Assembly (NCBI GenBank): GCA_003209165.1
Contig: QCSL01000004.1
Location: 1-64,000 of the forward strand
DNA: 64,000 nucleotides
Origin: Synechococcus sp. AG-670-B23
Lineage (GTDB): Bacteria > Cyanobacteriota > Cyanobacteriia > PCC-6307 > Cyanobiaceae
Reading direction: 5' to 3'
Part shown: positions 1-64,000 of the stretch, one piece after another
Position numbering within the stretch: position 1 is the first letter of the stretch
Layout of the letters: each line of letters begins with the position of its first letter
Translations under genes and position numbers: made by a program
The notes under the pieces: generated by a model
The model's input: only the letters and a program-made list of their open reading frames with translations
The model's database searches: none
Told to the model about the DNA's origin: nothing

Positions 1-2205
1 ATATTGCTTTAATTCTTGGTACTTTTCTTGCCATTCGTGTTCACGAGGATCCCATATGAATCCAATAGCATTAAGAAGTTTAATACGTTCGACTGATAGT
101 TTGCCGTTTTTATTTTCCTGCCTTTGCCTGATGCTCCATTTTCCAAGTGTTGGATGACTTCGTGGCACTAAAGCATTGCCATTTTCATCGACATATTGCT
201 TGAGTTGACCATATGTTTCCAACCAATTCTCTGTGGTTTCTCTGACTAGTATTAATGTGAGTGAATCTGAGAATGTTGTTGGAATCCATGAAGGAAGATC
301 AAAGATGATCTTGGTCAATCTTTTTCCTGGTTTTGTCGAATGATTCCTTTTACCAATTTCTACTCTTAACTGGTCCAGTGTTTCACGGAGTAAATCATCT
401 TGTGATTTAAGTGCAAGGATAATATTCCAGACGTCCTGGAAACGACTTTTGAGAATGCTGTCCTCAATATTTGTGGTATCCCCTAGGTAGACAGGAAGGA
501 CTATGTATCCATATTTTTTGTTTTCACTCGTTCTAATTGCTCGACCCAGTGCCTGAATGATGTCTACCTGACTTCTCTTGGGATCCATGAAGGCAATGCC
601 ATCAAGGGTTGGAACATCCACCCCTTCAGATAGGCATCGTGAATTGGTGAGTATTCCGACTTCATTATCATTGATATGCCTTAACTCGTTGATGGCAAGA
701 TTTCGACTCTTGGTGGACATCTCTCCTGAGACATGAGAGCAGACTAATCTTTTGTTCGTCTTTGATCCCTCTGGCATCCAGTCTTGGATCAACGGATGAT
801 CTTCAGAGAATTTCTTTGCTGACTTGACTCGACTATGGAATGAGATGAGTCGACTCAAGTCATACTTTTTTATTGCTTTCGCAAGTGCAACGTGATTTGC
901 AAGTGTTTCGGTGTCGATCTCTAATTCATCTCCTGTCTGGACAATTGATCTATTGATGATCTTTGCTTCAACAGATGGATCATCAACTCCAACGATGACC
1001 ACCTGATAGTCACTTAATAGATCGTCTGCGATTGCCTCTGAGAAATTGAATTGATGGAACACCTCCCCAAATAGGTAAACGTCATCCATGCAAGCAAGGG
1101 TGATATTTTCATCATCTGCTCTCTTCTTGATCTGCTTTGACAGCACTCTTGGTGTTGCTGTCATGAAGAGTCGTTTGTGCGATCTAATTTTTTCTTCATC
1201 TAGGACGCAAGCAAAAGCACTGGAGATCTTGCCTGTGCATCGATGTGCCTCATCTGCAAAGGTGATGTCAAACATTGGTGTTGATGGACTTTTCTGGGAA
1301 TCTGCAACTAACTCTGAAGACTGATAAGTCGAGAAGACCACTCCACCTGCTTCATTTTCAAGAAAGTCTTGTATGTCTTTTGGATCACTGGTGACTGAAA
1401 CCCCAAGATCACTGACGTTTTCGATCATGTTGTCAGTGTTCTTGTCCTGCTTTGCAACTGACTTATCTGAACAGACACAAATCCAGTTGAATTTATTCTG
1501 ACCATGATCAATCCAATTTCTTAGGGTCTGAGATAGCAAACCAAGTGATGGCACAAGAACCAGTGTCCTTTTTGCGTTTAGTGCTTCTTTGATCCACAGG
1601 GAGGTCAAGGTCTTGCCTGTTCCACATGCCATCAGGAGTTGCCCCTTGTCCTCTTTCTGGAAACCCTCTACGACGTTTTTGATTGCTTCCTTCTGATGTG
1701 GTTTTGGTGTGTATCTTTCCTTTCTCCGACCTGTTGAGAGATCCTCCGGAGATGAAGGGAAATCTACCCATGATTTCCTGAAGTCCTTAAGCATAAAAGG
1801 AACAACCTGCTTCTCTTGTCGTTTGAGTACCTGTTCTGCATTTGTAGTTATGCCGTCAGTTGATGCGATTAACACTCGTCCATAAATTCTAGAATCATTT
1901 GATTCACTCAAAAAACTGTCAATTTCTTTTTTAGGGATATTATTATCAGGAGAAACGCACTTGCATTGAACTGCCCAATGCCTTCTTTCTTGATCTTCGT
2001 AGACGAGATCAATCCCACAATCTCTACCCCACCCTTGTGGATAGTCTTCCCATAACCAAACCTGACGGACCTTGCTTGCCCAGACAGGGTCTTTCTTCAG
2101 GAACCAAGGAACGAAGACCTTCTCGAAATACTCCCCTCTCTTCCTGCTGCTCTCTTGATCACTTCCCTGTGGAAGGGATTTATAGAACTCGTCGAAGGAT
2201 GCCAC
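1..2205 (-). CDS. DEAD/DEAH helicase with N-terminal restriction-endonuclease-like (Mrr-like) domain and C-terminal helicase-associated (HA) repeats; runs off left edge
   Basis: Manual minus-strand translation, GTG start near 2205: DLVYEDQERRHWAVQCKC (nuclease-like), LLMACGTGKTLTSLW (Walker A), ITFADEAHRCTG (DEAH), LFMTATPR, QALGRAIR (motif VI), then WLETYGQLKQYVDENGNALVPRSHPTLGKWSIRQRQ (HA repeat). Confidence 0.85.
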   Translation of the reverse strand, partial: MASFDEFYKSLPQGSDQESSRKRGEYFEKVFVPWFLKKDPVWASKVRQVWLWEDYPQGWGRDCGIDLVYEDQERRHWAVQCKCVSPDNNIPKKEIDSFLSESNDSRIYGRVLIASTDGITTNAEQVLKRQEKQVVPFMLKDFRKSWVDFPSSPEDLSTGRRKERYTPKPHQKEAIKNVVEGFQKEDKGQLLMACGTGKTLTSLWIKEALNAKRTLVLVPSLGLLSQTLRNWIDHGQNKFNWICVCSDKSVAKQDKNTDNMIENVSDLGVSVTSDPKDIQDFLENEAGGVVFSTYQSSELVADSQKSPSTPMFDITFADEAHRCTGKISSAFACVLDEEKIRSHKRLFMTATPRVLSKQIKKRADDENITLACMDDVYLFGEVFHQFNFSEAIADDLLSDYQVVIVGVDDPSVEAKIINRSIVQTGDELEIDTETLANHVALAKAIKKYDLSRLISFHSRVKSAKKFSEDHPLIQDWMPEGSKTNKRLVCSHVSGEMSTKSRNLAINELRHINDNEVGILTNSRCLSEGVDVPTLDGIAFMDPKRSQVDIIQALGRAIRTSENKKYGYIVLPVYLGDTTNIEDSILKSRFQDVWNIILALKSQDDLLRETLDQLRVEIGKRNHSTKPGKRLTKIIFDLPSWIPTTFSDSLTLILVRETTENWLETYGQLKQYVDENGNALVPRSHPTLGKWSIRQRQENKNGKLSVERIKLLNAIGFIWDPREHEWQEKYQELKQY

Positions 2206-2583
2206 TGCTATCGACCCGTTGAGGTCATTATCCCAGTTCTGAACTGGATCTCCAGTGCATTGCTGCGTGGTCTGAGGGTGTATCTGATGACCTTGACCAG
2301 TGCTGCGAGGTGGTCATAGGACCCCCTCTTCCACCTCAGGTTTCTCAATGGCACCTCATGACCATGTGGGTCTCCTGCTCTGCTTAAGACCTGTCAGCAC
2401 CTCCGCAGAGAGCAGGCAGAGGGGATGTGGAAGGAACTGGTGCGTAAGGGGTGGAAGCAGGTTCCTGCTGTCTGGGGACCTGACGCAGAACCCTGAGGAC
2501 ACCCGAACCATTTCCATCGGTTCTCCTACTCCTCACCTCTGACCATCTGGAGGAAGGTGAATGGGTCGAGAAGACGAGGGTTC

Positions 2584-2621
2584 AGACCTCTGGGAGTGGG
2601 AGACACCCAGAGGTCTTTTCT
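2584..2621 (+). terminator. Strong intrinsic terminator
   Basis: 11-bp perfect stem AGACCTCTGGG...CCCAGAGGTCT followed by TTTCTT. Confidence 0.6.
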
Positions 2622-2627
2622 TGTCCC

Positions 2628-2969
2628 TCACTGCTGTTGGAACTGCTTTGCAACTTCCTTCTCCCTGGTGTATTTGCGGTAGAGGGGTGGATTCCACTTC
2701 TTCAGAAGGGTGCTGAACTGCATTGTTTGAGAACACTCCTGGTTCCCCTTCCCACCATTCAGTCCACGATTACATGAGAAGAAATAAGAGAAAGAACCCA
2801 CGACTGGGTAGATAGCAGCACACTTTTCCTTGCTTTTGGATTCATTCTTTTGTGCGTCTCTACAGAACGGACATGCAACCTTATAACCATATCCATCTCT
2901 AAACTTATGCTTTGCATACGGAGACAAGGACTTAATCACTGCTTGAAGATACTTATCCTGTATTGACAT
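2628..2969 (-). CDS. Zinc-finger protein, phage/primase-type zinc-ribbon-like
   Basis: MSIQDKYLQAVIKSLSPYAKHKFRDGYGYKVACPFCRDAQ...YFFSCNRG...; CPFC and later Cys residues. Confidence 0.5.
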   Translation of the reverse strand: MSIQDKYLQAVIKSLSPYAKHKFRDGYGYKVACPFCRDAQKNESKSKEKCAAIYPVVGSFSYFFSCNRGLNGGKGNQECSQTMQFSTLLKKWNPPLYRKYTREKEVAKQFQQQ

Positions 2970-3347
2970 TGGATTCTTATTTTATTCCATTGAATATATT
3001 ATAAGGGAAATACATTCTCTTGACAAGTAATAAAATAGAAAGTAAAATAACTCTGTCAGGGTTGATAGGGACTTTATAAGCAGATATCTAAGAGAGTGAT
3101 TCTTGAAATCAAAACTTTGCTATATAATACATGGTTCCATGACCAGATTGTGTCTTAATCAGGCAATAAATAATCAATAAGACACGACCGAAGGGAGTTT
3201 CACCGACCAAAGGGAGGTGAAAGCACATTTTAAATATCAAAATAAATATAGGTGCGTGTTGTATCTCTTGTGATCCAACACGACGAGAACTAAGGGTCTC
3301 TAGTTCCCAATACAACCATCACATACACCCAATAAAAGTCAAAAAGA

Positions 3348-3536
3348 ATGCTATTCCCACCTAAGAACCGTCATAAGTTCTGCATGTCATACAAGCAGAA
3401 AGAAGTCCCCATCTACCTTCCAATGGAGGAATACTTGATGGAGAACCTTGGAATCACAACTAGGTGTGAGGTCCATAAGTACGCACTGAAGCACCTCTAC
3501 AAGACCCATAAGCAATCACAACTGGAGATGGTATGA
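3348..3536 (+). CDS. Small hypothetical protein
   Basis: ORF of 62 aa; overlaps the next small ORF by ATGA. Confidence 0.45.
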   Translation: MLFPPKNRHKFCMSYKQKEVPIYLPMEEYLMENLGITTRCEVHKYALKHLYKTHKQSQLEMV

Positions 3537-3673
3537 GTACACGATCAATCACCGCAAAGGTCCCAACACCTGTTTATGAGATGTTCCTTCTCCAGAAGAA
3601 GAAGTACAAAATGAATAATGATCAGTTGATCACTGAACTGATTAAAGAGTCATATGGAAGAAGGAAGAAATGA
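3533..3673 (+). CDS. Small hypothetical protein (46 aa)
   Basis: MSTRSITAKVPTPVYEMFLLQKKKYKMNNDQLITELIKESYGRRKK; ATGA-coupled to the previous ORF; short helical regulator-like sequence. Confidence 0.4.
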   Translation: MSTRSITAKVPTPVYEMFLLQKKKYKMNNDQLITELIKESYGRRKK

Positions 3674-3751
3674 AACCATCCCTCAGACGACTACAAGAGA
3701 AGTACGGACAGAAGCACATGGACCCAACAATGTCGGTTTATCGACTACCAA

Positions 3752-4078
3752 TTAGTAATCCAGAGTGATATACCAGTCAGATTTCCACTTCGTCTCATCA
3801 TCAAGTTCTGCGAGGTCTTCTACAACTGCTTTGAGGGCACTATCGGGATACTCACAGCAATCGTCCTCTCCATCTGCAATCATCTGCTTACAGAGTTCTA
3901 CGAACTCATCGGGACAGATCGACAACCAATAAGTATCGGCACCAAGAGTTTGAGCAAAGGAACTTCCTAGTTCCGAGGATTGCACACTCCAAAAGTTCTG
4001 TTGTTTGATGAGGTCAGTTTTGGTCTCCTTGTCGTAAGAGATGTATTCCTTGCGGAACAGCATTACATCGCAACCCAT
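3752..4078 (-). CDS. Hypothetical island protein
   Basis: 108 aa ORF with acidic, protein-like composition. Confidence 0.5.
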   Translation of the reverse strand: MGCDVMLFRKEYISYDKETKTDLIKQQNFWSVQSSELGSSFAQTLGADTYWLSICPDEFVELCKQMIADGEDDCCEYPDSALKAVVEDLAELDDETKWKSDWYITLDY

Positions 4079-4124
4079 AATTTAAAAAGGAATAGAGTTA
4101 GTAGGTTTGTAGTCGATTGATTGA

Positions 4125-4454
4125 CTATGGATACTCAGGCAATACCAGAGAAATCAGGGACAGGAATGGTTCCGTGCAAGGTTTCTCTTGGTTGCTTCTC
4201 AACCCATTCAGAGAACTCCGTTGGATTGAAACTGATACTCTAGATGCTCTTCCTTTAATTACTTCGATCAGATCTTGTGATTTTTCCTCAAAGTTCCAAC
4301 CAAACATTTGTGATAGGACAAAACAAGATTCATACTCATTAAAGAGTTCGATGAAAACCTCTTCTTTAGAAAAATCAGAGGGTGATTTCGCAGGAATACT
4401 AGTCATGACTAAAAAGAAACAGAGTGGATATGTTTGTTCTCGGTGTTCTCTCAC
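4125..4454 (-). CDS. Hypothetical island protein (internal start near 4406 possible)
   Basis: 109 aa ORF with protein-like composition. Confidence 0.4.
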   Translation of the reverse strand: MREHREQTYPLCFFLVMTSIPAKSPSDFSKEEVFIELFNEYESCFVLSQMFGWNFEEKSQDLIEVIKGRASRVSVSIQRSSLNGLRSNQEKPCTEPFLSLISLVLPEYP

Positions 4455-4491
4455 CGATAGGGTTTTAAGTCGGTTTATCGACTACGAGTGC

Positions 4492-4695
4492 TCAACCAAG
4501 AGCAGCATTCACCTTCTGAGCACACCAGTCCTCAATGTCGGCACGAACCCAGACAACAGACCGAGCACCCAGAGCAACCTGCTTCGGGAAATCCCCTTGC
4601 TCCATCAGTCGATAAATGGACGACTTAGAGAGACAAGTGAGTTCTTTAACCTGAGGCAGACGAAGAAATTGAGAAAAAGTAAACATTAGAGGCAA
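4492..4695 (-). CDS. AlpA-family phage regulator/excisionase
   Basis: LRLPQVKELTCLSKSSIYRLMEQGDFPKQVALGARSVVWVRADIEDWCAQK matches the AlpA wHTH pattern. Confidence 0.85.
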   Translation of the reverse strand: MPLMFTFSQFLRLPQVKELTCLSKSSIYRLMEQGDFPKQVALGARSVVWVRADIEDWCAQKVNAALG

Positions 4696-4972
4696 AAAGC
4701 AGGGGAAAGATAAAAGAAAAGACTCTTTTCTTGCTTTTTGTCTTGTTAGACAGAGTGACCAGGTAGGGGGTGTCTGGTCGGAAAACCCTTACGGGTGGAG
4801 GAGGTATTTGATTTGTATCGCAGAGGAAGGTGAGTTCCCTTCGTTTCGATGAATATAGTATAACCCAAGGAACCCGACCCGTCGGTTCCCAGTGGACACT
4901 TTGACCAACTGACCTTCCAGTCATCTCAGTTGGTCTGAGGAAATCTGACTAACTCAAACTCTCCTCAAATCG

Positions 4973-6260
4973 TCAGACCTTCATGCCCTGAGCAAGCAAA
5001 GCATCGCACCAAGAAACCATGAACAATCTCCGTTCTTTCAGGAAATCGTGTCGGTCATATATGCCCTGAATCCTGTCCTTCACCTTCCATCCTTGTTGGA
5101 GACGAATGACCTTCTCATCGAATCCCAGTTCCTTCTGCCCATAAGTAAGAACACAGGTCCGAACTCCATGCCCCACGAAGTCCCCCTTGTATCCGAGGTC
5201 GATGAAGTGGTTGTTGATGGATGACGGGTTGATGTGTCTGGACTGAGTGCGTGGAGACGCAAAGACGAACTCGGTTCCTCCATTCACCTTCTCCATTTCC
5301 TTCAGCAGATCCTTGATCGGGTTGGTCAAGGGGACCAGGTGGTTCTTCTCCCCGTCGTCCCAGGTCTTCATACGTGTCGCAGGGACCTTCCAGAGGTCCT
5401 CCTCCAGATCGACCTCCTCCCACTTCATCCCTGAAATCGCAGCAACCCGCAAACCAGTCATGAAGGTGAGAAGACACGCACCACGGGTCGAGAACTGCCC
5501 GTTGGGTTCGTTGCGGTCGAACACCTCAAAGAACTGAGGGAGTTGTTCCCAGAACGGGAAAGGATGGTGCTGGACCTGATGGGACTTCCTGTCTTTGGGA
5601 GTGAAGACAGACCGCAGCAACGGGTTCTGTCCGTCCTTGATCCAACCCCTATCAACCGCATTCTCAAAGACCCCTTTCAGCACCATCTGTTGCTTCTTTG
5701 CCGAGGAAGGTGCCTTCGCAAAAACCCTCCTCAGGTATTCGGTCATGAGTTCCCGTGTCGTCTTCCCTGCTGAATGCCTGTATTCCCATGCGAAGTGCTC
5801 AACAGGAGTTTTCGCACCGAACTCAGGAAGAACCTGGTTCCAGAGGAGGTTCCTGTATTCCCTCTTCCCCCCTCTCATTTGCTGAAGTCCAGTCAGAGAG
5901 ATAGGACTCACATGCCTGCTCCAGGGTCGGAGAAGTCGTCCTCTGAACCAGAAGTGCCTTCTGCTCTCTCTTCCTATCCCTGGGGTCCTTGACGTTCTCC
6001 CTGCTCCAGGTCCTGATTGCTGACCACTCCTCTCTTGCCTCTCTCAGAGACCACTGCCCAGGACCCTTCCCATAAACCCCGATCCGAACATCCACCACAG
6101 GACTCTTCCGTCCAGGTGGGAACCGCATCCGTCCCACAAAGGACTTTCCACCACCTTTGCTGAGAGGTTCCACCACAAGGAAGAGAGAATCACCACAACT
6201 TGGTCTTTGCCTCTTCTCCGTTGCCTTAAGGGAACGAACTTGCGAGTCAGAGAGTGACAT
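4973..6260 (-). pseudogene. int: Tyrosine integrase (P4-type) split into two frames: N-terminal ORF 5823..6260, catalytic ORF 4973..5911
   Basis: N-part MSLSDSQVRSLKATEKRQRPSCGDSLFLVVEP... (DUF4102-like). C-part has TGLRVAAISGMKWEEVDL, HGVRTCVLTYGQ and IYDRHDFLKERR. The frame change falls at a C6 run (5867..5872). Confidence 0.8.
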
Positions 6261-6268
6261 CTCAGCAT

Positions 6269-6331
6269 TCCACCCACACGTATTTTATCCACCCACACAA
6301 CCCTGTTTTCCACCCACACTTCCACCCACAC
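6269..6331. repeat. Four direct copies of TCCACCCACAC between int and the tRNA attachment site
   Basis: Copies at 6269..6279, 6288..6298, 6309..6319 and 6321..6331. Confidence 0.85.
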
Positions 6332-6445
6332 ATTTTCAGGACATTCTGGTGTTTTCTGAGACCAACCAGGACCAACAAGCATTAAAAAAGTCCCTCACCG
6401 CAACGGGTTTGGGACGATCGAAGGCCTATCAGGACTTGCTCAAAA

Positions 6446-6532
6446 CGGAGAGGGTGGGATTCGAACCCACGAGGGTGTTACCCCTACACGATTTCGAGTC
6501 GTGCGCGATCAACCGGACTCTGCCACCTCTCC
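6446..6532 (-). tRNA. tRNA-Ser (anticodon CGA)
   Basis: Reverse complement GGAGAGGTGGCAGAGTCCGGTTGATCGCGCACGACTCGAAATCGTG...GGTTCGAATCCCACCCTCTCCG. 7-bp acceptor stem, long variable arm, T-loop GGTTCGAATCC, anticodon loop CTCGAAA. Confidence 0.95.
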
Positions 6533-6871
6533 ATACGCCCCAAGGCGTACTGGAGTTTAAAGGCCGATGAAACGCTTACCAGCCCCATGCTGCAAAAGCC
6601 AACGTCACTGCTGTGAAGAGGGCTTGAAGCCAAGCCATGTTCCGGGGAAAAACTGCTGGGAAGCTGATCACTGCAGTTCCTGCAGTTTCCACAACAAGGC
6701 CTGTGGTCTGGGGAACAGTTGCCAACGTTGGCGTCCCGCCCGCAACACCATTGCTCCAGCGCGATGATTCGGGCTTTGTACCGACAAACAATCGCTCCGC
6801 AGCACCTGATGACCAATGGAGATGGGGGTTCGGCCCTGCTGGTGAGCCTCAACGCGGTGCGCTAGCGCTTG

Positions 6872-8227
6872 CTAAAACGGAAGAACATCTGTTGCAACAG
6901 GATCCAGGAGCATCACCCAATCCAGGCGGCCGTGGCCTGTGCAGCGGCAAGATGTTGCGCGATCAGGTAACTTCGTGCATCGCTTTGGGTGCTCACCAGA
7001 GCAGCACGCCCACGATGGCGGGCCACCAACCAATGGCGACCGAAATGCTCCGCCCCCACTAGTCCGTCGCCGAACTGCACCAAGCAATGCGCGGGTAGGG
7101 CGGTTGCCATGGGGAGCAGCGATCAGCGCCGTCGGCAGGGTCCTGCCCCCAGCATTCCTGGCAACTGGCCCGCCACCAGCCGCGCAACCACCCTCAGCTG
7201 TGGACCTCCTCAGAGCAGTGGGGTCCAGGCCAATGGCTGATCCAGGTGGCAATGGCCATCACGAGCCCCGCCAACTGATGCACGGGCCAAAGCAGCACGG
7301 GCAGCACAGCCGCAGGCCCCATCAGAACCAACAACGCTGAGAGCATGGCCAGCAGCGTGAGCGGCGCCAGCAGCGCAGCGACCAGAAGATTGGCGAGCAG
7401 CGCGTACAACGGCATCGCACCGAAGTGGAGCAACTGCAACGGCAGCGTCCACAGCAGGGCCGCCGTAGGGATGGATAATGCCGCGGCCAGACCCTGGCAC
7501 CGATCCGGCAGAAAGGCTTGAACAGCCTGCTCGAGTCGAGGAGCCATAAGAGTCAGCCCAGCAGTTGCCGCTGCACTGAGTTGAAAACCAATCGACAGGA
7601 CCCATGCGGGGCGGAACAGCAACATGCCGCTGAGTGTCAGCACCAGAACACCAACAGGAAGACTGTGATGGCCTGACTCACCAATGAGCAATGCCATTGC
7701 CGCCATCAGCACCGCCCGCACCACCGATGGCTGGGCTCCGGCAAGAAAGACAAACAGCAGCAGCACCATGGCCGCCAGGGGAGCCGCAGCCCAGGCGGCC
7801 AATGGCGGGACAGCAGCAGCACACTGCCGAGCAACACGGAGAGGTGAAACCCCGATGCGGCGAGGGCATGGGACAAGCCGGCCATGCGGAACGCCTCTGG
7901 AATGTCTTCGGGAAGCTGCACCTGGGCAACATCACGCCGCAGATCGGCAAAGGCGTCAATGGACGCTGCAGCACCCCCCGTTGCATGGACTCACTAGCTC
8001 TACAGCAGCGGTGAAGAACAGTCAGGCAGCTGCAGCCCCGTGCGTCACTTGACCAGGCGATCCTCGAAGCGATCCACCTCCAACAGGACGGAACACCCTG
8101 AGGAAAAACGGCGTACATCGGCGACCAATCGACCACTGATCACCACAACCAACGGCGGCCTCTGGATCAGGCGAGATGGATCAGATGAGCTTGGTGTCGA
8201 CGCCCCCCAAAGCACCCCTCGAAGCAC
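6872..8227 (-). pseudogene. comEC: Degraded DNA-internalization competence gene (ComEC/Rec2-like)
   Basis: Fragments in different frames: 8045..8227 (N-term OB-like GRLVADVRRFSSGCSVLLEVD), 7706..7921 (MAGLSHALAASGFHLSVLLG), 7194..7802 (competence TM domain), 6913..7110 and 6872..7252 (C-term fragments). Confidence 0.75.
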
Positions 8228-8287
8228 GAAGAGCGCCAGAAGACAAAAGGCAATCCCATCAGCAAAACGTCGTCGATACAGGAAGCA

Positions 8288-9178
<891 letters not shown>

Positions 9179-10167
9179 AACGCAGTCCTAGCCTTGAGTT
9201 TGGGTGTCCGTTGAGTTGGACATCGGTTGGACAGGAAACACAAATGTGTTGCGCTGTCTCGCTCGCCAACGTCGCTTTTTAGGCGAGTTGGACAAGAGTT
9301 GGGCAATTCTCCCAAATACAGCGTTTGTCCAACCGTTGAGCGCGTTCTGAGCGCAGAGCAACGCACTCAATAAACAGATGGCAACGCAATGAACTCTCAG
9401 AAGGTTCAGAACGTTACAAAACTGCACGCTCGTGAATTGCTTTCCTTGTCGCTCCAACTGCTGCAACCGAAAAGAGAAGCAGCAGAAGGAAAAACAAAAG
9501 ATTTAGAAAAACCTACAAATAACGAGAACATACGTACCCACTATGGGGTAAATAATATGGCAGATGTATGTGTATTATACCCACTTAAGTATGCGGTTTT
9601 TTTGAGGCTGCTGTTGCTCTCACTCCAAATGCCTGGTCTGCTCGAATGATGCTACGGAGGCCAAGGTATCGTGGCTGGCTACATCCCTAAGTTCTTACAT
9701 TAGTGTCTCTCCAATAAGTGTTGCAAGGTCCGTGTGGTTGTTAATAATCAAACTTCGCTTATCGATGACTATCGGATGACTTCTCGCCAAGATCTTTTTT
9801 TAAAAATTCTGAAACGTCGACCTTTGTTTAGGAAATTCTTTCCTGTTACTACGATAGTACGAATATGTCGGAGTTGACTTCTTATCCTTTCATGCTCCGT
9901 GCATTGAGTTAATACCCTCAGGGCTACACCCGCTTGTTTTCACGTTTCCGTTTCGTAGATGACTAGTGTTAACTAGAGTCATTGCTCCACATTCACAAGT
10001 ACAATTCAATATCGATTGGCTCCTATCTTTCCTGCAAACTCATCTACACTTAATTTTCTGAACTTCTATCCTATTAAGCCTACTAGTTACGGAATTTAAC
10101 TCAATATTTTATTGTTAATAAAAGAATAGGAAAAGAACTCTAAGATTTTTTACGCCGTATAAATTGA

Positions 10168-11334
10168 TTACAAGCTATTTGGATCAGACCCTTCGAGCCA
10201 ATTCTGTTCGATTTGCTCTGTTAGGCCGCTTCTGTTCATATTTACAATTTCAACATTGATCGCCTTCTTTAGATCCTCTTTGATCTGATTCCCAAAGACA
10301 AAAGCCTGTGGTATTTTGCTTGGCATTTGATAAGATAGCTCAAATTCTTCTTCTACTTGTGCTTGTTTAATAACAGTTTTATATGTTGTTAAATTTGCAA
10401 CAAAGTGATTTGGGATTTGCGTTCTTTTCCCTTGAATAATCTCTAAAAGATCCTGCTTGCTCGAAGCGTATATCGGCGTAGTGCCGATATCGTTGCTAAT
10501 TCCAGCTTTGTCCATTTGCTTTTTAAGCCAGTGAAAATTGGATGTTTCTTTTTGGACTGCTATTCCTTGCCTGAGAAGCCGATAAAGCTCTTTAGGTGTC
10601 AAATCGTTGGTTTTCTTTGTGATGCTTTCTTCGAAAATTATCGTTGCCGTTGTTCCTATGATGGCTGACATCAGAAGCATATGAATAAGGCTGGTAACTA
10701 AGACTGTAATATGGTCGCGGATCTTGCTCCCAACAATGGTTGCGATGCCAGTATTAAGAATTAAAAGTGTCCACACTTTTGTAAGTCTTCTTGCTTTCCC
10801 TTTTGATGATGTTTCTACTTCTTTAAAGTAGCTTGAGGTCAAGGCCGCAAAGCCAGTGATCACAATTAAAAGAATGCTACTTTTAACAACTATTTCGTTC
10901 TGCATAATTTTCTTTATAAGTGTAATGAAAGGCTTCTGGCTTGACTGACTTGCAATTACAATTCCCCCAGTAGTATAAGGAACCGCGTATTCGACAGACT
11001 GCAGACGTTCGGGAGTGATTTCGTGACAAGACGTGATTAGGTCTAACTCGCCTTTTGCTGCGAGTATGATCGCTTTATCAAAACTCGATATTGCTTCCAT
11101 TGAATAACTAATGTCGAGTTTTTCGCTAATTCTTCGCCAAATGTCAATGGAAACTCCTTCGTAATCTTGATTGATTTGATCTGAGCATGGGAGATAGTCA
11201 TCAACCGTTCCGACTTTTATGGTGTCATTTGCCCATGATGGCGTATCGTTCGTGATGGCCGTTGCGCCTGTAAATGTTGCACTCAATGTAATGACAACTA
11301 GCCCTAATTTCAGGGTTAGAGTTTTGAAGTTCAT
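10168..11334 (-). CDS. Ionotropic-glutamate-receptor-like protein: periplasmic binding domain split by TM/pore segments
   Basis: Signal peptide, SBP-type lobe (IKVGTVDDYLPCSD...GVSIDIWRRISEKLDI...DLITSCHEITPERLQSVEYAVPY), TM/pore/TM insert, then second SBP lobe. Confidence 0.7.
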   Translation of the reverse strand: MNFKTLTLKLGLVVITLSATFTGATAITNDTPSWANDTIKVGTVDDYLPCSDQINQDYEGVSIDIWRRISEKLDISYSMEAISSFDKAIILAAKGELDLITSCHEITPERLQSVEYAVPYTTGGIVIASQSSQKPFITLIKKIMQNEIVVKSSILLIVITGFAALTSSYFKEVETSSKGKARRLTKVWTLLILNTGIATIVGSKIRDHITVLVTSLIHMLLMSAIIGTTATIIFEESITKKTNDLTPKELYRLLRQGIAVQKETSNFHWLKKQMDKAGISNDIGTTPIYASSKQDLLEIIQGKRTQIPNHFVANLTTYKTVIKQAQVEEEFELSYQMPSKIPQAFVFGNQIKEDLKKAINVEIVNMNRSGLTEQIEQNWLEGSDPNSL

Positions 11335-11577
11335 TGGCTTGGCAGTGCATTTCACCAGAACATCGGCGTTTCAAAATTGCCAGACAATGATATATTAGAC
11401 TCGAAAGTAAATATTGGCATATATTTACACACTCATGCACATGCTAAAAGCGAGATGCTGAGCAAAGAAGTTTTAAGAGAGTTATTTGGTTTCCTGCATA
11501 AATCTATCTATAGAGTGATGTCCTGAAAAATGCACTGAACCGGGGCTACCTGAGTTCCGATTCTGCCCAGTGGCCGG

Positions 11578-11928
11578 TCAGCTCTCCAAAGCCAAGCAAC
11601 GGTGCAGGTGCGCGATGGCGTGATGGCGATGCGGATTGTTGCCGCTGGGACCAATCATTCCCAACCAGAAACTGCCATCCCCTTGAAAGACCAGGACGGG
11701 CTTTGCACCTCCCTTCCCATGGCAATCCAACAGGGACATGCAGAGCTTTTCAGCCACCTCCGGCCCCTTGGGACGCTGGCGCAAGCGACGCAGCAGGGGA
11801 TCCACTTGCGAGAAGGAAACGAAACAGGCGCGGTCGGAGTCGGTAATCAGGATCAGACCATCCAGCCACTGCACTTCCTGAAGCAGCTCTTCGATGCGGG
11901 GGAGCAGCTTCGGCAGCGGAAACGCCAA
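11578..11928 (-). CDS. Conserved cyanobacterial hypothetical protein
   Basis: 116 aa ORF between genes. Confidence 0.55.
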   Translation of the reverse strand: MAFPLPKLLPRIEELLQEVQWLDGLILITDSDRACFVSFSQVDPLLRRLRQRPKGPEVAEKLCMSLLDCHGKGGAKPVLVFQGDGSFWLGMIGPSGNNPHRHHAIAHLHRCLALES

Positions 11929-12008
11929 ACCGGAACCTCTATCTTAACGTTCTCTTTAGGCTTCATACGACATTGTCGGGGTTCGTCGCAAGGGACACAG
12001 GCAAAGAT

Positions 12009-12710
12009 TCATGTCCTGAGGATCAAAACCCCCATCTGACCTGCCACGAGTGAGCGGTGGGTCGCTTCCGGAAATCCCGCCTGCCGAGCCAGCTGCTCTT
12101 GTTCAGGTCCCGCAGGAAAACGCTCCAAACTCTTCTCCAGGTAGGCGTACTCCTCCCGCAACCCCACGGAGGCGGCGGCAGGCACCACCAGGCGACGCAA
12201 ATAGAAGCGCTGAAAGGCAGCCGCCGCACCGCTTTGCGGAAGACGGTTGAAATCAAGCACCCCCGCACGACCGCCGCGCTTCAGCAGCCGCCGAAGTTCC
12301 TTCAGCCCCTGCAAGGGGTCCGCCAAATTGCGCAATCCATACGCCATCACCGCACCATCAGCGCAAGCACCGGCAAGGCCTGTGTTCAAAGCATCCCCCT
12401 GCTGAAAGGTCACCGGCAGCCAGGGCAGCTGCCGCTGGCGCTGGCGGGCCCTCTCCAAGGGAGCAGCGGCGGCATCCAGACCAATCACTGCACCAGAGGG
12501 TCGAACACAGCGCCCCAGCTCTAAGGCCAGGTCGCCTGTCCCGCAGCACAGGTCCAGCCACTGCTCACCAGCCACCGGCTTGAGGGCGCGCACCAGCTGA
12601 CGTTTCCATTGGCGATGCAGCCCGAGACTGAGCAAATCGTTGAGGCGGTCGTAGCGGGGAGCCACAGCATCAAACAGCTGTTCCACTGCCGCGGGATCAC
12701 CAGGTTTCAT
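12009..12710 (-). CDS. menG: UbiE/MenG-family quinone methyltransferase
   Basis: [32 protein letters not shown]...[16 protein letters not shown]. Confidence 0.93.
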
Positions 12711-13477
12711 GGACGGATCGTCAGACCACGGGAGAGCAGATCCTGCTTGATCTGTTCCACGGTGAGAACACCGTCATGCAGCAGTGAAGCCAGCAAGGCT
12801 GCGGAGGCATGACCTCCCTCAGGACCCACGTCCAGCGCCTCAGCAATGTGATCCATGCAGCCTGCGCCCCCGGAGGCGATCACCGGGACGGAGACGGCAT
12901 TGGCCACGGCCCGGGTCAGGGCGAGGTCGTATCCAGCCTGGGTGCCATCACCATCCATCGAGGTGAGCAGAATCTCGCCGGCCCCAAGACCCGCCACCCG
13001 CTTGGCCCACTCCACAACATCGAGACCGGTTTTCTCACGGCCTCCCTTCACATACACGTCCCAGCCGCCCGCGTCGCGCCGACGGGCATCAATGGCCACG
13101 ACGATGCACTGACAGCCGAACTGATCGGCCCCCTCCCGCACCAGCTCAGGCCGACGCACCGCCGAGGAGTTGAGACTCACCTTGTCGGCACCGGCCCGCA
13201 ACAGCTCGGTGATTCCCTCAACGGTGCTGATGCCACCGCCCACTGTGAAGGGAATCGTGACCGATTCGGCGGTACGACGCACCATGTCGATCAAGGTGCC
13301 ACGCTCCTCATGGCTGGCCGCAATGTCAAGGAAAACCAGTTCATCCGCCCCGGCAAGGCTGTAACGGCAGGCCAGTTCCACTGGATCGCCAGCATCTCGC
13401 AGGCCAACGAAATTGACACCTTTCACCACCCGTCCTCGGGCGACATCCAGGCAGGGAATCAGACGCAGAGCAACCAT
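12707..13477 (-). CDS. hisF: Imidazole glycerol phosphate synthase subunit HisF
   Basis: [36 protein letters not shown]... Confidence 0.97.
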
Positions 13478-13533
13478 CGATTCGGCGCAAAAGCGACTGT
13501 TAGGGTTGCGCCACACTCCAAGCCTCGCAGGCC

Positions 13534-13749
13534 ATGTCCCAGGCTGACGCCATTTCGATCGGCTCCAAGGTTCGCGTGACCCGAGTTCGTGATCGCATTC
13601 CCCAGGCCATGGTTGACCTTCTCAAGAAGGACGCCAATGGGACGGTGAAGGATTTTCGCACCGTCGATGGCAAAGGAATCGGTGTGGTTGTTGAGCTCAG
13701 CGATGGCTCCACCAGCTGGTTCTTCGAAGACGAAATCGCCGCCGCCTGA
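13534..13749 (+). CDS. DUF2862-type conserved cyanobacterial protein
   Basis: [32 protein letters not shown]...[16 protein letters not shown]. Confidence 0.75.
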
Positions 13750-13760
13750 GGACTGACTCC

Positions 13761-14714
13761 GTGAGCGACGCGCGTCAGCTGCTGGGGATGAAAGGTGCCT
13801 CAGGCACCACCAACATCTGGAAGCTGCGGCTGCAGCTGATGAAACCGGTGACCTGGATCCCCTTGATCTGGGGGGTGATCTGCGGAGCTGCAGCCAGTGG
13901 CAATTACCAGTGGCGTGTGGACCATGTGCTGGCGTCCATTGCCTGCATGTTGATGAGCGGCCCGTTGCTGGCAGGCTTTACCCAGACCATCAACGACTAC
14001 TACGACCGCGAAATCGACGCGATCAACGAGCCCTACCGGCCGATCCCTTCGGGAGCGATTCCCCTGGTGCAGGTGAAGCTGCAGATCTGGATGTTGCTGC
14101 TGGCCGGTTTGGGAGTCTCCTACGGACTCGACCGCTGGGCAGGCCACAACACTCCTGTGGTTTTTCTGCTGGCGTTGGGCGGCTCTTTCGTGAGCTACAT
14201 CTACTCAGCACCTCCGCTGAAGCTCAAGCAAAACGGTTGGTTAGGGAACTATGCCCTTGGTGCCAGCTACATCGCCCTGCCATGGTGGGCCGGCCAGGCC
14301 CTTTTCGGTCAGCTGACCTGGGACACAGCACTGCTCACCCTGGCCTACAGCCTTGCGGGTCTTGGGATCGCTGTGGTCAACGACTTCAAGAGTGTTGAAG
14401 GCGACCGTGAGCTTGGCCTTCAGTCTTTGCCAGTGGTGTTTGGCATCGAACGGGCCAGCTGGATCAGCGCCGGAATGATTGATGTTTTTCAGCTGGCGAT
14501 GGTTGCCGTCTTGATCGGGATCGGCCAGCATTTCGCAGCAGTTTTGCTTGTTCTCTTGATCGTTCCCCAGATCACCTTCCAGGACATCTGGTTGTTGAGA
14601 GACCCGGTGGCCTTTGACGTCAAATATCAGGCCAGCGCCCAGCCTTTCCTGGTCCTAGGCATGTTGGTAACCGCTCTGGCCGTGGGCCACAGCCCCTTGA
14701 CCCAGGTGATGTGA
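13761..14714 (+). CDS. chlG: Chlorophyll synthase
   Basis: GTTNIWKLRLQLMKPVTWIPLIWGVICGAAASGNYQW..., UbiA-type NDYYDREIDAINEPYRPIPSGAI. Confidence 0.97.
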   Translation: MSDARQLLGMKGASGTTNIWKLRLQLMKPVTWIPLIWGVICGAAASGNYQWRVDHVLASIACMLMSGPLLAGFTQTINDYYDREIDAINEPYRPIPSGAIPLVQVKLQIWMLLLAGLGVSYGLDRWAGHNTPVVFLLALGGSFVSYIYSAPPLKLKQNGWLGNYALGASYIALPWWAGQALFGQLTWDTALLTLAYSLAGLGIAVVNDFKSVEGDRELGLQSLPVVFGIERASWISAGMIDVFQLAMVAVLIGIGQHFAAVLLVLLIVPQITFQDIWLLRDPVAFDVKYQASAQPFLVLGMLVTALAVGHSPLTQVM

Positions 14715-16753
14715 GCCGTTCACGCCTGCACTGGGCCCTGATCGCTGGCACAGCAGCTGCGGTGGGTGTTGGAGCTGCCCTGGGCATGCGCGCTCTGACT
14801 GAACAGGTGGATGCCAGGCTCCCTGATGCCAGAGGTATTGCCAGTTTCAATCGGCCGGGAACGATCACCCTGCTCTCCACCAACGGCAAAGTGATCCAGA
14901 AGCTGGGGCCAGCGACCCGAGACAAGGTGAAGCCCGGTGCAATGCCGCCAACCGTCGCCGAGGCCTTCATCGCCGCCGAAGACCGACGCTTCTATCAACA
15001 TGACGGAGTCGACGGCTGGGGCATTGCCCGGGCCATCGTCACAAATGTCCGCCAGGGCTCTATTCGGGAAGGAGCGAGCACCATCACCCAACAGCTGGCT
15101 CGAACTGTTTTTCTGAGTCAGGACCGCACGATCACCCGCAAACTCAAGGAAGCGGCTCTGGCCATGAAGCTCGAACGCCAGCTGAGCAAGCAGCAGATCC
15201 TCGAGCAATACCTCAACTACGTCTACCTGGGGTCCGGCGCCTATGGCGTTGCGGATGCAGCCTGGATCTATTTTTCCAAAACCCCAGAGCAGCTCACGGT
15301 TCCTGAATCGGCCATGATCGCTGGACTACCCCCGGCGCCATCGATTTATTCACCGCTGGTGAACCCTGATCTAGCCAAGGAACGGCGCTCGATCATTCTT
15401 GATCGGATGGCCCAAGCCGGATTCATCTCCACCAGCGAAGCGGAGAGCGGTCGTAACAGCCCCCTGGGACTGAAGCCAGCAACACCCAAGTACTTCAACA
15501 GTTCAGCGCCTTACTTCACCACTTGGATTGCCCAGGAGCTGCCCAAGTTTTTAACGCCCGAACAACTGGAAGTGGGTGGGGTCAAGGTACACACCAGCCT
15601 GAATCTCGACTGGCAAAAGAAAGCTCAGCAAGTGATTCGAGCCAATGCCCCCTTCGACACCGAAGGAGCGATGGTTTCGATCGATCCAGGCAACGGACTG
15701 GTGCGGGTGATGGTGGGCGGAAAGGATTTCTCCAAAAGTCAGTTCAATCGCACCATCCTGGCGCTGCGCTCTCCTGGATCCACGTTCAAGCTGTTTCCCT
15801 ATGCAGCTGCCATTGATCGGGGCATGAAACCTGAAACCAAAGTGTTCGATGCGAAGCGTTGCTGGAATGGCTACTGCCCAAAGAACTTTGGCGATAAGTA
15901 CTACGGCAACATCTCCCTTGCCGATGCTCTGAAGAATTCACTCAACACGGTGGCAGTTCAACTGCAAGACATCGTTGGGTTTGATGCTGTCATTGAGATT
16001 GCCAACAACCTCAACATCGGCACCGAGCGACCTCTCGGCAAGTATTACCCGATGGCTATTGGGGCCTACGAGCAAACCATCCTCGACATGACTGCGGCCT
16101 ATGCAGGCATAGCCAATCGCGGTGTGTTTTTCAGACCCAGCCCCATTGAAGAAATCCGTGGCCCCAAGAATGAGCTGCTTTGGAGTCGACGCTTAAGTGA
16201 AAACCGAGGACGACGGGCAGTAGATAGTGACGTAGCAGACACTATGAACTGGATGTTGCAACGGGTGGTGACCGGCGGCACCGGCATCGCAGCAAAGCTC
16301 GATGATCGACAGGTAGCGGGAAAGACGGGAACGTCAGAGAACACCCGTGATCTCTGGTTCATTGGCTCGATTCCTCAGCTTACGACGGGCGTCTGGTTTG
16401 GATACGACGACGACCGCGCCACCAAAAGCACCAGCGGCGAAGCCGCATGGGCTTGGAAGCAATTCATGCTCCAGATCAAAGACGAGATCCCTGTCCGCGC
16501 CTTCCCCGACAAACCCAAAACAAATCGAAAAATGCGTTTAGCTGTTGATCCGAAAACGATTGCCAAACCGCCCGAACCCCAACCCAAGCAAGTGCCAAAG
16601 GCCAGCACCGATCCTGATGCACCTCAACCAACGGTTGAGACGGACCTGCCCAGGCGCATTGCTCCTCAGCCTCGCCAGACCCCTTACCTCTGGAGAAACA
16701 GCGCACCAGACCGCAACGTTGATCGCCAAGGACGTCGCTGGTGGCGGAATTAA
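14711..16753 (+). CDS. Class A penicillin-binding protein (transglycosylase/transpeptidase)
   Basis: EDRRFYQHDGVDGWGIARAIVTNVRQGSIREGASTITQQLAR (GT51); SPGSTFKLFPYAAA and AGKTGTSENTRD (transpeptidase). Confidence 0.96.
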   Translation: MSRSRLHWALIAGTAAAVGVGAALGMRALTEQVDARLPDARGIASFNRPGTITLLSTNGKVIQKLGPATRDKVKPGAMPPTVAEAFIAAEDRRFYQHDGVDGWGIARAIVTNVRQGSIREGASTITQQLARTVFLSQDRTITRKLKEAALAMKLERQLSKQQILEQYLNYVYLGSGAYGVADAAWIYFSKTPEQLTVPESAMIAGLPPAPSIYSPLVNPDLAKERRSIILDRMAQAGFISTSEAESGRNSPLGLKPATPKYFNSSAPYFTTWIAQELPKFLTPEQLEVGGVKVHTSLNLDWQKKAQQVIRANAPFDTEGAMVSIDPGNGLVRVMVGGKDFSKSQFNRTILALRSPGSTFKLFPYAAAIDRGMKPETKVFDAKRCWNGYCPKNFGDKYYGNISLADALKNSLNTVAVQLQDIVGFDAVIEIANNLNIGTERPLGKYYPMAIGAYEQTILDMTAAYAGIANRGVFFRPSPIEEIRGPKNELLWSRRLSENRGRRAVDSDVADTMNWMLQRVVTGGTGIAAKLDDRQVAGKTGTSENTRDLWFIGSIPQLTTGVWFGYDDDRATKSTSGEAAWAWKQFMLQIKDEIPVRAFPDKPKTNRKMRLAVDPKTIAKPPEPQPKQVPKASTDPDAPQPTVETDLPRRIAPQPRQTPYLWRNSAPDRNVDRQGRRWWRN

Positions 16754-16762
16754 GCCAAGGCT

Positions 16763-18100
16763 CTAGACCCGCTGGAGCACAGCCGAATAGAACCCATCCC
16801 CCCCGCTGGCTTGATCCGGCCAGCGCTGGCTCTCCTGCTCCAGGCGCAGGTAGGGGTGACGCTTCAACAGAGCCTGCACCTGTGCCTGATTTTCGTCAGG
16901 GTGAATGGTGCAGGTGGCATACACCAACGATCCCTCGGGAGCCAACAACGGCAATAGACCGTCCAGGAGGGCCTGTTGTTGGGGCAAAAGGCCACGGATG
17001 GATTGTGGCGTTACCCGCCAACGGGCATCTGGGTGACGAGCCAGTGTTCCAAGCCCCGAGCAAGGGGCATCGATTAGGATCCTCTGGAAGGATTCACGCC
17101 ATTGGGGACGCTCCTTCAACAAATTCGAGGCATCTGCAGCCAAGGCATTGATGGAACCGAGGCCCAGCCGGGCGGCATTGGCCGCTACGCGCTTGAGCCG
17201 TCCGGGTGAACGATCCACAGCCCAGATCTCCGCATGATCCCCCACCAATTCCGCCAAATGGGTGGCTTTTCCCCCTGGCGCAGCGCAGGCATCCAGGATG
17301 CGATCTCCGGGCTTGGGATCGAGCAAAGGTGCAATCCATTGCGCCGAACAATCCTGCACACACCAATGACCTTCGGCATACCCTGGCCAATGGCGCAGGT
17401 CGCCGCTATGTCCTGAGATGCGCAGGCCGTCGGGACAATCAACGATGGGCTCACTGCTGATGCTCGCCGCGGCCAGAGCCTGCTGCACCAGAGCCGTGCT
17501 CGATCGCAACCGATTCACCCGCAAATCCAGATCCGGCAAACGGTTGCAAGCGCTCGCCACTGCTGCGGCACCCTCCGCCCCGCGCCACTCGATCAACAAC
17601 TGGGTGAACCAATCCGGCAGGGAATGGGCCTGAGCCAACCGAGCCGCCCCATCGTTAGGCAGCTGCAGGGTTTCTCCAGCCTCCCGCGCCCGCAGCGCCG
17701 CCCTCAGCACCCCGTTCACCACGGGCGCCAACCGGGCCAATCCATTGCTGGCTTTGGCCAACTCCACGGCGGTGTTCACCGCTGCTGAATCTGGAATCCG
17801 CTCCATCAACAGCAGTTGATAGAGGCCCACGTGCAATAGCCAGCGCAGCTTGGGCGGCTGTTTCGAGGCCGGCACCTTGCCCAGCCGATCCAACCAAGCA
17901 TCGAGGTGGCGCCGTTGACGGATGGCTCCATAAGCCAGCTCGGTCACCAACCCCCGATCCGAGGCCTTGAGGTCGCGCACCCGCAGCACCCGCTCCAGCG
18001 CAACATCGGCATAGGCCCCAGCCGCAACCGCCTGCAACACATCCCAGGCAAGACGGCGCGGCAGCAGTCCAATCGGAGCCGAATCAGACAAGAGCACCAC
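16763..18100 (-). CDS. rsmB: 16S rRNA (cytosine-C5)-methyltransferase RsmB/Sun
   Basis: NusB-like N-term plus DACAAPGGKATHLAELVGD and IDAPCSGLGTLARHPDARW. Confidence 0.94.
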   Translation of the reverse strand: MVLLSDSAPIGLLPRRLAWDVLQAVAAGAYADVALERVLRVRDLKASDRGLVTELAYGAIRQRRHLDAWLDRLGKVPASKQPPKLRWLLHVGLYQLLLMERIPDSAAVNTAVELAKASNGLARLAPVVNGVLRAALRAREAGETLQLPNDGAARLAQAHSLPDWFTQLLIEWRGAEGAAAVASACNRLPDLDLRVNRLRSSTALVQQALAAASISSEPIVDCPDGLRISGHSGDLRHWPGYAEGHWCVQDCSAQWIAPLLDPKPGDRILDACAAPGGKATHLAELVGDHAEIWAVDRSPGRLKRVAANAARLGLGSINALAADASNLLKERPQWRESFQRILIDAPCSGLGTLARHPDARWRVTPQSIRGLLPQQQALLDGLLPLLAPEGSLVYATCTIHPDENQAQVQALLKRHPYLRLEQESQRWPDQASGGDGFYSAVLQRV

Positions 18101-18103
18101 GTA

Positions 18104-18400
18104 TCAATCTCCAGCATGGGCGTCCGGGTGCCAGAGGAACTGACGCAACGGCAAGCGTCCTTCCGCATCCACCGGAATGCCCTCTGCTATCAACAGGTCC
18201 CGTTGGATCCAGTCACTACCTTCACGGCTGAGGCTCATCGAAATCCGCCCCTGAGTGTTCACCACGCGGTGCCAGGGAATGGTGGACGGGAGCTTGAGGC
18301 GACGCAACGCCCATCCCACCCTACGCGCGCAGCCAAAGGCACCGATCAAATCGGCAATCTGGCCATAGGTCGCCAAGCGACCGTGGGGGATACGCGCCAC
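18104..18400 (-). CDS. Alkyltransferase-like protein (MGMT family, Cys replaced by Trp); GTG start
   Basis: ARIPHGRLATYGQIADLIG...IPWHRVVNTQGRIS: PWHRV instead of PCHRV. Confidence 0.88.
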   Translation of the reverse strand: MARIPHGRLATYGQIADLIGAFGCARRVGWALRRLKLPSTIPWHRVVNTQGRISMSLSREGSDWIQRDLLIAEGIPVDAEGRLPLRQFLWHPDAHAGD

Positions 18401-18568
18401 CTCATTCCAGACGCGCTTATCAAAGGTGCCGCCGGAGACGTACGGTTCAACGGAGGGATCCTTGGGCGGGATCTGGATGGCGAAAGAAGCGCAGACTTCT
18501 TAATTGTCGTTCCAGGCACCACAGCATGGAAGGACCCCAATTTGTTGCTCTCACCCGATTGATCGCCC

Positions 18569-19258
18569 ATGCCCCTGCTGCCGCGACGGTTTGAGCGGCT
18601 GAAATCCGTGCTGAACCACCGCATGGCGGATCTCACGGTTCTGCTCGAACACGTGGAGAAACCCCACAACCTCTCCGCCATCCTGCGCAGCTGCGATGCC
18701 GTCGGAGCGCTTGAAGCCCACGCGGTGAGTTTCGACGGGCGTCCACGCACCTTCAACAGCACGGCCCAGGGCAGCCAGAAGTGGGTGCCCCTGCACGACC
18801 ATCCCGATACCGAAACAGCCATCCGCTGCCTCAAAGAGAAAGGGTTCTATCTCTACGGAACCCATCTCGGGGTGGATGCCAAGGACTACCGGGAGTGCAA
18901 CTTCACCGGACCCACAGCCTTCGTACTTGGGGCGGAGAAATGGGGGCTGACCGATCAGGCCAGGGATCTGATGGATGAAGCGCTGTTCATCCCCATGCGC
19001 GGCATGGTGCAATCACTAAACGTGTCGGTCGCCACCGCAACCTTGCTGTTTGAGGCGCTGCGCCAACGCCAGGTGGCCGGCCTGGCGCCGACCCAAGGCG
19101 AAGGGCTCAAGCCGGAGCAGTACCAACAGTTGCTGTTCGAGTGGTCTTACCCCGAGGTGGCCCGCTGGTGCCAAGAGCAGCAACGGCCTTACCCCGCCCT
19201 GAGCGAGGAAGGCGAACTGATGGAAGAGCTGCCTCGGACTGTGAAGCTGCGCTGCTGA
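18569..19258 (+). CDS. trmH: tRNA (guanosine-2'-O-)-methyltransferase TrmH (SpoU family)
   Basis: LTVLLEHVEKPHNLSAILRSCDAVG...FVLGAEKWGL...IPMRGMVQSLNVSVATA. Confidence 0.95.
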   Translation: MPLLPRRFERLKSVLNHRMADLTVLLEHVEKPHNLSAILRSCDAVGALEAHAVSFDGRPRTFNSTAQGSQKWVPLHDHPDTETAIRCLKEKGFYLYGTHLGVDAKDYRECNFTGPTAFVLGAEKWGLTDQARDLMDEALFIPMRGMVQSLNVSVATATLLFEALRQRQVAGLAPTQGEGLKPEQYQQLLFEWSYPEVARWCQEQQRPYPALSEEGELMEELPRTVKLRC

Positions 19259-19312
19259 TCCGACAAAACACTTGTATCTCAGCGAACCCTGGGCCATAAC
19301 AAAAACAGCGGA

Positions 19313-19495
19313 TTGTCAGCAATGGACAACAAACAGCTGCACCAGTACGCGGTCACTTATCACTGCGGCCACGAGTGGGGCGAGGAAATGCTTCAGTCCG
19401 ATGATCTAAGCCATGCCGTGGAAGCGGCCCACGCCATCTTCCCGAGCTCCTGCCGGATTTCGATCAGAGAGGTGAAGGCCCCGAAACAAGCCTGA
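19313..19495 (+). CDS. Conserved small hypothetical protein
   Basis: 60 aa ORF: QLHQYAVTYHCGHEWGEEMLQSDDLSHAVEAAHAIFPSSCRISIREV. Confidence 0.5.
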   Translation: MSAMDNKQLHQYAVTYHCGHEWGEEMLQSDDLSHAVEAAHAIFPSSCRISIREVKAPKQA

Positions 19496-19497
19496 GT

Positions 19498-19713
19498 TCA
19501 ACGAGGCCGCCGGGGCAACCCAGGCAACTGAATCGCAGCGATTAACACCGCTGCCTCCAGCAGCAAATTGCGGCTCACCAGAACCACCACCATCACTAAG
19601 GTGGTGGCCAGTATCCTCTCGAGCAAAGCGATTACGTCATCAGTGCAGTCGCAGCTCTTTTTCCAGAGCAGCGCGGCCATGCTCAGCAACATCAAGCTGA
19701 TCCACCAGGCCAT
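19498..19713 (-). CDS. Small membrane hypothetical protein
   Basis: 71 aa hydrophobic ORF. Confidence 0.4.
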   Translation of the reverse strand: MAWWISLMLLSMAALLWKKSCDCTDDVIALLERILATTLVMVVVLVSRNLLLEAAVLIAAIQLPGLPRRPR

Positions 19714-19732
19714 GACAACTGCACTGATGAGA

Positions 19733-20605
19733 TCAGTCTGCCGCGGGGCGGGCTTCTGTGCCGCTCACCCAGGCATCGATACCTTCCCCTAGGAACGACA
19801 GACCCAGCACCAGAACGAACATCGCCAGCCCGGGGAAGAGCGCCGTCCACCACACCCCGGTGGGCACTGCGGCCAGCGCCAGGTTGAGATCACCACCCCA
19901 TTCGGGCACGGTCTCCGGCAGGCCCAGACCGAGAAATCCCAATCCCCCGAGCACCAACACAGCATCGGCTGCATTGAGGGTGAGCAGTACCGGAACAGAG
20001 GTGATCACGTTGCGGAACAGGTAGCGCCGCAGGATCCAGAGCGGCCCCGCCCCCAGGCTCTGGGCAGCTTCCACAAACAGCTCGCTCTTCACCTGGGCGG
20101 TTTGGTTGCGCACCACACGGAAATACTGCGGCACGTACACCACACAAAGGGCAGCAGCAGCATTGGGAATGCCCTTGCCCAGCAGAAAGGCCAACACCAC
20201 CGACAGCAACAACACCGGCAGGGTGTAGAGCGTGTCCATTAGCAGCACCATCAGGCGATCGACAACGCCGCCGAAGTAACCACTCACCATGCCAAGGGGC
20301 ACACCCACCAGCAGGGCCAGGCCTACCGCCAGAAGCACCACCTGAAGCGCCACCCCACTGCCGGCCATGGTGCGTACACACACATCCCGGCCGAGACGAT
20401 CGGTGCCGCACCAATGGGTCCAGCTGGGACCGGAATAGATCGGGTTCTCCAAGCCAGCATTGGCATCTGGAAGGATGCCAGCAGTCACCAACAACGGCGT
20501 GACCAAGGCCACCAGCAGGTAAATCCCCACGATTACCAGACCCCAGCGAGACATGCGGGTGGAGAGGCTCCGTGTCACGGGCAAGTTGGCCTCAGGCAGA
20601 TGCAT
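19733..20605 (-). CDS. Oligopeptide/nickel-type ABC transporter permease (DppC/OppC family)
   Basis: SGPSWTHWCGTDRLGRDVCVRTMAGSG...LGFLGLGLPETVPEWGGDL. Confidence 0.92.
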   Translation of the reverse strand: MHLPEANLPVTRSLSTRMSRWGLVIVGIYLLVALVTPLLVTAGILPDANAGLENPIYSGPSWTHWCGTDRLGRDVCVRTMAGSGVALQVVLLAVGLALLVGVPLGMVSGYFGGVVDRLMVLLMDTLYTLPVLLLSVVLAFLLGKGIPNAAAALCVVYVPQYFRVVRNQTAQVKSELFVEAAQSLGAGPLWILRRYLFRNVITSVPVLLTLNAADAVLVLGGLGFLGLGLPETVPEWGGDLNLALAAVPTGVWWTALFPGLAMFVLVLGLSFLGEGIDAWVSGTEARPAAD

Positions 20606-20653
20606 TGTCTCCCGAACCGCGGAAGGAGGAAGACACCTAAGCCTTAGCTCCCC

Positions 20654-22474
20654 CTAGCTCCCCCCACCGTCATTCAACTTGAGCACAGCCATGAAGGCCT
20701 CCTGGGGCACATCCACCTTGCCCATGGCCTTCATCCGCTTCTTGCCCTTGGCCTGCTTCTTCAACAGTTTCTTCTTGCGTGAGATGTCACCGCCGTAGCA
20801 CTTGGCGAGCACATCTTTACGGATGGCGCTGATGCTGGTGGAGGCAATGATTCGGCTGCCGATGGACGCCTGAATCGGAATCTTGAACTGCTGGCGAGGA
20901 ATCAGTTCCTTGAGTTTCTCTACCAACGCCTTGCCAACGTTATAGGCCTTGTCTTGGTGGACGATCGTGGTGAGGGCATCGGCCCGCTCACCGTTGATCA
21001 ACACATCGAGGCGCACCAGCTGGTTCTTGCGGTAGCCGATGAGGCTGTATTCCATCGAGGCATAGCCCTGAGTGCGAGTCTTCATCTGATCGAAGAAGTC
21101 GGTCACCACCTCTGCCAGCGGTAATTCGTAGATCAATGTCACCCGATCTGTAGTGATGTACTTCATATCGATGTACTCACCGCGCCGTTCTTGGCAGAGG
21201 CCCATCAAGGCACCGTTGTAATCATTAGGCGCATAGATCTCCATTTTCACGTAAGGCTCTTCGATGGATTCGCGCTTCTGCGGATCAGGAAGCGTGGCGG
21301 GGTTATCAACCAACACTTCGGAACCATCGATCATATTCACCTTGTAGATCACCGATGGCGCAGTGACGATCAGATCGAGGTCGTACTCGCGCTCGAGCCG
21401 CTCCTGCACGATCTCCATGTGCAGCAGACCGAGGAAGCCGCAGCGGAAACCAAAGCCCATGGCACTGCTGGTTTCAGGCTCGTACTTCAGCGCCGCATCA
21501 GAGAGCTGCAGCTTGTCGAGGGCATCACGCAGATCCGGGTACTGATCGGCCTCGGTAGGGAACAGACCGCAGAACACCATCGGCTTGGCCTCGGTGTAAC
21601 CCGGTAAAGCCTCATCCGCCGGCGCGTTCAACAGGGTGATGGTGTCGCCCACACTGGCATCAGCCACCGCCTTGATCGAAGCCGCTAAGTACCCCACCTC
21701 ACCGGCGTGGAGCTCATCCACCCTCTTCTGATCCGGCGCCATGATCCCGATCTCATCGAGCTCATAGGTCTTCTTGCTGGCCATTAACAGCACTTTGTCT
21801 TTGCGGTTGATCCGGCCGCTCATCACCCGGAAATAAACAATCACGCCCCGATAGGGGTCGTAATAAGAGTCGAAGATCAGCGCTTTGGTGGGCTCCTCTA
21901 CTTCATCCTTCGGCGGCGGCACCCGGTCCACCACGGCCTGCAGGATCTCAGGCACGCCCAAGCCGGTCTTGGCCGAGCAGGAAATGGCGTTGCTGCAATC
22001 GAGACCGATGATCGCCTCCACCTCTTCCTTGATCCGATCAGGATCCGCACCGGGAAGATCGATCTTGTTGAGCACCGGGATGATCTCGAGATCGTTGTCC
22101 AGCGCCAAATACACGTTGGCCAGGGTCTGGGCCTCCACGCCCTGGCTGGCATCTACGACGAGCAGCGCCCCTTCACAGGCCTGAAGGCTGCGGCTCACCT
22201 CATAGGAGAAGTCGACGTGGCCAGGGGTGTCGATCAAGTTGAGGACGTACTCCTCCCCATCCGCCGCGGTGTAGTTCATTCGCGCGGCCTGGAGCTTGAT
22301 CGTGATTCCTCGCTCCCGCTCAAGATCCATGTTGTCCAGGAACTGCTCCTGCATGTCCCGATTGGCCACCGTCCCGGTGTCCTGCAGCAATCGGTCAGCC
22401 AGGGTCGACTTGCCGTGGTCGATGTGGGCAATGATGCAGAAGTTGCGGATCCGTGAGACGGGGGCGTCGGTCAT
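20654..22474 (-). CDS. lepA: Elongation factor 4
   Basis: [36 protein letters not shown]...; start likely at the internal Met rather than 22537. Confidence 0.97.
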
Positions 22475-22539
22475 GCAGCGGCGGAATCCCGTCCCGGGCC
22501 CAGAAATCATTGTTGGCACAATCCTAGGGAGCAGCACCA

Positions 22540-22866
22540 GTGGTCATGAGCAATCCCTGGACCCTGCTACTGCTAGCGATCAGCGCTGAGGTGATCGGCA
22601 CCTCCTGCCTGCGCTTGTCGGAGGGCATGACCCGACCGCTGCCCACCTTGCTGGTGTTCAGCGCCTACGCCCTTGCGATGGCCCTGCTTTCCAAGGTGGT
22701 GTTGAGCATCCCACTGGGAATCACCTATGCCCTTTGGAGCGGCATTGGCACCGTGGTGATCGTGTTGGTGGGGCGCTTTGCCTACAGCCAGATGCTGCAG
22801 CCCCTCCAATTAATAGGAATTTTTCTAATCACCGCCGGTGTGATCTTGGTGAATCTGGGGGAATGA
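22540..22866 (+). CDS. Small multidrug resistance (SMR/EmrE-like) transporter
   Basis: [32 protein letters not shown]...[13 protein letters not shown]. Confidence 0.93.
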
Positions 22867-22869
22867 GCC

Positions 22870-24408
22870 TCAGGGGGTGAGCCCCAGCAAGGCATCACTG
22901 CGCTCCCGCATCCGCTGCAGCACCTCCGGATCCTGCTGAGGATCTTCATGGATGCTGGGCAACAGCGCCTGCAGCCGCTGCTGCCAGGCGTCGCTAACGA
23001 GACGTTGCTTAAAGCAGCGCTGCAGCACTTCCAACATGATCGTCACCGCGGTGCTGGCTCCTGGGGAGGCCCCCAGCAACGCCGCCAGGGAGCCATCGCC
23101 GGAGGCCACCAACTCCGTTCCCAGCTGCAGCCGGCCGCCCTGTTTGCTGCGTTTGATGATCTGAACCCGCTGGCCGGCCACCGAGAGAGTCCAGTCTTCG
23201 GTGCGGGCGGTGGGCATGAACTGCTGCAGAGCCTTATGCCGCTCCGCAGGACTCTGGCGCAACTGATTGATCAGGTATTGCACCAGTTCGAAATTGGTGG
23301 CGCCCACCTGCAGCATCGGCATCAAATTGGTGGCTCGAACAGAAGCAGGCAAATCCAGCAGGGAACCCTGCTTGAGGAACTTGCTGCTGAAGCCTGCAAA
23401 GGGGCCGAACAGAAGCGAAAGTGTTCCATCAATCCAGCGGGTGTCGAGGTGAGGCACCGACATCGGTGGGGCACCAACCGCCGCCTTGCCATAGACCTTG
23501 GCCCGCTGACGGTCGGCCAGCTGAGCATCAGCGCACACCAACCAGAGACCACTCACCGGGAAGCCAGCGAAATCAGCCGCCTCCGGAATCCCGGAGCGTT
23601 GCAACAGCGGAAGGGCACCTCCGCCAGCACCGAGGAAAACAAAAGGAGCCTGAACCTCTTTCTTGCCGGAGGGACCCTTAAGCACCACGCGCCAGTCGGC
23701 CTCGGTCATATCGCTGCGGCGCAGGCGTTTGAGGTCTTGCACCTGGGTGCCATACTCAACGGTGAGCGCTCCGCTCTGCTGCAACGGGGTTATGTAGGCC
23801 CGGGTGAGGGTGCCGAAATCGACATCGGTGCCCCGATCAATTCGGGTGGCCGCCACCGGCTGCTTGAGATCACGGCCCGCCATCACCAGGGGCATCCATT
23901 CGGTGAGCTCGCTTTGCTCCTCGCTCCAGCGCATCCGAGCAAATGCCGGCAGTTCTTTCAACTGGCTGTAGCGCTGACGCAGAAAGGCGATGTTCTCCGG
24001 GGTCCACACGGCACTGATGTGCGCTGCCTGGTGAAGAAAGCTGCTGGTGTCAAGGTCCCCCCGCTCCCGCAGCGAGCCCCAGAACTCCAAGCTGCGCTCA
24101 AACGAGGCATTGATGGCCACCGCTTTGGCCGTGGCAACCGTTCCATCCGCCTGAATCGGGGTGTAATTCAGTTCGCAGTTGGCTGCATGGCCGGTGCCGG
24201 CATTGTTCACCGCCGCACTGCTCTCCAAGGCAGGCGCCTTGAGGCGCTCCACCAGAAGTATCCGCAGCTGCGGGTCGAGTTCATGCAGCAGAGCCGCCAG
24301 GGTGGCGCTCATGATTCCGGCACCCACCAAGACGGCGTCATAACGGGCCTCGGGATTGAACGAACCGTCGTGCTGCACCTGCGCTGGAGGGATAACCGCT
24401 CTCGTCAC
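22870..24408 (-). CDS. mqo: Malate:quinone oxidoreductase
   Basis: YDAVLVGAGIMSATLAALLHELDPQLRILLVERL...VNNAGTGHAANCELNYTP. Confidence 0.95.
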   Translation of the reverse strand: MTRAVIPPAQVQHDGSFNPEARYDAVLVGAGIMSATLAALLHELDPQLRILLVERLKAPALESSAAVNNAGTGHAANCELNYTPIQADGTVATAKAVAINASFERSLEFWGSLRERGDLDTSSFLHQAAHISAVWTPENIAFLRQRYSQLKELPAFARMRWSEEQSELTEWMPLVMAGRDLKQPVAATRIDRGTDVDFGTLTRAYITPLQQSGALTVEYGTQVQDLKRLRRSDMTEADWRVVLKGPSGKKEVQAPFVFLGAGGGALPLLQRSGIPEAADFAGFPVSGLWLVCADAQLADRQRAKVYGKAAVGAPPMSVPHLDTRWIDGTLSLLFGPFAGFSSKFLKQGSLLDLPASVRATNLMPMLQVGATNFELVQYLINQLRQSPAERHKALQQFMPTARTEDWTLSVAGQRVQIIKRSKQGGRLQLGTELVASGDGSLAALLGASPGASTAVTIMLEVLQRCFKQRLVSDAWQQRLQALLPSIHEDPQQDPEVLQRMRERSDALLGLTP

Positions 24409-24458
24409 CCTATGGGGCGACTCCGTAACCTTGGTGCCCTGATGTCTGGTTCACCCTG

Positions 24459-24704
24459 ATGAGCACTGAAACCATGGCCCTCACGCTGGAGAACGTGGAG
24501 AAGGTGCTGGATGAGCTGCGTCCCTTCCTCATGGCTGACGGCGGCAACGTTGAAGTGGTGGAACTGGATGGCCCAATCGTGAAAGTCCGTCTGCAGGGAG
24601 CCTGCGGCAGCTGCCCCAGCAGCACAATGACTTTGAAGATGGGCATCGAACGCAAGATGCGCGAATCGATCCCCGAAGTGAGTGAAGTGGTGCAGGTGCT
24701 CTGA
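24459..24704 (+). CDS. NifU C-terminal-like Fe-S scaffold protein
   Basis: [32 protein letters not shown]...[20 protein letters not shown]. Confidence 0.94.
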
Positions 24705-25003
24705 ACCGACTTTTCGTCTATGGATCACTGAAAACCAACGGCAGCGCCCATCACTTGCTGAAGGGCGCCAAGCGAGACCGCGACGGCATCCTCGATGGCT
24801 TCATCGTAATCGAGCACCGGGGCTATCCGATGCTGCAGCGGGGCGACAGGGCCGTTTCAGGAGAGGTGTACTGGGTGCCCGACCTTTGCTGGCCCGATTT
24901 GGATGATTGGGAGGAGGTGCCTGAGAGGTACCGTCGCACCTGCGTGTTCCTCAGGGATGGCCGTAGCGCGTGGCTCTACGAAGCGGGTTCAGAACAACGA
25001 TGA
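24701..25003 (+). CDS. Gamma-glutamylcyclotransferase (AIG2-like) family protein; start codon uncertain
   Basis: In-frame extension of the supplied ORF gives [29 protein letters not shown]... with YGSLK signature. Confidence 0.75.
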
Positions 25004-25063
25004 AGACCAAAGCCACAGGCGTGAATCGCAGGTTTTTGCCAGCTCAAGGGAATCTCCAGCAGA
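24994..25063. repeat. 70-bp direct repeat copy A: remnant of a DUF4079 gene 3' end
   Basis: Matches 27141..27210 with a perfect 33-bp core GGTTTTTGCCAGCTCAAGGGAATCTCCAGCAGA. Minus-strand remnant reads [25 protein letters not shown]. Confidence 0.9.
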
Positions 25064-25125
25064 CCCCCCTCGGTAGTGCCTTCAGACCCCCTAGCGTTAA
25101 TTGAGATTTAACGTCTAGCCGCGGA

Positions 25126-27108
25126 GTGAGTCTGCTGCTGCTGCTCTGGCCGTTGGCGCTGATCCAGCGGCCGGAAACGAAGTCTCCGCTGTGGGCCCGA
25201 CGCAGCCTGATCCTGTTGATCAGCGCCCTGACCCTTCGTTATCTCTACTGGCGCTGCACCGCCAGCCTCAATCTCGACAGCCCTTTGTCCACAGGTCTCA
25301 GCGGCCTTTTGCTTTTGGCAGAGGGCTGGCTGCTCATCACAGGATTGCTGCCGCTGTGGCTGGCCTGGCGCCGCTTCCCCGATCGACGTCAGGAAGCCCA
25401 GGCACGCCTTCAAGATTGGCAAGCCTCGGAATGGAAGCCCCATGTAGACATCCTTCTTCCCACCCACGGTGAACCACTGGCGGTGCTGCAACGATCGCTT
25501 CTGGGCTGCACCCAGCAGAGCTACCCGCACACCAGCGTCTGGGTTCTGGATGACGCCGGCCGCGAAGAGGTGAAGCAGCTGGCCGATCGCCTGGGCTGTC
25601 GCTACCTGCATCGTCCCGAACGGCTGCATGCCAAAGCGGGCAACCTCAACGCCGGGCTGAGCTGCTGTCATGGCGAGCTGGTAGCAGTGTTCGATGCGGA
25701 CTTCATCCCCCAGCACCGATTCCTGGAGCGATGCATCGGCTTTCTGCTGGACCCGGACGTAGCCCTGCTGCAGACCCCGCAGTCATTTATCAATGCCGAT
25801 CCGGTGATGCGCAACCTGCGAATGGAGTCGTGGTTGCTGCCGGATGAGGAGAGCTTTTATCGCTGGATCGAACCGGTGCGGGACGGCTGGGGGGCCGTGG
25901 TTTGCGCCGGTACGGCCTTCGTGGTGCGGCGGCGCGCCTTGGATGAGGTCGGTGGTTTCGTCGAGGGTGCCTTATCGGAGGACTACGTCACCGGCATTGC
26001 CCTGCGTGAACAGGGCTGGAAGCTGCTGTACCTACAGCAAAAGCTCAGTGCCGGGCTGGCCGCGGAGTCCATGGAGGACTTTGTGCAACAGCGGCAACGC
26101 TGGGCCACCGGCACCCTGCAGAGCCTTGGACTGCCCGAAGGCCCGCTGAGGGCCCAGGGCCTCAACAGCGGCCAACGGCTGGCTTACCTCGAGGGCGTGG
26201 TTCATTGGCTGAACAATCTGCCGAGGTTGGTGCTGATGCTGATGCCGCTGAGCTACGGACTGCTTGGCATCGCACCATTCCTGCTGGATCAGCGAGCGAT
26301 AATCGAGTTGATGCTGCCGCTGTGGGGAACGACGCTGCTCAGCATCGGCTGGCTGAACCGCAACAGCCGCTCAGCCCTGCTGACTGAACTGACCGGCTGG
26401 GTGCTAACCGTTCCGCTGGTGGTGAGCCTGATCTGCCACATCCTCGGTTCATCCATTGGTTTCCGAGTCACCCCCAAGCATCGGCAGCGATCCCGAGGCG
26501 GCTGGTCGTGGTTTTTGGCGCTTCCCCTGATCCTGCTCAGCCTGTTCAACCTGGCGAATTTGCTGGGACTCATCCAGCAGCTGAAGCTGCAGGGCTGGGG
26601 GGAACTCGGACCGCTCCAACTTGGACTGATCTGGGCTGGGCTGAATCTGTTGGGAACCCTCATTGCTCTTCGCGCTTGCTGGAACCCTCCCCAGACCGAC
26701 CCCTCACCCTGGCTCAGCCTTGAGCACGCCGCTGAGGTGACTGATGCCGGGGGGCATCGCCATCCCTGTCGGATCACCGCCATCAGTGAAAGCGGTGTGG
26801 AGCTGGCCTTCGCCTCAGAGGTCCCGACGCTGGTCGTTAGCAGCTATCTGCAGTGGACAACGGCCGTACCACCTCTGCCGGTCGTGTTGCTGAAGATCCA
26901 AGAGCGCCGGGCAGCCCTGGACTGGGGAGAGCTCAACCAACTGCAGCAGCAAAGCCTGATCCGCTGGTTGTTCTGCAGCGATGGGGTCTGGCCAGACCTG
27001 CAACCCCGACGGGAAGTGTTGGGACTTCTGATGCTGCTGAAACGTTTACTGCGGGGCTGCTCAGCTCCTCAAGCATTCGACCGTTCGCTTGTGCCACGAC
27101 TTCCCTGA
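25126..27108 (+). CDS. Cellulose-synthase-like family 2 glycosyltransferase
   Basis: Motifs FDADFIPQH, SEDYVTG, QQRQRWATG; several TM helices; PilZ-like C-terminal tail possible. Confidence 0.88.
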   Translation: MSLLLLLWPLALIQRPETKSPLWARRSLILLISALTLRYLYWRCTASLNLDSPLSTGLSGLLLLAEGWLLITGLLPLWLAWRRFPDRRQEAQARLQDWQASEWKPHVDILLPTHGEPLAVLQRSLLGCTQQSYPHTSVWVLDDAGREEVKQLADRLGCRYLHRPERLHAKAGNLNAGLSCCHGELVAVFDADFIPQHRFLERCIGFLLDPDVALLQTPQSFINADPVMRNLRMESWLLPDEESFYRWIEPVRDGWGAVVCAGTAFVVRRRALDEVGGFVEGALSEDYVTGIALREQGWKLLYLQQKLSAGLAAESMEDFVQQRQRWATGTLQSLGLPEGPLRAQGLNSGQRLAYLEGVVHWLNNLPRLVLMLMPLSYGLLGIAPFLLDQRAIIELMLPLWGTTLLSIGWLNRNSRSALLTELTGWVLTVPLVVSLICHILGSSIGFRVTPKHRQRSRGGWSWFLALPLILLSLFNLANLLGLIQQLKLQGWGELGPLQLGLIWAGLNLLGTLIALRACWNPPQTDPSPWLSLEHAAEVTDAGGHRHPCRITAISESGVELAFASEVPTLVVSSYLQWTTAVPPLPVVLLKIQERRAALDWGELNQLQQQSLIRWLFCSDGVWPDLQPRREVLGLLMLLKRLLRGCSAPQAFDRSLVPRLP

Positions 27109-27134
27109 ATTCAGGGCAACACCTTGGCCAAGGC

Positions 27135-27821
27135 TCAAGGACAACGCTGCAGATCAAAGTCACAGGCGTACACCGCTGGTTTTTGCCAGCTCAAGGGAAT
27201 CTCCAGCAGATCTCTTGTGCCCGTAATGCCCTGCATCACGAAAAGCAGCGCTGCCAGCACCGAGGCCGTGACATGCAGTCGGCGCAGGCGAAGGTCCCGA
27301 AAGATCTCAGGCCGAGCCGCCAAAGAAAACAACATTAGACCTGTAACGGCAACGCCAGCCCAGTAGTGGGACTGCCAGAACGCAAGCGAGAGGGGATCAT
27401 CCGAAAGTCGCCACACCTCCGGTTGGGCTCCGAGAGTGAGCACACCAATCCAGGTGATCAAGCTGAAGCTGAGGCGCAGTGCGGCAGCCTTGCTTCGCCA
27501 GAGCGCGACCAGGCTCGCCCCCGTCCCCAGCAGCACGATGCTCAGCTGGATGGCACGACCAGCACCACCAGAGAAATCAAATAGTGGCGCCTTGGTGGCG
27601 ATGACCACTGTCAAGGCGATCAGCACCAGGAACACCACACCGGCAGCGAGCAAACGGCCTAGGTCACTGTGATCCCTGCCCACCACCGGTGGATGCTTCA
27701 CCTTGGCGACGCGCCTCTGACGGGTCTGCCACGCCAGACGCACCACCATTCCGATGAGCGGATAAATCAGAACAACCGCCAGGGCGGGATGAAGAATCCA
27801 GAGCCAATCGGTGGTGGTCAC
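27135..27821 (-). CDS. DUF4079-type membrane protein
   Basis: LHPALAVVLIYPLIGMVVRLAWQTRQRR...FWQSHYWAGVAVTG...GITGTRDLLEIPLSWQ. Confidence 0.75.
   Translation of the reverse strand: MTTTDWLWILHPALAVVLIYPLIGMVVRLAWQTRQRRVAKVKHPPVVGRDHSDLGRLLAAGVVFLVLIALTVVIATKAPLFDFSGGAGRAIQLSIVLLGTGASLVALWRSKAAALRLSFSLITWIGVLTLGAQPEVWRLSDDPLSLAFWQSHYWAGVAVTGLMLFSLAARPEIFRDLRLRRLHVTASVLAALLFVMQGITGTRDLLEIPLSWQKPAVYACDFDLQRCP
27141..27210. repeat. 70-bp direct repeat copy B (3' end of the intact DUF4079 gene)
   Basis: Pair of 24994..25063. Confidence 0.9.
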
Positions 27822-28007
27822 AGGCCTGTATCCGTGCCCTTAAGACTTCAAGCATGACCAGCAGAATTGCTCCTACAACAGGGCGGCTTGCAAATTTAAT
27901 TAATTCAGCAAATTAAAATCAACAAAGCGCAATTCTTCGCACCGGATATTTACAGAAAATAAAAAATAAATGCTTTAGACCAATGGCATGCCTAGCGAGG
28001 CAAGCCC

Positions 28008-28730
28008 ATGCAGGCCGCACCCAAGCCCATCAACGAAGCAGCCAGACTGAGATCGCTCAGTGAATACCGAATTCTGGGAACAAAGCCTGAGCAAGCCTTT
28101 GACAACATCACCCGGATGGCATCAGAGATTTGCCAGTCTCCGATTGCCCTGATTTCTCTGGTGGATGAGAAGCGTCAGTGGTTCAAATCGAAGGTAGGCC
28201 TTGAAGCCAGCGAAACAAACCGGGATATCTCCTTTTGTGCCCATACGATTCTTGATTCCAAACCTCTCGTGGTGGAGGACGCACTGTTTCACGAGAAGTT
28301 CCGTGACAACCCCCTCGTACAGGAAGAACCCCACATCCGGCTCTATGCAGGGTTCCCCCTCAAAACCGACATCAACCACCGCATCGGAACGCTTTGCGTG
28401 ATTGATCGGATTCCCAAATCACTCACCAATTCGCAATACAAGGTAATGGAAGGCCTTGCGGAACAGGCCACCACTCTTTTGGAACTCAGACGCCGATCCC
28501 TGGCCCTGATGGATGAGTTCTGTCAGATGCATCATGCTCAAGGCTTGGTCACAACATGCAGCTACTGCAAATCAATCCGCGACAGGGAAGGGTTCTGGCA
28601 GCCAATTGAACGATTCCTGATGCAGCACAGCACGCTGAATTTCAGCCATGGCATCTGTCCCGAATGCATGAACGAGCACTTTCCCGACGTGCAAAGCAGT
28701 CAGGCAGAGTCATCGAACAATCACAACTGA
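28008..28730 (+). CDS. GAF-domain protein with C-terminal Cys-rich zinc-binding-like motif
   Basis: RLRSLSEYRILGTKPEQAFDNITRMASEICQSPIALISLVDEKRQWFKS... then CSYCKSIRDREGFW...FSHGICPEC. Confidence 0.88.
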   Translation: MQAAPKPINEAARLRSLSEYRILGTKPEQAFDNITRMASEICQSPIALISLVDEKRQWFKSKVGLEASETNRDISFCAHTILDSKPLVVEDALFHEKFRDNPLVQEEPHIRLYAGFPLKTDINHRIGTLCVIDRIPKSLTNSQYKVMEGLAEQATTLLELRRRSLALMDEFCQMHHAQGLVTTCSYCKSIRDREGFWQPIERFLMQHSTLNFSHGICPECMNEHFPDVQSSQAESSNNHN

Positions 28731-28817
28731 TCACATAGGAGCAGGGCGATTGCCATCAGCAACACCATGAACACTTGACATCACCAGAAAATCAAAGGGA
28801 AGTTCAAGAGATTCGTC

Positions 28818-29051
28818 ATGCGAATTGCAGATTTTCTGTATCGCAAGCTCAGCCTCAATATCTTCAAAGCTGCACCACACCTGAGAACGCAAACACCTGG
28901 GATGACAGCTCCTGCCGTGGTTGAGCCGGAAGCTTTGGAACCACCGACCCCAATCAACACATCAACAGCCGATGTGATTCATATCGGCCCCAGGGGTGGT
29001 CGCTACAAAGTCGACGCCAAAGGTCGCAAGATTTACCTCAAGGCCAGCTGA
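28818..29051 (+). CDS. Small hypothetical protein with GPRGGRYKVDAKGRKIYL motif
   Basis: 77 aa ORF with a low-complexity linker and basic C-terminal motif. Confidence 0.5.
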   Translation: MRIADFLYRKLSLNIFKAAPHLRTQTPGMTAPAVVEPEALEPPTPINTSTADVIHIGPRGGRYKVDAKGRKIYLKAS

Positions 29052-29686
29052 TTATTTAGGCCTATAAAGTGGCAAGATAAAATGGGTCGAAATACTGATC
29101 GATTGGGTTTTGTATCAAACAAAACCACCATGAATTCAATCTGAACGACAAGGTTGATTCACGTCGGGAGATCGAGGTGAACGCTGGTCCTGCTTGCCCC
29201 ATCCGATTTGGCACACCGAACAGTCAAAATGAATCTCTCGCCGATCAATGCCTTACTGCAGCGGAGATCGAATGGCGACGTTGGTCGGGATGGCAGATGG
29301 AACGAACAGCTGAAAAACAGTTCAGAAAAAAGTGGGCCTGACTAACAGCTGAAGTAAGGCGCTACAGCAATGTTCAGTGTCCTGCTGAAGGATGTGCTCA
29401 ACCGTTCCCCCTTGCTGAATCGGCCTCGCCCCCAGACCAGCCAGGTCAATGACGTGGCGCTATGCCGCGCCACAGCGCATCCAGGCCAGCAGAACGTTTT
29501 GATCGGGCACAGCGTCAGCTCGGGTGCCTTCGAAGAGTTGGCCGTCGCCGGCGAAGGCCATGCCGGCGTCCAACGATTTGACCCAGCCTCAAGCGATCAC
29601 GCAGCCGGCTCACTATTTAGCGCCTGGCTGCAACCCGATACCACTGCCAACTTGATGGCACCCATCCTTCAGCTCACGCTAGTGCC

Positions 29687-30856
29687 GTGACCATGCGCGA
29701 CCTCTGCTCTGCCCTGCAGAACAAGACGTATTTCAACTACGGCGGCCAAGGGCCATTGCCCAGTCCATCCCTCGAGGCCATCGCGGCGAGCTGGTCACGC
29801 GTTCAGGAGTTGGGGCCGTTCACCGCAGATGTTTGGCCCTACATCGCCTCCGAAGTCAACAGCACCCGATGCCTTCTGGCCCAGTACTGCGGTGTTCCAC
29901 CCCATCGTCTTGCCCTCACGGAAAACGTCACCAGCGGCTGCGTGCTTCCGCTTTGGGGACTGCCTTTTGATGAAGGTGACCGGCTGCTGATCGGCGACTG
30001 CGAACACCCCGGAGTCGTGAGCGCCTGCGTTGAACTAGCGCGGCGCCAGAACCTCGCCATCGACGTGCTGCCAGTGAAGCATCTGCGTGGTGATCAATCC
30101 CAGTGCGATGTCTCCGTGGTCGAGGCGATGGCACAGACCCTCACGCCCCGCACCCGCCTGGTGGTGCTGAGCCATCTGCTCTGGAACACAGGACAGGTAA
30201 TGCCGATTGCTGCAGTCGCCTACCAGCTGACCCAGCACCCCCAACAGCCCTTTCTATTGGTGGATGCAGCCCAAAGCTTCGGACAGATTCCCGTCGAAGA
30301 GGCTGCTGCTGCGGACATCTACGCCTTCACCGGCCACAAGTGGGCCTGCGGACCTGAAGGGCTGGGAGGCGTTGCACTTTCAGAGCGTGTGTTGGCTAAG
30401 GCTGCTCCAACCGTGATCGGCTGGCGAAGCCTGCGGGATGAAAGCAAGGCCGATCTAACCAGCAAAGATCTGTTTCACCATGACAGCCGCCGTTTTGAAG
30501 TGGCCACCAGCTGCGTTCCGCTGATGGCCGGCCTGCGCTGCTCACTGCAACTGCTGGACAACGAGGGATCAGCCCAACAACGCTGGGACCGCATCCGAAA
30601 CCTCAGTAGCGACCTCTGGCAGGCCCTCCAAGGGCTGGAGCACGTCAAACCCTTGCTGGAGGTGCCTCCCGCCAGCGGACTGGTGAGCTTTCAGGTCGAC
30701 GGCGATGTGCCCCCTGCAGAACATGTGAAGAAGTTGGGTGCCCAGGGGCTGTGGATTCGCGATCTGGCGGACCCCAGTTGCCTGAGAGCCTGCACCCACA
30801 TCACCACCACAGAAGAAGACATCAACACCCTGGTGGCAGCCATTAGCGCTCTTTGA
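29687..30856 (+). CDS. Class V aminotransferase / cysteine desulfurase-like (C-S lyase)
   Basis: TRLVVLSHLLWNTGQVMPIAAV...LLVDAAQSFGQIPV...YAFTGHKWACGPEGLGGV. Confidence 0.93.
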   Translation: MTMRDLCSALQNKTYFNYGGQGPLPSPSLEAIAASWSRVQELGPFTADVWPYIASEVNSTRCLLAQYCGVPPHRLALTENVTSGCVLPLWGLPFDEGDRLLIGDCEHPGVVSACVELARRQNLAIDVLPVKHLRGDQSQCDVSVVEAMAQTLTPRTRLVVLSHLLWNTGQVMPIAAVAYQLTQHPQQPFLLVDAAQSFGQIPVEEAAAADIYAFTGHKWACGPEGLGGVALSERVLAKAAPTVIGWRSLRDESKADLTSKDLFHHDSRRFEVATSCVPLMAGLRCSLQLLDNEGSAQQRWDRIRNLSSDLWQALQGLEHVKPLLEVPPASGLVSFQVDGDVPPAEHVKKLGAQGLWIRDLADPSCLRACTHITTTEEDINTLVAAISAL

Positions 30857-30861
30857 TCGCC

Positions 30862-32367
30862 TCAGATCAACCTCAGCCGCAGGGCGCGTTCTGCTTCCTC
30901 GCGATCGTCAAAGTGTATCTTTTCGGTGCCGAGGATCTGGTAATCCTCGTGCCCCTTGCCGGCCACCAGAACCAGATCTTTCGCCTCGGCCTCTGCAATG
31001 GCTAAGGCAATCGCCTTGGATCGATCAGCCTCCACCAATAGATCACTGCCGGCCGGAATCCCAGCCACCACGTCATCCAGGATCTGCTGAGGATCCTCAG
31101 TGCGGGGGTTGTCGGAGGTGACCACCACGCGGTCAGCCAGGCCTGCTGCAATCGCCGCCATCTGCGGACGCTTGCCACGATCCCGGTCGCCACCACAACC
31201 GAACACACATATCAACCGGCCCTTGCAGAACGGACGTGCTGCCGAAAGAGCGTTGTCCAGGCCATCTGGAGTGTGGGCGTAATCCACCAGCACCGGGGGC
31301 AAACTCGCTGCATCAACCCCGTTCAGGATCACCCGCTCCATCCGGCCAGGAACGCCGCCGAAACGGCCAATGGCCTTTAGCAGCAGAGGCAAGGGCATCT
31401 GCTGCTGAAGCAGCACCCCCACTGCTTGCAGCAAATTCATCAAGTTGAACCGTCCCAACAGGGGCGAACGAAAGCGACCCTCGCCCACTGGACTAATCAA
31501 GCGGCCCTCCACCCCAGCGGCGGTCATCTTTAGGTCGCTCATGTGCAACTCGACCGATGGATTTTCCAGGGAGCTGCGCCAACAGGCGGAACCCAGCCGT
31601 TCGGCCAACCGCGCCCCCCAGGCGTCATCACTGTTGACCACCGATCGCTCATCACCTTCCAAAAACAGAGGATCTGCGAACAGCGACGCCTTGGCCTCGA
31701 AGTAGTCCTCCATCGAGGCGTGGTAATCGAGGTGGTCTTGGGTGAGGTTAGTGAACACGGCGCCCGCGAAGCGGCAGCCCGCCACCCGCTGCTGCGCCAG
31801 GGCATGGGAACTCACCTCCATGGCCACCAGGCTGCAGCCAGCGGAGGCAGCCTCAGCGAGTTGCCCCTGCAGGCGGTCGGCAAAGGTCGTGGTGTGGGTG
31901 GCCGTGATGCTGTGGCCCGGCCAGCGGTTAACCAACGTGCCGAACAGGCCCACGGATTGACCTGCCGAAGCGGCCAGATGCTCGATTAAGTGGGTAGTGG
32001 TGGTTTTGCCATTGGTGCCAGTCACACCAATCAGGGCCATGCGCCTGCAGGGGTGATCCCAGTACGCCGCGGCGATCTCACCGATCCGACGCGCCACCGA
32101 CTCTTGAATCACCACCACCGGGTCGTCAGCACCTGGCGGTTGTGCGGCAGCAGCTTCAGCTCCAATCACAGCAGCGGCGGCACCGGCCTCAAGGGCCTGG
32201 GCCCAGAAGGTGCCGCCATCCACCCTTTCGCCGGGGAGACCGAGAAACAGGGTTCCAGAGCCGACGCGCCGGGAATCGGTGGTGATCGCCTCCAATCCAG
32301 GGTTCGCCAGCCCCGAAGGCACTGCGATGCCTGCATCACTCAATAGAGCATGCAACGCCTGCGTCAT
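30862..32367 (-). CDS. murE: UDP-N-acetylmuramyl-tripeptide synthetase MurE
   Basis: [19 protein letters not shown]..., [35 protein letters not shown]. Confidence 0.96.
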
Positions 32368-32403
32368 CCCATCTCCCCGGTGCTTGTGGGAGTTTTAAAC
32401 CGT

Positions 32404-32679
32404 TCAGAGCGCCGTGGACAAACAGAGTTGCAACCAATTCGACAGTCCCTCACCCGTGAGCCGCGGGGAAACCCGAGGGAGCTCAGATCCCTCGAGGGCG
32501 AGCACCGGCACCTCGAGGTCGTAGCGCGCTCTCAAGTCCGGGAGGGTCCCGGGCATATCGATATCAATCACCGTCAACTCGATCGATAGCCCCACGAGAT
32601 CAAGGGCGCGCAAACGGGATTCCAAGCCTTCACACAGACAACAACCGGCGCGGCTGTACAGGGTGAGCTGCTTCATCAA
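32404..32679 (-). CDS. Glutaredoxin/thioredoxin-like protein
   Basis: [22 protein letters not shown] (CxxC). Confidence 0.8.
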
Positions 32680-32921
32680 TCGGGCACCGGGTCACAGCCA
32701 CAGGGGGTGAATGGATGACAGCGCAGCAGCCGTTTCACGGTGAGCCAGCCCCCTTTCCAGGGACCATGCTTCTGAATGGCCTCCAGGCCATAGGCGCTGC
32801 AGGTGGGCGTGAAACGGCAGCGGGGCCCAATCATCGGGGAGATGAAGCGCCGATAAAAGCCAATGCCGGCCAGGAGAACAGCCGCCAGAGCCTGGTTCAC
32901 CGCTAGTTGCAACTTGGCCAT
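32676..32921 (-). CDS. yidD: Membrane protein insertion efficiency factor YidD
   Basis: [51 protein letters not shown]. Confidence 0.95.
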
Positions 32922-33030
32922 GGGGCCGCCAGATAGAGTGATGGATTCGTGCATCGCTGCAAATGCCTGGGACTGTTCCTGTTCCAGCATGCCCAACAAC
33001 AGCACGATCTCCACACCCACCTTCCCACCT

Positions 33031-33639
33031 ATGTCTCGTTACCGCGGCCCTCGTCTGAGGATCACGCGGCGCTTGGGAGACCTCCCTGGTCTCACCCGGA
33101 AGGCCGCCAAACGGTCCTATCCCCCCGGTCAGCACGGCCAAGCCCGTCGCAAGCGCTCTGAATACGCGATCCGTCTCGAAGAGAAGCAGAAGCTTCGCTT
33201 CAACTACGGCGTCTCCGAGCGTCAGCTCGTGCGCTACGTGAAGAAAGCGCGCGCCCAGGAAGGTTCCACCGGAACCAACCTGCTCAAGCTGCTCGAGAAC
33301 CGTCTCGACAATGTTTGTTTCCGCCTCGGCTTCGGTCCCACCGTGCCCGGCGCCCGTCAGCTGGTGAACCACGGTCACGTCACTGTGAACGGTCGTGTGA
33401 CCGACATCGCCAGCTACCAGTGCAAGCCCGGCGACGTGATCGCCATCCGAGAGCGCAAGTGCAGCAAGAAGCTGGCTGAAGCCAACCTCGAGTTTCCTGG
33501 TCTGGCGAACGTGCCGAGCCACCTCGAGCTGGACAAGGCCAAACTGAGCGCCAAAGTCACAGCCCGCTGCGAACGCGAGTGGGTTGCCTTGGAGATCAAC
33601 GAACTGTTGGTGGTGGAGTACTACTCCAGAAAAGTCTGA
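33031..33639 (+). CDS. rpsD: 30S ribosomal protein S4
   Basis: [60 protein letters not shown]... Confidence 0.98.
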
Positions 33640-33641
33640 TT
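33620..33641. repeat. Left core attachment repeat (last six rpsD codons, stop and TT)
   Basis: Identical to 38069..38090. Confidence 0.95.
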
Positions 33642-33742
33642 TTGGGCTACTGCAAGGGTTTCGAGGCTTTTTCGACCCCTTGCTCAAACTTTACTCAAAC
33701 TCTTGCTACCGTTTTCGCAACGACCAGCAGGAGTTTTTTTTC

Positions 33743-34051
33743 ATGCCTGCCATTGCTCAAAAAGCAAGGGCACTGGGAGGCAAAGGGGTTGTCTTGTCGT
33801 ACGTGGACAAGCCCGAAAACTTCTACTGGCGTGAACAGGTCCCCGGCACAAAGCGGTACCTCAACCGACTGCTGCCCAACTCTTCAACTCTTGAGGAAGC
33901 AGTCGAGGAATGCATCGAGGCTTATACGGCCCTGAGAAAAGAGCAAGCCGTTCCTCATGGATCTGACGGACCCAGTCAGCAACGCGCCTCAGAGAGCCAA
34001 GGGAGAACCACTAGGAACTCCATACCGGCAGGTTCAAGAACAGGCCAGTAG
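33743..34051 (+). CDS. Probable N-terminal part of the element's integrase, in a different frame from the catalytic ORF
   Basis: MPAIAQKARALGGKGVVLSYVDKPENFYWREQVPGTKRYLNRLLPNSSTLEEAVEECIEAYTALRKE. Confidence 0.55.
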   Translation: MPAIAQKARALGGKGVVLSYVDKPENFYWREQVPGTKRYLNRLLPNSSTLEEAVEECIEAYTALRKEQAVPHGSDGPSQQRASESQGRTTRNSIPAGSRTGQ

Positions 34052-34125
34052 AGGCTTGTGTTGCCGAATTACTTGAGGCCGAGCAGCGAAAGGTTGAAGC
34101 GGAGCCACTCAAACCACGAAGCCTG

Positions 34126-35127
34126 TTGAACAAACGCCAGGCACTGCTCAAACAGATGCTCCCGTACCTCGAGGAAAGGGGAGTTACGCACACGCGTCAG
34201 ATCGACCTGAATACCTTCGAGGACTACCCGACATGGAGGAAGGCAGCCAAATCCACACGGAAGCTTGAACTGACATACATCGGGAACTTCCTCAACGAGT
34301 TCTGCAAACGACGGGGGCTACTGGACATTGAGGTATCGCCCCGCGAAGCCCTTCCAAGCATTGCGATCAAAGACACAGAGGTCGATGCCAACCCACCCTT
34401 GATCGAACAAGGCAACTGGCAGAAGGTGGCCGTTGCATTGAGCCGCAACCGCGACAGTGCCGCGAAGCTTCGGAACCACCGTGGCTCGTACTTTGCGCAG
34501 CTTTTTTATCGGTGGTGCATCGTCGGCAGAAACTCTGGGCTTCGACCAGACATTGAGCTGAACAAGCTTCGGTGGTGTGACGTGCGAAGAAAGAACGTCG
34601 GTAGATGGTCCAAGTATGAGGAGAAGAAGAAGGACAAGTGGATTGCAGTACTACACGTTCGCGACTCAAAGACAGGAAAACAGCGCATCGTCCCGACCAA
34701 TGACGTGGATAATCAGCTCACACAGTGGAAGGAAGAGCAACAGCAATACATCCAAAGGTATTGCCCTGGAATCGAGGTCACCGATGAAACACTGATCTTT
34801 GGAAACCCACACAACGAGATGAGGCAGTACGCCTACAACAACTTCAACAGAACATGGAGAAAAATCATTGATGGGATTAACACATCTCTAAAACCATACG
34901 TATTCAGTAACAAGAATTACACTCCCTACAGCCTTCGCAGCACTTACATCTGCAATTTAATCATGGACAACAAAGACATCTACACGGTAGCCAAGCTCGC
35001 TGGACACACGATTGCTGTTTGCGAGAAGTATTACGCCAGAATTGATATGGGCAAAAAGGCGAAAGAGATAACTGACTTTGATTACGGATCTACACGATCA
35101 AGAAACATCGAAACAGAAAGCTATTGA
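34126..35127 (+). CDS. int: Tyrosine recombinase/integrase
   Basis: GLRPDIELNKLRWCDV, PYSLRSTYICNLI, LAGHTIAVCEKYYARIDMGKKAKEI. Confidence 0.9.
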   Translation: MNKRQALLKQMLPYLEERGVTHTRQIDLNTFEDYPTWRKAAKSTRKLELTYIGNFLNEFCKRRGLLDIEVSPREALPSIAIKDTEVDANPPLIEQGNWQKVAVALSRNRDSAAKLRNHRGSYFAQLFYRWCIVGRNSGLRPDIELNKLRWCDVRRKNVGRWSKYEEKKKDKWIAVLHVRDSKTGKQRIVPTNDVDNQLTQWKEEQQQYIQRYCPGIEVTDETLIFGNPHNEMRQYAYNNFNRTWRKIIDGINTSLKPYVFSNKNYTPYSLRSTYICNLIMDNKDIYTVAKLAGHTIAVCEKYYARIDMGKKAKEITDFDYGSTRSRNIETESY

Positions 35128-35263
35128 CTTAACAAACAATGACATCCAAACAAGAACAACATGAAATAGACACGACCGTCGAAGCACTAAGGAAGAGGCA
35201 TCACCAGGTCAGGAAAGCCATTGCTTGAATGAATCATTTTGGTGAGAGTGGCTTGTCTTCCAT

Positions 35264-35527
35264 TTACTTGAATCCTTTGGTTGATAGTTCAGCTTTCTTT
35301 TTGACAGATTTACTAATAGAAGCTGGGACTGATTCCTCCTTGAATATCTTGCCCTCTACCCAGACAGTTAATGCATAGACAAGAATCAATGCTGGCACAA
35401 GGACAAGCCATTCATTGTCAAATTCATAAGGGATTTGTCTTACGCCAAATACAGTTAAATACCCAGTAACAAGAGTAATAATGAGCCGCCTTATGGTTCC
35501 AGAATTCAATTGACTTATGCCAGGCAA
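35264..35527 (-). CDS. Small membrane hypothetical protein (element cargo)
   Basis: 87 aa ORF with two hydrophobic segments. Confidence 0.45.
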   Translation of the reverse strand: MPGISQLNSGTIRRLIITLVTGYLTVFGVRQIPYEFDNEWLVLVPALILVYALTVWVEGKIFKEESVPASISKSVKKKAELSTKGFK

Positions 35528-35547
35528 CTGAGTCTATGCGGACAGAG

Positions 35548-35790
35548 CTAAGCCGCCACTAGCTCAAGTTCTTCTGCCAAGTCTTCGTATCGGCACTCAT
35601 CGAGCTGCTCTCCCATACCCTTGATCATGCTCATCACATCACCAGGGTCTTCAGCGGTGCCGTCCTGAGCCTTTGGGGGTAAAGGAGCAATGGCTATGGC
35701 AGAAGCCAGAAGTCCTAACGAAAGACGGTGGAGCGTCTGACATGCGTGATTACGCGAAGGATGCCGCAGTTTGTATTGGTCGTCGCGCAT
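35548..35790 (-). CDS. Small hypothetical protein, possibly exported
   Basis: LSLGLLASAIAIAPLPPKAQ signal-like segment; acidic C-term. Confidence 0.4.
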   Translation of the reverse strand: MRDDQYKLRHPSRNHACQTLHRLSLGLLASAIAIAPLPPKAQDGTAEDPGDVMSMIKGMGEQLDECRYEDLAEELELVAA

Positions 35791-35994
35791 TGCTGTTACC
35801 CAGCTTCAAGCGGTAACCGGACTCGAGATCGTGTCCCAGCAACAGATCGAAGACACGTGTCAAAGCTGGATTACTCACCCATACAACTCAGCAGTCCCAA
35901 CTTTGGGGGCGGGTTTGCGATCCTGGAATGGCGGTTCTCCTGACTCAAATTTGCATAAGTAGGTTTAGAACTAGGTCATGAGGCAAATGTACAA

Positions 35995-36093
35995 ATGCTC
36001 GACCAATTCACTCTCACGGCAACCACTTCCATAGCCATTATTGGCCTAATGGCACTGCTGTATGGCGGTGTGCGGTTCCTACAAACCCATTAA
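35995..36093 (+). CDS. Very small membrane peptide (32 aa)
   Basis: MLDQFTLTATTSIAIIGLMALLYGGVRFLQTH. Confidence 0.35.
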   Translation: MLDQFTLTATTSIAIIGLMALLYGGVRFLQTH

Positions 36094-36098
36094 TCACA

Positions 36099-36278
36099 AT
36101 GAATAAGGTTTTACGCCCGCTTCGCCGGGCAGCTGTCTACGGATCTTTCAGCTACCTGGGCTTGGTCGTGATCAACAACAGCGGCCTCGACCTACCCAGC
36201 CTTTGGATTGCTTACCTACCAATGTTTGTCGGGGTTTACGTCCTTACGATATGGATCGATCAGAAATTCAGCTCATAA
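36099..36278 (+). CDS. Small membrane protein (59 aa)
   Basis: MNKVLRPLRRAAVYGSFSYLGLVVINNSGLDLPSLWIAYLPMFVGVYVLTIWIDQKFSS, 5 bp after the previous ORF. Confidence 0.45.
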   Translation: MNKVLRPLRRAAVYGSFSYLGLVVINNSGLDLPSLWIAYLPMFVGVYVLTIWIDQKFSS

Positions 36279-36337
36279 CGACCTCCGTTGATCGGGAGAA
36301 ATTAGAAAAGTTGATTGCTGTCTGCTATTTTTTATCT

Positions 36338-36988
36338 TTAAAAAGAGATTGTGAGGTCATCAATAATTGGGCAATATCTATCAGCAACTACACGTGCTGT
36401 TGGGTCATAGTAAACATCCATCCACCCTTTTCTAGCCATGCCTCTTGCAATGTCACCTTTGCGATTAAATGTCCTATCTAAACAGTCAAGTTCGTATTCG
36501 AACCAGCGAGCTTGCGTACCCCCACTAGTTCCAGGCGTATAGCTAGGCGCGACATAACCAGAGCGATTACAGTTTGTCGATACTTGATATCCAAAACGCG
36601 TCGTCGTGCAATCTACGGATCCTGGGCTGCCAGGGTTTTAGTAGCCAGGTGTTCCTTGATATTCATTCGTACTTCTACCCCAGAACGACAAGTATCTTCC
36701 ATACTTGCCTCTAACTTTCATTTTCCCGACGCTGCTTCGTCGATATGTATATCCATAGCTGACTTCAACATCGTCGGGCCCGAAGCTTTCTGCAGGAGAC
36801 AGATTTGACCTCAGATTAATTCCCGGTGTCTCCCACATTGTCTTTGTCTGCGTGTTTGTCTTGTGTGATTTTGCACAACCTTCATAGTCTGCTGCTTTCA
36901 AGCATTTCGCATGAATGTCATCTTCAACTGCCTGCGCCACAGGAAATTCCAGGCTGAAGAGGGCATAAAATAAGAGCAGGCGTTTCAT
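36338..36988 (-). pseudogene. Exported protein gene interrupted by one in-frame TAA
   Basis: MKRLLLFYALFSLEFPVAQA...STNEYQGTPGY, stop at 36638..36640, then same-frame NPGSPGSVDCTTTRFGYQVSTNCNRSGYVAPSY...DDLTISF, stop at 36338. Confidence 0.65.
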
Positions 36989-37191
36989 TGGTATTTAATT
37001 GCTTTAATCATTTGGGTTCAACTATATGAAAAGCTCGAGACATCCAAGCCCCGAGCCAGATTTCACTACAGTTATGTCGCTGTAGCAGTGATGCGATGTC
37101 ATTGATCCATCGCTCGTGAAATCCCGACAGAAATTTCTGAACCCTTTATACGTATAGACACGGCCGCAAACCTCCCCCATACCCCGTCGCT

Positions 37192-37440
37192 CTAGGGCTC
37201 AGCAGAAGCTCCCCAGCAGGGCTCCACTTGTTGCCAGCCAACACGATGCAATTCCTTCCAGAGCTGCTCTGCAGCGTCTCTACGCAGGTGTAAACGGGTC
37301 TTGAGGAGTGGTGGCTCGCCAGGTATTGGCACACCAGTGTCGACAAAGACCTTCGGGTCCCTGACCCAGCTCTTCTCGTCCCGGTGGAACCGCTTGGTTT
37401 CTTTGGTCGCCGGATCTTGGATGAAGCCCTCTGACCCCAT
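37192..37440 (-). CDS. DUF1651-type small protein
   Basis: RFHRDEKSWVRDPKVFVDTGVPIPGEPPLLKTRLHLRRDAAEQLWKELHRVGWQQVEPCW. Confidence 0.75.
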   Translation of the reverse strand: MGSEGFIQDPATKETKRFHRDEKSWVRDPKVFVDTGVPIPGEPPLLKTRLHLRRDAAEQLWKELHRVGWQQVEPCWGASAEP

Positions 37441-37576
37441 AACTCAATACCAGTACATGTGTACCATCATAAGACCGCTAGACGGGTCTGCTCAAACTTT
37501 CAGTAGCACCTGCTCAAACCACGCCTGAAAGCAACTGGTGCAACTGACTCTCAGGACTATGGAAACAAGTCCAACC

Positions 37577-37605
37577 AAAAAGAAACCCCCGCCTTAGGCA
37601 GGGGC
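37577..37605 (-). terminator. Intrinsic terminator after the DUF4278-like ORF
   Basis: Minus strand CCCCTGCCTAAGGCGGGGG followed by TTTCTTTTT. Confidence 0.8.
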
Positions 37606-37627
37606 TTGAGATCTGATTCAGCCCTGA

Positions 37628-37795
37628 TCACTTGGCGTAGGAAACACCGCGGTAGGTCAGGCTTGGAGGAGCGTTGTGAGCGGCTTCTTCGCGGCAGGTG
37701 TTGTAGTGCTCGCGGCGGTAGGTCAGCTCGACACAAGCTTTGGGCGAGGCTGCTTGAGCTTCGTAGGAGTGACCTCTATAGAGAAGAGCAGTCAT
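37628..37795 (-). CDS. DUF4278-type small protein (55 aa, absent from supplied ORF track)
   Basis: MTALLYRGHSYEAQAASPKACVELTYRREHYNTCREEAAHNAPPSLTYRGVSYAK; two YRG..Y motifs; terminator just downstream. Confidence 0.75.
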   Translation of the reverse strand: MTALLYRGHSYEAQAASPKACVELTYRREHYNTCREEAAHNAPPSLTYRGVSYAK

Positions 37796-38068
37796 GGTTA
37801 GTTCCTCAGAAATCCAGGTCCCCGTTCCTTGGCCTAGTGATCTGCGCCCCTGAGTTGAGGGGTGAACTTCATGTAGCGGTTGCTACAGAAAAATTATACG
37901 CCCGACCTTATCCCCTGACAACGGATAACAACCTCGCTTGTGCTGCCGCGCAGGTTTGACGCGATCTGTCCTTGTTGAGCCAAGTGCCAGATAGGAAGAG
38001 GCATTTACTCAAACTCAACTCAAACTCGTAATACAGGGTCAAAAAGCAGTGCAGCACTCAAAGCCTGG

Positions 38069-38090
38069 ACTACTCCAGAAAAGTCTGATT
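38069..38090. repeat. Right core attachment repeat
   Basis: Identical to 33620..33641. Confidence 0.95.
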
Positions 38091-38135
38091 CCAGACAGAT
38101 CCCTGGTTGCAGTCCTTGGCCTGCTTCACCGTTAT

Positions 38136-38166
38136 CCCTCGCCTGCTAGGCGGGGGATTTTTTGAC
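38136..38166 (+). terminator. Intrinsic terminator, probably the original rpsD terminator
   Basis: CCCTCGCC-TGCTA-GGCGGGGG then ATTTTTT, ~45 bp beyond the right att repeat. Confidence 0.75.
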
Positions 38167-38986
38167 TTAAAGGCCGATATGCCTGAGTTCAAAGGAGATT
38201 GTACGGAGGAAAACAAGAGATCTGTCAATCGAAAAATACGCCATCAACACCGAAAAATTCCAATCAAAGACTCAACAACACTCAATGCTTTGAAAAAGAT
38301 CACAATGTATGGATAGGTCATTGCTGCCAATACTTGATCCAACGCCAAATCCACCAACTGCAGCAAGCCCGTACTAAGGGCATATATAGCCATCCAGACA
38401 GAACAGGCTCTGCGCATGCTCGTCGCTCTGAATCGCGGCCTTATGCCGACCGACGTTAATCAGGAACTTAAACAATAAAAAACATCGAAAACAAAGTGAG
38501 GCGCAAGACCCCTTTGTTCGATTCAAATTCGATGTACTCGATGGCGACGTAGGCCACAACCGCCATTGCGAGAAGAACCCGAAGCAAGACAAAAGTAGCC
38601 CTTAGAATCTTCTTCACTCTGAGATCTGGGATCCGACTCCAGCGTCATCTAATGAAGGTATAATGAACATAAATATCACCGACAAAGACGAGACAGCAAA
38701 ACAGCACCTATTTTTTCCATATCGGGAGGTGACCAACCTCACAACAAATGGAGGGACTTAATCCGGTGCAACTTGGCTCATAAAGAAATTACATAGAGAT
38801 TCTCGATACTTCGCATGCCATAAAGCTTGAGGCCGTCCACACCCATTGCCCATAGTTAGTAACAGGAGCCTGCGATTGTCACAACAAGGGATCGCAACTC
38901 ACACTTCTAAACAAATCATCTGAAAAAGGTTGGATTCAGGCAAGGGGTTTTAGTCGCACCGTTTAACAACACAGTCTTCTCCGCCT

Positions 38987-39652
38987 GTGGCCAGGCGGAT
39001 CAGGCAGGCTGGGATCAGTGAGCCCATTGCTTTGTCTGATCAGGTCCTCAGTCTCCATGCCTGGATGGGTCTGGTTCATCCCGTGCTGATCATCCTGTTT
39101 GTCTACCCAGTGGTGGGCGCCACGATCCGGCTGGGAATCCTGGCGCGAGAACGCCGATTGAAGATCAACCCGATCGCCGACACGGTGCCGGTGGAGCACG
39201 CGCAGCATGGGGCCTGGGTTACCGCAGGGGTGCTGGTGGCGGTGCTGATGGGCCTCAGCCACAGCCTCTGGAGCAGCCATCCCTTGGGTTTGCTGCTCAC
39301 GGGCAGCGCCGTGCTGTTCAGCTTTGGACGCCTGCTGGCGACCCGGATGGTCTGGCAGCGCTTTCTCTGGGCTGTCGCCAGTGCAGGCGGCTTGCTTTTG
39401 CTGGGGCTGCAACCCGCCGTGGAGCGGTTCAGCGATGTTCCCTGGAGCCCCCTGTTCTGGCAATCGCATTTCTGGATGGGCATGTTGCTCACCGCCCTGT
39501 TGCTGAGCTCCACGGCGCTGCAGCCCTTAATTGGACATTCCGTTGGTACCAGGCGCATTCACATCGGCAGCAATCTGCTGGTGGCCTTGCTGCTGGCCAT
39601 GCAAGCGATCTCTGGCACCAGAAACCTTCTGTTGGGCTGGTGCCTGACCTAA
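38987..39652 (+). CDS. DUF4079-type membrane protein (paralog of 27135..27821)
   Basis: VHPVLIILFVYPVVGATIRLGILARERR...FWQSHFWMGMLL...AISGTRNLLL. Confidence 0.72.
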   Translation: MARRIRQAGISEPIALSDQVLSLHAWMGLVHPVLIILFVYPVVGATIRLGILARERRLKINPIADTVPVEHAQHGAWVTAGVLVAVLMGLSHSLWSSHPLGLLLTGSAVLFSFGRLLATRMVWQRFLWAVASAGGLLLLGLQPAVERFSDVPWSPLFWQSHFWMGMLLTALLLSSTALQPLIGHSVGTRRIHIGSNLLVALLLAMQAISGTRNLLLGWCLT

Positions 39653-39692
39653 GCCGTCGGCGCGAGCCAGAAAAAGCCCCCACTGCACGGCA

Positions 39693-41981
39693 TCAGTCCT
39701 CGGTGAACTGACCGCTGCGGGCCAGGACCTCTTCAGCAGGACTGAAATGGGGCGGCTCTAGCTCCAGATCAGGGTTGTAGTGGTAATTCTCATGGAGGAA
39801 GCGGGACTGAAGCACTGCATCCTCAACTGCACCGATAGCTCCAACCGCTCTGGTGCGAATGACCTCCTGCTGCTCAAGGTCATCGGCATGCAGCGACAAC
39901 TGCAGTTCATCGCGCAGCACCGAAAGATGAGCTGCACTTTTCACCACGCCATATATTCGCTGGACGCGATCCCGCTGAATCAGATCAATGCCAAGAGTGT
40001 GGGCACGCTCCAGCTCAGAATCCAGGCTTGGCCAGTAGCGGGAGGTGTAGTAAGCCCCAGAATCCTGGTGATACCAATCCTCACTGCGCGCGATCGACGA
40101 AGACACGGTGTTGTGAAGTTTCCAGAGGAATAGACGCAGAGAGTTCCCATCAATCAACTGGTCGAGTTTGTCCTGCAAGGACACTTCAAGGTTTCTGCTC
40201 GCCTGATCGGATCCCAGGAGCAAATACTCGATGGGATACATCGAAACCTCGCGGTTGCGCACCACATAGCGGTTGAGGTGGAAACGGCAGTACGGGCAGG
40301 GGTACATCGTGGCCAGAGCAGAGAAGAAGGTCTTGAACACCTCAACCGAAGCCTGTTGCTGCTTGGCAGGCTGTGCAGCGATAAGTTCCGCACTGGTGTG
40401 CATGAAACGCCAAGTAGCAGGACCGATGTAGTACGGGAAGCTCACCCGCATCTCGCTGGCTTCAACGTCATGACGCCCGACATGCAGATCGAGAAAAGCG
40501 ACGTACTGACACAAAAAACCGGACTCACGGCCAAACTCCTCCCGCTCCCGTCGTTTCTGAACACCATTTAGGTAGTGACGTGTGAGTTCCCAGGCCCGCT
40601 TCAGTTCTTTCTTGACAATCAACGGACGGGAATGGAATGCCTCTTCAGTCGCGTGGCCGTAAAGATCAAATTCGCCGGAAGAATGACGTTCTGAGAACCA
40701 ATTGTTGAGGACTTCATCATCGGCATCGTCCCAAGCGGAGATGTCCTTCTTACTAAAGACTGAGCTAGCGCGCAGCAGCAGCGGCATGAACTCTTCGTAC
40801 CAGTATGACGTCGGCATTATTGAACCGGCGTAGCGCTGGTCGTCGGCGTCGACGATCACCCGCTGCCAGGTGTCGTGGTAAGGGCGGGACGTTACCGGTT
40901 TGTCGTGGTCTAGTGCTGCGGTGACTTCCTGATGATCATCAAGCTGACGCAAGCGGTTCAGCTCATGGCTCTGCAGATCCTCATGGGTGACCTGATCGGG
41001 ATTGTGACCATGCAGTGCCGCCGTTAAGAGCACCTCGAGTACCACAGCCACAATCTGATGGTGGTGGTCCAGTTCCTGCAATTCCTCCTCAAGCCTGCCC
41101 TCCGCCTCAAGCATCGCCTCGGTGTGAGGAATGGAATCCCAGTTCGCCATGCGGTCCCGTAAGGCAACCTCCGCCTTGTTCACCGACGTCCGCAAGCTTT
41201 CGAACGGCTCTTCTGCACCCTCCTCCACAATGCCGAGTGCAAGGAAGAGGTCAATGGCCGCATTCACGAAGCGAACGAAATCAGAAATCGTGTACGGAAG
41301 GTCGTAAGCCCGTAGATGGGTTTCGGAATTGGCGGAATAACTCTCACGGAAACTGCGATATGCCGCCCCCTGAATCAGGCGAAACCAACCGATCTGCATC
41401 TGTAGCGGAGAGGTTCCCTGCAGATTGTTGGACTGGCGCTTGGCAGTGCCGTTTCCGTGGGACCCCGCATCCTTCGCTGCAGCATGAGGGTCCACCGACC
41501 GATGAGCTCCGACATAGGCCCTTGGATGGGACTCGAATTGCTCCGGCAGGTAGTCGAGCAAGTGTTGAAGATCGATATGTTCCGAACCATCGCGCGCGAT
41601 TTCGATTGCGATTGCATCCGCTGTCTGGCTAGAAACCTCGAATAGCTGGATCAGTCTCTTAAGTGCATTCAGATCAACCAAACCGTCGCCGTCCTGATCC
41701 AGAAGGGCAAAAGCCTCCCTTGCTTTAAGCGCAACATCGCCAAGCTGCAAGGCCAGCAGCAAGCGCCAATCCCGCAGGCTGATCGCACCTTCTCGCAGAC
41801 GATGGGCGTCGATCGCGCCCTTCAGATCCTGGAGTGTGAGTTCAGCACCACTAACGCGCGCACGGTCAACCATTTGAGCCGCTGTGATCTCACTGGGCTT
41901 CAGACCATCGAACAAACTGTCAAATTTATTAGGGGTGAAGCCTGCCACGCAACGCACGCAACTCAATTTGAAGGTAACCAC
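39693..41981 (-). CDS. EF-hand protein with Erv/ALR-like sulfhydryl oxidase domain
   Basis: EF-hand loop DQDGDGLVDLNAL (~residues 95-107); IGPATWRFMHTSAELIAA...FFSALATMYPCPYCRFHLNRYV...LRLFLWKLHNTVSSSI (CxxC and HN motif of Erv1/ALR). Confidence 0.75.
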   Translation of the reverse strand: MVTFKLSCVRCVAGFTPNKFDSLFDGLKPSEITAAQMVDRARVSGAELTLQDLKGAIDAHRLREGAISLRDWRLLLALQLGDVALKAREAFALLDQDGDGLVDLNALKRLIQLFEVSSQTADAIAIEIARDGSEHIDLQHLLDYLPEQFESHPRAYVGAHRSVDPHAAAKDAGSHGNGTAKRQSNNLQGTSPLQMQIGWFRLIQGAAYRSFRESYSANSETHLRAYDLPYTISDFVRFVNAAIDLFLALGIVEEGAEEPFESLRTSVNKAEVALRDRMANWDSIPHTEAMLEAEGRLEEELQELDHHHQIVAVVLEVLLTAALHGHNPDQVTHEDLQSHELNRLRQLDDHQEVTAALDHDKPVTSRPYHDTWQRVIVDADDQRYAGSIMPTSYWYEEFMPLLLRASSVFSKKDISAWDDADDEVLNNWFSERHSSGEFDLYGHATEEAFHSRPLIVKKELKRAWELTRHYLNGVQKRREREEFGRESGFLCQYVAFLDLHVGRHDVEASEMRVSFPYYIGPATWRFMHTSAELIAAQPAKQQQASVEVFKTFFSALATMYPCPYCRFHLNRYVVRNREVSMYPIEYLLLGSDQASRNLEVSLQDKLDQLIDGNSLRLFLWKLHNTVSSSIARSEDWYHQDSGAYYTSRYWPSLDSELERAHTLGIDLIQRDRVQRIYGVVKSAAHLSVLRDELQLSLHADDLEQQEVIRTRAVGAIGAVEDAVLQSRFLHENYHYNPDLELEPPHFSPAEEVLARSGQFTED

Positions 41982-42293
41982 ATCAGACCCAATCGGCTTC
42001 TGAATGTGTCAAACCACCCAGCTTGATGCCATCGGTCATTCGCACATCCCAGCACAAAAGACTGGAGGCCATGGCACGGTCAATCCCATCGAGTAGTCGA
42101 GAATCAAACGCCTTGGTTACCGGCAGAGAAAGGCGGCATTGCACGGCTCAGGCTCACCGATATGTGGCGTAATCGATTCTTGAACCATCAGCACCTGATT
42201 GCGAACTTCAACATTTGATCCCGTTCCACTGCTGCATCTTCTTGCTAGGCCTATGGCTGTCGGTCAGGACCGCCGCAGTACATACACGAGGGG

Positions 42294-43103
42294 TTGGCCT
42301 TGTTTTCTGTTGATATCACCTCGAGTGCTGGAGGCACAGTTTTCGATGCGATGTTCTGGTCCTTCGTGGCCATGGTTCCGGTCGTGATCTCATCGTGGTT
42401 GGGGATAACTCTCATGCCGAGCCGGAGGGTGAGTGCATTTTTTCTGGCGTTGAGCGCGGGGATGCTGATTGCGCTGCTCTCGTATGACCTTGTCCAGGAG
42501 GCCTACCGACTCGCTGGGAATGGGGTCATGGTTTTCGGATTCATGGCCGGACTGTTTACTTACATCGGGGCAAATCAGATCGTTGCGAGAGTCATAGGGA
42601 TAGGGCGGCGGTGCTCAGCCGACTGCGGCGGACTCGGCAATCTCACGCATCTTCAGCAGAAGGAGCGAAGCACCGCCATGGCATTGGTCGTCGGTTGCGC
42701 TCTGGATGGGATTCCTGAATCGATGAGTATCGGCATTTCTTTTCTGGAGAATCCGCTGGTTAGCGCCTCCGTGATCCTGGCTGTTGCGGTGGCCAACATC
42801 CCTGAAGGCCTCGCCAGCGGTGCAGGACTGAAACGCAGTGGAGTTTCACGACTGAAAATCCTTTCGGTATGGGTTTCTGTGGTGGTTGTGTGTGTGTTGT
42901 CTTCAGGGCTTGCTTTTGTGGTTTTGAACGATGCACCGAACGCCATAAAGGCGTTCATCACAGCCTTTGCAGGCGGTGGAGTGATGGCCATGACCTTTCA
43001 GGCCGTCATCCCAGAGGCTTATGAGGAGATTCGGGATTGGCTGAGCGTGGTTGGCGGAAGTGGTTTTGCGATCGCGTTCTCCGTCTCTCATTTGTTCCAT
43101 TAG
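42294..43103 (+). CDS. ZIP-family metal transporter
   Basis: ALDGIPESMSIGISFLENP and VANIPEGLASGAGLKRSG. Confidence 0.88.
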   Translation: MALFSVDITSSAGGTVFDAMFWSFVAMVPVVISSWLGITLMPSRRVSAFFLALSAGMLIALLSYDLVQEAYRLAGNGVMVFGFMAGLFTYIGANQIVARVIGIGRRCSADCGGLGNLTHLQQKERSTAMALVVGCALDGIPESMSIGISFLENPLVSASVILAVAVANIPEGLASGAGLKRSGVSRLKILSVWVSVVVVCVLSSGLAFVVLNDAPNAIKAFITAFAGGGVMAMTFQAVIPEAYEEIRDWLSVVGGSGFAIAFSVSHLFH

Positions 43104-43230
43104 GCATCCCCTCGCCTGATGACTCTTTCGGATCGGGGCCTCTAAAGGCACAGAAGCCAATCCAATGGCGACTAGCAGCCTGGACCAAGGCACCAATGGG
43201 AACAACTCATTCGATACCCCTGCTTGTGCG

Positions 43231-43863
43231 CTACGCCTGCTGTTGTCCCAGGACGGTTCGCAGCCAGGGGAGGCTGAGGCCGATCACGTTGGAATAACAG
43301 CCATCCAAGCCATCGATACAGAGACCGCCGCGTCCTTCGAGAGCAAAACCACCGGCACATTGCAGTGGTTCTCCACTCGCCACATAGGCCTCAATCTCGG
43401 CCTGGCTGAGCGGGGCAAAGCGCACCACCGTCTCCACGCAAGCCAACACTTGAGATTCTCCGCGACGGATCAGGCAATGGCCCGTCAGCAGAGATCCACG
43501 GCGACCAGCCATCCGCTGCCAACGCTCTATCGCTGCTGCAGGACCAGAGGGCTTGCCGAACACCTGCCCCTCAAAACTGAGCACGGAATCACAGCCCAGC
43601 ACGGCTGTGATCTCGGCATCGCCCGCAGGATCAAGCAACTGAGCAACAGCAGTGGCCTTGGCCTGAGCCAGCAATTTCACCAGTTCTACTGGATCTGCAT
43701 TGTGGATCTGGTCCTCATCCACACCGCTGACGCGCACCCGATGAGGAACTCTCGCTTGCTCCAGCAAGCGGCGACGCGCCGGCGAGGCGGAAGCAAGCAA
43801 GAGCACGGGAACACACCGCAGAACAACGCTCCGTAGGCTGCCAGGAACGGGAAGCTTCGCCAT
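43231..43863 (-). CDS. maf: Maf-family nucleotide pyrophosphatase
   Basis: [32 protein letters not shown]...VLGCDSVL. Confidence 0.95.
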
Positions 43864-43918
43864 CGCTCACCCCACCGACCTGCTGGATCGACGCAGCCGT
43901 TACCGGGCCTGCCGGGCC

Positions 43919-44242
43919 ATGGGATGCCTGCCCTTCTCGGAAGCCCTCTACCGGGATCTTCAGCAGCAAGGCCTGGATGCAGGCGACCTCTGGAGCGAGC
44001 CCAACCGCTACGGGCGCGAGAGGCGCTGGTTCCGCAACAGCGAAGCGCTCGAGGACGATCTGCGTTGGCTGATCAGCGTGGGAGTGCTGCGCCGGGAAGT
44101 GGATGGGCAGGGCCTGACCAGCCGGTTCAGGCTCACCCCCCTGGGTCGCCAACTCCTCGATAACGACACTGCACTCCTACAGCGGCCAATTCCCTTGCTG
44201 GATCGCCTGCGTCACAGCTTGCGTCGGCACTGGCCGTTGTGA
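43919..44242 (+). CDS. Conserved cyanobacterial protein (Npun_F0494-like)
   Basis: [21 protein letters not shown]...[11 protein letters not shown]; true start may be further upstream. Confidence 0.6.
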
Positions 44243-45735
44243 ACCACACCACTCCGCGCCCCCTGATGGTGCTGGGCACCTCCAGCGGTGCTGGCAAATC
44301 GCTGATGACGGCAGCGTTGTGTCGGGTGCTGCAACGTCGGGGAGAACAGGCGCTGCCCTTCAAGGGCCAGAACATGAGCAACAACGCCTGGGTGGATGCC
44401 GACGGCGGTGAGATGGCCTACTCCCAGGCCATGCAGGCCTGGGCGGCGGGTCTTGAGCCCTCCTGCGCCATGAATCCCGTGCTGTTGAAACCCCGGGGCG
44501 ACAGCACCAGTGAGGTGATCCATGGAGGCCAAAGCGTGGGAATCGCCCGCGCCGAGCATTACTACCGCGACTGGTTCCGCCCAGGCTGGCAGGCGATCCG
44601 GACCGGGCTGATGCAGCTCCAGCAGCAATGGCCCCATGGCCGGCTGGTGCTGGAGGGAGCGGGGAGCCCGGTGGAAGTGAATTTGCAACACCGTGACCTC
44701 ACCAACCTGCGCCTTGCCCAATACCTGCGGGCCAACTGCCTGCTTGTGGCCGACATCGAGCGAGGCGGGGTCTTTGCCCAGATCGTCGGGACGCTTGCTT
44801 TGCTGCGACCGGTGGAACGCTTGCTAATCAAAGGCATCCTGATCAATCGCTTCCGCGGCCGGCGGGAGCTGTTTGATGAGGGTCGACGCTGGCTAGAAGC
44901 CAACACCGGGGTACCGGTATTGGGGGTCATGCCCTGGCTGAACGAGCTGTTCCCGCCCGAAGATTCCCTTGATCTGCTGGAACGCAAACCGAGCTGTGGA
45001 CCCACCGATCTGGAGATCGTTGTGCTGCGGTTGCCCTCCTTGAGCAACTTTTCCGATCTCGATCCGCTCGAGGCCGAACCCAGCCTGAGGCTGCGCTGGA
45101 TTCAGCCCGGGGAACCCCTGGGGGAGCCGGATGCGGTGATTCTCCCGGGAAGCAAGCAGACGCTGAGCGATCTGGCGGCGTTGAAGAGCTGTGGCCTGGC
45201 CAATCAACTCAGGGCCTACGCCCGCGCTGGTGGATCCGTCTTGGGCATTTGCGGTGGGATGCAGATGCTGGGCAGAACCTTGAGCGATCCGGAGGGACTG
45301 GAGGGCACGGATCAGAGGGAGCCCCAAAACGGCTTGGGGCTCCTGCCCCTGGAGACCACGTTCAGCGGCACGAAACGGCTGAGCCAACGCAGCATCGATA
45401 GCCTTTGGCCAATGGAGACCCCTCTGACCGGATTTGAACTGCACTACGGAGCCACCACCTCGGATCCCGAGCTTCAGCCGCTGAGCAGCGACCCTGGTTT
45501 GGGTTGGTGGGTTCCCGGCCCGAAGGGTTCGAGCGTGGTGGGCACCTATCTGCACGGGTTGCTCGACAACGGCCCCTGGCGACGGGCCTGGCTCAACAGG
45601 CTCCGCGATCAAGGGGGCCTGCAGCCGTTAGCCAACGATCCCAAGAACCACAGCGCGCACCGTGACCTCTTGCTCGATCGCCTGGCCGACGCCTTCGAGC
45701 ATCATGTGAACCTTGCTCCATTGCTGCAGCCATGA
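44239..45735 (+). CDS. cobQ: Cobyric acid synthase
   Basis: [44 protein letters not shown]...; GATase IAVLG/GGMQMLG region. Confidence 0.96.
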
Positions 45736-45971
45736 CCTCGATTCCTGTGCGCTGGCCCGATGGCCGCACAACCCAGGAACGCATTGGCCAAGACTGGTTG
45801 GTGGCCGCCAGTGGAGCTGGCGTCAGCATTCCTACCGGTTGTCTGGGGGGCAGCTGCGGGGCATGCGAGATCGACGTGAACGGCAAAGTAGTGCGCGCCT
45901 GCATCAGCACCATTCCGCCTTCGAAATCAGCGAAACTCACCGTCGAATTCGCTACTGATCCGCACTGGTGA
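45732..45971 (+). CDS. 2Fe-2S ferredoxin-like protein
   Basis: [27 protein letters not shown]. Confidence 0.92.
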
Positions 45972-47194
45972 CTCCCTTTCGCCTCAGCCTGATGGCTCTG
46001 CTCACCGGAGCCTTGAGCGGTGCCGGTGTAGCTGTTGTGATGGGTTGGATCGGCGGCTTGAGCCAACTGCTCTGGGGAGACCCGGTACTCGAGCGCTTGG
46101 ATCGCGGCCTTCCCTTGGGCTGGTCGCTGCTCATCTGTGGCGGCGGCGGCTCGATCCTGTCGTTGCTGCATCGCCCCGGCCCCGCCACCTTGCTGCCGGA
46201 GCTGCGCGACACCCTGAGTGATCTGCGTGATCCTGACCAGGCTCCGAAACGCGATGAAGCCCGCGGCCTTCTCGGAGCGGCACTGGCCCAGATCGGTGGA
46301 GGTTGCATCGGGCCTGAAGCCCTGATGAGCCGCATGGCCGCCCTGATTAGTCAACGTGTCTGGCGTGGGCGCGACAAAAGACTGCAAGAGGCGACGGTGT
46401 CAGGAAGCTTCGGATTGTTCGGAGCCCCACTGCTGGGTGGTGCTGTCATTGGAGAGGTCTCTCACAAAGAGAGCAGCAGGCAGACGTTCCTCGACCGCTG
46501 GTTGCCGGGCAGCCTCGGCGGTGTTGCCGGGTTTGCCGCCTTCCATGGCATGAGAACCGCCAGCGGTGGATCGCTGCAACGGCTCCCTCACATCTGGCCC
46601 AGCAACCTGGGAGAAGATCTGGGCACCCTCGGTGCAGGCCTGCTGGGGGGAGTGATCGGTTGCGGACTTGGCTGGCTGCTGCTGCAGTGGCGAGGCTGGC
46701 TGGAGCAGCGCCAACTCCTGGCCCAGTGGCCCTGGTGGCCACTTATGACCGGCCTGCTCTTGGGGGCATGCATGCACTGGTTGCCGTTGGTTCCCTTCGC
46801 CGGGGAAGACCAGATGCGGCCCATGCTGGAAGGCGAGAACTCAAGTGAGGCTTGGTTCCTGCTCCTCTCCGCGATCGTGAAATTGCTGATGCTGGGCCTT
46901 TGCCTGGAAACCGGCTGGCGCGGAGGGGTCTTCTTCCCCTTGTTCCTGGTCGCCTGTGCAATTGGGATGGGATTGCATCAGCTGCTGCCGGATCTGGGCA
47001 GCCTTGGCAGCTGGTGTGGTGCCCTCACGGGTGCTTTGTACCGATGCGTGCTCCCTGCACCCTTGACGGTTCTGGTGCTCGGGATTGCCCTCCTGCAGGG
47101 CCACGGCACAGCAGGCCTGCTGGTGGGCCTCGGGTTGGCGCACATGATCAGATGCCGTGCTGAGCTGGATGGTGGCCCTCCACTTCACCCTTGA
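45968..47194 (+). CDS. ClC-type chloride channel/antiporter-like protein
   Basis: [22 protein letters not shown]...[16 protein letters not shown]; polytopic. Confidence 0.85.
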
Positions 47195-48110
47195 ACACAC
47201 GGCTGGCCCGGATGTCTGCCGCCTCAATCGTGGTGAGATCCAGCTTGGTCAGGGGCTCACCCATGCGCGAAAATAATCGGTTGGCTTGGCGCAGACGAGC
47301 CCGGTCCAAGGCATTGCGAACTGAACGCGCATTGGCGAAGAAAGGCAGCTGACGCCGGCGCGAGACGTAGTCGGAGAAAGCCGTTTCGGCCTCGGCACTG
47401 AACTGGTAGTGCTGGGCCTCCAAGAGCAAACCTGCGATCGCCATCAGCTCGTCGTCGCTGTAGTCCGGGAAATCCAAGTGATGCGCCACCCGTGAGGACA
47501 GTCCTGGATTGGAGCTGTAGAAGGTCTCCATCCGATCTCTATAGCCCGCGAAGATTACGACCACGTCGCTGCGTTGGCTCTCCATCTCCTGCAGAAGAAT
47601 TTCAATCGCCTCGGCGCCGTAATCGCGTTCGTTGTCAGGTTTATAGAGGTAGTAGGCCTCATCGATGAAGAGCACGCCACCCTGAGCGCGCTTGATCATC
47701 TCCTTGGTTTTGGGGGCGGTGTGCCCCACGTACTGCCCCACGAGATCGTCGCGGGTGGCCGTTACCACATGGCCTTTGCGCAGGTAGCCCAAGCGATGCA
47801 GAATTTTTGACATCCGCTGTGCCACGGTGGTCTTGCCGGTGCCGGGATGGCCGGTAAACGACATATGCAAACTTGGCGCGGTGCTGGGCAACTCCAGTTG
47901 TTGCCGCGCCTGATCCACCAGCAACAGAGCAGCGATCTCACGGATCCGCGTCTTCACGGGGGCCAAGCCGATCAGCTCGCGGTCGAGTTGGTCAAGCACC
48001 TCAGCCAAACCGGAATCGGCGTAGGCCGAAGCCAGGTCAACCGAGGAGGGCATCGATCTCTGCGGCAAAGGCGCGATCGGCTTCGCTGAGCTGAGCATCC
48101 GGAGCGCCAT
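47148..48110 (-). CDS. cbbX: CbbX-type AAA+ RuBisCO activase (start possibly 48053)
   Basis: [61 protein letters not shown]. Confidence 0.95.
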
Positions 48111-48288
48111 CGTCCGGACGCAGGGTGATGTTCACATAGGTGCGCCCAAAGCTGATGTCGGGAAATCGCTGGGTCGCCTCGCTGTGCTCGCCAAGTTTGT
48201 CGAGAAAATCCCTGGTGGCGTCGTAGCTCTCGAACTCGAAACGACACTCAATGCATACGGGTCGTTTCCGCTCCTGCCACTGATTCAT
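48037..48288 (-). CDS. Pterin-4a-carbinolamine dehydratase-like protein (acRAF-type RuBisCO assembly factor)
   Basis: PCD-like fold sequence [38 protein letters not shown]; position between cbbX and chpX. Confidence 0.8.
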
Positions 48289-48322
48289 CAGAGCCCCCGT
48301 TCAGCCTGAACTTGCTGAAAAC

Positions 48323-49462
48323 CTAGAGGAGCGCCACCCGCTGACAGCCCATTAAGCGCCCAGACCAAGCCTCGGCATATGCCCGATTGGCAGCCTGCTG
48401 CTCGGGATCATCGGAATCCAGCGGGTGCGGCATCGTGCCGGCGATGGCGGCATTGGTGACGCAGAACATCGACTTCTGGAAGCTGACGCAGATCTGAACG
48501 TGCGCATCGTTCTGCCCTCGACCGTTGTCGTCGTACCAGAGGCTCAGTTCCTCGGGCAAGTGACGATACATGTCCTGCATGCAGAGACTGGGGGGAATCC
48601 CCGCACCCATGCTGGGAACCGGATCGGCGTAGAGGGCGCCGTATTTGAAATCACTAATGTCTGGTGAGATCTGCCGGGCCTGGGCGTTGTACGACACCGT
48701 GCCCAGGAAGGGCATGCCTCTGAAGAAGACGGCCTCCACATAGGGCACCGCCACATCCACAAGGAAAGTGAGACCCGCCTCCGGGGGGAGGACCCAGATC
48801 TCTTCACCACCGATCGACACCTTGTATTTTATAGCGCTGCCGGCCGCCGCCACCAAGCCGTCACGGATGTGATGCACCACATCGTTGACGCAGGAGACTT
48901 CCTTGATCGCGTAGCGACGAGCCAGGTCAACAAAAATGTCGCTCATCACCCGCCAGAACAGACCGAGGCAATAAATGGTTGTGAGCGAGCGGATAGCCTC
49001 TGGCGCGAAGTCGGGATAGAGGCGGTTGTTCAGTGCCAGCAGAGGGTCGCGAGCCGACTTTCGCTTGATAATCCGCTGGCAGGCCTCTGCGAATTCAGGT
49101 GTGTCGAGATAGGCATCGAGCCCGCCTGTGCCATGCCAGAACATCGCCTTCTGGCAGTACTCGGCGTACTCGAAGTTGATCCGATCACCCATCAGATGAG
49201 TCCAAAGGCGCTTGAGGCTGAAACCCTCGTGGAAAAAGCGGAACACCGGAAAGGGGTTGAGCATCTGCTGCTCGCCTTGGTCCACCAGGTTCTTGCTGTA
49301 AGCATCGAGAACCAGGCCATAGCTCTCCAGCACATTCACCACCTGCAGCAGATGGTCGGGAGTGTCCTTGAGCAGCGGCGTATCGCTGAGCAAACGGCGG
49401 ATCAGCTCCTCCTGATCCGGAAGCAACGGAGGTTGAACGAGGGACGGTGATGTCGGGGTCAT
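48323..49462 (-). CDS. chpX: CO2 hydration protein (ChpX/CupB type)
   Basis: LNPFPVFRFFHEGFSLKRLWTHLMGDRINFEYAEYCQKAMFWHGTGGLDAYLDTPEF; linked to ndhD/ndhF. Confidence 0.88.
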   Translation of the reverse strand: MTPTSPSLVQPPLLPDQEELIRRLLSDTPLLKDTPDHLLQVVNVLESYGLVLDAYSKNLVDQGEQQMLNPFPVFRFFHEGFSLKRLWTHLMGDRINFEYAEYCQKAMFWHGTGGLDAYLDTPEFAEACQRIIKRKSARDPLLALNNRLYPDFAPEAIRSLTTIYCLGLFWRVMSDIFVDLARRYAIKEVSCVNDVVHHIRDGLVAAAGSAIKYKVSIGGEEIWVLPPEAGLTFLVDVAVPYVEAVFFRGMPFLGTVSYNAQARQISPDISDFKYGALYADPVPSMGAGIPPSLCMQDMYRHLPEELSLWYDDNGRGQNDAHVQICVSFQKSMFCVTNAAIAGTMPHPLDSDDPEQQAANRAYAEAWSGRLMGCQRVALL

Positions 49463-50949
49463 GACATATCTCCAGTGATCAGGCTGAGGCCCGTGGTGGC
49501 CGCCTCACTGAGGTTCGACAGCAGCTCAGGAGCAAGGCCAAGCAGCAGCACACCGAGGCTGAGGGCGATGGCAGGAGCATGCTCCCGCAGCGCTACGGGG
49601 CTGAGGATACGGGGATTCTCCACCTCGCCGGGGGCGATCGCCAGGCGACCGAAGAAGGCGCGGTTCACCAACAACAGAAAATAAACCGCCGTCAGGCCCG
49701 ATCCCACCATCGAAAGCAGTGTGGCCAGAGGAAAGGGTTGCAAGCTGCCGCGGAAAATCAGGAATTCGGAAATAAAGCCGGCCATGCCAGGGATACCGGC
49801 ACTGGCCATTACGCCGATGATCATCAGAGATCCTGTCAACGGCAGGCCGCGCTGGGGATTGAGCAAGCCACGCAACACGTTGAGGTCGCGGGTGCCGGTC
49901 TGGGCGTAAACAACACCCACCACCAGGAAGAGCACCCCGGAGATCAGGCCGTGGCTCACCATCTGGAAAAGGGCACCCATCAAACCGAGCGGCGTGGCTG
50001 CGGCTGCAGCCAGCAGCACATACCCCATGTGGCCCACCGAGCTGTAGGCCACCATGCGCTTCATGTCGGTCTGGGCAATCGCCGCCAGTGATCCATAAAG
50101 CACCGAGATCGCTGCCCAGCCGGCCAACCATGGAGAGGCGAGCTGCCAGGCATCGGGAAACAAGCCTAGGCAGAAGCGGAGCAAGCCATAGGTGCCCAGC
50201 TTGAGCAGCACGCCTGCCAGGAGAACCGACACCGGCGTGGAGGCTTCGGTGTGGGCATCCGGCAACCAGGTGTGGAAGGGGAAGAGGGGAATCTTGATGC
50301 CGAAGCCGATCAACAGAGCACCCATCAGCACCAGCTGGGCTGTCATGCCCAGTTCACCCGCCAGGATCGGCCGCAGGCTGAAGTCCATGGTTCCGGTGAC
50401 CAGGGCGATGCCAAGGAAGGCACCCAGGATCAGAACACCTGAGACGGCGGTCACGATCAGAAACTTGGTGGCGGCATAAGCACGATTGGCACCCCCCCAA
50501 ACGGCGATCAGCATCCAGAGGGGGATGAGTTCCAGTTCGTAGAACAAGAAGAACAACAGAAGGTTCTGGGCCAGGAATGCGCCATTCACAGCTCCAGAAA
50601 TCACCAGCAGCAGAGCGAAGTAGACCCGGGGGCGGTTCTCGATCGTGCGCGACGCGATGGCCGCCACCAGGCAGAGAACTCCGTTCATCAATACCAGCGG
50701 CAACGACAGACCATCCAGAGCCAAGGCGTAATCCAGCCCGATGGTGCGCACCCAGCGGGCCTGTTCCACCAACTGCAAGTCAGCGTTAGCTGCATCGAAG
50801 GGCAACAGCAGGGCGAAGCTCGCCAGGCACTGCACCACCAGCAGAATGATGGAGACATCGCGCAAGCGTGCACTGGACGGCGATCCCGGCCAGAGGATCA
50901 GAGCCATGGCCCCGAGGAAGGGAATCAGAAGCAGGAGGGAAAGAAGCAT
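49459..50949 (-). CDS. ndhD4: NAD(P)H-quinone oxidoreductase subunit NdhD (CO2-uptake type)
   Basis: LLLFFLFYELELIPLWMLIAVWGG...FPFHTWLPDAHTEASTPVSVLLAGVLLKLGTYG. Confidence 0.93.
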   Translation of the reverse strand: MLLSLLLLIPFLGAMALILWPGSPSSARLRDVSIILLVVQCLASFALLLPFDAANADLQLVEQARWVRTIGLDYALALDGLSLPLVLMNGVLCLVAAIASRTIENRPRVYFALLLVISGAVNGAFLAQNLLLFFLFYELELIPLWMLIAVWGGANRAYAATKFLIVTAVSGVLILGAFLGIALVTGTMDFSLRPILAGELGMTAQLVLMGALLIGFGIKIPLFPFHTWLPDAHTEASTPVSVLLAGVLLKLGTYGLLRFCLGLFPDAWQLASPWLAGWAAISVLYGSLAAIAQTDMKRMVAYSSVGHMGYVLLAAAAATPLGLMGALFQMVSHGLISGVLFLVVGVVYAQTGTRDLNVLRGLLNPQRGLPLTGSLMIIGVMASAGIPGMAGFISEFLIFRGSLQPFPLATLLSMVGSGLTAVYFLLLVNRAFFGRLAIAPGEVENPRILSPVALREHAPAIALSLGVLLLGLAPELLSNLSEAATTGLSLITGDMS

Positions 50950-50959
50950 CTCGGGGCGA

Positions 50960-52804
50960 TCAGGTAAGGAACCAGCTCACCGCGGTGAGGAAAAGAACGA
51001 TGGCCAGAAGCACCGTGAGCACATAGGACTGGCTCTGACCGCTGACACTGAGCTTGAGGCTGTCGGCACTGGCCAGGGAGAAGCGAGCCACCCCATTGAG
51101 GAGACCATCCACCACATTTCGGTCGAACCAGGAGGCCAGGCGGGAGAAGCCAGCCACCACATTGACGATGGTGAGGCGATAGAAGCGCTCGGTATAGAAG
51201 TCGTAGGCCAGCAGGTCCTGCCACCAGCGCAGAACGGGATTCAGCGAGCGGGACCAGGCCTTGCTCAAGGGGAGCACGGCCCCGGCCAGGAGCCCCAGCA
51301 GGCCACTTCCCACCACCAGAGCTGCCGCCCAGAGCGGGAATGCCAGCAAACCATCGAGCGACTCAAGCCGCACAAGGAGCAGCGGCGTGATCAGCACAAT
51401 CACGGTGAGCGCCACCATCGGGAACGCCATCTGCCAGTTCACCTCCGCCGCACGGCGGGACTTGATCAGTGAGCCCCCCATGAACACATGTCGGAAAACC
51501 CGCACAAGACCCATGGCGGTGAGGGCATTGGTCAGCAAGAACACAGCCATGAAAGGCACGGAGCGCACGCTCAGCAGCTCAATCGACTGAGCCAACGCCA
51601 GGAAGCCACCCAGTGGAAGGAAGCCCACCAACCCGGCACCACCCACAAGGAATGCCGTGGTGGTGGCAGGCATTCGGCTGCCCAATCCACCTAGCTCCGT
51701 GATGTCCTGGCAGTTAGTGGAAGCGATCACACCGCCAATGCTCATCGAAAGCAGCGCCTTGGACACGGCATGGGTGAAAAGGAGCAACAAGGCCAGCACT
51801 GGGATCTGCAGCGCTATCGCGATGAAGACCAGCCCCATGTGGGCCGTCGTGGAATACGAAAGCGTGCGTTTGATGTCCACCTGAGCCAGAGCCACCAGGG
51901 AGCCACCGATCGCACTGATGCTTCCGATCACTAGCATTACAACGATGGCGATGGGCGAAAGCTGAAGGATGGGCATCACCTTCAGCAGAACAATCGCTCC
52001 GCAGGTCACCACCACCGAGTTCCGCAGGATCGAGGCGGGATTCGGGCCCTCCATGGCTTCATCAAGCCAGAGATGCATAGGGAACTGAGCGCATTTGCCC
52101 GTTGGGCCGGCTACCAGCCCAAGGCCCAATAACGTCGCTGCCAGCGGGGAAAGGTTGTCCTGCGCCGCCCAAGCGTAGAGATCGTTGAACCCCATTACGC
52201 CGGAGTAGCTGCAGAGTGCCACAACACCCATCAGCAGAAGCACATCACCAACGCGCTTGGTCAGGAAGGCATCCCGAGCTGCGGTCACCACCAGGGGTTG
52301 GGCATACCAGAAGCCCACCAACAGATAGGTGGAGAGCGTCAGCATCTCCAGCAGGAAATAGCTCTGGAACAGGGAGTCGCTGAGCACAACGCCACTCATT
52401 GCCCCCTCGAAGAATCCGAGCAGCGCAAAGAAGCGGGCCAACGCCCATTCCTTATCCATATATCCCAGGGAGTACACCTGGGACAGCAAGCTGAGGCCGG
52501 TGATCAGTTCCAGGGCAACCAGATTGGTGAGCGACAGGCTGAAGCTGATGTCCAGCTCCAGATCAGCAACGGTGAGCCAGGGGAAGGCCAGATCCACCGG
52601 CCCTGATTGGTAAACCTCCTGCAGGATCAGGCTTCCATGGGCGAAGGCCAGCAGGGTCAAAAGAATGTTGAGGTACGCCGCCGGTCGGTGGGCGTCTCGG
52701 CGGAACCAGCCACAGGCCCAGGGCAGAGAAACCAGCATCCCGATTAACCCATAGAGCGGGATCAACCAGGCGGTCTGGATAGGAAGCGAAAGCTCCGGTG
52801 TCAA
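50960..52804 (-). CDS. ndhF4: NAD(P)H-quinone oxidoreductase subunit NdhF (CO2-uptake type)
   Basis: PTGKCAQFPMHLWLDEAMEGPNPASILRNSVVVTCG... Confidence 0.93.
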   Translation of the reverse strand: MTPELSLPIQTAWLIPLYGLIGMLVSLPWACGWFRRDAHRPAAYLNILLTLLAFAHGSLILQEVYQSGPVDLAFPWLTVADLELDISFSLSLTNLVALELITGLSLLSQVYSLGYMDKEWALARFFALLGFFEGAMSGVVLSDSLFQSYFLLEMLTLSTYLLVGFWYAQPLVVTAARDAFLTKRVGDVLLLMGVVALCSYSGVMGFNDLYAWAAQDNLSPLAATLLGLGLVAGPTGKCAQFPMHLWLDEAMEGPNPASILRNSVVVTCGAIVLLKVMPILQLSPIAIVVMLVIGSISAIGGSLVALAQVDIKRTLSYSTTAHMGLVFIAIALQIPVLALLLLFTHAVSKALLSMSIGGVIASTNCQDITELGGLGSRMPATTTAFLVGGAGLVGFLPLGGFLALAQSIELLSVRSVPFMAVFLLTNALTAMGLVRVFRHVFMGGSLIKSRRAAEVNWQMAFPMVALTVIVLITPLLLVRLESLDGLLAFPLWAAALVVGSGLLGLLAGAVLPLSKAWSRSLNPVLRWWQDLLAYDFYTERFYRLTIVNVVAGFSRLASWFDRNVVDGLLNGVARFSLASADSLKLSVSGQSQSYVLTVLLAIVLFLTAVSWFLT

Positions 52805-52915
52805 AACGGCGAGCGGGATGAAGATCGAGCTAGTCGCTGGATGGCCGGCGAATCTAGGAGCCGGTCACAAGCAAAAGGGCTCTTTGTGAACGGCTATGAG
52901 GTGGCTTTTGTGGTT

Positions 52916-53452
52916 TCAACTGCGGCGGGCTGCACCACTGCCGGCCAACACCGGCTCCACCTCTATGTGAGGACGGGCAATGATGTGGGCTGCAACTAGG
53001 CCGTCACCCACACGCTCGCAGGCATCGGCACCAGCACGAATAGCGGCATTCACCGCACCGGTTTCACCACGCACCATCACCGTGACGTAGCCACCACCGA
53101 CGTACTCACGGCAGATCAGGCTCACTTCAGCAGCCTTGGTCATTGCATCGGCTGCCTCAATTGCAGGAACCATGCCGCGAGTTTCGATCATGCCCAGAGC
53201 CACGCCGAGCACTATGGGGGAAGGCGTGGCAGCTGGTTGGGCCACGGCTGATCCACCACCGGAACCTGTGCTGGAGGCGCCGCTGCGACGCGTTGTGGTG
53301 GACGCACGACGGGTTGTTGCTGCAGGAGCCGCCTTGGCGGGGGTGGATGCCGACGACGGGGTGCTGGCCACAGGCTTCACATCCACAGTCTTGTTCGCCG
53401 CAGCGGTACTGCGGGTGGTGCGACGACGGGGGGTGGGGGAAGGAGTGGCCAT
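52916..53452 (-). CDS. csoS1E: Carboxysome BMC-H shell protein with basic N-terminal extension (CsoS1E-like)
   Basis: ~80-aa R/S/T/A-rich extension followed by LGMIETRGMVPAIEAADAMTKAAEVSLICREYVGGGYVTVMVRG. Confidence 0.85.
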   Translation of the reverse strand: MATPSPTPRRRTTRSTAAANKTVDVKPVASTPSSASTPAKAAPAATTRRASTTTRRSGASSTGSGGGSAVAQPAATPSPIVLGVALGMIETRGMVPAIEAADAMTKAAEVSLICREYVGGGYVTVMVRGETGAVNAAIRAGADACERVGDGLVAAHIIARPHIEVEPVLAGSGAARRS

Positions 53453-53505
53453 GGATTGGAAGGTGTGGAAACGGAACGGAAACGGCGGAGGGAAATGGGG
53501 GTTCC

Positions 53506-53757
53506 CTATCCGTCCGGATTCCAGAAATCGATGATTCCACCAATAGTCAGATCGGTGAGAACGGTGTTGTCGGGGCAGGCATGCCGTGCCGCCGAACCAC
53601 TGGCGGTGAAAACCCAGTTGCCCTCGCGGGCACCCACCGGGTCAACGGCCACCAGCTTTTTGCCTTTGTTGTTGCGCAGGATGCGCAGATGCATGTGATC
53701 CAGTCCGGCAACCCTGTAGGTACAGATCAACGTGCCCATCACCTGCATAATCTCCAT
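53506..53757 (-). CDS. csoS4B: Carboxysome vertex protein CsoS4B
   Basis: MQVMGTLICTYRVAGLDHMHLRILRNNKGKKLVAVDPVGAREGNWVFTASGSAARHA. Confidence 0.93.
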   Translation of the reverse strand: MEIMQVMGTLICTYRVAGLDHMHLRILRNNKGKKLVAVDPVGAREGNWVFTASGSAARHACPDNTVLTDLTIGGIIDFWNPDG

Positions 53758-54068
53758 CAGCTGGCGTTGCCTCCCGCAGGAGTGCTGGGACTGGGGGATG
53801 GAGAGGGAGCTGAGGTCTTTGGAGGGTCGGGTTCCCAGTGGTCAATGATCCCCACAATCGTGAGGTCACTGGGGTACGACTTGCTGCCGGCGGCTTCACG
53901 GGCGGCCGAGCTGCTGACGCAGATCACCCAGTCACCAGGTTTCGCACCGACCGCATCGACAGCCACCTTCTTGGTGCTTCCATCGAGCACCACCTGCAGA
54001 TGCTTGTGCTCGAAATCGGGGATCCGGTTGGTGGAAACGAGCGGCTTGACGACCTTGACGATGAGCAT
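53757..54068 (-). CDS. csoS4A: Carboxysome vertex protein CsoS4A
   Basis: MLIVKVVKPLVSTNRIPDFEHKHLQVVLDG...VDAVGAKPGDWVICVSSSAAREAAG; start at internal Met. Confidence 0.93.
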   Translation of the reverse strand: MLIVKVVKPLVSTNRIPDFEHKHLQVVLDGSTKKVAVDAVGAKPGDWVICVSSSAAREAAGSKSYPSDLTIVGIIDHWEPDPPKTSAPSPSPSPSTPAGGNAS

Positions 54069-54070
54069 GA

Positions 54071-55819
54071 TCAGTGAGCCTCCGGAAGCTGCGGGTCGAG
54101 CGAGGAACCGACGACCTCGGCAGGAGCCGTCTGATTGCGGTCGCGAATGGTGAGACAAGTGTGGAGCAGACCCTCGTTAACGAGAGCTGCGTAGCGATCG
54201 GTGATGGCCTGATTCACCCGATGGCAATCGGCGATGGCACGTTCCCGGGCACCTGGCACGCGACCGGAATAGTCGAAACGCACCACGAGCGGGATCGGTA
54301 GATCCCGCGCCACGTTGAGGCCCTTAAAGATCTTGACGCCCACATCAACATCAGGAGCGCCCTCCTCGACGGTGTCGAGGTGGGCGAAGTAAGTGAGGTT
54401 CCGCAGATGAACCTCTTTGAAGCCAATGCCCACACCGATGAATCGCTCCGCGTGCCCGGCATCCGGGTAAGTCCCCCCATGCAGGTCTTGCACGTAGTCA
54501 ATCTGGGAGAAGTTATTGGCGAGCAACCGCGTCAAGAAATACACCATCCCGGCATCCATGGGGGCGGGTGCAGAGCTCTCAACGGATTCAGCAATCTGCG
54601 CCATCGCCTGATCGGCACTCATGGATGCCGTGGCGGCATGCAATTCCCTGGCGCAAATCCAACGGTCAAGAACCATCTCGCTATCGCGGCTCGGGGGATG
54701 CACCCGGATCGCATCAGTGTCGGTGTCGAGGCCGATCAGCAAAAGATCAACGGAGGCACCGCAGCAGAAGCTGTTTTCCACCGCCTCACGGAAGTCCAGC
54801 AGGCGCTGATGACCAGCCGCTGCCGCTAGTTCGTCGTTGCTGCCGTGGGCAGCGCAGCCCTGGTGGGAGGGATCGAGGGAACTGAAGTGGTACGTCACCA
54901 CCTTCAGATAGCGGGTTGGTTCGGTGGAGGGATTCGGTGAACCTTCTCGGTAGCGACGATGCTCGGTTTTGACCCAGCGGTTCACCGTGTTCTCCACATC
55001 GAACATGGCGCCAGCATGGGAACGGCGACGCACGGCGCTGAAAGGAATGCGCAGGGCATAGGCCACCGTGTGAGCCAGCCGACCATCAGCACATGGCGTT
55101 AGATCGAGAAGATGGATGCCGCAGTCGAGCAGAAACTGTTCGAACTCCCTGGAGGCAGCACTTCCTATGCCGGCATCCAGAGGGTCGTCCTGGAAGAAGC
55201 GATCACTGAACAACCGATGGCTTTCGAATACACACCAGGCGAACAGGGCGCGCATATCGAGGGGACGCACCCAGGCCCGCTGCAGGATGTGATCCGGCAG
55301 ATCAAAGCCGAGTTCGGCCCGACACATTCGCTGGGCCTGGGGGATGAAATCGGTTTCGTGCTGTAGAGCTGAAACCTGCTGGAGCAGAGGAACAATCCGA
55401 TCAAAACGACCCTTGATTTCCTGCTCGTAGGCTTGAAGATGGGCGTTGGCCGCTGCGTTCGTGAGCGGATGACTCCGATGAGTGATCGGCAGTGAACTGC
55501 GGCTCAAATTGAAAGGGACCGCTCGCTTGGCTGATTTCTCACGACGCACCCAACCCGGCTGAGACGGGGCAGGGCGCTGGGCGTCGTTGCTGGAGCGAAT
55601 CCGGCCACCACCCACAGAGCCATGACCCAGTTGAGCGGCCTTGCCCGAAGTAGTGAGGGCACGCCGCCGTTCAAGTGCAGCCTGGCGAGTGGTTGACTCC
55701 GCCTCAGACGTGGTCTGAGCGGAATCAGATGTCGTCAACAGCTGCTGAAGCTGGCGACGGGTGGGAGCTGACGGGGCCTGAGGTCGCCCGCCACGGAGAG
55801 GCTTGGAGCGGACCATCAA
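54071..55819 (-). CDS. csoSCA: Carboxysomal carbonic anhydrase CsoSCA (CsoS3)
   Basis: Position csoS2-csoSCA-csoS4A; domain with CAHGSNDELAAAAG and HLLDLTPCADGRLAHTVAYAL. Confidence 0.95.
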   Translation of the reverse strand: MMVRSKPLRGGRPQAPSAPTRRQLQQLLTTSDSAQTTSEAESTTRQAALERRRALTTSGKAAQLGHGSVGGGRIRSSNDAQRPAPSQPGWVRREKSAKRAVPFNLSRSSLPITHRSHPLTNAAANAHLQAYEQEIKGRFDRIVPLLQQVSALQHETDFIPQAQRMCRAELGFDLPDHILQRAWVRPLDMRALFAWCVFESHRLFSDRFFQDDPLDAGIGSAASREFEQFLLDCGIHLLDLTPCADGRLAHTVAYALRIPFSAVRRRSHAGAMFDVENTVNRWVKTEHRRYREGSPNPSTEPTRYLKVVTYHFSSLDPSHQGCAAHGSNDELAAAAGHQRLLDFREAVENSFCCGASVDLLLIGLDTDTDAIRVHPPSRDSEMVLDRWICARELHAATASMSADQAMAQIAESVESSAPAPMDAGMVYFLTRLLANNFSQIDYVQDLHGGTYPDAGHAERFIGVGIGFKEVHLRNLTYFAHLDTVEEGAPDVDVGVKIFKGLNVARDLPIPLVVRFDYSGRVPGARERAIADCHRVNQAITDRYAALVNEGLLHTCLTIRDRNQTAPAEVVGSSLDPQLPEAH

Positions 55820-55823
55820 TGGA

Positions 55824-58178
55824 TCAGCCCCGTGCGCCGCCGGAGACGGTGATCAGGGAACCTTTCTCGGTGTTTCCGCTGGAACCGGTCACGCGGCTCA
55901 AAGGCCATTCGGTCTCCTCGTTGCGCTTGCGCTCAAAGGGAGACATGGCACTCATCGGGCCGGGACGGGTGGGGTTGCGACGGCGGGCCGAAGCACCCTC
56001 AGTACCGGTGACGTGCTCACCACGGTCCCAATCGTCACCGGTGATCTTGGTGGACGAACCCTCGCCGGTGACCCGAGAGGCTGGCTTCTCGGAAGGCTCA
56101 CTGACCACAGCCACTGTGGGCTGGAACTGACGCTGCTGACGGTTTTGGAACTCGCGGTTGTCGAAGCGGAACTGCTCAGTACCGGTCACCTTGCCGCCAG
56201 CCATGTCAAAAGGGCCAGTGATGCGATTCCCCTGCTCATAAGAGGTACCGGTCACACCGGAATTGGCCTCGCGTTGTTGCTGGGCAGCACGGGCAGGAGA
56301 CACCACGCTGAAGCGGGTCCAGGCAGCACCCTCAGGGGATTGACCGTGGGTATCGGTGCCGGCAGGGGCATCAGCGCCACAGGCTGCGGCCAACTGATCA
56401 GCACCCACATAAGGAGTGCCGGTTACCGCTTCGCAAGCACCACGCTTGTCGCCAGTCATCACACCACCCACACCGGGTTGGATGCCGGTCATGGCGGCAG
56501 AAGGGGTGCCGACACGCACGGGGGTGCGCTCACGGATGGCCTGCACGGCGGGTGTGCCGCAATGTTGGCCGGCCTGCTCAAGGCCTGCATAGGGGGTACC
56601 AGTAACGGCCTGGCAGCTGCCGGGCTCGTCGCCAGTCACATGTTCAGAACGGCCGGTGCGAGTTCCGCTCACCACCTGGTTACGGTTGGTGACGCTGAAG
56701 CCGACCTTGGCAGCTTCAGGCTCGGGCTTGCCACCACAGAAGGCATTCACCTGCTCGGCACTGATGTATTGATCGCCTGTCACGCGATGGCAGGAGCCAA
56801 ATTCATCACCGGTGACCTGAGCCGATCGGCCCACCATCGTGCCGGTCACGCCAGTGCCGGACAGGGTGCCGGAGAGACCAACTTTGGCGGCAGGACGACC
56901 TTCGGGCAGGGGATCGGAACCGAGGTACTGATCGCCAGTGAGGCTGCGATTGGCGCCGGCTTCATCGCCTGTGACGCTGGCGGAGCGACCAACCATCACA
57001 CCGCTCACAGGACGACCCTGTTCGGTGAGGCTTTGGCCCACCTTGCGCGGGGAGGTCACGCCACCACCGCAGAAGGCAGCGGATTGATTGGAGGAGATGT
57101 ACTCGGTGCCGGTCACGCTTTTACAGGTGCCGGGCTCATCGCCGGTGACCTTTTCGGAACGGCCGACTTCATTTCCTGTGACGCGGTTGCCATGGCTCGT
57201 GGCCGTGACACGCACCTTGGCAGGCGTGGTGGGAGCGGGAGCGGTCTGACAGAAGGTCTGGAAGACTTCGGCACCGAGGTACTCCGTACCGGTGATGGAA
57301 CGGCAGGTGCTGGCTTCGTTGCCGGTGGTTTTTACCGAGCGGTTTGCCTGGGTTCCGGTCACCGTTTGCCCAGCCGTGGTGGTGCTTTCACCCACTTTCC
57401 AGTGGGCATCAGCAGCAGCGGCTTGCTTGGCACCGTGACGGTTGGGACCGGTGGGGCGAGTCGCACCAGCGCTTTGCTTGTTACGGGCGCCGGCCTTGGT
57501 GCGCAGCTCACGAACTTGCTTGGCCAGCTCGCGGCTGGTGAGGTCAGGATTGGCCTGACGGGCAACCGCCGCCGCACTGGTGGATTGCTTTCCGGCGGTC
57601 TTACCGTGCTTCGCCATGGCCTCACGACGGGCCAGCACCAGCGCACGGCTGGGATTATCGATGGCACGGCGCTTGGGGGTGGCCGAGCGGCGCTCCGAAC
57701 GGGCAGAAAACTTGGGAGCTGGCGCAGTCACGGCAGCCTTTTCTGCAGCACGCTTGCCACCACAACCACAGCTCTTAGTGGTTTCAGCCGGTGCAGCGGC
57801 ATTGGTTTTGGTATGGCGGGCGACATCAGCGCGGTTGCGATCGCGACTGGTGTCGGCTGTCTTGCCGCGGCGTGACAAGGCATCACGACGGGCTAGCACC
57901 AATTCGCGGCTGGGATCGCGATGCGGCTTGACCTGGGAGCTGCGGCTTGCAGGAGCAGCCGTAAAGGTCGTGGTCAGCTGCGGAGCTACAGCAACGGAGG
58001 TGGCAGTTGCAGAAACAGGCTCAGCAGCTGGAGCCGCATTGGTGCGGGTGGGACGGGCATCAGCAACGGTGCGAACACGGTTGGCGCCATCACCAGCCGC
58101 TACCGAGGACTTCTTACCGGAAGTGGTCAGCGCCTTGCGGCGTTCAAGTGCGAGTTCGCGACTGGAGAGTCTTGCCAT
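55824..58178 (-). CDS. csoS2: Carboxysome assembly protein CsoS2
   Basis: N-terminal SRELALERRKALTTSGK repeats; many VTGDE/VTGTxY repeats; conserved C-terminal region. Confidence 0.97.
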   Translation of the reverse strand: MARLSSRELALERRKALTTSGKKSSVAAGDGANRVRTVADARPTRTNAAPAAEPVSATATSVAVAPQLTTTFTAAPASRSSQVKPHRDPSRELVLARRDALSRRGKTADTSRDRNRADVARHTKTNAAAPAETTKSCGCGGKRAAEKAAVTAPAPKFSARSERRSATPKRRAIDNPSRALVLARREAMAKHGKTAGKQSTSAAAVARQANPDLTSRELAKQVRELRTKAGARNKQSAGATRPTGPNRHGAKQAAAADAHWKVGESTTTAGQTVTGTQANRSVKTTGNEASTCRSITGTEYLGAEVFQTFCQTAPAPTTPAKVRVTATSHGNRVTGNEVGRSEKVTGDEPGTCKSVTGTEYISSNQSAAFCGGGVTSPRKVGQSLTEQGRPVSGVMVGRSASVTGDEAGANRSLTGDQYLGSDPLPEGRPAAKVGLSGTLSGTGVTGTMVGRSAQVTGDEFGSCHRVTGDQYISAEQVNAFCGGKPEPEAAKVGFSVTNRNQVVSGTRTGRSEHVTGDEPGSCQAVTGTPYAGLEQAGQHCGTPAVQAIRERTPVRVGTPSAAMTGIQPGVGGVMTGDKRGACEAVTGTPYVGADQLAAACGADAPAGTDTHGQSPEGAAWTRFSVVSPARAAQQQREANSGVTGTSYEQGNRITGPFDMAGGKVTGTEQFRFDNREFQNRQQRQFQPTVAVVSEPSEKPASRVTGEGSSTKITGDDWDRGEHVTGTEGASARRRNPTRPGPMSAMSPFERKRNEETEWPLSRVTGSSGNTEKGSLITVSGGARG

Positions 58179-58278
58179 GTCCGCCCAAAGATGTCGTCGT
58201 GAGGTGGAAGGGCACCTGCCCCTCCGAAAAAGCTGGAGCCCTGATCAGGTCAGGGCTCGAAACCATGGGTTCGAAGGA

Positions 58279-58620
58279 TCAGCGTCCTTCGAAGACCACG
58301 AAGCATGAACCCTGGCTTTGGGTGTAGGCGTCGTAACCGACGATGCGCACGTGGTGGTCGGGGTATGCGCGATGGCAAGCCTCGAGCTCACTGACAACGA
58401 CGTTCAGATCCTTCTCACCGAAGAAGGGAAGCTTCCAATACGACCAGTAGGTGGCCATGGAGTTGCTGGGGTGGACGTGCTCGACGAGCGGGCTCCAACC
58501 CTGGGCAATGATGTACGCGATCTGGTCGTAGATCTCGTCCTGGGTCATCGGCGGAAGAAAGCCGAAGGTCTCCAGGGTGGCGACTGTTTGGTAGTCACCC
58601 ACGGTGCTCTGGAAAGGCAT
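58279..58620 (-). CDS. cbbS: RuBisCO small subunit (form IA)
   Basis: VATLETFGFLPPMTQDEIYDQIAYIIAQGWSPLVEHVHPSNSMATYWSYWKLPFFGEKD. Confidence 0.97.
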   Translation of the reverse strand: MPFQSTVGDYQTVATLETFGFLPPMTQDEIYDQIAYIIAQGWSPLVEHVHPSNSMATYWSYWKLPFFGEKDLNVVVSELEACHRAYPDHHVRIVGYDAYTQSQGSCFVVFEGR

Positions 58621-58678
58621 GGGGATCCTGGGTTAAGAAAAAGGGGTGGCCGGTTGCAATAACCGGCCGAAGAAACAA

Positions 58679-60094
58679 TCAGTTCTGAACGTCGAGCTTG
58701 TCGACGGTGTCGAACTCGAACTTGATCTCCTTCCAGGTCTCGAGAGCGATGGCCAGCTCAGGGCTGTGCTTACCGGCTTCCATGAGGATGTCCCGGCTTT
58801 CTTTCTCAATCTCGCGACCGGCATTGCGTGCCTTGACGCAGGCCTCAAGGGCCACACGGTTAGCAGCAGCACCTGCAGCGGAGCCCCAGGGGTGACCATG
58901 GGTACCACCACCAAACTGCAGCACGGAGTCGTCACCGAAGATGGCGACCAGTGCAGGCATGTGCCACACATGAATACCGCCTGAAGCAACGGCAAACACG
59001 CCTGGCATGGAACCCCAGTCCTGATCGAAGAAGTTGCCGCGGCTGCGGTCTTCGGGCACGAAGGATTCGCGCAGCTGGTCGATGTAGCCGAGGGTGGTCT
59101 GACGATCACCTTCCAGCTTTCCGACCACGGTGCCGGTGTGGAGCTGGTCACCACCGGAGAGACGCAGACACTTGGCAAGAACGCGGAAGTGGATGCCGTG
59201 CTTGGGGTGACGGTCGATCACCGCGTGCATGGCGCGGTGGATGTGCAGCAACATTCCGTTCTTGCGGCACCACTTCGACAGACCGGTATTTGCCGTGAAA
59301 CCACCGGTGATGAAGTCGTGCATGATGATTGGCATGCCAAGTTCCTTAGCGAACTCAGCGCGCTCATACATCTCTTCGGGAGTGTTGGCGGTCACATTGA
59401 GGTAGTGACCCTTGCGCTCGCCGGTCTCCTGCTCGGACAGCTTGATGGCTTCAGCAACGAATTCGAAGCGGTTCTGCCAGCGCTGAAAGGGCTGGGAGTT
59501 GATGTTCTCGTCGTCCTTGGTGAAGTCCAGACCGCCGCGCAGACACTCATAGACAACACGGCCATAGTTTTTACCGCTCAGGCCGAGCTTCGGCTTGATG
59601 GTGCAACCCAGCAGAGGACGGCCGTACTTATTCATCCGGTCGCGCTCGACCTGGATGCCGTTCGGCGGGCCGTAGCAGCTCTTGATGAAGGCCATCGGGA
59701 AGCGAATGTCTTCCAGACGGAGGTGGCGAAGAGCCTTGAAACCGAAAACGTTGCCGACCAGGGAGGTCAGAACGTTGGTAATAGAACCCTCTTCAAAAAG
59801 GTCGAGGGGGTAGGCAATGAACGCATAGAAAGACTCCTTGTCACCAGGGACGTCTTCGATGCGGTAGCAACGGCCTTTGTAGAAGTCGAGATCGGTGAGG
59901 AGCTCGGACCACACAGTGGACCAGGTGCCGGTGGAGGATTCAGCAGCCACAGCAGCGGCGACTTCTTCCTTGGGCACACCTTCTTGGCCGGTGCACTTGA
60001 AGCAGGCCAGAAGGTCGGTGTCGAGGGGGACGTAATCAGGAGTCCAGTACGTATCCCTGTACTCCTTGACCCCAGCATCGTACTTCTTGCTCAT
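58679..60094 (-). CDS. cbbL: RuBisCO large subunit (form IA)
   Basis: [33 protein letters not shown]...[17 protein letters not shown]. Confidence 0.99.
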
Positions 60095-60165
60095 GGGAAA
60101 ACTCCGTTAGGTCGGTGAAGAGGTTGAGACGTTCGCGTGCCTCGTCAGAGGCTCAGCGGAAGATC

Positions 60166-60477
60166 TCAGTCCTTCTGACCAAGGAAGTTGCCGTTGCCCA
60201 GAGCAGGCTCCACTTCGCGGTGGGGACGGGCAATGATGTGAGCAGCAACCAGGCCGTCACCGACTCGCTCGCAAGCGTCAGCGCCAGCGCGCACAGCAGC
60301 ATTAACAGCGCCAGTTTCGCCGCGAACCAGAACGGTGACGTAACCGCCGCCGACAAACTCACGACCGATCAGGCGCACTTCGGCAGCCTTGGTCATGGCA
60401 TCAGCTGCCTCGATGGCGGGGACCAGACCGCGGGTCTCAATCATGCCGAGGGCGATGCCCATGGTTTCGTTAGCCAT
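60166..60477 (-). CDS. csoS1: Carboxysome shell protein CsoS1 (BMC-H)
   Basis: MANETMGIALGMIETRGLVPAIEAADAMTKAAEVRLIGREFVGGGYVTVLVRGETGAV. Confidence 0.97.
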   Translation of the reverse strand: MANETMGIALGMIETRGLVPAIEAADAMTKAAEVRLIGREFVGGGYVTVLVRGETGAVNAAVRAGADACERVGDGLVAAHIIARPHREVEPALGNGNFLGQKD

Positions 60478-60804
60478 TGCCTACCGGGAGAAGGGGTGGA
60501 ATGTTCGCTCGGGACATTGCTCCGCCACAACCCTTCCCGTCAAGAGATTTGGGCGACTTTCTCTATCACTGTCCATACTGAACCTAATAAGCCTGGCTTA
60601 TGACCCTGTGCCTCACTGTTCCGGTCTGCTGTGGTGGTTCGTGTGATCACATCCCCACAAGTCGTTGTCAGCAGCGGTGAAGCTGCATAGCTTCACAAGA
60701 CGACACTCTCCTAAAGCCTTGCTGCGGGATGGAATGTTCAACCCAAGGGTGTCGCTGGGTCGAATCGAGAAATTTTTAGCTCCTATCCCCAACAAGCCCG
60801 CACA

Positions 60805-61413
60805 ATGGAAGCCCTCTTTTGTTGGCTTTCGTTGTCGCTTCACCTCACCATTGCCACAGGTAATCCCGTCAAGGTTGCTGAAATTGAGGCCATGCTGGGA
60901 CCTCTCTCCATCGATGTTCAGCGTCAACCGGCTGATCTGGATGTTGAAGAGACGGGAAATTCCTACCGTGAGAACGCTGAACTAAAAGCTTCAGCAGCAT
61001 CCTTGCGAACCGGCGGCTGGGCATTAGCTGATGATTCTGGACTTGAGGTTGACGTTCTTCAGGGTGCACCGGGTTTGTATTCTGCCCGTTACGCCTCTGG
61101 AAACGATGCCAAGTTGCAGCTCATTCTTCATGAGCTGGGTGATTCGCCCTATCGAAGCGCTTGTTTCCGCAGCACGATGGTGTTGTGTGATCCCACCGGC
61201 ACCTGCCGTGCCGCTGCAGAGGGCATCTGCTGGGGGGAACTCCTGAGAGCCCCTGCCTACCCCGGTGGCGGATTCGAATCCCTGCTGTGGGTGCGGGAAG
61301 CCCGCTGCACCTATGGCGAACTGAATGCGGCCCAGCTCAGCCGCCTGGGTAGTCGTGGCAAGGCGGCGAGGGCTCTGGCGCCACAGTTGCGTGAACTGCT
61401 GAACCTGAGCTGA
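60805..61413 (+). CDS. rdgB: XTP/dITP pyrophosphatase (Ham1/RdgB)
   Basis: LTIATGNPVKVAEIEAMLGPLSIDVQ...GNSYRENAELKASAASLRTGGWALADDSGLEVDVL. Confidence 0.94.
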   Translation: MEALFCWLSLSLHLTIATGNPVKVAEIEAMLGPLSIDVQRQPADLDVEETGNSYRENAELKASAASLRTGGWALADDSGLEVDVLQGAPGLYSARYASGNDAKLQLILHELGDSPYRSACFRSTMVLCDPTGTCRAAAEGICWGELLRAPAYPGGGFESLLWVREARCTYGELNAAQLSRLGSRGKAARALAPQLRELLNLS

Positions 61414-61432
61414 TCTGACCTTGGCTGAGTGA

Positions 61433-62218
61433 TCAGCGCAGCCGTGAGTTGCTATTGATGTGGTCGATGGCGCGCATCGCCGCCGCCGCCGCCTCCTCCA
61501 CGTCACCTTCTCGTCCCGCCAGGGTGAGACGTCCGAAGGCACCCACCGCCTTCACGTCAACCAAAGTGATGTTGGAGGCTTTTTCAGCTTCATTGGCAGC
61601 GATCAGCACATATCCGGCAGGCTCCGTTTCCAGGATGAACATGCTCATCCCGGCTTCGATCATCGAGCCGCGTCGGTTCTGCCGGTTGATCAGCACGGCA
61701 TGGTCAGGTGTGATAGCCCGGATGACTTCAGTCCAACTCACATCGGCTGGAGAACGCTGTTCGATCGTGCTCCCGATCGCCTCCAGCACCACGTCTCCGG
61801 AATGGAGCACCGTGCTTTGATCACGGTGGTAAAGGGCCATCGAACCGAACGCCCGCTCCACCACCATCTGACCGAGACGAACATTGCTGGCCTTCAGCGC
61901 GATGTCGGTCACACGGTGAACCGCCATGCCCGGTGACACTTCCATCCAAAGGCAAGCATCTCCCGGAATGGGCAGAAATCCTTGGCTCACCGACCCCATG
62001 TAGGCCGCCAGTTGCGGCTGCAGCGAGTCGATAAAAACATGGGTGCGCAGTTCGATTGACTGCACATGGCTGTTTTGACGCAGCAGCCTGGGAGACTCAG
62101 AATCCGTCGTTACAACACAGCTCGCTCCCCCCTGCTGGGGGGTCACCTCAGTCCCGGTGACGAGAGCACTACCGCCGCGTCGCCGCTCCCGAGCATCGAA
62201 GCTGGCAAAACGGGTCAT
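61433..62218 (-). CDS. csoS1D: Carboxysome tandem-BMC shell protein CsoS1D
   Basis: Two BMC-like halves: [61 protein letters not shown]... and [45 protein letters not shown]. Confidence 0.93.
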
Positions 62219-62336
62219 GGCGGGGAGTGTACCGGACGAATTCAGCTGAAACGGGCCAGCAAAGAGTTAGTGCATGCGGTCTTGCGCCTTGAAATACAGC
62301 CGATACCGTCCAGAAAACCCCCCTCGAGATCCTGCA

Positions 62337-62714
62337 ATGACTGAGCAGTCCTCTTTAAAGCCAGTGGATCTCAACGCTGATCAAGCCCTTGGGATGGTGA
62401 GCTTTGGCCTGATGCAACGACTTGCGCAGGATGGGCAGGTGGATCTGCCCTGGCTGGAGGCATCAGGAAATGCAGACAGTGAGCGTCTGCGTCAGCTGCG
62501 TCAACGGCTTGAACTGACGGCTTTGGCCATCGAAACCGGTGCGCCCCTCACCACAACGGAAGTGAGCATGCTGCTGGGAGCCCGCCCTGGAACGGAGCGG
62601 GTGGAGCGCGGTGGCCTCGTTGCTCGCCGGGTCAGCCGGAACGTCTGGCGCTTGAGCAAAGCAGACGACAGCGAGCGGAACGATCGTTACGACGGATTCC
62701 GCCGGCGCCTTTGA
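62337..62714 (+). CDS. Conserved cyanobacterial hypothetical protein upstream of chlN
   Basis: MTEQSSLKPVDLNADQALGMVSFGLMQRLAQDGQVDLPWLEASGNADSERLRQLRQ... Confidence 0.65.
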   Translation: MTEQSSLKPVDLNADQALGMVSFGLMQRLAQDGQVDLPWLEASGNADSERLRQLRQRLELTALAIETGAPLTTTEVSMLLGARPGTERVERGGLVARRVSRNVWRLSKADDSERNDRYDGFRRRL

Positions 62715-62809
62715 CCCCAAACCAAGGCCTGCCCGGCCGGAACGATCCCAAAGAGTTTGAGCGACCTTTCCACTCCTGGGCGGATTCCTTTGCAACTTGG
62801 AGAGGTTGA

Positions 62810-64000
<1,191 letters not shown>

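Follow-up and report, generated by a model that had tools for sequence, protein, structure and literature searches.

In marine picocyanobacteria, mobile elements are as a rule associated with tRNA genes. The tycheposons of Prochlorococcus, which carry a tyrosine recombinase and variable cargo, have been described at seven tRNA genes (PMC10872708), and another picocyanobacterial element, in which a tyrosine recombinase anchors a variable island, targets tRNA-Phe or tRNA-Cys, often with a small serine recombinase nearby (PMC10187409). T7-like cyanophages integrate transiently at tRNA-Leu (PMC8776855); of the integrase-bearing phages P-SSP7 and S-TIP37, which have that target and a full virion gene set, P-SSP7 carries int directly upstream of its T7-type RNA polymerase (RNAP) gene. 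Outside the cyanobacteria, the streptococcal elements PICI1/PICI2 (SagCI) integrate in rpsD (PMC7487436), and the satellites PLE and P4 encode the capsid-scaffold proteins TcaP and Sid (PMC10945586).

The locus described here lies in a window of 64,000 nucleotides, the whole stretch of DNA that was analysed. It has the hosts, the tyrosine recombinase and the variable cargo of the picocyanobacterial elements, but it occupies the 3' end of a protein gene, the essential ribosomal-protein gene rpsD, rather than a tRNA gene; the likeness to the tRNA-Phe/tRNA-Cys element is one of hosts and of a recombinase that anchors a variable island. With PICI1/PICI2 it has in common the possession of an integrase, a satellite-like size of its family and rpsD as integration gene. 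These belong to another phylum, and the available part of their description mentions no T7-type RNAP. The rpsD 3' end, which the preliminary description of this DNA had called an unusual niche, is indeed unusual, yet it has this streptococcal precedent. No account of rpsD-targeted or ssRNAP-carrying picocyanobacterial integrative elements, nor of satellites of marine picocyanobacterial T7-like phages, was found in the literature searched, outside of which most subscription journals lie.

Insertion at the 3' end of rpsD

The sequence ACTACTCCAGAAAAGTCTGATT is present at 33620-33641 and again at 38069-38090, forming a perfect 22-bp direct repeat that brackets 33620..38090 (4449 bp from repeat start to repeat start). 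The preliminary description of this repeat was confirmed: further copies with up to three mismatches were found neither elsewhere in the window nor in 100 shuffles. The features of the target gene and of the element ends are as follows.

33034..33639, plus strand: rpsD (30S ribosomal protein S4), the target gene, frame intact, with a normal YYSRKV-stop end
33620..33641, plus strand: attL, comprising the final rpsD codons, the stop and TT (repeat and empty-site comparison)
33683..33700, plus strand: left arm-type pair CTCAAACTTTACTCAAAC, spaced by 11 bp, putative sites for the integrase, which G029 and G014 have at the corresponding position
33697..33741, plus strand: element-borne terminator, a hairpin and T-run by folding, directly after the left arm pair and followed by the int start
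37491..37519, plus strand: inner CTCAAAC pair, 22 bp apart (equal spacing in G029 and G014)
38008..38025, plus strand: right arm-type pair CTCAAACTCAACTCAAAC (comparison of conserved pairs)
38069..38090, plus strand: attR (repeat and empty-site comparison)
38134..38158, plus strand: displaced original rpsD terminator, GC-rich, found directly after rpsD in G003 and G025

The repeat is derived from the target gene and an integrase adjoins one of the att sites, as in site-specific tyrosine-recombinase elements; the integrase is frameshifted in the window and intact in relative G014. No tRNA gene was found at the element boundaries, the sole tRNA gene of the window being tRNA-Ser at 6445. An rpsD orthologue was present in 51 of 59 related genomes. 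In G003 (closed, one contig) and G025 (draft), rpsD directly joins the stretch that in the window comes after attR, terminator included. The preliminary description had proposed site-specific integration with the S4 frame kept and had made it dependent on such an empty junction in relatives; the proposal is borne out by these junctions, the repeat and the normal end of rpsD at 33639. In G003, 913 bp separate rpsD from the DUF4079 gene; between attR and the same gene there are 897 bp in the window and 913 bp in G029.

Other genomes are occupied at this site. At the same rpsD junction G029 carries a 13.7-kb insert, and at the same rpsD site G014 carries a 22.5-kb insert bounded by a 23-bp repeat, GTACTACTCCCGCAAGGTCTAAG; the sequence downstream of rpsD in G004 resembles the right flank of the latter. 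Integrase-less inserts of 3.36 kb with the same end structure were found in two species (G007 and G032), and in G007 the standard rpsD terminator known from other species' genomes comes after attR. The window integrase is 86-90% identical to those of G029 and G014, and all three directly follow rpsD. A second genus (g79) has integrases 53-55% identical to that of G014 directly after rpsD in G252 and G211, and decayed copies hold the same position in five more of its genomes. Separately, an inverted rpsD-like core was seen near an integrase of 51% identity in G172 (g52).

One point that speaks against site-specific integration is that the identity between the two repeats of the window spans the stop codon, where attL and attR of G029 differ; strand exchange at a point upstream of the stop would account for this. 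Beyond attR, an AT-rich stretch of 0.9 kb (38091-38986) extends to the DUF4079 gene; it is common to G003 and G029, is absent from G001-like species and may be an older insertion.

CTCAAAC pairs spaced by 11 bp were located at both ends of all three elements (window, G029 and G014), with one change in the second copy at the right end of G014; the chance expectation of such a pair in the window is 0.01. They look like arm-type sites that an integrase would bind. The region 33640-33745 has a fold energy of -31.4 kcal/mol (z -4.0), and the order arm pair, terminator, int is common to G029, G014, G252 and G211. Since the insertion moved the host terminator 4.4 kb away, the element appears to supply its own terminator in place of the displaced one. 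The motif CTCAAACTTTACTCAAAC was also seen in many related genomes (L214-L223, L229-L233) close to a repeated gene start whose product begins MTEINYWLMKS..., which suggests that other elements share it; the gene product is presumably EVE-domain-like.

A decayed, internally deleted copy

The interior of the element contains the following features.

33743..34051, plus strand: integrase N-terminal fragment, ended by a frameshift at 34020/34021
34054..35127, plus strand: integrase core and catalytic part, R..K..R..H..Y kept, in another frame than the N-terminal part
35139..35228, plus strand: remnant of a T7-type RNA polymerase gene, first ~25 codons (alignment to relatives' elements)
35211..35221, no strand assigned: junction left by an internal deletion of ~10.0 kb by comparison with G029, with a short shared AAAGC (alignment)
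35264..35527, minus strand: small ORF, membrane-like, with a conserved counterpart in the element of G029
36638..36988, minus strand: gene for a secreted protein, cut short by a premature stop; the element of G014 has the full-length homologue (243 aa)
37192..37440, minus strand: DUF1651 gene, common to G029
37628..37795, minus strand: DUF4278 gene (domain match)

The preliminary description had placed a tyrosine recombinase just inside the left repeat copy. The domain is there (PF00589, 1.8e-6), but its gene is split over two frames, as one base that G014 and G029 possess is missing at 34020/34021; this could be a sequencing error, the assembly being the single one of its species among those compared. 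The small cargo ORFs noted earlier do fill the rest of the element. The compact or minimal design of ~4.45 kb that had been read from its size has to be given up. Counted from the rpsD stop, window positions 2-1582 align to positions 2-1582 of the G029 element and positions 1572-2686 to 11587-12693, so that ~10.0 kb is missing in the window; conversely, ~790 bp that hold the secreted-protein gene are absent from G029. Judged from these alignments, the window copy is what remains of an element of 13.7-22.5 kb, a relic with ~10 kb deleted from its interior and a frameshift. Decay is seen in the G029 element as well: codon 42 of its integrase gene is a stop, a catalytic R of the integrase is replaced by C, and the polymerase gene is frameshifted.

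Very probably, the window contains an integrative element, now decayed and with an internal deletion, that entered by site-specific recombination at the rpsD 3' end; the repeats, the empty site, the parallel insertions, the deletion and the frameshift can all be read directly from the genomes compared. The element's own tyrosine integrase would have recombined the attP of the element with the rpsD 3' end. The incoming element would provide the last rpsD codons and stop, followed by the paired arm sites and, immediately ahead of int, a terminator in place of the old one, and through these S4 and its transcription unit would survive insertion. The ancestor would have been a 14-22 kb member of the int and T7-type RNA polymerase family that is intact in G014. 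After insertion, ~10 kb holding the polymerase, nucleases, a conserved ~290-aa protein and other genes would have been lost, and the int frameshift would have arisen. Because of this loss and the frameshift, movement of the window copy probably requires a related integrase supplied in trans. The specificity of the integrase, the roles of arm sites and terminator and the immobility of the copy are inferred.

The parent family and its possible relation to cyanophages

In G014 the gene after int encodes an intact 809-aa T7-type RNA polymerase (Pfam RNA_pol 1.9e-51), whose PDB matches are the mitochondrial and T7 enzymes. Matches to it were obtained in 37 of 400 related genomes, the more distant ones being phage-like; carriers include Prochlorococcus AG-404-B19, AG-363-O16 and AG-402-L23 and Synechococcus UW140, AG-679-A04 and AG-670-F04. 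Frequent neighbours of the polymerase gene are int, the ~290-aa protein gene and small ORFs. The fold model of the ~290-aa protein (pLDDT 71) has as best PDB match a ParB DNA-binding domain, with a weak E of 0.35. Exonuclease matches are scattered over many phages. The intact integrase and polymerase in the closed genome of G014 make the family directly testable. Beside the element of G133, no attachment repeat was found at the end of ychF (no shared 14-mer). As a separate observation, a conserved hairpin, ACCRTT..AGGACAAG..GGT, lies ~40-60 bp before the ~290-aa gene in nine elements, including those of G014 (L081) and G029 (L061); by eye it shows apparent compensatory changes, and it is a candidate origin, promoter or regulatory structure.

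An isolated C-terminal T7-type capsid scaffold domain (phrog_1052 positions ~173-245; E 1.8e-7 to 1.1e-16) was detected in the elements of G014, G022 and G206 and in L146, the single element-like viral contig, recognised from the RNAP alignment; it is doubled in two of the four. The phage proteins closest to it are, for the most part, scaffolds from T7-like phages of Synechococcus and Pelagibacter. Among the 400 genomes the isolated domain occupies few chromosomal places, several of them near an ssRNAP or integrase gene; four are near ssRNAP (G014, G022, G206 and G019), and G026 also holds the pair of scaffold domain and ssRNAP. Isolated T7-type scaffold C-terminal domains also occur, some near integrases, in the absence of the element RNAP in G003, G293, G314, G329, G095 and G070 (L266-L272), where they possibly mark other satellites.

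These domains bear on the nature of the parent elements, which are tentatively regarded as satellites of T7-like cyanophages, a reading with a substantial chance of being right though not yet a probable one. Such satellites would integrate at gene ends, use their own RNAP during infection and hinder or borrow the helper capsid by means of the scaffold domain; the polymerase might serve either their own transcription during infection or replication priming. This reading is compatible with the explanation given above for the window and goes a further step from it. In its favour are the pairing of int and RNAP in elements whose scanned proteins include no recognised terminase, portal, coat or tail family among the 25 most common of 28 Pfam families for the set, and the rarity of the scaffold domain together with its closeness to marine T7-like phage scaffolds and its places near ssRNAP. 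No relaxase or mating apparatus, as would mark an integrative conjugative element, was recognised among the same 25 families either, and G029 and G014 combine an integrase, a size of ~10-20 kb and the lack of a virion structural gene set in the manner of PICI-like elements, the window copy being a 4.4-kb relic. Satellites are known to make use of capsid-scaffold proteins (TcaP, Sid; PMC10945586), and the proposed analogy to PLE and P4 is a putative scaffold protein encoded by the element, although the domain here is a T7-type scaffold C-terminus. Against it, no scaffold domain is detectable in the window copy, in G029 or in Prochlorococcus-type elements, and that of G014 sits in a fusion with a secreted-looking protein. 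Searches of viral contigs with the exact sequences of two left-end patterns and with the window integrase gave no match, and no family of repeated polymerase promoters inside the elements stood clearly above shuffles. As the branch of G029 and the Prochlorococcus elements has no scaffold domain, the satellite reading is a hypothesis for the family, and the evidence for it comes from relatives rather than from the window copy.

Descent from an ordinary T7-like cyanophage prophage that lost its structural genes and retained int and RNAP would account for the gene order, which is that of P-SSP7, but it is very unlikely. In the tree the polymerases of the elements group in a clade of their own (100/100 support), to which those of Syn5, P-SSP7, T7 and SP6 do not belong, they are ~27% identical to cyanophage RNAPs, and they recur in many species with conserved non-phage partner genes; no capsid remnant was seen beyond the scaffold domain, and T7-like cyanophages target tRNA-Leu, not rpsD (PMC8776855). 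Plain prophage decay was rejected on the RNAP clade, the partner genes and the lack of terminase, portal, coat and tail families among the element proteins scanned. That the locus is a tycheposon-type island, as its tyrosine recombinase, variable cargo and hosts might suggest, is held to be quite unlikely, given the seven tRNA genes at which tycheposons are described (PMC10872708) and the tRNA-free boundaries here. Practically no credence is given to the idea that the repeat arose by chance or segmental duplication of the rpsD end and has nothing to do with integration. Nothing speaks for it beyond the repeat itself, and it was rejected because the empty sites, parallel insertions and conserved ends contradict it.

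A relic of a site-specific element remains the preferred reading of the window. Taken together, and a shade more tentatively than for the parents as such, it may be a relic of undescribed picocyanobacterial satellites of T7-like cyanophages, which would use protein-gene 3' ends (rpsD, in at least two genera), carry a T7-type RNAP of a separate clade and, in one branch, mimic the scaffold C-terminus. The intact relatives with a virus-type RNAP in sister species suggest that the most abundant photosynthetic organisms of the ocean harbour a family of virus hitchhikers not described before; if true, it would offer a testable vehicle of gene movement in these hosts and a possible cyanophage parasite.

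Two observations concern another contig of the window's own assembly (G000:C12). A T7-like cyanophage (L275, L276, L277; ~2566-48128) appears to be integrated there in the 5' half of tRNA-Leu(CAG): it lies between two copies of that half (~2566 and ~48081), the att repeats, is flanked on either side by host genes (murA-like and argD-like), and four relatives have an uninterrupted, phage-free tRNA-Leu. For T7-like cyanophages only transient integration is reported (PMC8776855). Beside the phage, at 1862-2313 on the minus strand (L275), a second copy of the right end of the window element was found, which includes the arm pair, is nearly identical up to the core ACTACTCCAGAAAAG and then diverges abruptly; it is possibly a secondary insertion or a solo end.
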